DNA of 64,000 bases from Jaapia argillacea MUCL 33604. Taxonomy: Eukaryota; Basidiomycota; Agaricomycetes; Jaapiales; Jaapiaceae. A model generated the notes under the pieces. The model was given only the letters and a program-made list of their open reading frames with translations, had not been told where the DNA came from and did not search any database. Shown here piece by piece: positions 1 to 64,000 of this stretch; the stretch's first letter is position 1; each line of letters starts with the position of its first letter. Both the position numbers and the translations under genes were made by a program. The stretch covers positions 224,786-288,785 of the forward strand of contig KL197717.1 in assembly GCA_000697665.1 (NCBI GenBank), written 5' to 3'.

Positions 1-1161
1 GGATACGGAGACAAAATGTGGCTTGGCGGATGGGGGGGGAGCTGAAGACAATATACCCCAGAGACTCGATGCGGATGTGTGTCGAGGACGAGCCGGGGTA
101 GGATATATAAATAAGCAGACCGATAATATAAATATCATGAAGCGTCATGTGAGTGGCTTGAGAGTTTGGTTTGTGAGGTAGGCGTCCAAAGATGGAGGAA
201 GGTAGTGGGGATGCGGGGGACTAGCGTGGTTGTGGTCATACTGGTCGTCGTGATAATGATCGGGGTTCGGGGATGGGGTAACCAAATTTTTGCGCCTCCT
301 GCACACTCTCCGTCACCAAACAATAACGTCCCTTTTGATAATACAACCTCATCGTCCCACCAAAGGGAGACAACCGAGGCAACGGATTGATCGATTCTTG
401 TTAAAAAAAAGTAGAAAATGGCGATGCGATGCTTGAAATGTCTTGGTAGTGTTGACTTGGTGTTGTTGACAATATTGAAACAGTGGGGTGCGAGGTCGAT
501 AAAAAAGATAGAGATGGGAAGCGAGCGAGCGAGACAGAAAGGGGTCCGCAAGGCGGAAAACCAAACCGATCGACGATTCCGTTCTATGAATGGCGGAGTC
601 GATCGGGCGACGAGTCGTCCACAAACAATTTCGGGAAACGATCGTCGCAAGGTGAGGGAGGGTGTCCGGAGAACGTTGGTAACCAAAAACCGATCTAAAA
701 AAACCATAATTTGCGAATGCAGAGGTGCGTGTGTGCGAGAGCGTGTCGTCGCGAAAGTCAAAGAGGTCGACTGGGACCGGGATCCAGCTGCGGTTTGATG
801 GGCGCAGAAGAGGAAAGGTAAATCGTCCATGTCCACGAAAAAAAGGCCGCGAGTTGAGCGAATAATGATAATGCGAAACCAACTTCCGTCGATAATGGCG
901 GTGGGTGAGAAAAGTCTAAGTGTTGCATTAAGGTGGCTCAAGCCGCGGCCTGGATGTATAGCGTTATTTTGATGGCAGGGAGGACAAAGGAGATCGTCCG
1001 CAAAGGCGGCAGACCCCAGCCGAGTGGACCTTTATGAAAAGACCACAAAGAACAAACAAACACGTGTAACGGTCAGCCATGTGTGGACAATGGGTGGATA
1101 GCGGGGACGGTAAATACTCACCTCTAGACTCCGCGATAACGGGGCTCGTTCACACGCTCAC
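1..1161. other. Left-end region without a supportable gene
   Basis: Open frames cross this stretch on both strands, the longest being 268 codons on the minus strand from 941 to 135. Their translations are rich in Arg, Ser and Thr without recognisable domains, and frames on opposite strands overlap each other, so I treat them as chance. The stretch lies just downstream of the minus-strand decapping-activator candidate and probably holds its 3' end and the flank of a gene beyond the window. A TATA-like run (atatataaataa) lies near 103-115, but no gene can be attached to it. Confidence 0.4.
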
Positions 1162-2567
1162 TCAGACACGGGCCACAAAGATTGGAGCAGGCAAGTCTTC
1201 CGGACTAGGAGAATTCTGGAACATTGAACTCGCAAAATACGGTGCCTTCTCTTCTTCTCCTTCACTGTAACTAGTCTTAGCTCCTGGCGACATCCTACGT
1301 GGCGGGCCCGACATAATATGACGCTTCGCCATCTTCGAAGTAGAGGGTCTAAACTCTCCCATCATCTCTGATCCAGACGACGCAGACATGTCCTCGTCAA
1401 ACGACAAATTGAAGACACCTTCACTGGGACTTCGGAAGTGGTTCTTAGGCTGACGACGTTCCGGGGTGACAGGGGCCGTATTAAATGGCCAGCCTGAAGT
1501 CGACGATAGGGGTGCAGTGTGTGGACCGCTTTCGAAGGGGGTGACCTGTTGCCATGTGACCTCCTCGCTACGAGCGCGGACTGGGGTTGACGGTGGGGTA
1601 TCATCGTCGACGTCGGTGGTGTCGTCACACACGGGGAATGCATCCCATTCTGGGAGACTACTGGTCGAAGGACCGGTGGTGGCTGGGCGCCTGACGCTGG
1701 GTCGAACAGCCCGGGTGGGTGCGACGTCTGAGCGTGAAAGGTTGGGAGTGGAGCGGCCCTTCGCGGATGTCGGCAAGGGTACAGAACGTGCCCGCGCTTT
1801 CGATGGGGTGGGCGAGTCGGGGACCTGCATTGGCTGGCGGCGCTTGGCCAACTTGCCGGAAGGGCGTGTAAGCTTAGGAATAGTAACAACGGGGATGCCA
1901 TTGGGGAGAGAGTCAGATTGGCTATCCGAGTCATCCGAAACGACGAAAGGGTCGAAAAGGTTTGAGTTGACCTTGCGGTCGCGGTGGGAAAAAGGAAGAG
2001 TGGGATTGAAGGTAGTTGAAACCTCTGCCTGCGAGGGTATTTCGGGAGCTGGAGGGGACAACTGGTGATGGGGGTGACGCCTCAAGGGTGTACGGTGGTT
2101 GGAGGGTGAAGTGCCCCTATGTGCGATAAGACAACCGATATCTTCAATTAAACGGCTCTCTCGACGACATGTATGGTAGAGATATACCTTGGTACAGCCT
2201 TGTCTTTTGAGGGTTTCTGTCGCATAGTCTTCTCGGGGGTGGGTGTCGCTGACGACGCCCGTTCAACGACTGTGCCTGAAATTTCGGCAACAGCATTTGT
2301 TGGCAATGGGACCTTCTTCTCTTCGTCAACGGGTTGCGCCTGAGCCCTAGCGGGTTGGGGAGACCGCTGGTTATTACCGGACGGGCCCTTGCCTCGAGGC
2401 AGTCGTTGTTGGGGTGTTTGTTGGCGCTGTTGTTGGTGTTGACGGGGAGGATTCGAGCGGGGTGGCTTCGACAAAGTGAGAAGGCCTGGAGTTTTCGTTG
2501 GTTGAACGAGGACGGCAGGGGGTGCTGACGGGTTCCGTCGGTGCGACAAATTTGCTGACGTCGCCAT
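1162..2567 (-). CDS. Candidate mRNA decapping activator with C-terminal Edc1/PNRC-like motif
   Basis: Two exons, 2567-2188 and 2116-1162, joined by a 71-nt GT-AG intron, give about 444 residues. The join reads KDKAVPR|GTSPSNHRTP in frame. Almost the whole protein is disordered and rich in Ser, Pro, Gln and Arg, with many SP and TP sites. Only the last 30 residues look constrained: they read YFASSMFQNSPSPEDLPAPIF just before the stop, close to the Edc1/PNRC pattern YAG-x-x-F followed by a proline-rich LPxPxF segment. In yeast and human proteins this short motif binds Dcp1 and stimulates Dcp2 decapping in the cytoplasm. The family and role are inferred from that motif. The start was placed at MATSANLSHRRNPSAP because that N-terminus looks familiar for agaricomycete homologues; an in-frame ATG lies 12 codons upstream. 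Confidence 0.7.
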
Positions 2568-3706
2568 GGACAAGAACTGTGGGCGTTGTTGGACGAGAAG
2601 CATGGTGAAGGGGGGGCTGATACGGAGAAAGTTGAGGGAGGATTAGAGGCGGGGGAGGGCGGAGAGTTGGGCGTCGTTGTTGACGATGAGCAAGCAGAGG
2701 GAGAATATGGCGGAAAATGATAGAAGTGGGCAGAGAGCCTCGAGGATCCGTTTTACCGGACGGCACAGTGGCGCATTTGGAACTCCGCTGAAGGGTGGCC
2801 GGCATCTGTGCGGTGATTTGCGGGACAATGTGACACATGGGCCCACTTCATTTCACTGCCAACAGAAAGTCTCGATGCTCCACCATCTCGACTTTGCAGA
2901 ATTGGGTTAGCACAGGGAACAGCCCTGACGGAATCTTCGACCCAGATCATTTTTCCCCCTCTTCTTTTCCCCAGCTGAACTTGGACTGCTATCAGCCTCC
3001 AACGCCAAGCTAAGCGCTGGCGATAGGCACAATGTCCGTCCATACACACCCATAATAGTGCAATTGTCGCCAGTGTCTGTCCCCTTCACAGTTGCTTTTG
3101 TGATCTTGTCAACAGTCCATTGTCCGAGTATGTGAGCCATCAATGTCACCGATTGACCAGCATGGAAGTCCCAGAGTCGTAGCAACGATTGTTTGTTGTT
3201 TTGCTGAACCGAGCGTTGGTCGACACCACAGCCACCAGACCAGATAATACAAGTGATCAACAAGAGATCAACGAATATTCGCGAAAGAGCTGCGATCCCA
3301 GTTGGTCTTGCTGTCCGCTGCAGTCTTCATTGCTGCGAGGCTCGACAGAGATCGTCGCTCGGGCTGTCAGTGCCATTGGTACTCCCAGGTCTTGAAGCGT
3401 GAAGAGTGATGGCAGTGGCCTCCTCGCTCGGAAGCTCGGTGGAGCTAAAGACTTCGTCCTTCGCCTCTACTGAGGTCGATCTTGAGGTCTCCATCGTCCA
3501 AGGGCATCGGACGAGGCCTTCGAGCCTCCAGATGCTCTCGTCCAAACAATGCAGGCCAGTCGTCCACACATCTCCCCGTAGTCAGACTCCCGTTGCGTTG
3601 ACCCCCAGCTTAGATCCTTGGATTCCACAAGATACTCGACCCTGAAGGTCTGAAGGCCGAAGCGCAAACCACCATGATATCCAGTTGCACGAGGTAACCA
3701 AGCGAT

Positions 3707-3775
3707 CCGAGCCGTCGTCCAAGTACTTATCCAAGCCGTCGCCCAGGTCATATCCAAGCCGTCGCTTAGGTCATC
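3707..3775. repeat. Short tandem repeat around CCAAGCCGTCGC
   Basis: Three adjacent units share the core TCCAAGCCGTCG or a close variant (GAGCCGTCGTCCAAG), followed by AGGTCAT or AAGTACTTAT. Units are about 18-22 bp and imperfect. No function is visible. Confidence 0.55.
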
Positions 3776-4249
3776 GCCAGTAGGAAGAGCAAGAAACAGT
3801 CAGTGACTGGTGCAAGTTCAAGTTCATGTTCAAGAGAACCACCAAGACCACCCAACGAGTAGGTGGCTCCTGGTTAATCATCGCCATCTGCCGAAGCAGG
3901 CCACATCCTTTCTTTCTTTTGTTGCACTCAAATGGTGGAGATGGATGCCACAAAGGCCAATGCGTTTTGGTGGCATCCGTCCCCAACGTCTGTTGATCTT
4001 TTTGACAATTTACTGAGGGGACGAAGACGTCGTAACCTTGCAATGTTGGTGCGTAAAAGTTGGCTAACGTCCACTTTCTGACTAGGCGAATCGTCGTCGC
4101 TGTGATGAAGATTCCAGACGACCATTGCTTCATCCTCGAACGTCGATCGGTCCACCCTCAAAGTGCTTCCCTCTGCCAACGTCTGACGGCTTGCTCTTCA
4201 TCGAAGCTCAACCTTGACTATGTTTGTCTGAAACAACTTCACCACAAGT

Positions 4250-5000
4250 ACCCCCCTCCGCGCGCTAGAGCATCAATATCGAACTCTCGAAGTATGTTTA
4301 CATCCAACTCCGTTTCATCATAGCCTCCTCCTCACGCTAGAACATCAAGATCGTCTCCCTCGAATCGAACTCTTAAACCGTACATCCAACATCCACATGC
4401 TGAACAACCCCGCTTGCATCGCCTTTTTTAATTCAACTCTATTCGTACCGTGTTAACCCCACCCTTCCCTTCTGTCCCAGAATTCAACTCACTTTGGCTA
4501 ATGCTTCAAACTCTCAAAGGGCGTGTTGCAAGTCTAGTCCTTCCCAAAACCTGCCATTAAACTACGAAAGGAAGGCATAGAGCTATTCTCCCAATCCAAC
4601 CGTGTTACTCTTCAACAACACACGAACCCCCAAGAATATCAACTGACCCGATTCCTACCGTCGCTGAATGTCGAAGGCCGAACAACTCTGTTTTACCTCT
4701 CCTTCCTTGATATTTCAACTTCCCTCGATCCCTATTTCGCAGCCTCGTCCCCTTCCTCCAATGTCAGAGTTGCACTCTCATTGGCTGATACTTCTTCAAA
4801 CTCTCCAAACTCTCAAACGCCATAGTCCAGGCCGAGGTCCACAATCCTCCTCCAACTTCGAATTCCTCATCAAACCGACTCTAGGATTCACACGGCCTCC
4901 AATCCTATTCAAGAAACCTATCGAACCTTCAAGAAACTTGGCCAAATGACCCGATTCCTGCCTATCTTAGTGGTCTTCCTGGAGTGAACACACCCTCGTC
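4250..5000. repeat. Degenerate tandem duplications in pyrimidine-rich DNA
   Basis: Two nested duplications can be read by eye. A unit of about 70 bp at 4253-4320, with the phrase CGCTAGAGCATCAA, is repeated at 4321-4390 as CGCTAGAACATCAA. A longer unit of about 280 bp starting near 4484 (TTGGCTAATGCTTCAAAC) is echoed from near 4775 (TTGGCTGATACTTCTTCAAA), and both end with GACCCGATTCCT (4647 and 4948). Copies differ by substitutions and indels. The origin is not clear. Confidence 0.5.
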
Positions 5001-5709
5001 AAAACTCGGGCATCGAAGCTTCCGAACTTGGAGTTCCCTATCCTCAAGGCCAGACCTCACATTAAAAAAACACCTTCCCTCCGAGTCTCCGACGTACACG
5101 CTCACCCGAAACAAGCAAGTCTGATCCATCCCACATCACTCCGCAGCGAAGGTGTGTGGCGGTTAAAAACAATAAGCATCGTGGCGTTGGCACCAGATCT
5201 ACCCAAGGATAGACACAGATAGAGTTCCAAGATCCAAACGGGAGATGAGGTTAGCCGTTACCACACCAAGACTCGAGGAGCGCGGAGATCGAGCTCGGCG
5301 AGGGACCATATTCCCGGAGTGCGGAACGCATGATCTTTCGAGGGGAAACCTGAATTGTATGACGTATAGCTTGGGATTGACTTCGTGGTGGGGTGTACCA
5401 CATGCACAGCAACTCAGATTAGGACTGCCTCCACCTAGTCAGCTGGTCAACATTGTGGCGAAGCAATTCGCTTTGGCTAAATGAGCTGTCTTGCTTCCGC
5501 TGTGTACCTACAACGTCGTGGCAGAGCTGAAACTTGACGGGTTCTTTCGTTACTATTCGCGGTGGATATGTATACGAAGCAGAATTGAAAAGGAATGTAT
5601 TTGTACTGGACGATACGAAACAAAAAATAAGACAACATTATCCTCCGTACCTAACGCACACTCGCCCTCCGCTGCTTCTCTAAACAGAAATTGCAGTTCA
5701 ACCATCCAC

Positions 5710-7681
5710 TTAGGCGAGGAGCATCTTCCGTGGGTCTTCCAAGTATTCCTTGAGCTTGACTGTATGCGCCACGAAAATAGGATATGGTCAGAATCTCACA
5801 GCGATGAAGGACACAAGCAAAGGACGTACCGAGGAATGTAACAGCTTCCCTTCCGTCAAGCAACCGATGGTCGTAGGTAAGAGCGACGACCATGATCGGC
5901 CGGATGACAATCTGTCCATCTACAACGACGGGGCGATCCTTGATGGAGTGCATACCCAACACGGCGGCTTGGGGGAGGTTAATGATAGGAGTACCATAAA
6001 GTGATCCAAACACGCCGCCGTTGGAGCTGTAGAAAATTCCAAGCATCAGCTTTGCCAACATGACGGTAGTTGGGCTCGAAACATACATAGTGAAAGTACC
6101 ACCAGCCATATCCTCAATGGTGAGTTTACCGTCTCGCGCCTTAAATATCAAAATACTTAGTTCTGCGACGTTGGTGGAGGAGGGGATAAGATATGACATA
6201 CCTTCTTGCCCAAGGCAGCGATCTCGTTCTCAATCTCAACAAAGTTCATACCCTCAGCGTTTCGGACAACGGGAGTGACCAAACCCTTGGGGGTGGCGAC
6301 TGCAACGCTCAGGTCGACATAATCGCGGTAAACGATTTCTTCGCCCTACTTTGCGTCAGAACATAATGGGGACACGTGAGGCAAAGTGCTCACCTCTATC
6401 GAAGCGTTAGCAGCGGGAATCTCCTTCAACGCCAAACACGATGCCTTTGCAAAGGCACTCATGAAACCGAACTTGACGTCATGCACCTTCAACACCTCAT
6501 CTTTGTACTTTTTCCGCATATCCATCAGCGAAGACATGTCAATCTCGTTGAAGGTCGTCAATGACGCAGCGGCGTTTTGAGACTCCTTCAGACGCTCAGC
6601 AATGCGCAAACGCATGCGATTCATCTTCACCTAATTATCAATACCGCCGGTCAGCAAAATGGGAGGCATTCAAAGTAGAAGACAAAACATACTCTCGTCT
6701 CGCTCCTGGCACCGGCAACCTTGGGCGTTTCAGCAGCACTGGGCTTCTTGTCCGCCTGGCCAGTCTTTGCACCAGCACCAGCTTTGTCAACATCCTTTCC
6801 ACTCGCGACCTCCTTCTTCCTCTCCTTATCAGCCTCCTTCTGCGGGGTCACTCCCTCGGTCTTCTTATCCTGCTCTGTGGGTGCCGGAGGAACAGGTGAC
6901 GACTTGTCAACCTGCTGATCCTTGGGTTCCGTCTCGTCCTTGGGGGCAGGGGGAGCGGCACCACCCTCACCAGGCTCAAATTTGAACAGGTCTTGGCCAA
7001 CAGTGACTGTGTCCTCTTCGCTTGCAAGAAGCTCGGTGATGGTACCAGCTGCCGGCGCGTTTACCGACACGTCAATCTAAAGGAAGGGTATTAGCCACCA
7101 GTAGTGTCGGATGGATGGAACAAAGGAAACATGCAGACTCCGTGATGAAATGGCAAGTGTATAGAAGCTCGGAGCTCAGAACATTCGGTCGCACGTTCGT
7201 CGACTCAGATCATTCAACAATTCTCATCTTCATCTCGTCTGTCGGTGCAGATTCCAATGAAAGTGGGGACACTGTCGATGAATACACACCTTGTCGGTCT
7301 CGATAGTTGCAACTTCTTCATCGGCCTCAACTCTGTCACCAGGTTTCTTGTGGAAGGTCTTCAAAGTACCCTCGGAGATTGACTCTGCCATCTGAGGAAC
7401 CTTGACGGTCTCAGCTGTATATGAAGCGATAAATTTCGACTTCCCGACAACGCATATTGTGGCTTTCACAGCAACTCACCTTGTAACAGACGTGTTGAAT
7501 GGAACTGTGCTCGTCGGGCGACCTCCCTAACGTTCAGCCACGAACGCCACGTCAGAAAATCTCGATCACCATAGTCTACACGGTACCACACTCACCAACC
7601 CCTCGACATCGCGACAGCTCCAGCACCTCTCCCGGCCAGTGCACGGCCGCGAGCCACAGCAATGATACGTTTTGACAACAT
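5710..7681 (-). CDS. KGD2: Dihydrolipoyllysine-residue succinyltransferase, E2 of mitochondrial 2-oxoglutarate dehydrogenase
   Basis: The E2 core passes the succinyl group from E1 to CoA in the TCA cycle, in the mitochondrial matrix. Nine exons give 440 residues: 7681-7596, 7526-7480, 7414-7290, 7076-6693, 6630-6394, 6345-6202, 6139-6087, 6026-5830 and 5759-5710. The N-terminus ([19 protein letters not shown]) is Arg/Ala-rich and fits a mitochondrial presequence. A single lipoyl domain follows, from [16 protein letters not shown], with the lipoyl lysine in IETDK at the end of exon 3. A Lys/Glu/Pro/Ala-rich linker comes next, then the catalytic domain starting [18 protein letters not shown] and holding the active-site DHRLLDG motif. 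No E3/E1-binding domain is seen, as expected for this enzyme in fungi. The ATG is the first in frame and starts the presequence. The single-copy structure looks intact. Confidence 0.97.
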
Positions 7682-8592
7682 AATTATTAGAAAAGATGGT
7701 AGAGTGAGATCCGCTGGATGCCAACGATGGCTCTACAGCGAGGCTAGTATGGTGAGAGGAGATGACAAGAGGAAAGAGTTTGTGAAAAAGCCCTGTGCGT
7801 TTGGCGGGATTGGATGATGTACGTATTCCCAGCTGTCGGTCAGATTCGGTAATGTCGCGAAGTTTGTTGCCCCCTGTTTGCCTGGTGACGTCTCACTTTC
7901 GCTGGACAATCTAGTGAATATTCCTCAGCTTTGTCTCATTTTCCTGCTGGAGATGAATGAGTTCTGGTCATCTGTGCAGCTCGCAGAATCTCCGAACCGT
8001 TTTGTTCGAGGGCAGACGCAACCGCGACGCAATGGACGTCCAAACTCGGATGGACGTCGTGGGATCGTGCCGTTGCGGCTCGAGCGGAGAGCCGGAGGAA
8101 TTGGGATGTGCTTGGGCTGCATCAGTCTGCATCCTCGCACAGTGTAAAGGCTGTTACCAACACACACAAAAGTTCGGACGCCGATTGGACATCATGAGAG
8201 AGAATTTTACATCCGCTGAGAAGACTGGAGGATGGCTTTGCGAGCAGTGTGAAGGTTTGGATACTTTATATCCCGGAAGCACCTGATTCCCTTTCATTGC
8301 GGTGGCCGAGACCAATGTTCCTGTGTGGCGGAAGACGAGTCTACCCAGTTATCCATGCGAATACACTCATTCCCTCCTCTATGCCAGTCATACAAGGAAA
8401 CGAATGTCAGCTGGCTACTTATCATAAACGTGATGTCCAGACTCATTCATCATCAATCTCGTGAATCCCACCGCTTCGGAGGTTTCGCGCCTCCGGGGTG
8501 TGAAGGTGCAGGATTTTCGGGATTGCCTCTCCCCGTCAATAGACGAGGCGATTTTACACCCACAATCACTCTGAGGTGAAACCGAGGCAAAG
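7682..8592. other. Intergenic region between KGD2 and the first family gene
   Basis: KGD2 starts at 7681 on the minus strand, so the first few hundred bases are its promoter. A plus-strand frame at 7957-8286 is Cys- and Arg-rich but overlaps an equally long minus-strand frame, and I do not support it as a gene. Nothing else recognisable was seen. Confidence 0.4.
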
Positions 8593-9779
8593 CTAGGCGG
8601 GTTGTTCGTAGATGCGAGTCTCCCACTCAGGAGGCATGATATGCTCCCACTTTTCCAGGAGGCCTTTCGCTTTAGCTCGTATTCCCGCTGTCGCAGGGAA
8701 CTTGGGCCCATCAACAAGATAACTGAGGAACATCATCACATGGGAACGCTGATAGACCTCTCGATGAGAACATCCAACGACGAGCAAGCAAACGTGACCG
8801 ACCTCGAGCAGATCACCCGTGATTTTTTGTTCGTGGAGACAAGAATATCGTGACTCCGCATTCGCCAATTTATCCAACAGTTCCTCACCATCCTTGACAT
8901 CCTCCTGCCAAAAAAGAGGTGGTATTGTCTGGTTAATAACCGAAAAACCAAAACACTCACCTGAGTTATGTCGGTGTCTCCCCGAGCATTTGAGAACTTT
9001 TCGTCAAGCATGTCGAGTAAGTTAGATACTCTCAAAAACACCGAAACTATGCAGCCCAGGTATGCCTGAGACCAAGTTCACAACAGGATGGTCTTGGACT
9101 CACCAGCCCGCCAAAACCAAAAGGCCTTGTAAGCTCGCGCCCTGACCCTATCATAAAGACTACACCTTCTCTCTGGGACCGATGTCCCTTTCGCAGTCAG
9201 AGAGAGACCCACATCTATCGTACTGCTCCTCTGTTCCTTGTCCCAGATTTCTGTTGTGCAACGCCAGTGTCCCTCGCTCAAGACTAGTAGCAGATAACGT
9301 CCAAGGACGCTGCTAATTCTCGTGCCAACCAATTGATGTTGGCCTATAGTAGCAAGGGCTACCTTCAAAGCCACAGCCGAGTCCGGAACGAAGGGATCAA
9401 AATCGTGAACGTCTCGATACTTCTGACGGAGGAAAGCCACGCTTTCAAAGGGGTTGTCGGGGAGACTGTTGAGGTGGATGTAAGTGATTGGTCGTCGTTG
9501 AAAACATACGGATTGAGAGAGAGGCGCACCTTCCTCCTGAGTCCAATTCGACCATAAATACATCACAGATCACTTTGAGGGTGATCTCTCGGAGCTGGCG
9601 CGAACAGTGGAGCAGCGACAATACGGGGTTCGTCTGACGAGGAGACTGGGATCGGCGATGGCGTGATCGATATATTCCGTGGTGATATCTGCCACTACTT
9701 CGTAGAGAAGCTCTGGGGGCAAAGGGACGAAGTTCAGGGGGTGAGATAACGACGCGTCCTGTTCCTGACTCGGGTTCAT
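8593..9779 (-). pseudogene. Frameshifted member (copy A) of the LPPELLYE family
   Basis: This copy is clearly similar to copy B (10426-11609) along its whole length and keeps the same exon layout: 9779-9530, 9465-9104, 9065-8961 and a final exon from about 8911 to 8593 ending MPPEWETRIYEQPA. Exon 1 opens MNPSQEQDASL and carries LPPELLYEVVADITTEYID. Two single-base differences from copy B break the frame. Near 9637 copy A reads GTCTGACGAGG where copy B reads GTCTGACCGAGG, and exon 3 is 105 nt against 104 nt in copy B. The shifts cancel, but everything between them would be read in the wrong frame. Assembly errors could mimic this, so the pseudogene call is likely, not certain. Confidence 0.7.
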
Positions 9780-10425
9780 GTTTGAAAGTGGCTGGTGACA
9801 CCGAAGCTGGGAATAAGTAGTGGTCAGTGATATCACTCAATCACCGTCTTCAGAGCAATGCGTGAAGTTTCAAGACAATCAGTAGGCCAGAACTCGACAG
9901 GCTACAGTTCTTCAGAATGGGTTGAGAGTAAGGAAAGTTGAATGCCACCAATATCGAGACACGACTTGTCACGGTCACGTTGCCTTAGCACGCGATCATC
10001 AGACAACTGACCACAAATCAACGCAGGCGAGACGACGCAGAGGACGGATCGTTCATGAACATACTACGGATACTGCGCCTAGGATCGTAGCAACATGGGC
10101 TCGAGTCTGTACTCCCTTCGATTCCGTAGGTAACACCAACACTGAAGTGGAGGGTTCGAAGTGCAAAACAATGACAACGAATCCGGCGTGACCAGGTTCA
10201 CGATTCCCTCATCCAGTATCGGCGCCGTAGGTCCAGGCGGTGCTCACCACGTTGATGTAAGCCGGCCAGGTCGAAACTTCCCGCCTTGCACGTGTTAAGT
10301 TAAAGAATGCAATGTCATCAGGCCATCATGATGCCATACTACCAAGTAAGCTGCCCCGGGCGGGGGTACCTCGATTCTCGAATATACAATTCCTTGCAGA
10401 CATGTGAGGTTGAACTGAGGTAAAG
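9780..10425. other. Spacer between family copies A and B
   Basis: About 650 bp upstream of copy A and downstream of copy B. A plus-strand frame of 89 codons at 9922-10191 has no recognisable feature. Nothing supportable was found. Confidence 0.4.
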
Positions 10426-11609
10426 CTATGCGGGTTGTTCATCATAGATCCGAGTTTCCCACCCAGGAGGCATGAGATGCCCCCACTTTTCCAAAAGGGC
10501 TTTCGCTTTGGCTCGTATTATTTCTGACGTAGGGAACTCGGGCCCGTCAACGAGATATTTGAGGAACGTCATCACATGGTAGCGCCGATAGACCTTTCGA
10601 TGAGAACGTCCAACAAGGAGTGAGGACAGCGAACCGACCTCGAGCAGATCACCCGTGATTTTTTGTTCGGAGGGAAAGAGGTACTGTGCCTCTGCATCCG
10701 CCAATTTATCCAACAGTTCTTCGCCGCGCTTGACATCCTCCTACAGAGAAAAGCATTGAGATTGTCTGGTTGATGGCTGCAACCCCACCACACTTACCTG
10801 AGCGATGTCGGCGTCGTCCTGAGAGTTTGAGAGCATATCATCAAGCGCTTCCAGGAGGCTAGATACTCTGGATAATTCCGAAACTAAGAACCCCAAGTAT
10901 ACTGAGCGAGATCTTTCATCAGGGCGGTATTGAACTCACCGGACAGCCAAAACCAAAAGGCCTCATAACCCCGTGCCCTCGCCCTAGCATATAAACCCCG
11001 CTTCTTCTTCGGCGCTGATATAGCGTCCACAAGCAGAGAGAGACCCAGAACCTTCATAACCTTCTTCGTCTCCTTGTCCGAGGTTTCCATTGTGTAACGC
11101 CATTGACCTTCGATCAAGACCAGCAACAGGTAACGCGCAAGGACACTCTCAGGATTTGAGCCAGCCACAGACTGAGGATCTGTAGCATCCAGGGCTAAGT
11201 TGAAAGCCGTTCCTGAATCCTCGTCGCGTGGATCAAGATCGTGAACCTCTTCGTATTTTTTACGAAGCGAAGCCACGCGTTCGAAGGGGTTGCAAGAGAG
11301 GCTATCAAATTAAATATAACCGATAGGTCATTGTGGAAAAAAACCTGAATGGGGAGAGATATACCTTCCTTGAGGGTCCAAGTCGACCAGAAATACATCA
11401 ATGATCACCTTGAGGGTGATTTCCCGGAGCTGGCGACAACAGTGGAGCAGCGACAACACAGGGTTCGTCTGACCGAGGAGACTGGGCTCAACGATGGCGT
11501 GGTCAATATATTCCGTGGTGATATCTGCGACTACTTCGTAGAGGAGCTCGGGGGGCAAAGGGACGAGGTTCATGGGGCGAGATAAAAACGCGTCGTGTTC
11601 TCGATTCAT
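10426..11609 (-). CDS. LPPELLYE-family protein of unknown function, copy B
   Basis: Four exons (11609-11365, 11301-10940, 10901-10798, 10740-10426) give 341 residues. The first 80 residues hold the family signature: LPPELLYEVVADITTEYIDH, then NPVLSLLHCCRQLREITLKV and DPQGR just before intron 1. The rest is predicted helical, and the C-terminus reads LLEKWGHLMPPGWETRIYDE. The start of the signature resembles the N-terminal part of an F-box (LPPEL), but I cannot show a complete F-box and do not assign a function. Intron phases (2, 1, 0) match copies C-F. It is the intact nearest relative of copy A, next to it in the same orientation, so the pair looks like a recent tandem duplication. Confidence 0.82.
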
Positions 11610-12226
11610 GAGAGTGGCTGGTGACAGAAGCTGGGGGAAAATGGTCAGCAATATCGCCCGATCATCGTTCACAAAAACCAGAAAGTCTGACTCGCTAGGG
11701 TTCTTGCTACGGACCGATCGCCACATAGCGATAGCAAATGGCATATCTCTACCTGGGCTTTGCGTGGCTCGCTTGTCTCCCCCATGGAGTTTCGCCACCA
11801 GTCTCCTGTCGTAGTCGTTTGCTACCCGGACACAACGAACCCAGCCCACGGGCATCTTGCTCGCGCCCTTCGAGCTCAGTGAATTTCGTCCTCCTGCACC
11901 ATGGGCTGCTACGCTGGATATCATTCCACACACCCTTCTGACTACATCCCCCGTAGTATCACTTAGTTCTATATTATTATTGACGAGTTTTGATTGGGAC
12001 TTTGTTAGCTATTTGACTGCACTATGTGGCATGGATGGATAAAATGTATGCTACGGATTTGGAGACATTGAATCAAATTTCAGCCTACTCGGGGACAGTA
12101 CATTCACAGAAAAGTAAAAGGTGACATTATGTAAGGATTCATGGGGGGTGGATACAGCAGTGTTACAAGTGGCAGGTAGGGGGTAGAGTGAAGGGGAAAG
12201 GAGGTGGGAGAGATGGAAAGAGATGG
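11610..12226. other. Region upstream of copy B, up to the assembly gap
   Basis: Overlapping frames of 60-80 codons occur on both strands without domains. The last 70 bases before the gap become purine-rich (AAGGGGAAAGGAGGTGGGAG), which suggests a low-complexity tract that the assembler could not close. No gene is supported. Confidence 0.4.
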
Positions 12227-12683
12227 NNNNNNNNNNNNNNNNNNNNNNNNNNNNNNNNNNNNNNNNNNNNNNNNNNNNNNNNNNNNNNNNNNNNNNNNNN
12301 NNNNNNNNNNNNNNNNNNNNNNNNNNNNNNNNNNNNNNNNNNNNNNNNNNNNNNNNNNNNNNNNNNNNNNNNNNNNNNNNNNNNNNNNNNNNNNNNNNNN
12401 NNNNNNNNNNNNNNNNNNNNNNNNNNNNNNNNNNNNNNNNNNNNNNNNNNNNNNNNNNNNNNNNNNNNNNNNNNNNNNNNNNNNNNNNNNNNNNNNNNNN
12501 NNNNNNNNNNNNNNNNNNNNNNNNNNNNNNNNNNNNNNNNNNNNNNNNNNNNNNNNNNNNNNNNNNNNNNNNNNNNNNNNNNNNNNNNNNNNNNNNNNNN
12601 NNNNNNNNNNNNNNNNNNNNNNNNNNNNNNNNNNNNNNNNNNNNNNNNNNNNNNNNNNNNNNNNNNNNNNNNNNNNNNNNNNN
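12227..12683. other. Assembly gap (run of N)
   Basis: 457 unresolved bases. Both flanks are G/A-rich on the plus strand (AGATGGAAAGAGATGG on the left, AAGAGGGGGGGGAAGAGG on the right), so the gap probably spans a purine-rich simple repeat. Long frames reported across it would be artefacts of the Ns. Confidence 0.99.
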
Positions 12684-13148
12684 AAGAGGGGGGGGAAGAG
12701 GCAGGATAGGGGGTGGGATGGTAGGTGGCCTGGAAGAGAGATGTGGTCAACATGACTCCAAGTGATTAATGTAAGGGAAAGGGAGAAGATGCCAAGAATT
12801 CAAATGAGGGGAGGACGACTCACCTCCACCAGTTGTGACACAACGCTATCCCTGTCGTATCCCGCAGATAGATGGGTACCGGGGTTCATACGCCTCTCTT
12901 CTTCTCGCAGGTAGGGAGGGAGGTGGGTCGTCGTAGCCGAAAGCCGTCATATCCAGAAACCTGCTGGATGGCAGGTGAGAGAATGAGGAGCGGAAACGAC
13001 GACGGCTGTTGCTTTCCACTCCTGGCAGCACCATGGGTTGGAGGAAAGGAGGAACTTACAATGCAGGGCGTCATTGTGGGGAGAGGAAGAGTGATAGGTG
13101 AAAGGTCACGCGTGTTGATGACTTCGTAGTCACTACATATTAGCTGGT

Positions 13149-13313
13149 AAACTTCGAAGTTTATGTGTAGCTCGAAGCTTTGGCCATTGAGCGTTAAGAG
13201 GTAGCAAATCGCCACCCCGCATGAGCTGTGGCAGATCGCCAGCTCAGCGCCATCCGTGGCGATTCGCCCTTTGCTACTTGCTACTTGCTACGTGGCAACT
13301 CTCCACGTAGCAA
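13149..13313. repeat. Cluster of palindromes and hairpins
   Basis: Three inverted repeats lie side by side. A perfect 14-bp palindrome AAACTTCGAAGTTT is at 13149-13162. An imperfect hairpin runs from 13201 (GTAGCAAATCGCCAC) to about 13277 (GTGGCGATT, then a short bulge, then TTTGCTAC), with an inner GAGCTG/CAGCTC stem. A perfect hairpin has 11-bp arms TTGCTACGTGG (13285-13295) and CCACGTAGCAA (13303-13313) with a 7-nt loop. No open frame uses this DNA. It could be ends of decayed inverted-repeat elements. Confidence 0.75.
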
Positions 13314-13463
13314 GGTTCCCCGCGGGTCGTATGTTCTCACAAAAACAGGCTTTAAGCCGCGAGAAAGTATGTCAGTTAGAAATGGGTCCGATGCAGTCAG
13401 ATGAAGAGGGGAGAGTGCGGTCACATAGCTGGAACACGACCCGTCACGATCACGTTACATGTA

Positions 13464-14057
13464 ACGTGTTGCACCCCCAAGTCGGACACACCGAGATGTC
13501 GGACACTGGGCTCCTGCTCGCGCGGGGGTCGTTGAACAGATCTGTAAATTCATGTATGCCATCTTTAGGGTGCCTCAATTCATCCTACAGGAGGAATAAG
13601 CACACAGGACATTGCATCCCTCACAATAAATCATGCCCATCGGGAGGACATGGTCTGCCATGTGGTTCGGCATTTTCCGAGCCGCGCCCCCCGCCACCGA
13701 CAGCGACAACGAGTTTCCCTCAGAATGAGGACGTCTCAGGATGGTCTACCCACCCAGGCACCCGTGGATATGTATTAGAGACATAGTTGTGTGCTGAATT
13801 GGTGGGGCCGTCAAATATCATAACTTCATTTTGCTTTGTCCGACTTCCCGGTGCCCACATGGCCTTGTGGCCGAAAATGCCCCGGACATGCAGCGACCAC
13901 AGATTTATTTGTACGATGGTTGGAACTAATTCCCGTTGGTGAGGCACAGAAAGGATACAAGAAAACTAGATTATCAAAAAAGTACTCGAAAATGTGGTCT
14001 GTAGCTGGAGGTGTGCATCCATCAGTAAAATGTGTCCGACTTGGGGGTGCAACACGT
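13464..14057. mobile_element. 594-bp non-autonomous element with 27-bp perfect terminal inverted repeats
   Basis: The 27 bases at 13464-13490 (start ACGTGTTGCACCCCC) are the exact reverse complement of those at 14031-14057 (end GGGGGTGCAACACGT). Each end is flanked by TA (13462-13463 and 14058-14059), consistent with a TA target duplication as made by Tc1/mariner-type transposases. The interior has no transposase-like frame, so this is a MITE-like element that would need help in trans. The left insertion point lies in an 18-bp perfect palindrome, CACGTTACATGTAACGTG at 13451-13468, which includes the first bases of the element. Confidence 0.8.
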
Positions 14058-14208
14058 TAACACGGCTGACTGCTTAGTACTTGCTGAGTTCATGGGTGGG
14101 CAAACTTGCCAGGGCTCAATACAGTCATAGGCGTATCCGCAATCTATACATTAACATTTATCTAGAGATGCACACTGAGTGGCTCTTACGACTTTTAGCA
14201 ACTACGAT

Positions 14209-15363
14209 TCACTCGGAATCGTATGATCTCGATGGGTCCCATAGGCTCAGGAGTTGGTTAGCACGTTCCTGCAAGTTAGCCAAGCCAAACTTTGTCGCCT
14301 TGCACACCACATCTTCTAAGATGTCAAGCACACCCGTAGCGTACTGTTAGATAGTCAGTAGTTAATATAATGCAGTCAGCTCCCGCCACACGAGTAAGCT
14401 GACGGCCGTACCTCGAACATCTCGACTGTGACATCAAATGATGCATCCGGCGCTATCTCAACTAAAATTGCGCGACAACGTGGGCCAACCGAGGCTAGAT
14501 GTTCAAGGGATTGCTCGAGCAGCTCAACGCCATCCTATCCAAAGGGTAAAATGTGTTGTACATTTGAATAGAGGATAGCGACGAACCAATCAATGGGCTT
14601 ACATTGTCAATATGAGAGGCCTCATGATAATTGTCGAACTCTTCCTCCAGGTCTTGCGCCGAAAGGCGCAGGGACGTGACTGGACAGGTACATCAGCCTT
14701 AGTTAACGTCAATCCCCATAACGAGCTCACCCATGGCCCAAAAAACCATCGAACACCTGGATCTTACCGACACCGTCTCAAACAATGCCCATCTGCCTGG
14801 TGGAGATTGTATGGCGAGTGCAAACACCGTCCACGATGCAGGATCGTTGATCAGACTGATGTTGTCCCAGTCAGGCTGAGCGAGCGTGTGCTGGCAAAAG
14901 CCCTCGCAGAAGGCCAAGTTCTCATAAGCATTGAGAATCGACGAACGATCGGAGCCGGTTGGAGAGAAGGGGGTAAAGGTATCCTTGCACCAGGCAATGA
15001 ATGCCGTCAAGCTCCTCGAGGGCGTGTAGACTCGTAGATGAAGGGCTCTCCGGTATGCAACGCGTATCTCATCAAGAAGGCGGAAGGGGTTCGAAGGGAG
15101 ACTGTATCGGCAAGGGTGTCAGTACATACTGAGCACTGAGCTGAACCAAAGAAAGATGCTCACCTTCCATCGAGGTTTCGTTTGAATTGAAAGGCATCGC
15201 AGATGACTTTCATGGTCACCTCTCGAATCTGGTGAGATACCTGAAGCAAAGCCAGTACGTCGTTCTGGTCCTTGGGAGGCGGGTAGGGCTCGGTGATGGT
15301 TTCATCGATATATTCAGTGACTACCTTGGCAGTAATTTCGTATAGAATTTCTGAAGGCAACAT
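14209..15363 (-). CDS. LPPELLYE-family protein of unknown function, copy C
   Basis: Five exons (15363-15164, 15101-14731, 14679-14603, 14534-14412, 14343-14209) give 301 residues, with all phases consistent (2, 1, 0, 0). The N-terminus reads MLPSEILYEITAKVVTEYID, then LLQVSHQIREVTMKVICDAF, matching the family signature. The middle exon carries GRWALFETV. The C-terminus, LANLQERANQLLSLWDPSR, aligns with LLEKWG of copy B. The start is the ATG immediately before LPSEILYE; a longer N-terminus from an upstream exon cannot be excluded. It lies between the palindrome/MITE island and a divergently placed secreted-protein gene. Function unknown. Confidence 0.75.
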
Positions 15364-15859
15364 GAGTTGGCCAGTCGATGGATACTTTACCAGATATGTA
15401 GGCAGGAGGATAGAGAGCTGAGAGCAAGCCGTGGAGAGCGGCGAGGCAAACCGACCATGATATGTATGGCCACAAAGGACGGGAGTGACAAATTGAAAGA
15501 GACCAATGATTGATAACTCGTGCATGTGCACTCTGACCAGCAAAGAGACAGCTTAGTACCATGGCTGATTGTCGTGCAAAGAAACGATTGTGTGAGGACA
15601 AAGAAAATCGCACGTCGCTTTTGCAATACCCGTCCCGATTTCCCGTCGCACCGCGGTTAATTGAATGGTGGATGTCGGACTCCTTGGAGAGATAGATAGA
15701 TGCACGGCGTGGTCCCAGTGACACATGCGAAAGGTCACCGGTTACCTGGGGCAGGGCCCTGACCCAAAAATAAACGAAGGTCTGAGTAGATGAATACAGC
15801 TGAAAGCTACAAATGTGGTAGGGATACAGTGCCAATACAATGCCCAGCTATTCCGTCGT

Positions 15860-16655
15860 TCATGGGAACGTCAAGATGTACGCCTTCGTTGCCTGCTCCC
15901 AGCTACAGTCTGGCAACCCATTCGTTGTCCCATCCCCATTCCCTCCACACATCTTCTCCAACTGAGGACCAAGCGACTTGAGGATGACTTGTAGCTGACT
16001 TTTGACGTCGGCCGAGCGTCTATTCTTCAAAAACTTGGAGTAGTCGTTGCCGATCAATGAACCACGAGGAATGAACCTCTTGAACATCCTAGGCGGCGGG
16101 TTAGTTGTGTGTTCCAAAACGGTTTGCTCGATTTCCTTGTAGGTCTCGGATCCAGGCTTAACAAGATTTTCGAGCATATGGAGCGTAGTGTTGTAGGCGA
16201 TGTACCGAAGCTTCCCATAAAAGTGGACAAGTGAACCTGGAGTCCCGCAGACGACAGGGCAGTTGGGGTTGGGGCAGCCAGGAGGGTTGATGGTGAAGTC
16301 CGGGGGCAGTTGACATTTCCCGTGGAAGTACGACGGAAAGATGGCTGTTTCGAGCGCCGAAGAGATTTCAGAGTTGTAGGTTGCTTGCACGGGTTGCAGG
16401 AAGTACGTGACTGTTGGGGGTTGCGCGGTTGGTGGGACCAGCTGGTTGATTTGATTCCCCTATTGACGGCTCGATTGAAGAAAAAGAAATTTGAGTAGGC
16501 AAGTAACTCACGATATTTGTGAGGAGGGTTTGGATGGGCAAAGCGTAATTGTCAATCCATCGTTGTGTGACGCCATCCATGCAATCCTTTTCGCAAGCAA
16601 GCACAGCGACCGGCGCCATGAGAAGGGGTATAAAGGACAGAGCTTGGAAGAACAT
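15860..16655 (-). CDS. Small secreted protein of unknown function
   Basis: Two exons, 16655-16512 and 16460-15860, give about 248 residues. The N-terminus MFFQALSFIPLLMAPVAVLA is a typical signal peptide, cleaved probably just before CEKDCMDGVTQRW. The mature part is Cys-containing (CPNPNCPVVCGTP) with an N-glycosylation site in YNTT, and ends in CSWEQATKAYILTFP. I recognise the general pattern as one found in secreted hypothetical proteins of agaricomycetes but know no function. It stands between copies C and D with its own promoter region at 16656-16826. Confidence 0.8.
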
Positions 16656-16991
16656 GATACAGGTTTTTACAGGAAATTTAGGAAGAATGAGCGAGCTAGA
16701 TATGCTTGGGGATAGCGGAGATGGTGGTCAAGTTCAAGTTCAAGTTCAGTTCTGACTTTAAACTCCGCGACGCGTTCGAAAAGGCGACTCTGAGTCTCCG
16801 TCGGACCGTTAGGTTCATCTCTCTCCATGGTCTTGTCTCGTCTGATATCTCGAATTCTAGATAGCCCACCATTCTGGTTATTCAACTATCAAGATAACCC
16901 GCGCTCTCCACCCTCCGTCCAGGAGGAGGTAAACTCGCTGTCGTCCACTACGAGATCTCCAAATATCGCTGCTCTGCCAGGCTGCAACAGT
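16656..16991. other. Divergent promoter region between the secreted protein and copy D
   Basis: About 336 bp separate the start of the minus-strand secreted protein (16655) from the preferred start of copy D (16992). A frame continuous with copy D runs from an ATG at 16827, so part of this stretch could be coding. A run of AAGTTCAAGTTCAAGTTC-type triplets at 16729-16748 is the only visible repeat. Confidence 0.5.
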
Positions 16992-18177
16992 ATGGTCTTG
17001 CCTCCGGAGCTTCTTCACGATGTTGTAGCCGAAGTCGTCGCTGAATACATCGATCGGACTATAGCAGAGCCTAACGGAGTCTCGAATGATCTTTTGGCTC
17101 TGCTCCAAGTGTCACATCAGATCCGAGAAGCCACTCTGAAAGTTGTTTGTGATGCCTTCACGTTTGAACGAAATCCTAATGGAAGGTGAAAGTTCTGTTC
17201 TCTTTCCAGTATTAACGCCCCTCATCTCTGTCTCTTTTTAGCCTCCCTTCGAATCCGTTCAATTTGATCGCGGCCATGCGGAAGAATTATCAGGATTCTG
17301 ATGCACACAATGAAAAGAATGGGAGTATGCTCTGTGAATCATGCTCAAGAGCGAAATCTGCATCGGACGATGTAACTCTCCTCGACCAATACCAGCTCCT
17401 GGTAATGGGACAATGTTACTGGCAATTTATGATGGGCTTGCCAGAGTGGGAGGACCAGAGGCTGCTGAAATTAGGTTATGAGATAGTCGCTATGGCCCTA
17501 TTCGTTCCGCCTGGGAGACTCATTCTGCACAGCAGAGTGACGGCCAGAGCTCGGAATATTCTTGCGTTTTGGGTGTTGGGTAAGCGAATCGAACTGCAAG
17601 TCTGCACCTCAAGACATTTGGCTTATCGTTGGCAGTCGCATACTTGCGGCTCAATTGCCTGGAGCTGAACAGGCTAACGGTGGAGTTCAGTAATTGTGAC
17701 ACCGAAGATGAACTCGATCCGGTACGTCCTGTACTGACCGCCACGCTCCCCTCAGTTGTGGATTTATCAAATTTTTCGATTGTATAGGGAAATGTTAAGC
17801 GTGCCGAAGAGGTCCTTAAGACGTTGGAGAAGAGTGAGGCCAGATGCTCCCAACAACTGGAAAGAGTAGCGATCAGCTCATGGCAGGTCAAGATCACAAA
17901 GAAAATTCTTGAGGTATTTTGTCTTGCTGATCAAACTGGCTTACGAGCCTCCTCACACCACTCCGAGCTCGCAGATGTTGGTACCGCACTTATATACGTC
18001 GAGGCAAGGTGCAGGCTCCCCGCTCTGGAGAGAGTCTGCGATGGAGCCATGCAACTCACGGACTTATGGGGTCAGATGCTATGGGAGGACGAAGATAGTG
18101 CTCCATTTCGCTGGGTGCCGCGGAGAGGGTTGGTCTTATCCTCACAAGTCCATGTTCTGGGTGCCGGCGATGTATGA
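16992..18177 (+). CDS. LPPELLYE-family protein of unknown function, copy D
   Basis: Four exons (16992-17185, 17242-17579, 17636-17721, 17788-18177) give 335 residues. The signature reads MVLPPELLHDVVAEVVAEYID, then LLQVSHQIREATLKVVCDAF and ERNPNGR before intron 1. Exon 2 has GQCYWQFMMGLPEWED and VPPGRL; the C-terminal part has ITKKILEVFCLADQTGL and ends GAGDV. In copies C, E and F an intron follows the segment aligned with KKILE. Here a GT-AG pair exists at that place, but splicing it shifts the frame away from the paralogues, so I read through it as in copies A and B. It is the only member on the plus strand. An upstream in-frame ATG at 16827 would add 55 residues. Confidence 0.78.
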
Positions 18178-18402
18178 TTAGCTATAACCTAGTGTAGAAT
18201 AAACCATGGATATGTATTAGTATCTAGTTCAGTTTCGACTCGCCATTGAACAGTGTAAGGAAGCTTGTAGAGGGACGCTCAGTGAGAAATATCTACCCCG
18301 ACAATCTGTCGGCTGTAGGGTCTTCATGACCAGAGTAGCGATGGCATGCGGGGGGTTCCAAAACATAGTAGCATGCTTCAGGACTCCACGAACCTAACGG
18401 GC

Positions 18403-19647
18403 TTAGGGAGCAGCGAAATGCAGATATGGTGGCCTGTGATATCTCTCCCTCCACCCGTCGCTCATCAGAGGTGTCCACTGCTCTAACAATATCTGAACAC
18501 GATGCTGAATAGGATCGATCAGCGGATTCGAAGGGACTAGCAAGATCTGCTCAAGCAGTGGTAGCGCTCGAGATTTCTGAGAAACAAGGAAGTTAAGGCT
18601 ACGAGTGATGGGTGACGGACATAGGATGTTGGCGCCGTACCTCAATCATTTCTCCTGTCAACTCCTGATGATTATCTGGCAGGACTTTCTCGAAGTTCTT
18701 CCAGAAGCTGCTCTCGAGCCGCGTAAGAATTGCACTGGCGGTAGCTATGTCTTCTGACTGAACCAGCAGTCCGGTCAGATCGTATGACAATTGAGTGTTG
18801 GGCAAGGAGATACTTCTATGTCAGCACAAAGAGCGACAGACTCCACCCACACTGCCCGAAGGATCTCCAATTTCGTCGAATACTTCAACAGCTCGGACAC
18901 TTTGTAGACAATGATAGGTGGGGATGAATCATAAGTGACGGTACAGCACTGGCACGTACCGAGGTTGAAGAAAACCACCCTGTCCTTTCCTCTCTCCCTG
19001 ACGTTGACATACAACGCTGTTCGTCCGCTGGGAATATCCATCGCAGACAAGAAACCATCTGAACTCTTCTTAAAAAATCTCTCAGCTCCTGGAATTCCGT
19101 TGTACTCCACGGCGAGCGCCAAACGGTACTCCCCGAGACCCAGGAAGAAATAATTGTAAAGGATGTTCCGGGAACCATCTCCGGGGCGGTGAAAAGGAAG
19201 TTTCTTGACATTGTCTTCAAAGGGTATAAAATTGGTTCCCGGGTGATATCTGCCGTCGAATGTCATAGCTGATTGGTAGAGACGGCGACTATACTTCAAA
19301 AATTCAAACGGATTTTCCGAGAGGCTAGTAGGTTCACCAAATAATCAATCATGCTGATCGTGATGGAAGGAACTACGCCAATAACAGAGCAGAGCGAACC
19401 TTCCGTCCGGTTCCCGTCTGAGGGAGAAGAAGTCGCAAAGAAGCAACAGAGTCACTTCGCGGAAGCGATGGTTAACTGCGAGTAGATGCTGAATGATGTT
19501 CTCCTCGGGGGTGGGGGATGATGGATCAGTGATGAACAAGTCGATGTATTGCGCGATAAGGCCGGTCAGGGTTTCGTACAGGAACTCGGGTGGTAGTTTG
19601 GAGTCCAAACCACTCCGCAACGCCTCTGGCGAATGAAGTTCGACCAT
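18403..19647 (-). CDS. LPPELLYE-family protein of unknown function, copy E
   Basis: Five exons (19647-19400, 19324-18960, 18899-18814, 18757-18641, 18576-18403) give 329 residues. The start MVELHSPEALRSGL leads into LPPEFLYETLTGLIAQYID and NHRFREVTLLLLCDFFSL. Exon 2 contains YNYFFLGLGEYRLALAVEY and IPSGRTALYVNVRERGKDR; the end is LLEQWTPLMSDGWRERYHRPPY. All intron phases match copies C and F. It is tail-to-tail with copy D and about as distant from it as from F, so the cluster contains both old and recent duplicates. Function unknown. Confidence 0.8.
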
Positions 19648-20076
19648 GATCTCCCAATGAGTGGTGTCAGACGAATCGATGAGACAACCACTGCTGGAGG
19701 GAGTATGACGGACAGTATTGTAGAAATGTCTGATGAATGCCCGTCAAAGGGACGTCCTTGGGGTGTTTGTTATACCTCTGCCACGTACTTGATCTGCCAG
19801 TGACTGTGTCGTGACTTCCCTTTGAGGCCCAGTGTCAGAGCCGGCGTAGTCAAGATGGATCGACAGATACGCGGCGTGAACGAGAAGAATGGACGGGAAT
19901 GCACAGTGTGTAACGCCGATCAAGCTTCTTAGAGTATCACGATAGCGAGCGTGACATTTTCAAGTGAGATTCCAACCGTTCAGCGCCATCAAATGTGTCG
20001 CATTTAAGTTCGCGAAATGCTCAACATGAAAATGGTATCGATCACGCAAGGCCCGAGTAGATATGCAAACACAATT
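19648..20076. other. Spacer between copy E and the kinase gene
   Basis: About 430 bp with no frame worth reporting. It holds the promoter of copy E and the 3' end of the kinase, both minus strand. Confidence 0.4.
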
Positions 20077-22157
20077 TCACCTCCAGCCATTAATTATGAG
20101 GACAGGACCAGCTGAGAGTCCGACGCCTGATGATACTGGCACTCGTTTTTCGGAAGGGTCTTGAAGAAATCTGCAACAAGGCATGGATGGGTTGTCACGG
20201 TGGGGCGAGCAACAGAAACATGGGAAATAAGTGACCCCATCAAGCTTCAGATGCCATTCAAAGGGGGACTGGGTGGCGAAAGGGGCGTTTGATGTATGCC
20301 AAAAAAATAATAGGGATGAAGGTCCTTCCGCAGAGGCAGATGGGACACGCACCGGGTGGCAACTTGAAGTCGACGAATGATAGAAGACAAGGAAGGTCTA
20401 AGCCCGGGATCATGGGACCAACACTCCGTTATCAGCATCCAGACATCGTCAGTGAGTCCACGAGAAGGCGGTAGAGAGGGCCGTTCAGGTCGACTCCCTT
20501 CAATTGCTCTGACGAACACGACGATGCCTGGCTCTAAGTTGGGAAACGGGGCTTTGCCTGAGAAAATCTGCGGTGTTGCCAGTCGGATGAGGCTCACCAG
20601 TCGAGGCTGGTTTAAAGGGTATACACACCTCCCAGGACGCGATCCCAAATGAGTAGACATCGCTCTGCTCTGGACTGGCGTTTTCGAGACGGGGATCCAT
20701 ATATCTGTACGTTGACTGATGTGGTCCGGTGACCGAATTGAGACTCTTCTCACCGTGGAGAACGGCACTGTGACCAAAATCGGTCAGACATGCGCGAAGA
20801 TAGCGATCGACGAGTATGTTATTCTGATCGGGAAATATTCAGCAACAGATGCATAGGATAAAATACGGACTACTGACGGGTTTCACATCTCCATGAGCTA
20901 TCCCAACACAGTGAAGAAAAGCTAGACCTTCCGCTGCCTCCATAAGCTGACGTGGCGGGGATGAGTTGACGGGCGATGGAAGCATGAACGCTCAGGCGCT
21001 TACCAGTCGTGGACGATCTGCATCAGGATTGCGTCTTAGATATTCGGTGATGGTACCATTCTTCATCCACTTTGAAACCATGCACAAGTCGCCCCGGAAG
21101 AAAGTCACACCCAAGAATGGCACCACGTTGGGGTGTCTAAGTCGGGCCCAAACAATTGTCTCGACGATATAAGGCTGTCCATGAATCGTGACATGCACCA
21201 AAACTTCAATCGATCGGGCTCACCTCGATGGTCGTAGACCCAGTAGGTCGCTTTGGTCGCTTTACTGCAACGGAGCAACGGCGACAATACCCTTTGAACA
21301 CATCTGCAGTCCCACCACAATCAACCGGATATTCAGACACCCCAGTCAAGGGCCATGGCAGGGCATAGGACGAAGGTAGAATACCCGCGTTTCGGCAGAA
21401 TTTACGCAGAACTTTCATGCATCGAGTATGTAGCGGACTTTCCACAGGAAGCTTGCACATTGCCTGAACCGCTGAGTATCACTTCTAATCAGTCTTAGAA
21501 GAGGAGGCTCACCTCACTGAGCAAATCCGCGGATGATTGCGCATCTTCGCGGTTCAGACTCCTCAAGGTGGCCAGGTGTTCCTTCGTAGAGAGGACGTCA
21601 AACAAAGTCGTGTCAACGGCATCTGCGAATTCGGGAGGGGGTGGAAAAGCTTCGGAAAGTTCTACTTTAAGGCCGTACGATTGTGCCAATTGGCCGACAC
21701 GTTTCAGAAAGTAGTTGGGACCGCGACCGTTCCTGACCAGGCGATCCTTCAGTTGCCCCAACACCTCAGCAACCTGCTGGTGGCGAGCTAACAAAATGAC
21801 GGGACCCCAAGATTCCCAGATCCCGAGTTGAGAAGTCAGAATCTGATACCATTCACGACTAGATCCCAGTGGAGAAGGTTAAAATTGCGCGTTCACACGG
21901 GATGGGGCGAAAACAGACCTGTCCGAGTTCGCTACCGTGGCGCTTTCGGCTCTTGAGACAATCGAGTCCAGAGAAGGACGTCGTAGCGAGCCGACACTGA
22001 AGGTCGCCAATGCTTGTTGGATCAAATGACGGACGAAAAGCTGTGACGAAACCACTCAATCAGACAGCAATCGGAAGGTATTACAATCCTGACCTACCGA
22101 GGCAAAGTGCACAGAAGGTAGGTCTTCTAGCAGAGAACGGAGCTCCGGTTGCGACAT
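20077..22157 (-). CDS. TKL-type protein kinase (agaricomycete expanded family)
   Basis: A multi-exon gene starting MSQPELRSLLEDLPSVHF (ATG 22157-22155). The N-terminal ~200 residues are helical, with QQVAEVLGQLKDRLV and a Cys-containing segment CMKVLRKFCRNAGILPSSYAL typical of this fungal family. The kinase domain follows. Its glycine loop is CGGTADVFKG, the ATP lysine is in VAVKRPK, the hinge-side motif is LRHPNVVPFLGV, the catalytic loop is AHGDVKP, NNILVD carries the metal-binding Asn, DFG is in LTDFGHS, the activation segment has YRYMDPRL, and the C-lobe has SDVYSFGIASWEV and CWSHDPGLRPS. The HRD arginine is Gly, which is common in this family, and no key catalytic residue is missing, so activity is likely. 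The last short exon, ending LIINGWR, is less certain. It sits inside the LPPELLYE cluster, but nothing shows a functional link. Confidence 0.85.
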
Positions 22158-22577
22158 TGCTGGTTTTGACCTCTGTCAGAGGGAAAGAAGAAATCAGCTA
22201 CCCAATCTGAGAACCCATAATATCGGAAAGGTAAGGAGGCCGTTCGACACGGGCTGAGCCTCACTACATTCACGCGGCATCAATCGTATACGATGGAAAA
22301 TGCCTGTAATCGATGTCGCAGTGGGTTTCAAACTAAATCGATCGATCCATGTTAGATACATGCACCGAAAGCGTGGAAGAGGCTCTACTTCTAGAGAGCC
22401 GCATGACAAGCCTCGAGAGGAAATCGATAAGCGTTGGTGGGCGTTACCAGAGCGCCAGTATGCCAACTTTGCGTAGCTCTGCAGTTCACGCATGTATGGC
22501 CAGTCTGATGTGTAGGGTTAGTCCACGAATAGAAGGGCCACCTTCTGATAGAGTGAAGAGTTGGATACACCATGAAT

Positions 22578-23863
22578 TCAAAGCGAGGCAAGGTACGGAG
22601 GCTCGACATATCGGTCTTCCCAACCTTCGGCCAACAATGGCGTCCACTTCTCCAACAAGGCATTCGCACGTTCATGAAAATTCCTATCGGGACTGAACGG
22701 GGGATCAGAGATGGTACGAAGCAGAGCTGGGATGACTCCCGAAAGCTAGAGGTGGTTGATGAGAGTGAACGCATGAGTTCCGCGGAATGGTCCGTTGAAA
22801 TGAATACTGCGTACCTCGATCATTTGTCCAGTAATCTCAATATCCTCGTAAAGCCTAAGACCGGACAGCGCATTGACAAGATAGTCTTTGATGGTTTCGA
22901 TAGACTCCAGGGACATATCAACACACACAACTTTCTCTTCCTGCTTCACATTCAGTATTGCAATAGGAAAACAAGGTGGATGCTTACCGGGGGTGGTAAA
23001 CCCTGACTCAGAGCATGCACGCAGATTTGTCGACAGAGCTCTAGCCTTGTGGTGTGACCGACCAAATGTGCAGCTGCAATTTGGTCAACAATTGTCAGTG
23101 ACTCGACTCGACAGATCTCAGCATGATGAAGGTGTGACCCACTGCTTAATGTCAACACCAGCAAGTCCCTGGCTCTCGTCCAAACTCTCTGGTACAAAGG
23201 CCACCGTCCTTTCGGTACGGACAGCGCTGCCACAGCCAACTGCATACCCGGAGACAGGTGGCCACCCCGTGCTATATGCTTCAAACATAGTTCACCAACG
23301 GCGAGACAGTAGTAATTGGAAAGGATACTCGTCCGATGGTTCTTGTTGTCTTCTGCAACAGACTGGGAGTTCGCGTCAACGGGGACTGGCAAAGGGATAG
23401 GTTCGGGAGGTGGGGCCGACTTGGCGTTGCAGATGACCCTATATGTCTGGCGCATCTGGGCGAGAGCTAGGAAGGGATCCTCGGAAAGACTGAACATGGA
23501 GAGGGCAACAGTATACTGTTAGTCGTCACGATATTCACTGGAAAACACATTGATATGGAGACAAGGGATTCACCTGCCATCTGTCTCTCGTTTGAGAATG
23601 AACAAGTCACAGAGAACTTCGAGCGTCACCTCTCGGATTTGGTGGCATGTTTGAAGCAGTGACAACACTGGGTTGTTTGGGAGAACGTTGGATGACAGGT
23701 CTGGTGGGGAAGACGCAGTGACAAAGGTATCAATGTACTCTGCAACGATTGGTCCAACTATCTTGTATAATATTTCCGGTGGAAGTAGCTGGCGGTTCTG
23801 CAGAGGTCGCGAGTTTGTATTATTCTCCGTGGCTTCGTGAACAACCGTGATAAGGACCAACAC
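22578..23863 (-). CDS. LPPELLYE-family protein of unknown function, copy F
   Basis: Five exons (23863-23574, 23489-23143, 23073-22988, 22943-22815, 22745-22578) give 339 residues; lengths and phases match copy E exon by exon (exon 3 is 86 nt in both). The signature is LLPPEILYKIVGPIVAEYID, then LLQTCHQIREVTLEVLCDLF. Exon 2 has YYCLAVGELCLKHIA and VPKGRWPLYQRVW; the end is LLEKWTPLLAEGWEDRYVEPPY. The N-terminal 25 residues before the signature differ from the paralogues and the true start could be internal. Function unknown. Confidence 0.8.
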
Positions 23864-24607
23864 CAGCGGGTTACCGATGTTATGAGGACGAACGAACCTG
23901 GATCCATCATTGAAACCTACAGCCTTGATGCGAAAATACGATAAGTGACAGTAAGTGACGCTGGCTTAGTCGTACGTCGTTGAGGAAGTGTGTTCACCAC
24001 ACCCAGGAGCTGCTTGTCACAGCAAAAGTCTCAACAATATCCGAAGCTTGACTTATTGTACGTCTGACAGTCAGTCAACAGTCAAGCACTGTAGGCCGCG
24101 ATGACAAAAGTCGAGTAACATCTTATTGCCACTCGAGCCACTCTACGAACTTTGGGACGTGGCTCGGAGGCCTTTGGACACTCGAGTCCTCATACGACTC
24201 TACACGCGCGACTCAAGTATTATGACAGGAATCGCCCCGGGTTGAGCGGCCATTGGAATCGTCGGCGAAGCCACTATCCCTCAACACCAAATAGGGTGAG
24301 CGTTGGCGGGTGGTTGGACACGGATGGGGGGACGGATACTCCAAGCCAGCGTATCTCCAACGTATTAGTAAGGGTTTGGACTGGGGGGGTCCTCCTACTT
24401 TGTTGACCCGCCACATTGCTTCGCCTGCTTCGTAGGTACAAAACAGCAAGTGAACCATGTTGCTGGGTTTCCCGAATATCTCGGAATGACCGTCGGCTCA
24501 AGCCTTAACTAGGCGATGGATCTCAGAGAATGCTCGGAGCATCGCAGCACACACCTTGCAAGAATTCTGGCGGATGTTCATACAACACGTGCAATTACAT
24601 GAGTGCT
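23864..24607. other. Spacer between the accessory cluster and the housekeeping block
   Basis: About 740 bp containing the promoter of copy F and the 3' flank of RPC31. Short overlapping frames at 24152-24501 on both strands have no domain. Nothing supportable was found. Confidence 0.4.
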
Positions 24608-25671
24608 TTAATCGTAATCATACCCTGCAGTAGTAGCAAACGCACATCAGCTTACTTGTCAGGACCGTCGCGGGTATAAGACAGAATATGAACATACCTC
24701 CACCACCTTCATCTCCTCCACCCCCACCCCCACCTAGGTCATCCATATCTTCACCTTCGCCGTTATCAAAGTAATTCTCGGCGTAATCGTTGTCATATTC
24801 TTCGTCTACGTCGTAGTCTGAGTCAGGTGCACCAGAGTGGATTGATGAGCGGTCTGAGGCGTTTTCCTGGAGGGTGATAATGGAGGACCATTAAATGAAA
24901 CATGTGCGCAAGGTTAACAGGCTCGTACTTGGTCGTCACCGTCTTCAGCCATCTCATTGAGATTCAATTTCTTTTTTGACGTCGATTTTGTGACTGAATA
25001 CGTGTCCCGTTAACTGGTCAGTGGGAGAGGAGAAACGGCGTACTTTTCCGCTTCTTTTTGGGATTGAAGTAACCCTCGAATATTTCTTGCGGGAAAAAGG
25101 GTTGATGGAGGTCGCTCCTCTTCAGGGTGGGTTGAGAGGCGGGGGACGGCCGATACTTGTCCGAATATCTCGGTAATTCTGCCATTCAACCAAGGGGATG
25201 AGGGGAGTGATGCCTCCTGGTCATTGGAACTCACCAGTTGACTTGGTCGTCTCAACGATATAATAGGGTGATTTGCGCATCCGAGTAATAAATCCTGTTT
25301 GCAGGTCCGAAATTGTCTTCTCGTCCGGGGTGTACTCTGTCAAGGATGGCAAAGGGTCCATTGGCTTGAAGTTCCATGATTTCCATATGCGAAAGCGGAT
25401 CGAAAGCCAGCCCGAGTTGCAACAGTACCAGAAGGCGAGGGTTGAAAAAGCAGATGACTCAGAAACCAGATAGATTCACCGGCAGATTAACAGCACTTCG
25501 ACATACAGGATACAAAGCAGTCGCCTCTCTGGACATGGCCTGAATATCGGCGAAAGAGAGACCCATTGGAGGAGCGTTGCTTGATCCTGCAAACATGCTT
25601 TTGCCTCCCCCACCACCTCCACGACCCCCACCAAATCCACCCCGACCACCACCTCGGCCACCTCTGGACAT
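24608..25671 (-). CDS. RPC31: DNA-directed RNA polymerase III subunit RPC31 (RPC7/POLR3G type)
   Basis: This subunit belongs to the RPC82-RPC34-RPC31 trimer needed for initiation by RNA polymerase III in the nucleus. Six exons give about 229 residues. The N-terminus is a Gly/Arg-rich run from MSRGGRGGG, followed by the conserved MGLSFADIQAMSREATALYP. Exon 2 begins PMDPLPSLTEYTPDEKT and includes the conserved YYIVETTKST; exon 3 has ELPRYSDKYRPS and FPQEIFEGYFNPKKKRK. The C-terminal half is acidic with a glycine run and ends GYDYD, as expected for this family. The last exon is only a few codons, after an intron ending CTGCAG at 24625-24630. It is divergent from YRA1 with about 230 bp between start codons, so the two may share a promoter region. 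Confidence 0.95.
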
Positions 25672-25901
25672 CGTGAGCGTATGGAGACCAAGATCCCTCG
25701 AGAATGGAAGTGAAAATCTGAAAAGTCAAGATGGTAGCTGAGGTGAAAGCAGTGAATTTGCAACTCCGCGTCAAAAGTGCCAAACGCCAAACTTCCGACG
25801 CCGTCTCGTCTCGAACCACATCATTCCTGCGCGTCGACAACGACCTCTATCGTCTGCGGAACCCTCAAGACGTGAACGAATCTCCCATTTGTGAACTTGT
25901 A

Positions 25902-27391
25902 ATGGACAAATCCCTTGACGAGGTCAGTCGAGCATACCTACTCTCCTTTGTTCGATAACTGGATTCTCATTGTCTTTGTTCTTTGTTCTTTAGATAATCG
26001 CCGCTCGCCCTCGAGGAATTCGTCGTGGAGTTGGACGTCGCGGTGGAGGGGCGCGAACTCAAGTGCTCGGAACCGGGGGCGTCAGTCCTGCTGCTCGAGC
26101 CCGGTATAACGGCGGCGTTGTTCCAGCTGCAAACGTGGCACCTCGCGCACCCGCACCTGAACAACCTGCCGATAAAATCATCGTGTCCAACCTTCCACTT
26201 GATGTCAACGAACTCCAAGTAAAGGTGCATCCCATTCACACATCTACAAATTCTGGAGCTGACGAACACCATCTTGCTGCACCACAGGAATTATTTCAAA
26301 CGACAGTCGGCCCCCTCCGAGAAGTTCTTCTTACGTACGACAGCGCTGGACGGTCCAAAGGAGTTGCGACCGTGCAATTTACAAGGAGAGGAGATGCGAC
26401 CAAGGCCTATCAACAATATAACAATCGGCTCATCGACGGGAGTTAGTATCGACTACTTTTGCTTCTTGCACTTTACTCTTTTTCTCTGTGATACCTGTTA
26501 TTTCCGCTTCTACTTCTCGAGGCCGTCTGGACGCGATCACGCAGACAATATTTGGAGGATCGTCGCATACCCAACGCGAGGCGACACCAGGAATGTGGGG
26601 TGGAACTTTGGCGGACTGGGGCGGACATTGTGGGCGAGGTGCGCTTTTGGGGCGAAATCAGGATGACGATGGAGATTCGAAAGGGCGGTATTGCGTTTCG
26701 ATGGAGATGGGGTGGACTGTTGGGACGGTATCAGTATCCCACAACCTGACCTGAAGCACAAGGCAAACCGCTTTCAAGATCACGATCCTGGTAACGCCAT
26801 CGGATTCGAGTCGGACTGTGTCCTCACCTTTTCGTCACTTGCCTTTTCTTGCTCTTGCATTCCAAATTACCAAGGAACCGACTGATGATATAATTGTCTC
26901 CTCTTACCTTCGCTTCGACCACCTCCCCCGACTACCATCACCACCACCGACAACCACGACGACCGCCAATCTCAATCACGCTACCTTCGGAATCACTAGA
27001 GCGTCCCATGCGAATCGAAATCGTCGTCGACCCTGCACGTCCGGCTCCTCAAACGCTCGCCTCTCGTGTTTCCGGTCCTGCCGACGGGCCCAGGTTAGTC
27101 TTGGCTATACCTTAGCCACTGCAGGTGCCTGATGGATGGGTCTACTTTTGCGACATCTAGAAACGATACTGGTGGCGGAAGACCTTTTAGAGGACGAGGA
27201 GGACCTAGAAGAGGAGTTGTACGAGGGGGAGGCGGACCTCGAAGAAATGAGAGACCCGTGAAGAGTGCCGCTGATCTTGATGCCGAGATGGAGGTTAGTT
27301 ATTTTGCTGGCCATTCTCTGACAACTTCTAACCTCTTCTGTCGCGTTAGGATTATACCGCGAGCACTGCGACTGCTACTGCTGAGGCTTGA
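25902..27391 (+). CDS. YRA1: mRNA export adaptor of the ALY/REF family
   Basis: ALY/REF proteins couple the TREX complex to the export receptor Mex67 in the nucleus. Six exons (25902-25922, 25994-26224, 26288-26441, 27000-27093, 27161-27293, 27350-27391) give 224 residues. The N-terminal MDKSLDEIIAARP is the conserved REF-N box. An Arg/Gly-rich stretch follows, then one RRM with RNP2 KIIVSNLPLDV and RNP1 SKGVATVQF, then the KRPMRIEIVVDP segment, an RGG-rich tail with GRGGPRRG, and a C-terminal box (SAADLDAEMEDYT). All phases agree. The intron between exons 3 and 4 is about 558 nt, whereas the other four are 56-71 nt; see its own entry. Confidence 0.94.
26442..26999 (+). other. Exceptionally long intron of the YRA1 orthologue
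   Basis: The intron starts GTTAGT after exon 3 (DG) and ends CACTAG before KRPMRIEIVVDP. It splits the RRM C-terminal region from the basic linker. Open frames run inside it on several strands, but none continues the protein, and joining the flanking exons gives the expected family sequence without a gap. In budding yeast the YRA1 transcript also carries an unusually large intron that serves autoregulation by the protein. Whether this intron has such a role is inference only. Confidence 0.7.
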
Positions 27392-27669
27392 CTCTTTCAA
27401 AGACCCTTTTCTATGATGCATCCTGTACCATAGTTTATCCTCGGTTACATGTAGTTGTTCTGCCCGGTATGTTGGGATTGTCTCTGCCAATCTATAAACA
27501 AAGACCATTCTATCGTTGTCGTCGTCCGAATAAGATCTCGAATGAGCCGAAATGTCTCAGCTTGGTTTCAACCCTATTGTTCTTCCCTCCGAATCCCTGA
27601 AGAGTTAACAGTGTCGCTCGCTTCTTCCTACTTCCATCTCTATCACTCCACTATCGTTGACCTCCGAGC

Positions 27670-29042
27670 ATGTCTGCCAGTTCTGACTCCATCGAGCTCT
27701 ACGCTGACGATCCTGAATGGGCTGATATCGAGCCCGTCAGGCAATACGAGAATCCTAACCCTCTGGCGCCAATATTCTACACTGAAGAATGTACGCGGGG
27801 GGGCATCGTCATGGATTACATTCCCATTGTCCTAATTCTTGGATTGCTCGACAGATAGGGATGCAACCGATTACTTTCGTGGTGTAGTAAAGAAGGGGGA
27901 TATGAGCCCCAGGGTACTGGATCTGACTGAAAAGATCATCCGATTGAATCCTGCTCATTATTCTGCATGGTGAGATTCCTATCCAACCCCTCCGAAGCTG
28001 TCTTTATGATGCGCCCTCTACATGTACTGATACTCCCTCCTTCATCTCAGGCAATATCGATACAAGGTTCTCCTGGCACTGAAGTCCCCACTTGACCTCG
28101 AGCTCCGGTTGATGGACGAGTTAGCAGTGAAGTTCCTTAAGACCTATCAAGTTTGGCACCATCGCCGTCTTCTCATATCCCACCCTCAACTCTCTTCTTC
28201 CAAATCTTCGTCTTTCTATCTCACTGCGGAGCTCAGATTCATCGCCAAATGCCTGGTTGTCGATTCCAAGAACTATCACACATGGTCTTATCGGCAGTGG
28301 CTCTTGTCAAATTTCTTCAGTGGCGGCGAGAGGGGGAAGGAGGAGGAGGAAGTGTGGAAGAAGGAAATGGAATGGATCGAGCAGATGATTGAAGAAGATG
28401 TGAGAAATAACTCGGTTTGGCATCATCGTTTCTTTGTGGTCTTCCAGTCGGGGATAAGAGTAGGCGACGAGGATCGGGAGGTTGTTCGGAGGAGGGAGAT
28501 CGAGTGAGCCCTAGGCTTCCCCCTTCGTCCATCTATGATTACTCACTCGTTGTCCGCACATTTCAGTTTCGCGAAGGATAAAATCTCCCTTGCTCCAAGT
28601 AATCCCTCGGCCTGGAATTATCTACGAGGAGTTCTTGACAACAATAACCTTCCCTACTCCGATTTATCCATCTTCGTTCGACCCTACGCCCAAGCCCGCT
28701 CGCCAGACGCTGAAGCAGACGAAGTGATTGATCTTGAGAACCCATCACCCTCCAAAGGCGCACAACTGCCTTGCGTTCCGGCCATCGAGTTTTTGGCAGA
28801 CGTTTACGAAAGTGGAAAGAGTCGGGATGATATCGAGAAGGCTGCCCAGGTACGTTTAACCCCCTCGTGACAATTTGAAAATTTCATTCTCCCATAGCTT
28901 TGGAAGTCGCTTGCGAATGAGTATGACACAATCAGAAAGAAGTAAGTTTCTTACCGGAACACTCTGAGCTACTATCTAACCGCAATGCGCTAGGTATTGG
29001 GAGTATCGGATCAAGGAGGCTTTGGAAGTTTTACCTGCATAG
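27670..29042 (+). CDS. RAM2: Protein farnesyltransferase / geranylgeranyltransferase I alpha subunit
   Basis: The alpha subunit pairs with a farnesyltransferase or geranylgeranyltransferase I beta subunit to prenylate CaaX proteins in the cytosol. Six exons (27670-27790, 27855-27969, 28051-28503, 28567-28849, 28898-28941, 28994-29042) give 354 residues. The typical PPTA helical-pair repeats are visible: NPAHYSAWQYRYKVL, KTYQVWHHRRLL, KNYHTWSYRQWLL, NNSVWHHRFFVV and NPSAWNYLRGVL, each with the conserved Trp. The protein starts MSASSDSIELYADDPEWADI and ends YWEYRIKEALEVLPA. It lies 280 bp downstream of YRA1 on the same strand. No anomaly seen. Confidence 0.96.
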
Positions 29043-29263
29043 CCGGGTCTATATGTACTATGGGTTGCTGCATTGGTTGAGATTCGTGCTGTGGTAACTA
29101 TTCAAGTGAAATGTATCAACAATTTGACACTCTCCCTTTTGCTCGATACCATACATGAAGCTCTCTTTTTTCAAGGCGGCGCCGAATTATCATACAGGAC
29201 GACAGGAATAATATACACTGCATACAATGCCCATCCTTTCCCATGCCATCCCTTCAACTATCG

Positions 29264-30359
29264 TTACCCGCGGTCAGTTGGACTGTCGGTCAAGGGCACG
29301 TACTATTCACAACGCATAAGGGCGCAAACACGATCAGCTTTTATCCTTCCGTGTTAGAAGGAAGAACCAAACACTCGCCTTCACACCAAATAAGTCCTCC
29401 ACTCTGACTCGCCCTTCAGCATCCTTGTCGACTAATGTGACGACTTGGCTGCCACGCTTCCCTACTGGGATGAACATACGTCCCGGACCGGCTAGTTGAT
29501 CGATGAGGGCTTGGGGAAGTTCAGGCGGTGCGGCTCCTACGTGGATTGCGTCGTATGGGCCTTCGTAAAAAGTGGATTTTGTCTTCAGTTCGATTCAAGA
29601 AGTCCTTGGACCTTACCGCCTGCTGGAGATCCTATGTTAGAACCAGAGGTCAGCTTTCGATAACATTCATACCGCCGGCGAACAACTGACCGAGCCTCCC
29701 ATCACCCTCAATAATCTCGATTTCTCCATTATCCAAAGCCTCCCCAAGCCCATCCCTCCTGATATTCTCCCTCGACCACTGGACGATTTGTGGTATGTGT
29801 TCGATTCCTACCACTTTGCCTTTCGGACCACCTTCTTCACCGCTAACCAAGTGGTGAAATACAGCAGTCAGGTATCCCGAACCACTGCCTACGTCGAGCA
29901 CTTTGGAGCCGGGACCGAGAAAATTGAGGAGATGTTGGGCTGCATGTGCGTGCTACGAGATTTACCGGGTGAGCCAACCTTCAGGATTTTGATGCAGATC
30001 TTCGTCGCTCACCATGTGGGGTGCTGAGATGGTCTGCGAGTGCCCTATCGGCCTAGAAGCACTCTCAGTATCAACAAATATCGTCGAAACTCACAGACAA
30101 GGGGAAGACGGCCTCACTGGGGGTGATCATCGTATGCATCTTCCCTATTCCGAACGTAGTTCGCTCGGTCAACTTTGAGCATCGCCTGTGCGTGCAACAC
30201 GATGGAGATGTGTTTCAAGATATCCTGACGTCGAGGAAATCAACCGATCTAGAGCCATTGGATACTCACATATCTGACCCTTTCCGAAAAGTACATTCCA
30301 CGTCGAGCCAAGTTATCGACTAGTTCAGCATTGCTGGAACCAGATGATCTCCGCGACAT
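29264..30359 (-). CDS. Protein-L-isoaspartate O-methyltransferase, copy 1
   Basis: The enzyme methylates isoaspartyl residues with S-adenosylmethionine to start repair of aged proteins. The protein starts [20 protein letters not shown] and continues [20 protein letters not shown]. It then has [13 protein letters not shown], the AdoMet-binding motif [26 protein letters not shown] and [16 protein letters not shown], and ends [13 protein letters not shown] 15-nt exon at 29631-29617 encodes the link between GDGRLG and GPYDA. The last intron (29378-29303) starts with GC (AAG|GCGAGT) and not GT; reading through it would give a stop and lose the conserved YVPLTD. The start ATG precedes the family N-terminus. 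It is closest to copy 2 (34080-35210). Confidence 0.93.
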
Positions 30360-30586
30360 ATTATGTTACGGGAAGTACTTCAAAGAGCAACGCCGGCGAC
30401 CGTGACGGTGTGGCACTGACGAAGACCGTCCCTTAAACTTAGGTCATAATATAAAGAGGATTACTGTAGCCACACGCATATATACCCTCGCAGGCTCGGT
30501 CGCATTCTATACTTTCGCGGCGTGGACTGAGTAATTGAATCACGTGACATTGACAGCCCGTCGCGTCCAGTCCATCGCGACCCACA

Positions 30587-31183
30587 ATGCCTTCGAAAAT
30601 ATTAATGACTCGCGACACTATCGTCACTATCCCTAAAACGCCCTACGTTCCGCCCCCTTGGGAACCCCGTGAATATTTGCAGGGAGGTTTCTTTCTTACC
30701 ACTGAGGAGACTCTAAACTGGGCGACACGGCTTAGTGGAAGAACTTTCTCCCCTGCCACTTGTCTTACGGCGCGTAGAATAATTAACGACAGAGTCAAGC
30801 CATACGGGGTTTACTTCTCTATGGTTGGGGAGGATCTGTTCACCCAGTGGATGGTCGTCACCCAGCACGGAGTCTGCCCTGGGGGTACCGCGGGGATGGA
30901 TCCTTCCAAGATCCCGCAACTTGAGGAGGGGAAACGAGAGGCGATGGCGCGTGAGCTGTTGCAGCAAGAAGGTGTGTCCCCATCACTCAATCTACGTTGT
31001 TCGTGATCTTGCGAGGAGCTCAACTCATCCACCGTATTCAGGCTTGGATAACCTGAAGTTTGTGACTTTCCTGTCTGGAGAGTTTCCCGACTGTCTGACT
31101 CTACCTCGAGTACGTGTCTTTGGTTGAACTCTCACTAACCACAACTGAACCTGCTCGTCAGCGTCGCAGGGCGAATGCATGAA
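30587..31183 (+). CDS. Unrecognised protein, intact copy of a local duplication (L1)
   Basis: Exon 1 (30587-30971) encodes 128 residues starting MPSKILMTRDTIVTIPKTPY and including WEPREYLQGGFFL, NDRVKPYGVYFSMVGED, HGVCPGGTAGMDPSKIP and REAMARELLQQEG. Exon 2 (31042-31109) adds LDNLKFVTFLSGEFPDCL in frame. The last exon is uncertain: splicing at CGTCAG (31162) gives a short tail ending RRRANA at 31183, and a later CAG gives a longer tail into 31270-31290. I do not recognise the family. A second, broken copy lies at about 33160-33950. The gene is divergent from methyltransferase copy 1 with about 230 bp between them. Confidence 0.6.
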
Positions 31184-31330
31184 GATGTTTTGGTTTCATT
31201 CTATTTACACGGGAATCTGGTTCGCGAGCTGGCGACCATCACACGGTGGACAATGAGGGCGTCCTTGAGCCTTGGCACGTGGTGAATATTGTACAATCTG
31301 ATTGGTATGATACGCAAAAGTCTCTCACTC

Positions 31331-32912
31331 CTAAATCTTGTTATCCTGCCATTCCGAAATGTTAATGAATCTCCAGTGGTTCCGAGAATCGTGAGGATCG
31401 GATTGAAGGACCTGGAGGAGTCGTAATCGTGTCTCAAAACAATAAGGAATGGGTTCATTGCTTACTACAGTGTCTTCCTCGCCATCAGAAAGGCCCCAAA
31501 AAAGTGTTGAGAATAAAGGCGAAATCCTGACGAGAAGGATAAGTATGAATGCAAGCATTAGAGCAAATACGTACGTATAGATCCCCGTCTCCTCAATCTC
31601 CCGAGTTTTGAAATGGGATATTTCGGGGATCTCATATGCGGTGTTGTAACCAGCGATGACATCACCCACTTTGAGGAAATTAGCTTCGATACGTTGATGG
31701 CTATCGAGGCAGCTAAACGTGAGTCCGCCGTCACGACAACTTTCGATTCGTAACTAAAACCAAGCGGGTTAGCCCAGAAACACTAACTCTCACTGATGGA
31801 GAGTCGCGTACCATGGTTGTTCGATGAAGCTTTGGCGTAGTGCGAAGAAAGGTGGAATGCTGAATGTCTGGGACACAGACGAGGCGTCCCGAGAACAGGT
31901 TTTGGATGCGATAGGTGCCATCAAGAACCGGCCCTCTCCACGCAAGTGCTTCGATGTCGTGGAGTGAAGCGACATCCTGGAGAAAAGGATCTTCCGTTTG
32001 ACTGTTCGCTGCGGAAGTTCTTGTTTGAGAGGAACGGAGAGAGGCAGCGATATCGCCACGATCGGGGGGTTCCAGTGCACCCGCCAGCTCGGCGGCCGGT
32101 GGAGCAGAGGCTGGTGTTTTCTGGAGGCCTTCCGTTTGGCTGAATGCGCCCTCGAACTTTCCCAGCACTCGAATCTCGAAGTACGCCTCAATGTACTTCG
32201 TGGCCTCCTTCAAATCAGTATTATCCCATGAGGCACGCTCAATGGTTGCGAGATGAGAGAAAGCTTGGAAGCGAAAGAAGGTCATGGCATCCCACTCATC
32301 CACTGCCGTGGATCCCGCTAGGAACTCTGTAAACTTCTCTATCTGACCCTCCTTATGAGGTGGTATCTGAAACCGACAGCGTTTGGAGCCGATGGTCCTC
32401 GCCAGATTTCTCCGGAGACATCCCGCATACCACCAGCAATTGAACGACCAAACCCTGTACAAGTCGGCTGCCTTTCCGACCACCTCCAGAAGAATCGCGA
32501 TGTGTCGTAGATCGATGTCAGTCCGATTGACTGCGATGTGCGCGATGATTCGATCGCCCGAATTCTGAGCATCGTGGGCACTGCTCCATTTCGAGACCGT
32601 GTCGTTATAATTCGAGCCACACAATGAACCAAATATCTTGAACCACGATTCGGTGTCTCGTTCGAAGCGAAGTGCGGTGTCGTAGATAACATTAGGATGG
32701 AATTTGTCGCCAAATACGAGGATGATATATTCGTGGGATGGGAAACTGCGTTCTTTCGCCCAGCTGATTTCGCGGATGTAGGCGAGTTCGGCGGCGTCGT
32801 GGAGAGAGGCGGCCCACTGAATAAATGTCTTTGCACTGATCTTTCCTCTCGAAAAACGCCCAAACTTTCCGCGGTTGAGTGGAAAAGTCGAAAACCTAGG
32901 GTTCTCCGCCAT
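31331..32912 (-). CDS. Unrecognised agaricomycete protein with conserved helical N-terminal domain
   Basis: The first exon opens MAENPRFSTFPLNRGKFGRF and is open for 393 codons. The N-terminal ~200 residues include IQWAASLHDAAELAYIREI, HEYIILVFGDKF and DLRHIAILLEVVGKAADLYR followed by SFNCWWYAG. That arrangement resembles agaricomycete hypothetical proteins with a Cys/Trp-containing core, whose function is unknown. A variable Ser/Thr-rich stretch follows, then GTYRIQNLFSGRLVCVPD. I place an intron after ATG at 31811-31813 (donor GTACGC), because the next exon (LRIESCRDGG...KVGDVIAGYN) continues in frame. A further 48-nt GT-AG intron near 31514-31561 is optional because reading through it stays open. 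Its 3' end faces the unknown gene L1. Confidence 0.65.
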
Positions 32913-33159
32913 AGGGATTCAGGTGGAGAGATGGCGTTCGGGTGAGAGAGAGAGATTCAGTGCTGAGTAAACCATAGCCAGCACGTTCAGCAGTGCTTCG
33001 TTCCTTATCACGGGTAATATCAGGCGCCAGCAGTGGAAGAGAAACTTTCAAGAAATGAGGCAGGCATGGAGTCATGATTGGAGCACAGAACCTGGCAAAC
33101 AGAACCACAAGAAGTTCCCGAGAGTGGCCATTCGGACGGCGTTGAACGTCAGTGAAAAT

Positions 33160-33950
33160 GAAATGTCAGCGCTGAACGACCCGACTGTCATGACTACTAG
33201 CCTGCTATCCCTGCAAAACGCTATCGTTCAGCTCCTTGGCACCCCCGTGAATACTTGCAGGGAGGTTTCCTACTATTATAACCAATGAGGAGACCCTCAC
33301 CTGGGCGATATGACTTCAATACTGGAAGGACTTTGCGCCCTGGTACTCCGATGTAATCAACGAGGGAGTCAACCCATACGGGGTTTACTTCGCTATGGTG
33401 GTGGAGGATGTGTTCGTCGATTGGATGGTCCTCGCTCAGCACGGAGTCCGAGTCTGTCCTGGAGGTACCGCAGGGATGGATCCTTCAAAGATCTCTGCGC
33501 AACTTATGTAAGGAGGGAAGCGAGAGGGCAGCGCGTGAGCTGTTGCAGAGGAAGGTACGTCTCAATCACCCTATCTATAAGTTCGACATGGTCTTCAATG
33601 CTGAGCGCTGAGGGGCTCAACTCATTCACCGCACTCAGATTTGAAATTTGCGACCGTCTTTTCTGGACCATATATCGAATGCCAGACTCTTCGTTGGGTA
33701 AGTACTTTTGGTTGAACTCTCACTAACCACGAGTCACCCTGCTTGTTATCGTCGCTAGCGCTAAAACGAAGGCATGGTGAATTTTTGGCTTATATTCCGT
33801 TTACAAGGGAACCTGGTTCACGGCTGTCAGCCATCGCGTTGGCGATGAGGGTGTATCCAGGAACCCAAGTGTGGAGGAGGCGTAGTGGAAGCAGGCAAGG
33901 ATTAATTTGATCGAGTGTGAAATCGAAGGTGATTATTCAACGGAATATTC
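33160..33950 (+). pseudogene. Broken copy (L2) of the unrecognised gene L1
   Basis: The DNA aligns with L1 for most of its length: GAATACTTGCAGGGAGG here against GAATATTTGCAGGGAGG in L1, then TGAGGAGACCCTCACCTGG, CCATACGGGGTTTACTTCGC and CCTGGAGGTACCGCAGGGAT. Reading frames break repeatedly. The stretch homologous to YLQGGFFL runs into a TAA, the next segment reads WAI and then TGA, and the DPSKI segment is followed by a stop after LM. The last-exon region is also preserved (33760-33950). Copy L2 therefore cannot encode an L1-like protein. The order L1 - unknown - L2 - methyltransferase 2 suggests that L and the methyltransferase were duplicated together and one L copy then decayed. Confidence 0.8.
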
Positions 33951-34079
33951 AGGTGGAGTACACTCAGAACTTCATGATAGTCCTCTCATGTTCACGAGGC
34001 CTCATGTATCATGGCTCGGATGATTTATACACTATCGTACACGAACAACTCTTCTCCAGCCCCGCTCCCGAGGTACTAC

Positions 34080-35210
34080 TCACTTCCCGTGGCCCGTTGG
34101 GCGATCAGTCAAGGGTACGTACTATCCACAAATACGCATCAAGGCGCATACATGATCAGCTTTGATTCTTCTATTGATATGTGAACCAAACACTCGCCAT
34201 GACACCAAACAAATCTTCGACAGTGACTCGCCCTTCGACGTCCTTATCCACCAACGTGACGACTTGACTGTATTTTCCGATTGGGATAAACATGCGTCCT
34301 GGACTTGCAAGTTGATCAACCAGGGCCTTCGGGAGCTTCGGCGCAGCTGCTCCGACGTGAATTGCATCGTACGGGCCTTTAAGAATTGTCAGCTTTACCT
34401 CTTAAATTGATGGGAGGGTTGCTTGGTTCTTACCGCCTTCCGGGTATCCTGCGTTGGATAAACCTTCAGCTCGGCCCGTTCACATTGTGCGGAAACAACT
34501 CACCTAACCTCCCGTCCCCCTCAATTAGTTCGATTTCCCCGTTATCCAACGCCTTCCCAAGCCCGTCTCGTCTGACATTATCCCTCGACCACTGAACGAG
34601 CTGTGGTATGTGCTCAATCCCTACTACTTTACCCCTCAGACCTCCTTCTTCATCGCTAACGAGATGGTGAAATACAGATGCCAGGTATCCTGATCCGCTG
34701 CCAACGTCGAGAACTTTACATCCCGGTTGGAGATAGGTTAGGAGATGTTGAGCAGCGTGTGCGTGCTACCAAATTCAGTTTGTGGGTCAATCTTTTTCAC
34801 GTTTTTGACGTTATCCGCTACTGACCATGTGAGGTGCTGATATAGTCTGCCCGTGTCCTATCAGCCTAGAGACGATGTTAGCATCAGTAAGGCTCGTCTA
34901 TTTGGTCGAGCTAAATTTGTGCAAGATGACAGAATGAGGGATGGAGCCGTCGTACTCACTGGGGACAATCATCGTATGCATCCTCCCTATTTCGAACATA
35001 ATTCGCTCGGTCTACTTTCAGCATCGCCTGTCCAGTTCAAACAAAGTCCACGACAACGGTGAGACTTCAGGATATCCAGGTAGCCAAAGACAACGGATGC
35101 AATCAGAATCAAGGACTTACAGCTTTCACCCTTTCCGAATTATAAACTCCATTTCGAGCCAAGTTAGCTACTAGTTCTGCGTTGGTCAAACCAGAAGATC
35201 GCCAGGCCAT
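34080..35210 (-). CDS. Protein-L-isoaspartate O-methyltransferase, copy 2
   Basis: Same fold and motifs as copy 1: start [20 protein letters not shown], then [78 protein letters not shown], and end [13 protein letters not shown]; about 230 residues. The 15-nt exon is at 34448-34434 (codes GYPEG with flanking bases). The last intron (34197-34122) is 76 nt and uses a GC donor (ATG|GCGAGT), with the same position and length as in copy 1, so the GC donor predates their duplication. All exons are open and joins are in frame. Confidence 0.94.
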
Positions 35211-35531
35211 GGTGCTGAGTGATATTATCTTAAACTTGAGTTATGACGGTCAACTCGTTGCGTGTTTATATAGAAGTACAATGACGAGAGACTCAGTATT
35301 CTGGACCGAACGGGACCTGGCTTGGTCAAAGGATGCACCGGTCCCGGGCTGACTGTACATGTATGTTGATGATCTGGTGCTTGCACGAGTCTTCTCCGTT
35401 CAGAATGGGAGAAGCTTATGAGTGGCATCGTGATCGAGCGTTAACAGACGAGAGTAGTGAATTTCATATCGATACATTTGGGATGGTGAACTGTTGTAAC
35501 ACGTTGTGGTCCTCACCAATCTGCAGCACAA

Positions 35532-36554
35532 CTACAATTCGCGCCTCTTCTTCGGGGCATCCGTCAAAGGCACATACTGTGCAGTGAAGTCAGTCCGGGT
35601 GTTCCATCCATTCGGGGGCAGACGGACCATAACATCAAGAATCTCTTTCTCGGTGACATTCCCCTGCTTGTCCTTGTCGATCTGCATGATCACTTGGCTA
35701 AAAGTTCCAACTGGGATGAACATTCGGCCTGGACTGGCCAATTGGGTGACGAGGGCCTTTGGTAGCGTGGGTGCAGCTGCACCGACGTGGATGGCGTCGT
35801 ATGGGCCTGTATGTGGAGTTTGAACAACGTGAATCGATTAGTCGGGGTCCAGATGCTCACCACCTTCCGGATGCCCTAAGTTGGAGCCGATCAAAATGGA
35901 ATCGAACGAAGAGGTTCATACGACACTCACCCAACCGCCCATCACCCGTAATGAATTCAATCTCCCCATTCTCCAAGGCCTTTCCCAAGCCATCTTTCTT
36001 CACATTCTCCTTTGACCATTCAACCAACTCCGGAATATGCTCGATCCCAACAACCTTCCCATTCTTGTCTTCGGAAGTGGTGAGATGGTGGAATACGGCG
36101 CAAAGGTACCCGGAACCGCTCCCAACATCAAGAACTTTTAAGCCCGGATTGAGAAAGGAGAGGAGGTTCTCTGCTGCGTAGGCATGCTGTGGAGAATAAT
36201 AATGTGGATTTCGGGCGACGTTGGTACTAGGAAGGACATACCATATGGGGTGCCGATATCGTTGCTCCATGACCGATAGGTCTGAATCAGACGACGCTTG
36301 AAACAGCATCGTGAACTGATCGGAACACCCGACTTACTGAGGGGAATCGGTGTAGGCATCTCGCTTGTCAAGGACGTAATGAGCGCGGTCAACGTTGTTC
36401 ATAGCCTAGCGGTGAAATGCTCGCCCCTCAGTCCTGTACGGATCTACGAAGCGATGGTGCTCACTGTTGCCACACGGCTAGAAGTGAAGATGGCGTTTCT
36501 CGACATGTTTGCGATGAGTTCAGCGTTTGTAGAGCCAGAACATCTCCAGGCCAT
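35532..36554 (-). CDS. Protein-L-isoaspartate O-methyltransferase, copy 3
   Basis: Starts [20 protein letters not shown], then [69 protein letters not shown] and [17 protein letters not shown], ending [14 protein letters not shown]. It is the most diverged copy, and its VDRAHYV form is nearer the usual fungal enzyme, so it may be the ancestral gene. The 15-nt exon is kept at 35875-35861. At the position of the GC-AG intron of the other two copies, it has a 51-nt stretch with GT...CAG ends (35627-35577). This stretch is a multiple of three and open, so it could be read through, but splicing restores the family sequence VMYVPLTD. Confidence 0.93.
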
Positions 36555-36836
36555 TCTTGGGATTGAAGGGAATAGGGAGGGTGCAGGAATGGGAGGTGCC
36601 ACAGAAGGTGACCAAATACTGATATCATCCAAGCCAAACATGCCGGACCCTCTTTGTCGCGAAGCTCATCGACTACGATCTCTGGCCATTGTGATTCAGT
36701 TAGATATCGGGACGATCTGCTGGTTCACCTCTGCCGCAAGGTGCTGGCGGGAACCCACCCACAATCCAAGTTGTCCCCCCAACTTGAAAGCTAAATAGCC
36801 TCAGATTGTGGCCCCCAGCTGCAACTGTCACCCATC

Positions 36837-37932
36837 ATGTCGATTCACCGCCATCCATCTTTATATTTCGAAGACGGGAGCGTCGTCCTCCTCTTGCCAT
36901 CCACTGATGAATCGCTGGTGGCATACCGCGTTCACCGAAGTCTCCTCTCTGCCCACTCAGAAGTATTTGCCGATCTCTTCACCGTCCCCTCGCCTGCGGT
37001 CCCCGAAAAATACGATGGCGTCCCATTGGTAAAGCTATCGGATAACGCCCAAGACATGGAACACTTCCTCAATTGCATTTATGTCCCAAGGTGTGAATTA
37101 TTGTCTTCTAATACATGTCGAACATTCTCCATTCATCCCTTTGTTTCGCAGAATATTAATGACGGAGGCGATCACAGTGGACTCTGTCTTCGTAAACGGA
37201 GCGATGCGTCTTTCCAACAAGTATTCTGTCCCGTTCATACGGGACTTCATCATTGAGAAGTTGGAGGAAAGGTGGCCGAGGACGTATGGCACTTGGGTCT
37301 CTCGCGACCTGGAGCACATCTCACTTGCGGATAAGTACAAAAGTCTCGATAATGCCACTCACCATGGCAAGATCGATGGACAGTACTATTGCGACGTTGT
37401 GGGCGACCCTGCATCTGCCATCCGTTTTGGGGTAGACCACAACGTGCCAAGCCTGCTACCTTCCGCATTCTACGAGCTCTCCAGTGTGGACCCATCCTTG
37501 GACTTAGATGAGTGTCACACCGCTCTTGAAAACGGAGATGAATCTCGCGAAAAAGCCATCCTTGAATCTACGAAGGCCAGCGCGAGATGGAGCATCATAC
37601 AGCCAAAAGAGTTCCGCCTTTTAATTGGGGGAATGGACAAACTCAAGTCGCATTCATTGACTACGTTAGGCTTTTGGTTTACGATTCCCTCAGAGTCATG
37701 TGAGCGTCAGGGAATTTGTGAAGAGCAGGTATCAGTTCTCCGTAATCGCCGCTGGGGGCGGCTGGAGTATGACAGCATTCTCCGCTACTTCCACCTCGCG
37801 ATGGCGATCGCGGCTGCAGACCAAAAAATCTGCTTGAAATGCAAAGGTGTATTGCTCAAGAAAGGACGAGACGAGGCCCTGAAAATATGGAATAGTTTAC
37901 CGAAAGACTTTTCCATCCGATGTTTGGAGTGA
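36837..37932 (+). CDS. BTB/POZ domain protein
   Basis: Two exons (36837-37090 and 37152-37932) give 344 residues. The N-terminal ~130 residues fit a BTB fold: HPSLYFEDGSVVLLLPSTDESLVAYRVHRSLLSAHSEVFADLF (shown here in pieces: the strand pattern FEDGSVVLL and the helix VHRSLLSAHSEVFADLF are the diagnostic parts), then LVKLSDNAQDMEHFLNCIY. A helical region (AMRLSNKYSVPFIRDFIIEKL) follows, like the BACK-type extension in many agaricomycete BTB proteins. The C-terminal part has a Cys pair (CLKCKG) that might bind metal. BTB proteins often act as dimerisation units or Cullin-3 adaptors; no specific role can be given here. The gene is divergent from methyltransferase copy 3. Confidence 0.85.
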
Positions 37933-38292
37933 AGGCGAGTTCGAACAGCTTGCGCACTGTCTGTAAAGGCTGACATGAATATTGTGTCAGATCTTCGAGA
38001 GACATAGGACGAATCACCCTTGGGTTTGGTGTTGGAATCCCAACGAGTCACGGACTTTGTACGATCACGTCGACATAGTTCGGGACACGGAAAGTTCGTT
38101 GTTTCGTCGGAGCGTGCTGAACACCGAGAGCTCTGTAGAATTGTACAAGGGTTTGGCGATGAAATTAGGATAAGCAGCTAGCAGATATACAGATAACGTG
38201 CACCATAGAAAGCATATCGAGCGACGAGCAACAGGAAAAGCGAATTGGGACATGATGAGGGGGCGATTCAAACTCAACAACGTCCATTCGAA
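37933..38292. other. Spacer between the BTB gene and the glycosidase-like gene
   Basis: About 360 bp between two convergent genes (plus strand on the left, minus strand on the right). It should hold both 3' ends. No gene seen. Confidence 0.5.
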
Positions 38293-39498
38293 TTAGTGGC
38301 AAAAAAAGTCCTTCTGGAAAGCTGGCCAGGACGATGTCAATGGTATGAGGGTGGGATTGAAATTAGAACCCTCACCTCCCGGGAACAAAGCTGTCGCATG
38401 CATCACACAAGTTATTGGAACCAATTTCTCCCTCACCTCGATGGTTCCACCCGCGGGTACTGGCACGACGTTCTTCGTCTCCCAAGTAGTCGTGAGCTTC
38501 CTTGCCAGGGCTTCAAATATTGGTTGAAGCTCCGTTGCTGTGTCCCGAACCCGGATACCAAGACACGTCCCGAACTCTCGAAAGGCGAGTCGGTAGGCCG
38601 TTGGAAGGTCGAAATAACCTTCCGAGTTCAATTTCCCTACAACCACAGTTAATTAACGGAGTCAGACAAGGTGTGAACGGGGCGTACCGAGATCTCTGGA
38701 AGCTCTCTGGGAGAGTCCAGTGGCCCATTCTTCCTCGCCTTCGAACCAATGGCTCGTCCAAAGCGTCATCCCCAAATCTAAAGAATCATCACTACTATAC
38801 CCCCTCCATTTCGTCTCCAAAATCTTCTTATAGTCGCAGATCTCTTCCACCAAGACCGTCGATCCCTCCCCGTCCGTTTGTTGCAAGAGTTTATAGATGA
38901 CGTACCCGTCAATGGGATCCAAGTTACCTTCGCTCCGGACGAGTGGATGAGAGAGGTCCATTGACATCTTCCAGAACATCCGAGGTCGTTGTGAGTGACG
39001 GTTTACCATGAATCGTGGGTGGACTGTTTTGGCGAGTTGGAGAGCGAGGTCGTTGTACGTTTTTGTGCCCGACGCAAGGGACATTCGATTCAAAGCGAAC
39101 ATCCAAATGGTGAGATAATGAAAGTATTGTCCGTCGCCATCTGGTCCGCTCTCTTCCATCTTACCGATCCTGAGACCACCCTTGAGCGGTTCGGCGTCGG
39201 TTGCACCGTCAAGTCGTTTGGTGCCATCTCGAGAGTATCCTAAGATGTCGTGGACGTTTTGGATGAGATGGGCTGCGAGGGTGAGGTAGAGAGGGTTTGA
39301 GGTGGATTTGTGGAGGGTTAGGAAGTTGATGACTGCGAAGGCGTCGGTCCAGAGGTATCGGCCTCGATGACCTTCGGAGTTGGGTGGAGGTGTCCAGGTT
39401 GAGGCGGAGGAAGGTGAGAGATGCGTGAAGGGGCCGTAGACGTGCTGCATGGCAGCTAGGAAGTTCTGTTGGGTTTCTGGTGTGAAGTGGGCGGTCAT
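38293..39498 (-). CDS. Six-hairpin glycosidase-like conserved fungal protein
   Basis: Exon 1 (39498-38688) starts MTAHFTPETQQNFLAAMQHV and carries the family blocks GRYLWTDAFAVINFLTLH, LIQNVHDILGYSRDG, GGLRIGK, DGQYFHYLTIWMFALNRMS, NLDPIDGYVIYKLL and SLDLGMTLWTSHWFEGEE. Exon 2 (38636-38293) adds SEGYFDLPTAYRLAFREFGT. The alternating aromatic-rich helices resemble the alpha/alpha six-hairpin fold of glycosidases and epimerases. The protein is known to me only as a conserved fungal hypothetical, so no reaction is assigned. A 54-nt in-frame GT-AG stretch near the end is either read through (384 residues) or spliced (366). No signal peptide, so it is probably cytosolic. The start is the ATG just before the conserved N-terminus; upstream frame is low-complexity. 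Confidence 0.8.
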
Positions 39499-40618
39499 GC
39501 TGTGTGTTAATCGGGAGCGGAGATGGAGTTGACTGGGATGAAGGTATGTTATATGATGGGACCTGGTTCGTGCGAGTGGGGAATGCAGTTGGTGGATCGT
39601 TTCTGAGATGGTTTGCTTGCTTCTGGGCATCGAGAGACTCCAAGCATACATGGTTGAGTGTGACGTCAAGGACACAACAATGTTGATCCTAGAGGGTCTC
39701 TTACAGGCCCATGATGATTCGAATGGGCCTTGTGGTGGTGGACTTGGAGGTAAGGCCTTCAGGATGCCTGGAGTCCTATGCTGCGACCATCCAATTGAGA
39801 GTTGCAGTTGACCTTCCGAGTTTCCCGGAGTCGCCTCATGTTCCAGGAACATGGAGTGGGGGTGACGATAAGCCAAGTATTTTTGTTGGATGTGCCTTTT
39901 GGCGTGTCCTGAAGTCACCATAGTTGCAGTCGCATCTGCTTCCGTAGCATGAAAGACCTGGCCAGACCTCGAAACGACACACAAAATGGAGATTGAATGG
40001 AGCTGGATGTGACGTATTGGTTGCAATGATGATATGTAGCCCTAAGATATAAACGCTAACGCATGCATTCGAGAGTGCTGGGCATGGCGAGAGCTCAGCG
40101 ACCGACGACGACGATGCATCAAAGTCCCTGCACATGGGGCTCAAGGTTAATGCCTGCTGGCATTCCGTATTAGGCGCCCGGCGCACACATGACGTAGGTC
40201 CCCCGCCCCCGTTTTCCAGGTTGTGGAGCAACTGCCGCCTCGTCGACAGCCCCTTTCATTCCTCAATTTCTGCCCTTTCTGGTTGTCTCGTTCTTCGTTG
40301 CTACGGATATCTCGAAATTTCTGCGTTAACCGGGCTATTTATCTGGCGCAGCTCTGTGGCATCGCTCCGACCCACCGAGCCTGCTTCGGGAAAAGTTACA
40401 CAAACTTCACAACCCACCACAGTGTAATTTTGGCGATCGTCTGGGATCAACCAAGCATCTGGTGAACTTTCCGGCGATTGAAGAGAAGGATTGGGTGGGC
40501 GACAATTGGCCATCATTTGTTGGACCTTGGTCCGAGGTGCTAGACTTGCGGAACTGAAATCATGAGTTCTTTGAGACCAGTAAGGGTGAACGCTCGTGTT
40601 TGACGGATTTAGTTGACG
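39499..40618. other. 1.1-kb divergent promoter region
   Basis: This lies between two divergent genes, the glycosidase-like gene (minus) and the RRM gene (plus). The frame of the glycosidase gene stays open upstream to 40026, but its translation is low-complexity and looks non-coding. A CCCCCGCCCCCG-type tract occurs near 40200. Nothing else supportable. Confidence 0.45.
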
Positions 40619-43232
40619 ATGATCGCTCAGGAAACTTCGTCCTCTCGTCCGTCATCCGTTCCTGCGTCCACACCAAGTTCACCTGCAGCTCCGACCAACG
40701 ATGATATCGAGGCTGTCATCCAGATGGCAACTTCAGGTCGTCCTTCTCCTTTAGGTCCTCCGAAGGATACCAGGACGCAACTCTTTGTAGGGAATGTGCG
40801 TCTCTTCCTGCCTATGTAATTTCGTCGTCATAATGCAACTTCATAGCTCCCGTACCGCGTTCGATGGCAGGACCTCAAGGACCTGTTCCGCAAGGCAGGC
40901 ACAGTCCTCCGAGCAGACGTCTCCTTGGGACCCGACAACCGTTCTCGAGGTTATGGAACAGTGTTATTAGCCTCGGCGGAAGATGCAGGTCGTGCGATCG
41001 ACTTGTACAACGGATATTCATGGCAGACTCGGGTTCTGGAAGTTCGGTTAGATAGACTTCCTCCGGACTTTGATAGTGCCAGTCCGTTTACTGGTCTTGG
41101 TTCTCCGAACCCCGGAATGGGGTATTATGGCGGGTTTGGGATGCAATCTCCGATGGGAGGAAGCATGTATGGCGCCTCTCCGAGCTCGCAGGGAATGATG
41201 TCCGGGTCTACACTTGGTGGCATGGACGATTACAACTCGCTTTTCTCTCAAGAGCGTCCCACTTCTTCTGGTGGTTCCAATCGTAGCCTCTTTGTTGGCA
41301 ATGTAAGCCATTCTTCGCACACGGAATCTCTGCAGAATCAAGTTAATCTCTTTTGAAGCTCCCATTTCACTGTCAATGGCAAGACTTGAAAGACTTGTTC
41401 CGACAAGCAGGCACCATTTTACGAGCTGATGTAGCTCTTGGTCCTGATGGACGATCGCGTGGCTTTGGGACAGTTTCATTCGCTAATGATATAGATGCGG
41501 ATCGAGCTGTGAAGATGTTCAATGGGTGAGTTGTCGCGCGTATCCTGGCTCTCTTGGCTAATTTTATTGCAGATTCGAGTACAATGGACGAGTTTTGAAA
41601 GTCCATTTTGACAGATATTCTCAATCAAACCAATCCGCAATGCCATTAACGGCTCCTACATCACCTACGCCATCGCACATGTCTGCACAATACCAACAAT
41701 CATTCGCTCACCATCAACTCAACCGACCTCCTTCACAAATACCTATGCCACCCCCTGGATATCAGTTCGAGTTCCTTCATAGCCCTGGTCCAAGTTCGCC
41801 TTACGGTCCACCTAGTCATCATTATCCGCCTGGGGTGATCGGGCAGGGAATCCCGCAACACTCTTCAATGGAACCGTCAATGTCGTATAATTCCACTGGG
41901 GAGTTGAGTATGAGAGCGAACCCGCCTACGCCGCCTTCGCAAGCTAACCCCGCTTCGGATAATACGTCGCCGACTGGGTCAAGCTCTCATTCTTCGACGA
42001 CACAACAACATCGACCTTCTCGTATTGCTCTTCCTCCTCCTTCCGCGTTACAAGGTTTTCCGATGGGACCTCCACATACCATCTCTCCATCTCTTCATCA
42101 ACCCATGTCTCCTCAACTTCATATGCACTCTCTATCACCGTTACACCATCCGGCACATTCACCTCATATTTTGATGACGCCACATGGGTTACCGCCTATC
42201 ACGCCTAGTATGCCGAGTTTTAACTTTGCGTATGGACCGCCACCTACGCAATCGCCTGTTATTCCATCGGCGAGTGCGTCTGGGATGAACGGGGACATGT
42301 CTGCTGCTTCGAACTTTAGTGGGAATGGGAATGGTGGGATGGGTGGGGGTGGAGGAGGAGGAGGAGGGGCTCCTATGAGCCCTCAGTTCCATCATATGAT
42401 GTCGCCGCCGATGTTCACGCCTGGAGTGACTATGAGTCCTGGAACGCCGGTATTTTGGGGAAGGAACGGGTTCATCAATGCTGCTGTTGGAGCTCCTGTT
42501 CATGCGTATTCTATGGGTTCGCCTACCACGACGCAAGGAGAGGATGAACCTGCGAGTTATTTCCCGCCTGTTCCGAGACAGCAGGATTATTTTTCGACTG
42601 CGCCTGTTAATTCTGCTTGGATTCCGGGTTTGGGAGAGAGTGGGTTGAGGAATGAGGTTATGAGGGATGGTGGTGTTGGTGGTGTTTTGGGTGGTGTTGG
42701 TGGTGTTTTGGGTGGTGTTGGTGGGGGAGAGAAGGAGAGACCTGATTCGAGTGAGAGTGTTGTTACTACGAAGAGTGGGGGGTCTGTTGTGACGGACCGG
42801 ACGGGGAATGGGGAGGGTGAGGGGGAGAATGGAGGGGGGAGGAGTTCGAGTTCTGTTGCTACTTCTTGGCATACGGATGATGGTGATGGGACGAATAGTG
42901 ATAGTTTTAGGGAGGTGACTGAGAGGTTTGGTTCGCTTGGGTTAGGTGGTGGTAATAATGTCGGTTTGGGGTTGGGCCCAGTTGGTGGGTTGGGTGGGGG
43001 GAAGCAGAGGACTTCGTCGATGTCGAGTTCTAGGAGACCTGCGCCTGGGCCGTTGCAGCCTAGTGGTGGGAGACCTGGTTCGGACCCTGTTTTGCATCCT
43101 GGAGCGCAGTCGGAGCCGAACCCTGTGTCGACGAGTAGTATGGGTGGGTTCCCGGTTGTGGTTACGAAGAGTGAGGGGGCGAGTGGGGGAGGGAGTGGGG
43201 GGCTTGCTGGGTTTCAGTTTGCGTATATCTAG
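40619..43232 (+). CDS. Two-RRM RNA-binding protein (Gbp2/Hrb1-like RRMs) with long disordered tail
   Basis: Four exons (40619-40795, 40847-41302, 41359-41525, 41573-43232) give 819 residues. RRM1 starts TQLFVGN|LPYRVRWQDLKDLFRKAG with RNP1 RSRGYGTVLL; RRM2 starts RSLFVGN|LPFHCQWQDLKDLFRQAG with RNP1 RSRGFGTVSF. Both have an intron after the VGN of RNP2, so the RRMs likely arose by internal duplication. These RRMs resemble those of Gbp2/Hrb1 and related shuttling mRNA-binding proteins. The last exon is a 550-residue disordered tail rich in Pro, Ser, His, Gln and, near its end, Gly/Val. The tail has a Gly run and a 24-bp minisatellite at about 42670-42732. A 5' exon upstream of 40619 cannot be excluded. 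Confidence 0.88.
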
Positions 43233-44213
43233 GGATTGGGGTTGGGACTTGGGTTCATTGGGTTGGTGGGTTTGGGTTTACTGGGTGGAGTGTATGTTGC
43301 ATTTTGTCGGGCTCGGTTTTTCTTTTTGCTTGAATGTTTCATACGTCACTCACTCGCGTCTTGCTATTTAGTGTTTCTTGGAGTTTGTTTTGATCAATTT
43401 GTTTTGTTGCCCCCCCTCGCATTGTTTTTTGTTCAATATTTTGTATGCATAAATTTGTTAGATATCGGTACATGTCTGGATACATCTTCTTCCTCTATGA
43501 AAAGTGCAATGGGTTGTTGGGATTGGGAATATGTATCCTTCCCTCTGAGATATCTCTTGCGATGGAGACGCTCGAGAAGGGGATGAGGTTAGGTTTCATG
43601 ATCGCGAGGGTGCACAGGGGTACTCTTACTGTAGTACCATCGCAGGGAGGTGTAGATCCGAGGATTTACCGGGAGGAGGAGTTGAGTGATGCGCCGTTGT
43701 CAGAGTCGGACGTTGTGTGCAACGAGGAATCAAACGTGTATGCTTAATGTATCCTGTGTAGATGACCGTTTCAGCATTGAATGAAATGACTGACAGTGCC
43801 AAGCAAGGTGCAAGCCCCGAGGTTCCCACACCAACCAACCAAAAAAATCGAGCTCTTCTCCCCGACCAGAGCAGTGATCCATCCATAAGATCCTAGCTCA
43901 ATCCTTGACACAACGCTAACTCCTCTCCTATAAATCTCTGATCAACCTTGATTTCTCAATCTCAAACGGCGACCTCAGCATCTGAATCGCATCACCGACC
44001 CACATGTGATGAATGCCGAATTCCCGCGCCGGCGCTGAGCAAGCTTGAATTAGACATCCAATGCACACACGCCCAAGCCGTCTAATAAAACGCACCGACA
44101 CCACCCCAACCATGAGCCCCCCTCCTGCTTTTGTCATCTGAGCTCCACCCCATCCTTTTTCGCTCAAATTCCATACTGAGGTCTGAGGCGTGGGCTGATC
44201 ACCTCCATTGGAA
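43233..44213. other. Spacer between the RRM gene and the sphingomyelinase gene
   Basis: About 980 bp. The first half probably holds the 3' UTR of the RRM gene, since its GT-rich composition continues past the stop. Frames at 43445-43747 (plus) and 43928-44290 (minus) are not supported by any domain, and the second overlaps the next gene on the other strand. Confidence 0.45.
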
Positions 44214-47200
44214 ATGTCCATCCTCCCTCCTCTCGCCATGCTCGCTGTCCGGCTTTGGTTCTTTGTACTATGGCTTTGTTCGTTCGTCACTGGTTCTTTC
44301 GTGAATGATATAATCGCGGCGCTAGAACAAGCTGTTGATTGTGGGAGTTGTCATGCTGCTTTGGCTCCGTTGCAGATGTTGGCGCATATGGGGGATAAGA
44401 CGTTTGTCAAGACTATCGTTGCTGTTTGTGTCGTGCTTAGGGTGAGTAATAATGCGTGTTTGGGTTGGGTGGTGGTTGGGGCGTGACACTTATGGTGGTT
44501 GGATTAGATTGAAGATCCCGATGTTTGTGATGGCGCTATCGCGGAACAAGGGCCTATACTCGCCCATTCACTTCGTTCGATATCCATAACAGGAGAGACG
44601 GCTACTCTTCTCTGTGATGCTGTTTTCGGGTGAGGCCTCTGTTCTCGTTACCCGTGTTTTTACGATCCTTGAATGCTTACGACGATCCTTCCTCTCGACG
44701 TAGCTTATGTCAACCACCCCCAGTCCACCCACTTACCATCCAATTCCCGAAAGTAGAACCCTACCCTCCAAAGCAATTCGTATCGAGTGGGAAACCGAGG
44801 ATACAGGTGGCGCACTTTAGTGATGTTCACATTGATCGGCAATATACCGTACGTCTGCCTCTCCTCTCTCTCTCCTCTTTCTCTCCACTCTCTCCCTCCC
44901 CGTCCTTCACCCTCTCACCTACACCCCAAATCCAGGTAGGTTCCGAAACAAACTGCACAAAACCTATCTGCTGCCGTCAATACCCCGACTCCTCCCCCCC
45001 TCTCATAAAACCAGCTCGAGAAAACGGCGAAATCAGGATGTGTGATACGCCGGGTGAGTTGGCGGATTCGATGTTGGAGGCTGTTGGGCACGTCGCGCCG
45101 GATTTGGGGTGGGCGATTTTTACGGGGGATGTTGCTGAAGGTGCGTTTTCCTGTTATGATATATGAGGGGTTGGGTACTGATGTAGGGGGTAGCGGCGGT
45201 TTGGAGCTTGGATAGGAAGTGAGTTTGCTTCGCTTTTTTGGGGGGTGGGGGTTGGGCTGATGCAGGGGGTGTAGGGAGGTGTCGAATGATTTGAAGTTGT
45301 TTAATGAACAATTAGGAGAGAAGTTGGACGTCCCTGTTTATGGTGTTTTTGGTATGTTCCCTCCCTCCCTCCTCCCTCCTTGTGTACTTACCTTCATTCT
45401 TCATCCCTAGGTAACCAGTAAGCACACCCTTTTCGCGTTTGGATGGCAGGGAATATTAAGGCGATTTGGGTGGTAGTGATATATCACCTGTTAATGGATT
45501 CCCGAGGAATACGACTGTCATCGAAGATGCGCAATGGGTATTTGATTTGCAGAGCGATGGGTGGGCTGTGAGTAGTCCTTTCTTCTACCCTTCAACCATT
45601 CGCCTCCATCTCATGCTGATTCTTTTGGGGCGTAGCAATGGATAACTTCGTCTTCGGCGGCTCAGCTCGCTGAGAATTCGGGGTGTTATTCTAGTGTTGT
45701 ACCCGGTACGAATCTGAGGTGAGTTCCTCTTTTCCGTTGGGTGGTTTTTGAGTGGATGGAGCTGATGTTGGTGGATGGGTAGGATGGTCTCGATTAGTAC
45801 GAATTATTGGTATAAGCAAAAGTGAGTGTTCCATCGCGCTGTGTTGGTGAGGAGGGAGGGGAACTGATTTTTGGGGTAGTTTTTGGTTGTATGATAGTGA
45901 TACGAGACAGTATGTTCCTTTCCTTCCTTTCCCTTCCTTTCCTGTGGTGATGACTGATGTACTTCCTTTGTCTCTTTTGTGGATCGTCGTCGTTGTTGTT
46001 GTTGTTGGGTAGACACGACCCGAATGGGATATTGGCGTTTATGGTACAAGAGTTACAAGCTGCTGAGGATGAGGGACAGAGAGCTTGGATTTTTGGTCAT
46101 ATGCCTATGGGTGGGGGTGATGTTTTGCATGATCAGGTGAGTTTTGGTTTGGTTCTGGTTACTTGTTTCTTGTTCCCATCGCCGATCTCGAGGCTTTCGT
46201 ATTCCTCTCCACCCCTTCGTAACTCGTTGTTGATGCTCATGTGTGCCGTTTGTTTGTAGTCGAATTATTACAACCAGATCATCAAGCGGTATAGGAATAC
46301 GATCGCCGGTCAGTTCTTTGGACATACACACGGGGTAAGCAGCTCCCTTCCCACCTTTCCCCCCTTGCGAGCGATTTGGTTAACTCGTGTGGTGGGGTTC
46401 GTAGGATCATTTCCAGATTGCGTATTCGGATTATGATAACCAGACTCCTGAAACTGCTATGAGCTTTGCTTCGATTGCGCCTGCTTTGACTCCTAGAAGT
46501 GCGTATTTATCTGCTTTGGGTGGGGCGTTGGGTGTTGGGTGGGGCTGATGTTTGGCGGGTTAGGTGGACATCCTGCATTTAAGATTTATGATATTGATCC
46601 GGATACTTATGAGTTGATGGATGTGAAGGTTTTTTATAGTGGGTTTTTTGTGGGCTTTTTGGGTTGATGGTGGTGCTGATTGGATCGGATTTTTAGCGAA
46701 TATGACTGAACCGAGTTTCAGGAGGAAACGTGAGTAGTTTCCCTCTTATCCTCCATTTTCCACTCCTCATCCCCTCCCCTCCCCTCGCTCGCTCGCTCGT
46801 CTCCCCCCAGCGCAATGGAAACTCTACTACAGCGCCCAAGAAACCTACGGTCCTCTCATCACAGGCCACAAGATCCATCAAGACCCACTCAGCCCAGCAT
46901 TTTGGCATAACCTAACAGAAGTGTTTGCTACGAACCATACGGCTCTCGGACAATTTTTGCAGAGGAGGAATAGGAGTGAGAGACCTAGGAGATGTGTTGG
47001 GTATTGTGTTGAGAAGACTATTTGTGATATGAGGGCTTTTAGGTCGGAGAATAATTGTGTATGTTTTTTCCTTTGGGTCCGGGTGGGACGCGAGCTGATT
47101 TTGTTGGGTGATGTAGGTGAAGGTTACGCCTGGTGTTCCTGGGTTTGGGCCTGGTGGGTTTGAGGATGGGGATGGAGAGGGGTGGGTACAGGGGGATGAG

Positions 47201-47387
47201 TGGGAAGAGGAGGAGGAGGATTGTGAAGGTGTTGGGATTGGGAGGTTGTTTAGGAAGGCTATTGCGGGCAGGGTACGTTCTTTTTGAAATAGGAGTTGGT
47301 AATTCGTTGATGTGATGCTTTTTTTAGCGGTCGGCCTTGCAGAGTTCTCGGTTATTACAGACTCAGCCTGGAATCGATCAGTCATGA
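44214..47387 (+). CDS. Secreted acid sphingomyelinase (sphingomyelin phosphodiesterase)
   Basis: Hydrolyses sphingomyelin or a related fungal phosphosphingolipid, acting outside the cell or in the vacuole. A signal sequence (MLAVRLWFFVLWLCSFVTG) follows a short leader. A saposin-B domain comes next with paired cysteines (VDCGSCHAAL, DVCDGAIAEQGP, LCDAVFGLC). The calcineurin-type metallophosphatase domain has HFSDVHIDRQY, the Cys-rich insert NCTKPICCRQYPD, IFTGDVAE, GNHDISPVNGFP, HMPMGGGD and FFGHTHGDHFQ, which together supply the dinuclear metal ligands. The C-terminal part has DVKVFYTNMTEPSF and KLYYSAQETYGP and ends in an acidic stretch. The gene is cut into very many exons. GNHD is built from exon 6 (ends G at 45351), a 7-nt exon 45411-45417 (GTAACCA) and exon 8 (from 45477). 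Substrate preference is not visible. Confidence 0.93.
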
Positions 47388-47674
47388 TTATGGCTGGGCG
47401 ATTTACGACTCGGACTGCCTGCTCGTGACATGACCTTTTGCTTTTTTATCACCTCTCATGACGACGACAATTTTGAATACCCACTTCATGTCTCCCTAGA
47501 TTGCATTATTTTGGACTGTTTTACTTTATCATTTGCATTGTTTTCTGATTGTTGTATTTGGTCTAATGTGTAGAGTTTGGAGTGTATCTTATTGTGATGT
47601 TGACGCGTTTGGAGGGTGAGACGCGTTTAGGGGCTACGTTTTTCTGGTCGCGTCCTCTACCACTTCCCTGTGTC

Positions 47675-48849
47675 ATGGAACTTTCCCCTGTATCATCCTC
47701 TGAGTCAAACGGTGTACCTGTTCCTCTAACTCAAGTTGAGCGCGACCACGCCCACGCGAAATTACTCCAGTTTGCGCGAAAATGCTGGTCTCGGAAAACA
47801 GCCGCCTTCGCTCGAAATACTCCTGCGTCCGTCATCTGGACTGGCGACACCCTCGAAACTCTTCTGAGCAACTTTCATCTTATTCGAGGGAGGGAAAACT
47901 TGGCACACGTACTTTTGGAGTGGCGGTGGGATGATGAAGATGGTGATTCTCTGTTTGAGTTGGTGGACGCTGTGAACCGACGACTTGATCGTCGTCGTGC
48001 CGAGGCTCAGGCGAAGAGGGATAGGGAAGTTGTTGTTGGTATGTCGCGCCGGTCATCCTCGTAGCTATCTGATTAGTTGATGTGAGGACAAAGCTGTTGG
48101 CGACAGCCTGGCCACTTCATCGTCAACCACTGTGTATGTTCGTGTTTCTGTCGTTTGATATCTAGTGTTCACTTCGTTTTATAGGTGTATACGGCCATTG
48201 GAATCCTCTGGCGAGACCGAAGACCAAGAAAAACGCGCCCCGCTCTCGTGACGGGATATCGACACATTCTAACACAGAATGGTTGGTAAAAGGTGTGATT
48301 TGCCCATGTTTCCGAGAAGGTCAGCTGACGACCGGCAATCTCTCGCACCTAGATTGGTTTACATTGTCACTGTCTATCGTCTACGGTCTTGGCTGACTCG
48401 TTTCTGGGTTCGCGCAAACCTACCCACCGACTTCGTCATTGGGTAATGCCGGTTCCTGTTCGAACTCCCACACGAAAAGGGGCGTCGATAACAGTCAGCC
48501 CAAGGTGCGCCCTTCACAAATTCCATTGATGATGTACTGGAACTGACAAACCCTTCAGGAATATGAAAGCAGAAGATGTTAGAGTTCTCGGCACGGTATG
48601 ACCACCGATGTCCCTTACATTTCTCGCCCCATACGAACGACCGTGATGATCCCCTCCGATTGCTCTAAACTCAACCTAAACTCGCTGTTTGGGGAGCCGC
48701 GAATGTGCAAGGTTCATTGGTCAGGAGTTCGTCCGCGTTGTCGACGAGCAGGACCTTGATGCATATTATTTAGCCTCGAAGGTCGCGGATCAACAGTCTC
48801 ACTATGTGAAGCTTAACTCGAACGTGACATACTCATGGCCAAAGCTTAT
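47675..48849 (+). pseudogene. Unrecognised gene S, copy 1, probably inactive
   Basis: Exon 1 is open from ATG 47675 (MELSPVSSSESNGVPVPLTQ) to 48064, encoding a helical, charged protein with FARKCWSRKTAAFARN and DEDGDSLFELVDAVNRRLDRR. Further coding-like blocks follow after likely introns: EGQLTTGNLSHL, PVPVRTPTRKG, CALHKFH, NMKAEDVRVLGT, and a last exon EFVRVVDEQDLDAYYLASK ending at 48849. Where copy 2 reads CALHKFHWWYTG, this copy has TGATGA in place of TGGTGG, giving two consecutive stops. It also carries an extra 20-nt piece before CALHK. I do not recognise the protein; association with a mobile element is possible because copy 2 abuts a reverse transcriptase. Confidence 0.6.
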
Positions 48850-49175
48850 CTGATACGCATCTTCATACCTATTACAAATCCAGTGCTTGATTTACTCTCC
48901 GCTCTCGAGACGAGCACTCCAATTGCTATCAAAAGCAGCACTGTGGTCCCGGTAACATCAGAGGTGTTAAACAGCGTTCCTAGCTTCGCACATCGATTCA
49001 ATTCGTGTCTTCAGCTTGCAAAGCTCCCACCATTGCCCTCCGCCCTGAGCGGAAGTAACTTTTTGCAATCTGCGCTACGCCAAAGCTAGTGGGAAGAATA
49101 ACCATCTTCGTACATTCATACATATCACCGTATACCTCATCGTCGGAATGTGGAGCTGTGTGTGGTATGGATCAT
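48835..49175. repeat. Upstream-type repeat, copy 1 (with CCG-N7-CGG)
   Basis: Starts GCTTATCTGATACGCATCTT and ends GGAATGTGGAGCTGTGTGTG. It is similar by eye to 55020-55475 and more distantly to 52255-52637 and 58957-59352. Here it is not followed by a DUF3433 gene. It contains CCGCCCTGAGCGG at 49040-49052. Confidence 0.7.
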
Positions 49176-49573
49176 GTATCGTGTATCTGCGTTTGGTTCG
49201 TATTTATTGTACTCCCTCGCGCTGCGATACCCACCGTTCCAGCTTTACTTGTCACGTATCCGGTACTCTTTCCACCACGATTAGAATATTGAGGGATCAA
49301 AGCATGGACCTAGTTTGTCGTAAAAGTAAGACCGTTGTACCTGGCCATGTAAAACCAACTCCAAGAATTGGAAGTACTCAACACTCAACCAATTTGTCGA
49401 GGTCGATGATACGCAGCAAAATATTCAAGACTCGATCAATTGCTACTCTTATATATAAGAAATGTATGACGACTAAACCGTCAACAATATCCTCGTCGTT
49501 ACCTCCCTCCCTCTGCTCAACCTGAACCTCCTCAACCCCGACCCCCTCACACCTCTCAAAAAAAGGAATCCAT

Positions 49574-52090
49574 TCACCTAATAAAACCCCCCAAACGACC
49601 TCTCTTCGTCAGCATAACCAGTCCTGCGAGAACTAACGCAAACAAAAACCACCTCGTAGGGCCCGAGCCAGATCCTGACCGAGCGGGGAGCGAAATATTG
49701 GATAGTTTGGATAGAGCTTTGGCTTTCTTGTCCTGTGAAAACGACGTCGAATAATCGTCATGATTGTCAGAAGCGTGAAGGGACGACGAAGCGGCGGAAT
49801 GAGACATACGTCGTAAGGAGGGTACCTGGCGCCGAAAAGGATTTCGAGCCTAAAGTGCAATGTGTCAATCTAGGGACTTCACTGAAGATGACAGAGTGTA
49901 GATACCAGGAGGGCGAATCCATAGATGCTCACAGATGAGTGAACATATGAAATGAATATTTTCCAGTGTAGTACCCGCTTCCACTAGGTCCAGTGCCTCC
50001 AAACGGAAGGCCTTCAGCTGCAAATAACCACATTAAATTCTGTTTAAGACCCCAAGTGATAATGGAAAAGAAAGGCGGCGGAATACCTACCTGCTACATG
50101 GATAAGCACTTCGTTGGCGACGCAGGCGCCACTCTGGGTGTTATCGAAGACTATTGAAGTATATAGTATTAGACATATGGATCCGAGAGAGAGGTAGCGG
50201 TGGACGGCAAACCTTTCTTCTTCGTAGAGTTTTCAATCGAGAAGACGTAGAGAGCGAGCGGGTGATCCCTAAGAGAATAATCACGGTTAATGTGATGGTG
50301 TCAAAAGGTATCGAAGACATGGTGACTCACCTTGCATTGGCGAACTTGATAGCTTCGTCCAAATCTTTCACAGGGACGATAGGCAAGACAGGCCCAAATA
50401 TCTCCCTGACCAACACCAAAATACATCCCATCAGCAATTGCACATCACATTTCACCACCCAAGTCCAGAACTTACTCAGACATCAAAGAATCATCCGCAC
50501 CAACATCCTTTACGATAGTAGGCGCGATATACTTCTTACTCGCATCGCATTCCCCTGGGCCACCAACTACAATTGTCCCTTTGGAGCTGTCGAGAAGACG
50601 TTTGATACGTTCTGCGTGGTTGACAGTGATGATACGAGCAAAGGAATTTGATTCTGCGGGGCCGGAGGGATAGAAAGAGTGGTACCTAGAGAGGTGCCAA
50701 CAAGGAATTAGTAGGTAGCAACGAGAATTAATGGAATGGGAAGGGAGGGAGACATACACTTCGGTGAGAGCATCGACTAGAGGATCTTGGAACTCTTGTG
50801 GGACGAGGATATAATCTGGCGCTACGCAAGTCTAAGGGTGTAATTCCATAAGATGCACATCCGAAAAGGGGGGTTAATGGCAACGCACTTGACCTGCATT
50901 AGCCATCTTGCCCCACAGAATCCTCTTGGCAGCAATTTTGACGTCACACTTGGGATCGACGATTACGGGACTCTTTCCTATACCAGTCAAAGTGGACCTG
51001 TGAGCCCTTGAGCGAAAAATACGTGGCGGGATTGATCCTAACCTCCGAGCTATGAAAAGTTGGGTGAGTGACGAACCAATCGAATAGAGAGAAACCCACC
51101 TCGAGACTGATGGGCGTGAGATGTTTGGCTGCTGCAGTTGCGACAACCTTGGCAACACGTCCACTACCTGGTGTGCAGTAAGGACGTCAGAGGAAAGATC
51201 CTCGGAGAAGGATGTGCATACCGGTGTACAAGACTACGATTGAGTGCTGGGTTTCAGAAACTACTAGCAAAGCGGTTTTGTATAACTCACTGTGATCCCA
51301 TTGGAGTTCGAGAAGCTGGGAAAATAAAGTCAAGTAGTTGTCTTCTCGATAAGACGGAAGGACTGACCTCGGTAGTTTCTGGAACTGCGCCGTTGACGAC
51401 GCGGAACAACTCGGGGTCAAGATACTTGGGGAATAATTCAGCAAATAAGGAGCTGATTGTGGGAGCAAGTTCCGAGGGCTTTATCACAGCGGCGTTGCCA
51501 GCAGCGATGGCCCCGGCCTACGCATGGTGGTCTATGATTGATATATGCGAGCGAAATAGAGAATGAGCTCACGAAGGGCGCGAGGGATAGCCAGATAGGA
51601 TAGTTGAAGGGGCTGATTATAAGGACTACGCCCTTTGGCTCCTTGCGAGTAACAGGGCGCATGGCAGTCCAATTTATCGACAAGGGGGGCTTCTCAGGTT
51701 TCGCCCACTTCTCGACACCATAGTAGGCGCCTTTGACCTCTGTGATGGTGGCATTTATCTCCAAGCTGTATCATCGTGATAAATTTAAGACACAGTCAGA
51801 AGGAATGAGCAACGCACAAGTCAGACTCGAGGGCGGCTCTTCCTAAGTCGGCTTCGAAGGCCTTTTGGAAACGCTCGATGTTGTCTTTGAGCAGATAGGC
51901 GAGATTGAGGATTTGTTGTTTGCGATAGGTCATGGACTTTAGCTTTCCAGAGAGGAAGCCTTTGCGCAAGTCGCTATGAATCTACAGCCATGTTCGGCGA
52001 CGTCAGTTCAACCAACTTCATAGAAGGGTGCAGTGAGGACTTACTCACCTGCTCGATCTCGTCGATGAGTGTAAACTTGAGTTAAGACAT
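49574..52090 (-). CDS. HFD1: Fatty aldehyde dehydrogenase (ALDH3 type) with C-terminal membrane anchor
   Basis: Oxidises long-chain aldehydes, for example hexadecenal from sphingolipid breakdown, at ER or lipid-droplet membranes. Read as 17 exons. Motifs in order: [15 protein letters not shown]-type N-region (here MTYRKQQIL), [88 protein letters not shown] with the catalytic Glu, [15 protein letters not shown] with the catalytic Cys, [22 protein letters not shown]-type [14 protein letters not shown], and [15 protein letters not shown]. The C-terminus has a single hydrophobic span [14 protein letters not shown] followed by basic residues. Exons of 25 nt (51315-51291), 12 nt (51233-51222) and 7 nt (51049-51043) are needed. 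The only obvious ATG (52090) is followed by TCT and TAA, so the true start is unclear. Confidence 0.9.
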
Positions 52091-52254
52091 GTTCAGTGAA
52101 TGTGGAGGGAATGGTTTTCGAGCTTTTCAGGAGCCTTGGGATAAATACCGCACAGAAATGCTTTCCAGGACCGAACGATTCGGGGTAGATCTAGGTCGAA
52201 CGGAGTAACCGAAACCCGAAACCAATCAACTGCTACCCCGCGGTCCACCTGAAA

Positions 52255-52637
52255 GCTTCAAAATGCAGACTTGGACGAGATCAGTGCCCTACCCAAGGCC
52301 TTGAGGCGCGAATTGGGGTCGCGTGTCCACAGCTTTCAAAGTTCCCCGCTTTGACGACTCCATCTGTCTTGCATCCTCGCACCAATTCGTTTTGACCGGC
52401 AGTAATTTCTTGCCAACCTTCGTAGGCGCTACTGCTTGTGGGAAGATACTCCAAGCTCATTGGTCCTCATACCTGCATGCACAACGTCCTATACATCTCG
52501 CTCCACTTACACCCACTAGGATGGACTGGGCCTGGGCCTGGGCAACCCATTCTACAATCCAGGGTGAACTCTGGCGACAGTCAGACTAGTAGAAGGTTGG
52601 GCTTGCGGACCCAGGGAGAAGGTGAACAGTGTTAGTC
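52255..52637. repeat. Truncated copy of the DUF3433 upstream repeat
   Basis: Very similar by eye (around nine bases in ten) to 58957-59352: both share GCAGACTT, TTGAGGCGC, GTCTTGCATCCTCGCACCAA, TTTCTTGCCAACCTTCGT and GGATGGACTGGGCCT, and stop resembling each other after GTGTTAGTC. Here the repeat stops at 52637 where reverse transcriptase-like coding begins on the other strand. The CCG-N7-CGG site of the other copies is missing because of a deletion near 52390. Confidence 0.75.
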
Positions 52638-53880
52638 AGAAAATCGCGCCAACTGTGTGAATGCTTCGAGATGAGATGGAAGGAGAGGGAGTTTCCTGTG
52701 AACAGGGTCCACGCGGATCTTCAGCGACCCGCGAACGGTTGCACGAACGAGAGGGTCGACACGACTTTTGTCGAAATTGGGATAAAGGTCGTGTAGGAAG
52801 TGGCTCCGGTGCGCAAAGGCTGTCAGACCAATGACTAGTCGTTGTGGAGGGGACGCAAGCGTAGAAGTGTGGTGAATGGCAGAGACAATTGCAGCCAACT
52901 CGAGAAAGAAGATGTCGATTTTGATGTGAGGGGGAGGCTCTCGGATAGCGTAGTAAAAGCCGGAGTCACCAGTGACAAGAGCGAGACCCAATCGGAGGCT
53001 CGCATCTGCTCGCATCAGTCCACATCACCATATCGGCCTCACCATCCTTCCAATATCCTCTGTCAACGAATCGAACTCCGATGGATCGAGGGATAATATC
53101 TGTTAGCCAAAGGAGGTCTGATTTGACCTGGGAATTGATGGGAATGCAAGCCAAAGCAGAGGTTTTATTCTTCGTCTTGCGATAAAGCTCGGAAAGAGCA
53201 GGGCAGTCCCAAGGAAGGACATTGAGGAGCCAATTGAGGTGCCCAGCGAGGCGTTGCCATTGTCGAAGAGGAGGCTTGTGATCAACAGTGTCGAGAAATC
53301 CGCAGATCGTCCCAACGAGGTCGGAAATGGAGGAAGGAGTGAGGGAGATGCTACCACTAGTGATGTCAACGTAGAACCCAATGATCTTGATAGTGGACCC
53401 ATGTTCTTGTTTCTTGTGAGAGCAGGGACAACCAGTGGTGTCCCAAAACTGCAGGAGCTGGACTTGCCGATATGGACGAAGTTGACCATGGAACATGACA
53501 AGGTTGTCAGCAAAATCCCAGCCATAAAACTCGTCCATATAAACATGTAGGTCAAGGATGTGAAAGATATGGATCACACAAGGCGTCATACAGCGCACCA
53601 AAGGCGAGGCGAAGCACGGTTCCCAAAAACGAGACGTCCGACAGTGTAAAAGTGACCGTCCACGCACACAATTTGACGTAATTGTCGCAAGGGATGCACA
53701 GGGAGATTGAGGAAAGCAGAAGAAACGTCGTCTTTAAAAAGAAGTAGAGGGATGTTTTGACAAGCGATGCGAGGATCACGAAAGGATTGTCCAAAATCGT
53801 GCATGTTGTCGTAGCGAACGTAGGTATAATTCCCGTTGGGACGGGCATCGACTCTACGAGTTGGAGGCGTTTGTGAGCGA
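52638..53880 (-). mobile_element. Broken reverse transcriptase-RNase H fragment of a retroelement
   Basis: Minus-strand frames, with at least one shift near 53590, spell a reverse transcriptase in order: NGNYTYVRYDNMHDFGQSF, LLLFKDDVSSAFLNLPVHPL, GRLVFGNRASPRLWC, VYMDEFYGWDFADNL, KIIGFYVDITSG, WQRLAGHLNWLLNVLPW and VKSDLLWLTDIIPRSIGV. An RNase H-like end follows (IKIDIFFLELAAIVSAI), with a final stop at about 52632. This arrangement matches a reverse transcriptase type frequent in agaricomycete genomes, perhaps DIRS-like, but no recombinase or terminal repeat is visible here. The usual YVDD box reads YMDE. The frameshift and missing 5' part show that the copy is dead. Confidence 0.85.
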
Positions 53881-54026
53881 GCTGGACAAATGTATTGAGG
53901 AAGTTCGGGAGGCTTTGGTAGAGCTGAGGTGTCTCAAGCATAAGCCTTGAGGAAGTTTAGTGCTCCTCGAATTGAGTGCGCTCTCGTGCGCGGGAATAAA
54001 AATGCATTTTGACCGTCATAGAAAAT

Positions 54027-54960
54027 GACCTCCTTCGCTCGAAATTCCCCTGCTTCCGTCATCTGGACTGGTAACACTCTCGACACTCTTCTGAGCAACT
54101 TTCACCTCATTCTGTGTACCTTCGGAGTGGGCATGATGAGGATGGTGATTCTTTGTTTGAGTTGGTGGATGCGGTAAACCGGCGACTTGATCGTCGTCAT
54201 GTCGCACGTCCACGAAGCCTGGGTTCGGACGAGTCCGAAGTTCATAAGTTCTCCTGCAGCGGTGCAAGTTCCAGGACATCTCGTCCTCTGATTTCAGGTC
54301 CCAATAGTTTGCCTATCCGTTTTTTCTTGGGTCTCCAAAGTCAGTCGGGCAAGCTCCCTTAGTCACTGGGTATGTTCGTGTTTCTGTCGCTTGATATACA
54401 GTATGGTGTTCACATCGTTGATAGATGTACGCGCCCATTGGAGTCCTCTTGCGAGACCGAAGACCCAGGAACACGCGCCCCGCTCTCGTTTCACATTCTA
54501 ACACAGAATAGTTGTAAAAGGTGTGATTTGGCCAGTTTCCGAGAAGGTCAGCTGACGACCGGCAATCTCTCATATTTATTGCCACTGTCTATCGACTCGA
54601 TCTTAGCTGACTCGTTTCCGGGTTCGCGCAAACCTACCCACCGATTTCGTCATTGGGCAATGCTGGTTCCTATTCGAACTCCCACACGAAAAGGGAGGTG
54701 CGCCCTTCACAAATTCCATTGGTGGTATACTGGAACTGACAAAACCTTCAGGAATATGAAAGCGGAAGATGTTAGAGTTCTCGGTACGGTTTGAGCACCG
54801 GTGTACTACATTTCACCCTCGCCCCTCATCCGAACGTCGGCGGCGATCCCTTCCGATTGCTCCAAACTCAACCTAAACTCGCTGTCTGGGGAGCCGCGAA
54901 TGTGCAAGGACATTCATCGTCCGTCCGCATTATCGACATTGACCAATCCTAATGCATATT
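54027..54960 (+). pseudogene. Unrecognised gene S, copy 2, degraded
   Basis: Homologous to copy 1 from ASVIWTGNTLDTLLSNFHL onward, but the first half of exon 1 is missing, cut at the junction with the reverse transcriptase region. The segment DEDGDSLFELVDAVNRRLD is kept only after a frameshift. The middle part is better preserved than in copy 1: 54372-54794 is open and reads EGQLTTGNLSYLLPLS, RHWAMLVPIRTPTRKGRC, ALHKFHWWYTGTDKTF and NMKAEDVRVLGTV. The last exon (VVDEQDLDAYYL in copy 1) is ruined here. The two copies together suggest what the ancestral protein contained, but neither is functional. Family unknown. Confidence 0.65.
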
Positions 54961-55019
54961 ATTTTTAGCCTCGAAGATCACGGATCAATAACCTCCCACT
55001 AATTCAAGCCTCCCTCCAA

Positions 55020-55560
55020 CGTGATCATCAGAGCTTATCTGATACGCATCTTCATCGTATTCCAAATCTGGTCTTTGGTTATGCGGGCTCGAGGCGAGCG
55101 CTGCATGGCCATCGAAAGGAGTGCTGTAGTCCCTTCAACATCAGATCAGAGGGGTTCAACAGCGGTCCATCGATGCAATTTTGTACCTTCAGCTTTCATA
55201 GTTGCCCTCCGCTCTGAGCGGAAGTAACTTTTGCAACCTGCGCCTGCGCCACGGCTAGTGGGAAGAACAACGATCTTCGTACCTGCATGCATATCACTGC
55301 ATACCTCATCGACCACTTCATCCACCAATAGGATGAAGTGTGCCTGGGCAGCGTATCCTGCAATCCTGCGTAGCTCTGGGAATAGCTAGATAAGTAAAAG
55401 ATTGGGTTCTGGACCCGGGAAGCTGGAGAAGGCACGCACCGTTCGTGGAATGTGGAGCTGTGTGTGGTACTGCATCGGGTCGATATGGCGTGGCTTGCAT
55501 CCGTCCATATAGCACCTCGTTTGTCATAATCTGGCTCCATATCCTCGTTTACTGCTTTTC
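55020..55560. repeat. Upstream repeat of DUF3433 copy T1
   Basis: Similar by eye to 48835-49175 (shared AGCTTATCTGATACGCATCTTC, here noted as its core CTGATACGCATCTTC, and GGAATGTGGAGCTGTG). It contains a perfect CCG-N7-CGG site, CCGCTCTGAGCGG at 55209-55221. It ends just upstream of the T1 start at 55702, so it likely includes the T1 promoter. Confidence 0.7.
55209..55221. promoter_or_regulatory. CCG-N7-CGG site, candidate zinc-cluster factor target
   Basis: CCGCTCTGAGCGG is an inverted CGG pair with a 7-bp spacer, the architecture bound by fungal Zn(II)2Cys6 dimers. The same spacing occurs at 49040-49052 and 59108-59120 in the related repeats. Binding is inferred only. Confidence 0.45.
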
Positions 55561-55701
55561 TGGTCACCGTTTCCTCGGCCACGACACCACTGCAATCTAA
55601 GTCTATCCTCTTCCCTTTTGTTTTCTCAGCTAGGCTTCTTTGGCGTTCTCTTGATCTTGCCCCTCATCAACATCCATTTGATTTCCCGTTCGGACCTCTA
55701 G

Positions 55702-58351
55702 ATGGCGCCCGCGAAATACGCTCGGCTAGTTGACTCGGAACCATACTCTGGAGGTTATCAACCTGTGAGCCCTTCCCATTATTTTCCAAAGTAACGTTGA
55801 ACTGAACGATTTCCCAGGCTGCAAAAGCGAGCTCAATCTCATCCCCAAGTTACAATGGTCAATTTGCAACATATCCTCCGGATCAAAAACCACGCGAAAT
55901 TCAACCCCGTACGTCTTTGCCTCTCCTTGATGGCATGTCGACGATAGTGCTTAATAGTTTCTTTGACCCTCAGCCCCACCAGGCCGACCTTTCCACCATA
56001 GTTCAACACCGTGGGTGCCGGTTCCTTTGAGACCGTGGTTCTGGATTCCGTATACGGTCGTCTTGATCGGCATTGCAATCACCTTGGAAGTGTTGTTGAA
56101 TTATAGCAACACTCATCAAGGTTCGTGCTCGTCTCCCTCTGCTGCCCTATCTAGAGACTGACCACTGCTCCAACTATGTAGGGTGGAAAGTCCCGTTTTC
56201 AAATACAAGTGCCGAGTCTGGGGTGTTGCATTTTGTCTCCGTTCGTCATCTATCAATTGCTATCTTTCAGTTTATTTATTGATATGTATGTTATCTGCCA
56301 GACGTCAGGTCCTGTTGCTTTCGCAATGGTGCTGGTGGGTGTATGGGCTTGGATAGGTTTTGAGATAAAAATGATGCAGGTCTGTGACGTTTCAACCTAC
56401 CTTATCGCGCTCTCCGCCCGTTACTCAAATCAAATCCAGCCCTATGTCGATCTCGTTCACGGAGATTCTCCCCCTGAGCGCAGCCTCTTATTGGACTATA
56501 CACGCTCCAAGTAGGCACCCGTCTAGATCACATTCGACTAAGTAGAGCCTCACATCTATCCATTTCACCTGAGAATAGCCAATTTCTCGTTTGGTCCGTT
56601 GCGGCTGCGAACAAGCATTACGTTGTTGCCCTAGCGTCTTTGTTGGGTCTCTTGGCTTTGGTACTGAAACCTATGGCAAGCACTCTCGTGACTATTCGCG
56701 ATACTTGGATTGCGGCCCCTGGTATGCTTTCGCTTTCCTTGAATCCTAGGTTGGTGTTGATTCGGGCCCATGTTAGATATGGTTGTCAACAACTTGGCTG
56801 CTATCAGCCTGAACCAGGCTGATCAATTTTGGGACCTAACCTGTAGGTAATGAACTCCTCCCAGTGCAGCCGGGTCTGATTCCGACTGGCTCATTTGGGT
56901 TAGTTTTCTTGAATGCTGCGGGTTATGCTTCTGCCTCCATTTTGTATAACCTCTCCGACCCGGAGTTCATTCACCAAGGTTACACTGTCGGACCTTTCGA
57001 GGTAGGCGGGATCGACCTCTCGCAGGTGGAGTGGCTACATCACAATTATGTTCGTTTCAGATTCCTCAAGTTCAAGGTATCAATGGGACGGTGTGGGCTA
57101 ACACTACGGCCATTTTGAGCTCTCCGAACTGCCGGGCCGCGACATCTGTATGTGCTAGCTGTTTTTTTTTATAGCCAGCTCCTGAATCCTTAGTTGACCA
57201 CTGTGAATAGGTGAATATGACCCAAGCCGCAAATGGCGGTTGGCTGAATCATGCCTCGTTCCCCAGTTGTGATTTTTCCTGGAGCATTGCCAATGTATCG
57301 GAGAACTTTTTCGGTACGCCTGCGTACAGCTGACTTTCATATGTTTATCTACCACGCAATTCGCCAGGTGTTGATATATGCCCAAATTCCGGTGGTACGA
57401 ACGGCACGATCCCACCATATTTCAGCCCTGGTGTCTTTTGGTTCTTTACCTATTCCCCAAGCGTCGCGGCATCCGCCACTTATTGTGCACCTACGATCTC
57501 CCTATGGGACGTTACAGCTGAAGTCGACATGGTAACTCAGAATCTCACCAGCGTAACCACCATCGGCCAATTCAATTCCCAAACTTCCAACTTTTCCGCT
57601 CTGTCAGCGAATGTGACAGGAGCACCGGTGTCTGGGCAGGCGTATAACGGAATCCACTTTAATCTGAGCGATGCGGATTCGTTTGTGTTGACGAGGGAGA
57701 GTGCAACGCAGCTTATGTTGCCCGCTGCTGTGTTTCAAGCTGCGATTGATTCACCTCAGGGTGTTACCGCTCCTTTCTCGGATGGATCGTTTGTGAACCT
57801 GGTATCTTCGGTTTATGTGAGTTTTTCTACGGTTGTTGACGGTGAAAGGGCTCTTACTGATGTTTCTTGAAGACGAAGTATTTGGTGTTGCTTGCAAAGA
57901 CCATTTACTACTTACCGTACACTGAACCGATGACTATTATGATGATGACGGACCAGAAACGGCTGTGGCTGAGGTGAGCCCTTGTGTTTCACAACTTGGG
58001 GCAAATTTTGATACGGAATTCCCAGTGATGTTTCCGTTCACTTATTAGCAACTGCTATGGTCCTTTTGGCTTTCTTCGGGGTCGTCGTTCAAATCCTCCA
58101 TCGACATGATAGACAATATTTGAGACTGGCTCACGAGCCGGGTGCGTGATGATGCTTCTCCTTTGACCTTCTGCTTACATTTCTTCATAGGCACCATCGC
58201 GTCTGCCGCCGCCATGGGTGAAGGAACCCAGATAGGTCATCTCCTCTCCGGCCGCTTGGGTTCGGAAGATATAATTCAAGCTCTTCGCGACAAACGATTC
58301 CGTATCGACCCTGTCTCAATGAAGATTTTGACGGAGGGTGAGTCTGGCTGA
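55702..58351 (+). CDS. DUF3433-family multispanning membrane protein, copy T1
   Basis: Starts MAPAKYARLVDSEPYSGGYQ, a short Ser/Pro-rich cytosolic tail. The first membrane span is WFWIPYTVVLIGIAITLEVLL, followed by NYSNTH. Later spans include VAFAMVLVGVWAWIGF and HYVVALASLLGLLALVL. A large extracellular region with many N-glycosylation sites follows (VWANTTAIL, QNLTSVTTIG, NFNLSD-type HFNLSDADSF), then a span in LLATAMVLLAFFGVVVQIL and a cytosolic end with GHLLSGRLGSEDIIQAL and FRIDPVSMKILTE. About ten exons; every join checked against copy T2 is in frame. The function of DUF3433 proteins is not known to me. The gene is probably a tandem duplicate of T2, with a similar upstream block. Confidence 0.88.
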
Positions 58352-58956
58352 GAATCTTCCCAATCTCTGCATCCCAGGCGGTGATGTTTGGATTGAGTGG
58401 GTTGAGTCAGAGGAAGGCGAATTACCAGTCAGATTGCCATACTTGAAACGAGAAATGAAGTTTATGCAGTGTAATCATGATGCTAAATTCTAATCAGTGG
58501 AACCACTGGACGGCGATGGTATTGTGAGCAATCTATCTACTTGATGATATGCATATGAATTCGGTGCCTCAAATATTCAGTGACAACTAGTTCCGAATAA
58601 ATCTAGCGTCGACTCGGGCGAATCGATTGGTGGTGAGCGGGTATGAGGAAAATGTTCATAAGAGCGATATCGCGGGGTCAACTGAACTAAATGCTCGAGT
58701 GTATGGTTTGTGATTACTTAGTACAATGCATGAACGCCAGCAGCTCAGGGACAGGGAGCAGTAACAGGACGGAGGCGTGACTAGTGACCGGTGACGCCTC
58801 GTCACACTTACTACAGGCTGTTCTCCACACCCATTGCTTCGAGGCTTCGCTCATTCTCTTGACCACAGCTTCGAACTTATGGGGAATCATGAAAGTGACC
58901 ATATTTTGACTTGAAATTGTCGATTATTTTATCTGGTCGAGGTAGACCTTGCACAG
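58352..58956. other. Spacer downstream of T1
   Basis: About 600 bp with no supportable gene. It holds the 3' end of T1. A 62-codon minus-strand frame at 58714-58902 has no recognisable feature. Confidence 0.4.
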
Positions 58957-59352
58957 AGCTTCAAACTGCAGACTTCGGCGAGATCAATACCCTACCCAAG
59001 ACCTTGAGGCGCAAATTGAGGTCGCGTGTCCGCAGCTTTCAGAGTTCCTCGTTTTGACGACACCATCTGTCTTGCATCCTCGCACCAATTCAATTGTACA
59101 GCTATCTCCGCTCTGACCGGCAGTAATTTCTTGCCAACCTTCGTGGGCGCTACTACTAGTCGGAAGATACTCCAAGCTCATTGGTTACTTATCATGCCTG
59201 CATGCACAACTTCCTGTCCATCTCGCTCCACTTACACCCACTAGGATGGACTGGGCCTAGGCAACCCATTCTACAATCCAGGACAAACTCTGACGACAGT
59301 CAGACTAGAGAAGGTTGGGCTCGCGGACCCAGGGAGAAGGCGAGCAGTGTTA
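58957..59352. repeat. Upstream repeat of DUF3433 copy T2
   Basis: Nearly the same sequence as 52255-52637 and distantly related to 55020-55560. It carries CCGCTCTGACCGG at 59108-59120 (CCG-N7-CGG). The T2 start codon lies about 320 bp downstream, so this block and the following pyrimidine-rich DNA likely form the T2 promoter. Confidence 0.75.
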
Positions 59353-59674
59353 GTCGTGTGTTGTACTGTTGTGGGTGGTACTGCGAGGCTGTGTACAGCA
59401 ACGGGTGTAAAATGTGTGGTGTCCGACCGCCCATATAATACCCTGCTCGTCATCCTTTCATCCTCTAACCTCGTTCACCTCTTCCTGGTCACTGTCTACT
59501 CAGTCGAGACGCCACGACAACATAACCTTCTCCTCGTCTTCCACTTCTCTCGGTTGTGTTGTGATTCCAGTTGGGCTTCTTGGGCGGCAAGTCAACCTTG
59601 ATTTTCGTGACCACCCGCTTGATTTTTCAGTCCGACATCCAAGCCGTCCCGGCGAATAGGCACAGCTAGTCGAA

Positions 59675-62482
59675 ATGGACTATCCACGGCAAGCTGTTGT
59701 AAATGGCACACATACTTCGGATATCACGGTTATCGACAAAGACTCTGATGAATCAGGGTATCTGCCATCAGGTTCTGCTGGGTTTGATATGCATCCGTCG
59801 AATTTACGGACGGGAGCAACGAACCGGGCCAGCGTCCCGCATCTGGAGTATCAGTCTGTGAGTCCTTCTCCTCATTCTCCCAGACAATGTTACTGAATGG
59901 GTTCTCAGGTTGGAACCGCAAGTGCGATTTCGTCCCCACATGACAATGGTCAGATCGCAAGTCGTCCTCCCGATGAACAGTCGCGACCTGGGAATGGAAT
60001 TCAACCCCGTACGCCTCTGCTTCTTCCTTCGCAGCACCTCTATAACAGCTTAACAACTCGTCAGCACAGCTCTGCCAGGTCGACCCTCCCACTATAATCG
60101 AAGAGCACTGACACCGATGCCTCTGAAGTGGTGGTTCTGGATTCCGTATACGCTCGCCTTGGTCGGTGGCGCAATCGCCTTGGAAGTATTGTTAAATTAT
60201 AGCAACAATCATCACGGTTTGTGCTTGCCCCGCATTGCTACTCTCGCCATGGGCCGACCACTCCATCTATGTAGGGTGGAAACTCCTCGGTTCTGGTGCC
60301 AGCGCCGAGTACGGGGTATTGCACTTCGTCTATGTTCGTCATCTATCCACCTCTATCATAGAGCTATGGAGCTCGCATACTGACGTACACGACGATTCAG
60401 ACATCCATCCCTACCGTCATCGCTTCGGTGCTGGTGGGTGTATGGGCTTGGACATGTTTCGAAATCAAGAAGATGCAGGTTAGTGGTATTTTAATCCTAC
60501 CTCATCCCATCCGCTCGTGATTATTCAATTCCAATGCAGCCCTATGTGGATCTCTTTCACGGACATTCTCCAGCTGACCACAGCATCTTGTTGGACTACA
60601 CGCGCTCCAAGTTTGTACTTTCCTTGGTCACCCTCAGGTTAAATAGATTCTCACCTTCCTTCCATCTCCCGGGTATAGCCCCTTCTTCGTCTGGTCCGTC
60701 GCAGCTTCGAATAGGCATTATGTTGTTGCCCTAGCGTCCTTGTTGGCTCTCTTAGCTTTGATCTTTAAACCTTTGGCAAGTGGTATGTTGACTGTCCGTG
60801 ATATCTGGATTGCGGCCCCTGGTATGTCTTCCCTTTCAATGTATCCTCAACACGATTCTCGACGTTAATTCGGGCCGCATTAGATATGGTCGTTAACAAC
60901 TCATTTGCTACCAGTTTGAATCAGGCTGACCAATTTTGGGACTTGACTTGTACGTTGTCAATTCTTTCTCGCTTCCAGCGATGGCTGATTTGGGGACTTC
61001 GTCTTCCTTAGTTTTCCTGACTGCTGCGGGATATGCGTCTGCCTCCGTTTTGTATAATCTCCCCGACCCGGAGTTCATCCACAATGGCTACACCGTCGGA
61101 CCTTTCGAGGTAGGAATGATCTATTTGTTCCTTCTGGAGGGCTGAATTCAAGCCGTTTCCAAATTCTCATAGATTCCCACCGTTCAAGCTCTCAATGCAA
61201 CGGTCTGGACCAACACTTCGGCCATCCTGAGCTCTCCGAACTGCCAGGCCGCGACCTCTGTATGTGCTAGTTGTTTCGCCTTGGCCCACCGGCATCTCGA
61301 TACTCAACGATTATGAATAGATGAATATGACTGCGACTGGAAATGGCGGCTGGTTGAATAGTGCCAAGTTCTCGGGCTGTGACTTTTCCTGGAGCATTTC
61401 AAATGCAACGGCAAACTTTTTCGGTCTTTACGGTATGTCTGAGGGCAGCTTATCTCAATTTCTTGTGCTCTCTTACCATAGATTTCGCTAGGTGTTGGTA
61501 TCTGTGCAAACGGCACAACCCCACCGTATTTCAGCCCCGTCGTCTTTTGGTTCTTCACGGATTCCCCAGTCGCTGCAGCCTCCGCCGTTTATTGCACGCC
61601 TACCATCTCCTTCTGGGATGTTTCAGTTGAAGTCGACGTGGCAACCCTTAACCTCACCAGCGTAACCACCATCGGCGAATTCAATTCCCAAACCTCCAAC
61701 TTTTCTGCTCTGTCAGCGAATTTGACAGGAGCGCCGATGTACGGACGGGCGTATAATGGCGTTAACTTTAATCTCAGTGATCCGGATCCGTTCGTGTTTG
61801 CGAGGGAGAACGCGACACAGCTCATGTTGCCGGCTGCTGTGTATGAAGCTGCACTTCAGTCACCTCAGGGTATTACCACTGCTTTCTCGGATGGGTCGTT
61901 TGTGAACCTGGTTTCTTGGGTTTATGTCAGTTTTTCGGTAGTTGGTGACGGCTAAGAGGTTCACACTGATATTTCTTCGTTGCAGACGAAGTATTTGGTG
62001 TTGCTTGCACAAACCGTTTACTACTTGCCATACGACGAACCGATGGCTATGAAGATGAAGACGACGCAAAAACGACTGTGCCTAATGTGAGCCTATTGGA
62101 TTTTAGATCTGGTATATGAGTTTTGACGAAAGCTCCAGCGCTATTTCCGTCCACCTCCTGGCAGCCGCTATGATTATCTTGGCGTGTTTCGGGGTCATTG
62201 TTCAGATCCTTCATCGACATGAGAGACAATACTTGAAATTGGGTCACGAACCTGGTGCGTGACGATTCTTCTCCTCTGGCTTTTGCTTACATTTCGTTTG
62301 TAGGCACTATCGCATCTGCCGTCGCCATTGGTGCAAAAACCAATTTGGGTTCTCTCCTCTCTGGCCGTCTGGGTACGGAGGATATCATCCAAGCTCTTCG
62401 CGACAAGCGATTCCGTATCGACCCTGCCTCGATGAAAATTATGACCGAGGACGATCCTGTCAAGTTGAATGGGCAGAGTTAG
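59675..62482 (+). CDS. DUF3433-family multispanning membrane protein, copy T2
   Basis: Starts MDYPRQAVVNGTHTSDITVI and has the same plan as T1: a disordered N-tail, a first span KWWFWIPYTLALVGGAIALE (20 residues of it), then NYSNNHH and YGVLHFVY. Further spans include VIASVLVGVWAWTCF and VVALASLLALLALIF. A long N-glycosylated ectodomain follows (LNATVWTNTSAIL, NLTSVTTIGEF, FNLSDPDPF), then LLAAAMIILACFGVIVQIL and the C-tail LLSGRLGTEDIIQALRDKRF with MKIMTEDD. All exon joins were checked and are open. Most of the coding sequence is close to T1, while the N-terminal tail differs strongly, so selection seems to act on the membrane and ectodomain parts. Function unknown. Confidence 0.9.
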
Positions 62483-62699
62483 TGTACTAATGTAGTGATG
62501 ACGTTGATGACAGACACGATCATGTATGTGATACTTGTAAGAATTGAACGGCTCGCGAAGATAATATTGTATTATAACTGCAATGCTCGTGTCTTGATCA
62601 ATACCGATGGGTCTCTACTACATTTCTGCCTCAATGATCAACTAATCCGATTTCCATTCTGTCTTCTCGTCCATCAATTTGGAGCTACCTTGACCTACA

Positions 62700-63163
62700 C
62701 CCAAATGCTCCGCCCCGAAAGGTCGCTTGGGATGGAGGTTACCTCGATTTCCACCTGCGAGATCTTGAAACAGCCCCCCGCGTTGCTGGGAACGTGAAGC
62801 GGAGCAGAAGCTTCCGCATACCGTAAGAGTTGTTGGTGTAGCAGACCGGGTTGGTGGGGCTATATAATGCTTCATTAGGACAACGACTAATTCACCAACA
62901 AAAGAGATGCATACCAAGAAGCGCCACTGCCAACACCAACAACAGTGATGGGGGAGCAAGTGAAGCTGACAAACACGTTAGCGTCCTGGACGACGACGCT
63001 CAAAGACTTGAGGATCGAAGCGGCGAACTATTTACCAGCCTCGGAGAGGGACTAGCAGCACTCGATGGGACCAGTGGTGTACTGGCTGGCCGGGATGGGA
63101 GTGGTGTCCCAAGCGGCAGTGGCGACGGTAAGTGAGAGGGGTGAAGGCGGCGAGCTCGAACAT
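62700..63163 (-). pseudogene. Decayed class I hydrophobin
   Basis: Hydrophobins are small secreted proteins with eight cysteines in the order C-CC-C-C-CC-C that coat fungal walls. From ATG 63163 on the minus strand, a signal-like start MFELAAFTPLT is out of frame with the next block. That block reads WDTTPIPASQYTTGPIECC, then a TAG, then SLSEAG, another TAG, and LSVVVQDANVFVSFTC followed by ITVVGVGSGAS. After an intron comes NPVCYTNNSY. The first cysteine and one of the second CC pair are Tyr (TGC to TAC), two stops are in frame, there is one frameshift, and the last Cys-containing exon is not recognisable. The gene is dead. It has a TATA box at the expected place. Confidence 0.75.
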
Positions 63164-63230
63164 TGTTGGAGAAGATTTAACACAAAAATGGGTGTCTGTG
63201 TGATGGGGATACAGAGCAAATCATGCCGGT

Positions 63231-63238
63231 TTTTATAG
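63231..63238 (-). promoter_or_regulatory. TATA box of the hydrophobin pseudogene
   Basis: On the minus strand this reads CTATAAAA, about 70 bp before the ATG at 63163, the typical placement for strongly expressed hydrophobin genes. It shows that the promoter has kept its box although the coding part is broken. Confidence 0.55.
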
Positions 63239-64000
63239 GTATTTTCAAGAGCACGTCAGGGGACACCGAAGGAGGTGCGTCCGTCATTTGCATGACTAGA
63301 GCTACAGGCCACAGTTTCAAGTTCCATTGGTCCATCAGATACCTGCATCATCAGGTACGGTGACCTTGGCAGAACATGTCAGAGGTGGGGTGTTTGGGAA
63401 AGTTTCAAGGCTGGGGCTTTTGCAGGGGTTGTCCAAGAACCATAAGGGCAACTTGATGCACAGGCCGTAACATATGGCGTTCCATATGCACTTTTATTAT
63501 TCGACGCCCGCAGAATAAAAATAATGTTGAAGTCCCGCAGAAATTGAGCAAACCGCGCGCGCGACCGAATGCAAAATCGAACGCGAGCGCGCAGAGGTGT
63601 GGCGCGAGATTTCGGCGACTGCCGGAAGGGTTCTCACGCCTCTTCGGGAATGTCGTCAGACCCGTAGCTCGTAAAATACCTATAGCTAAGGCCTAGAAAG
63701 CGTAATATGGGACCCAGGGACACATGATAGCTCAACCTGAGAGAAAACCCGAACCTCAGGCGTGTTGTGGTTGTTGTGCTGCACCACAAGCACGTTCTTA
63801 TTGAGTGTGTCACGGATGTGACTTGGTGTCACCACAAGCCACTGAAGTACAGATTTTTGCCTTCTTGACCCTTTGAGGACTTCTGAGGAGGGCTTGAGTG
63901 TGGAGGCTAGTTGCTTGGCTTAGAGGAGTGATTTCTCAATATACTTCTCAAGTTTGTGGGGGAAATATACTGTTAGTTTTCCATGAACATGGGGATAGAA
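63239..64000. other. Right-end region without a supportable gene
   Basis: Upstream DNA of the hydrophobin pseudogene. It includes a CpG-rich alternating tract (CCGCGCGCGCGACCG near 63553, CGCGAGCGCGCAG near 63580) and an imperfect inverted repeat around TTGTTGTGCTGCACCACAAG at 63771-63790. No open frame of note. Confidence 0.4.

Follow-up and report, generated by a model that had tools for sequence, protein, structure and literature searches.

The locus considered here raises the question of whether seven bases, GTAACCA, can constitute a coding exon of their own. They lie at positions 45411-45417 of the window, by which is meant the whole 64,000-nt stretch of the genome of the basidiomycete Jaapia argillacea MUCL 33604 (contig KL197717.1) that was analysed, and a first-pass annotation had read them as an exon that supplies part of a sphingomyelinase's metal-binding motif, GNHD, that needs special splicing enhancers and that gene callers usually miss. 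The seven-base exon is probably real and easily missed by gene-finding programs, and the argument for this begins with the gene in which it lies. The features on which the argument draws are as follows.

44214-47387, plus strand: predicted acid sphingomyelinase (ASMase) gene of 19 exons, 638 aa; the exon chain was assembled by hand and has an unbroken frame to the stop at 47387
45194-45218, plus strand: exon 5 of this chain, very small, 25 nt
45275-45351, plus strand: exon 6, 77 nt, ending in phase 1 after ...DVPVYGVF-G; homologous to PVPVYPAVG of a solved ASMase
45352-45410, plus strand: upstream intron, 59 nt, GTATGT...CCCTAG, with a branch-like CTTAC 24 nt from the intron end
45411-45417, plus strand: exon 7, the 7-nt microexon GTAACCA, phase 1 to 2, between two 59-nt GT-AG introns
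45418-45476, plus strand: downstream intron, 59 nt, GTAAGC...GGTAG, with zero branch-point matches by the pattern used
45477-45567, plus strand: exon 8, 91 nt, which completes the His codon and continues DISPVNGFPRNTT...; PVNGFP in common with ASMase 5fi9
45880-45909, plus strand: exon 11, very small, 30 nt, FWLYDSDTRQ region, aligned with NFWL of a solved ASMase

The exons of the predicted gene range from 7 to 248 nt and its 18 introns, all of them GT-AG, from 53 to 123 nt; further very small exons were noted at 45783-45821 (39 nt) and 46697-46729 (33 nt). Introns this short and this numerous would suit a basidiomycete gene. A sequence search of the PDB with the 638-aa protein returned, at E 0.001, 12 distinct sequences, 4 of them ASMases and the other 8 ASMase-like 3a/3b phosphodiesterases, entries which we take to be mammalian. 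The ASMases rank highest (E 6e-66 to 7.7e-62, the best being 5fi9), above the 3a/3b proteins (4e-29 to 1.2e-25). Two Pfam domains of the spliced protein, Metallophos (PF00149, 34.3 bits against a cut-off of 21.5) and ASMase_C (PF19272, 25.9 bits against 23.7), exceed their curated cut-offs, and it is the solved ASMases, not other phosphoesterases, that are nearest to it. The ASMase alignment begins at residue 68, ahead of the catalytic domain, and no saposin model is reported by Pfam at E 0.001. Enzymes of the calcineurin type carry the motifs DxH, GD, GNH[DE], GH and GHTH in that order, and translation of the spliced gene together with its ASMase alignment gives SDVH, TGD, GNHD, GHMP and GHTH. 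The gene is accordingly best described as predicted to encode an ASMase-type calcineurin-fold enzyme, with an activity presumed from this likeness, and the family assignment given in the first-pass annotation agrees with both the homology and the domain content. Elsewhere in the window, a run of 457 N (12227-12683) marks a gap or masked stretch, and an ORF of 233 aa on the minus strand (52966-53667) resembles, by eye, that end of a retroelement which carries reverse transcriptase/RNase H.

At the join itself, exon 6 closes in phase 1 with the G at 45351 and exon 8 opens at 45477 with TGATATATCACC, so that GTAACCA supplies two thirds of the Gly codon, the whole of the Asn codon and two thirds of the His codon of GNHD (residues 268-271). 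The spliced product across the join, PVYGVFGNHDISPVNGF, reads DVPVYGVF-GNHD-ISPVNGFP and aligns to the solved ASMase 5fi9 across exons 6, 7 and 8 without a gap. The exon, its position and its letters had thus been given exactly in the first-pass annotation. It is a microexon in the sense of an exon that is internal, no longer than 15 nt, flanked by the canonical AG and GT and bordered by a full-length intron on each side, and at 7 nt it falls outside the regulated cassettes of the neuronal type, whose length is usually a multiple of 3, so that both forms stay in frame. The 18-mer CCTAGGTAACCAGTAAGC occurs a single time in the 43.7-Mb assembly. An origin of the region from an introner or repeat was considered and rejected, the 151-nt stretch 45340-45490 matching itself alone in the genome in a search that leaves out simple repeats and words of very high frequency.

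Splice outcomes between 45330 and 45487 were enumerated with GT or GC donors, AG acceptors and a minimum intron length of 30 nt. Of the 170 outcomes obtained, 57 remove a single intron, 112 remove two and one is the unspliced form; 36 of the 170 are in frame with exon 8. Only two of these 36 contain GNH[DE]; both pass through 45411-45417, one from donor 45352 and the other from donor 45343, while none of the 57 one-intron outcomes keeps both the frame and the motif. The earlier assertion that a single join can give GNHD is therefore correct as to the microexon, which both outcomes use, but a little too strong as to the donor, for which there are two candidates.

The strength of the sites was judged with donor and acceptor matrices built from the remaining 16 introns of the gene, which were themselves scored leave-one-out. 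In the upstream intron, donor 45352 scores 2.74 bits (1 of the 16 others is lower) and acceptor 45410 scores 4.09 (4 lower); the corresponding values for the downstream intron are 5.54 bits at donor 45418 (4 lower) and 5.88 at acceptor 45476 (10 lower). The pattern that finds no branch point in the downstream intron finds a branch-like match in 15 of the 16 other introns, some of them at unlikely distances. As the upstream donor TTG/GTATGT is one of the weaker donors of the gene and the downstream intron is without a recognisable branch point, splicing could be inefficient. Of the 64 paths in which no intron is shorter than 45 nt, the four best all include the microexon, and their two in-frame members rank 1 (18.2 bits) and 2 (17.0 bits). 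This ranking is based on summed splice scores, which give two-intron paths an advantage; counted per site, the path that retains the upstream intron does better (11.4 bits over 2 sites against 18.2 over 4), although it yields a stop. It was also observed that the microexon opens with GT immediately after the acceptor AG, in the manner of a recursive splice site, this GT scoring 0.62 bits as a donor.

The consequences of losing the seven bases were examined in turn. Skipping, that is direct removal of 45352-45476, gives a product of 300 aa with an out-of-frame tail, in which no Pfam family is found at E 0.1; if the upstream intron is retained a stop is met at that intron's end, and if the downstream intron is retained the protein ends in GNQ-stop. 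Since 7 is not divisible by 3, the microexon would have to be included for the enzyme to be made. Two in-frame models lacking the microexon were tested, both of nearly full length (641 and 637 aa); their ASMase_C score is the same, and Metallophos drops to 16.5 and 14.2 bits, below the cut-off of 21.5. The annotation risk for such exons is in this way demonstrated in principle, as the first-pass annotation had maintained, and a gene model without the seven bases, its defining Pfam domain having fallen below threshold, might enter a database as a protein that is inactive or of unknown kind. The predicted ASMase gene is, moreover, absent from the 17 matches of a six-frame PF00149 search of the genome. 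GNH[DE] is contiguous in one frame at all 17 of those loci, in a search that is biased towards exons holding the motif, and at least two pairs of the loci (L004/L006 and L005/L010) represent one gene each.

A search with the spliced protein found at least two paralogs in the genome, L034 on contig C4 and L035 on the minus strand of contig C2, which are termed ASMase-like solely by their similarity to the protein of the window. Both have GNHD unsplit, with no microexon at that position, and L034 and L035 thus lack the introns that interrupt GNHD in the gene of the window; the two proteins read PVYAVLGNHD and PVYPALGNHD, with three residues between PVY and GNHD. Each paralog has tiny exons of its own at other positions.

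C4:1886204-1886210 (L034 3705-3711): 7-nt exon GGTACCG, phase 1 to 2
C2:835839-835845, minus strand (L035 3340-3346): 7-nt exon GGTATCG, phase 1 to 2
C4:1886551-1886560 (L034 4052-4061): 10-nt exon TCTATCAAAT, phase 1 to 2
C2:835489-835498, minus strand (L035 2990-2999): 10-nt exon TCTATCAAAT, phase 1 to 2

Nine consecutive modelled exons have the same lengths in both paralogs (83, 54, 143, 7, 104, 69, 10, 32 and 38 nt); their borders were placed by eye, guided by homology, they translate without a stop and they lie in the catalytic domain. When L034 and L035 were globally aligned the eight introns were 47-58% identical and the nine exons 60-100%. That the same tiny exons appear to have been kept while the introns drifted is good evidence, at a level below that of transcripts, that such exons are spliced in this genome. 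Tiny exons seem routine in its ASMase family, and, taken with the gene of the window, the paralogs suggest that exons of 7-10 nt between introns of about 50-60 nt are ordinary in these genes. The predicted 7-nt and 10-nt exons of the two paralogs, elsewhere in the gene, are what is new here. Relatives were also sought more widely. Among viral contigs, a query of 302 residues from GNHD onwards, without the C-terminal tail, gave 1 pattern stretch and no relatives, and among genome contigs a query of 301 catalytic-domain residues gave 15 pattern stretches and no relatives. With the 82 residues of exon 17 as query, 3 pattern stretches and 2 loci (L036 and L037) were found in viral contigs; these were rejected as chance, the match being one of 21 residues with an internal stop and the ORFs of L037 appearing phage-like by eye.

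How easily such an arrangement might arise by accident was assessed with dinucleotide shuffles of the 125-nt stretch 45352-45476. A tiny exon that does no more than restore the frame arose in 12,281 of 20,000 shuffles, and to that extent a coincidence within intron sequence would be unremarkable. The frame argument alone is consequently weak and it is the motif that carries the weight: any exon of 1-30 nt yielding an in-frame GNH[DE] was found in just 3 of 20,000 shuffles, and the exact form AG-GNAAYCA-GT, flanked on both sides by 30 nt or more, in 22 of 200,000. Homology, in addition, predicts the motif at exactly this place, and we regard a chance match as having a negligible probability. 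Very unlikely, too, is the reading of 45352-45476 as one intron in a gene whose protein is without GNHD, be it through decay of the gene or through use of an in-frame variant, 45352-45460 (giving FGDLGGSD) or 45356-45476 (giving FGID). Four one-intron outcomes are indeed in frame without the motif, but none of them is among the six best-scoring one-intron paths, and the sites concerned are weak (-6.1 bits for donor 45356, 1.2 bits for acceptor 45460). Direct removal of 45352-45476 would shift the frame and leave the 300-aa product, whereas the remaining reading frame of the gene is intact, and GNH[DE] is present at this position in three ASMase alignments and in both paralogs.

A further possibility accepts the microexon but joins it from donor 45343, with PVYGNHD as the product. 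This path is in frame, includes GNHD and is second in score, yet its donor reaches 1.5 bits against 2.74 for donor 45352, and three positions between PVY and GNH that are filled in the solved ASMases (three alignments) and in both paralogs would be lost. Donor 45352 is preferred because those alignments and paralogs have three residues there, and use of 45343 is given very little credence. Somewhat less remote, though still improbable, is the proposal that the 7-mer is a recursive splice site, CCCTAG/GTAACC, and that a second round of splicing may remove it to leave a non-productive mRNA that regulates the gene. The adjacency of AG and GT would suit this, as would the frameshifts or stops that follow from skipping or retention. 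The GT may, however, be incidental, because Gly is encoded by GGN and the exon must open with G followed by any base; as a donor it is far below the 5.54 bits of donor 45418, and the end product would be without GNHD. In a stwintron, or in recursive splicing, all of the intervening bases would have to be removed with frame and motif kept. Splicing of this kind without a retained exon was rejected, as no one-intron product (0 of 57) keeps both and the donor is weak.

The explanation we favour, and hold with high confidence from the genomic sequence, is that a fungal ASMase gene has in GTAACCA a coding exon of 7 nt that is constitutive and is retained between two 59-nt introns that would be removed by intron definition. 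The spliceosome would take out two ordinary 59-nt introns independently, each being recognised as a unit, and the seven bases would remain between them as exon 6 (...GVF-G) is joined to exon 8 (T-GAT...), making Gly-Asn-His-Asp, a metal-site motif of the calcineurin-like fold. Under intron definition the length of the exon should hardly matter, and failure by intron retention would be likelier than skipping. Fungi, basidiomycetes included, have been inferred to splice mainly by intron definition (PMC2397502); a review holds that its efficiency is set by the length of the intron and not of the exon (PMC8624252), and a microexon of Caenorhabditis elegans tcer-1 between 58-nt introns is described as independent of the microexon factor PRP-40 (PMC8378409). 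Special enhancers, which the first-pass annotation considered necessary, are an argument made for exon definition with long introns; they are not implied here, because 59-nt introns suit intron definition, the usual fungal mode, and the paralogs have 7- and 10-nt exons as well. Splicing in the cell, its intron-definition mode and the activity of the enzyme are what we infer from these comparisons.

Of the residues that the exon would contribute, the Asn of GNH[DE] is a metal ligand, and we take His317 of ASMase to be the His of the same motif. This numbering is supported by a paper on ASMase in which His317 is likened to the calcineurin His-Asp pair; seven conserved metal-ligand residues are described there, and replacement of His317 by Ala abolished activity on liposomes while activity on a soluble substrate was just slightly lowered (PMC4961792).

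It could be speculated, although we think it unlikely, that microexons running from phase 1 to phase 2 have arisen several times over in the ASMase genes of this fungus and that the short intron pairs act as a built-in gate, with an output tunable by intron retention. The sites are a 7-nt exon at GNHD in the gene of the window, and a 7-nt exon at W-Y-R and a 10-nt exon at F-Y-Q-I in both paralogs; all tiny exons of this set lie in the catalytic domain, which is the sole part of the paralogs modelled. If the genes were gated in this way, any lapse in splicing would result in no enzyme. Leaving such a gate aside, the microexon, real with high probability, would be ordinary in its mechanism and instructive for annotation. 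It illustrates cleanly how a motif essential to the active site can be hidden on an exon of a size that gene callers are apt to overlook, and it is relevant to the tolerance of intron definition for exons of nearly zero length.

With regard to known systems, the GTAACCA exon was not met among the matches listed in the literature searched (sphingomyelinase with microexon, and broader terms), and in the one fungal paper naming both words 'microexon' appears, in the text available, as an aligner option only (PMC4545319). Mammalian ASMase (5fi9, 5i81; PMC4961792) resembles the predicted protein in family, in motif order and in a gap-free alignment around GNH[DE], but it has GNHE where GNHD is found here. 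In Trichoderma virens, Xlr2 contains a microexon described as a functional switch (PMC11121469), which is likewise a filamentous-fungal microexon with a functional consequence; in that case the switch is regulatory, works by alternative splicing and sits in a transcription factor, whereas the present exon looks obligatory. Genes rich in small introns and exons are also known from basidiomycetes: the P450 genes of Phanerochaete chrysosporium have exons down to 6 bp (PMC1184071), and a paper on Laccaria bicolor says of basidiomycetes that frequent exons of fewer than 10 codons hamper their annotation (PMC2897884), although a tie to a named metal-binding motif is not stated in the parts of these papers concerned with small exons.

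Two further precedents are found in other enzymes. In Fusarium CYP621A P450 genes, a 1-nt exon with read support completes the PKG motif (PMC12940212). As in the gene described here, it is a fungal ultra-small exon in a conserved motif, with AG/GT flanks, entered in phase 1 and left in phase 2; it was found through homology in an apparent intron of about twice the normal length (139 nt, against 125 nt here), and its omission breaks the frame. It differs in its length, 1 nt rather than 7, and in belonging to a P450, and it is backed by 20 orthologues and 18 RNA reads, whereas the exon here is predicted from the genome sequence. In the plant GH32 enzymes, a 9-nt mini-exon 2 encodes the DPN of the NDPNG box (PMC4477480, PMC8831610), so that here too a tiny exon bears a catalytic residue of a hydrolase and its loss leaves a putatively inactive enzyme; that exon is of 9 nt, the frame survives its loss, the hosts are plants and, in chicory 1-FEH I, the first intron is 5,693 bp and the second 90 bp. 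The kind of exon to which GTAACCA belongs is already known, therefore, from other fungal and plant genes.
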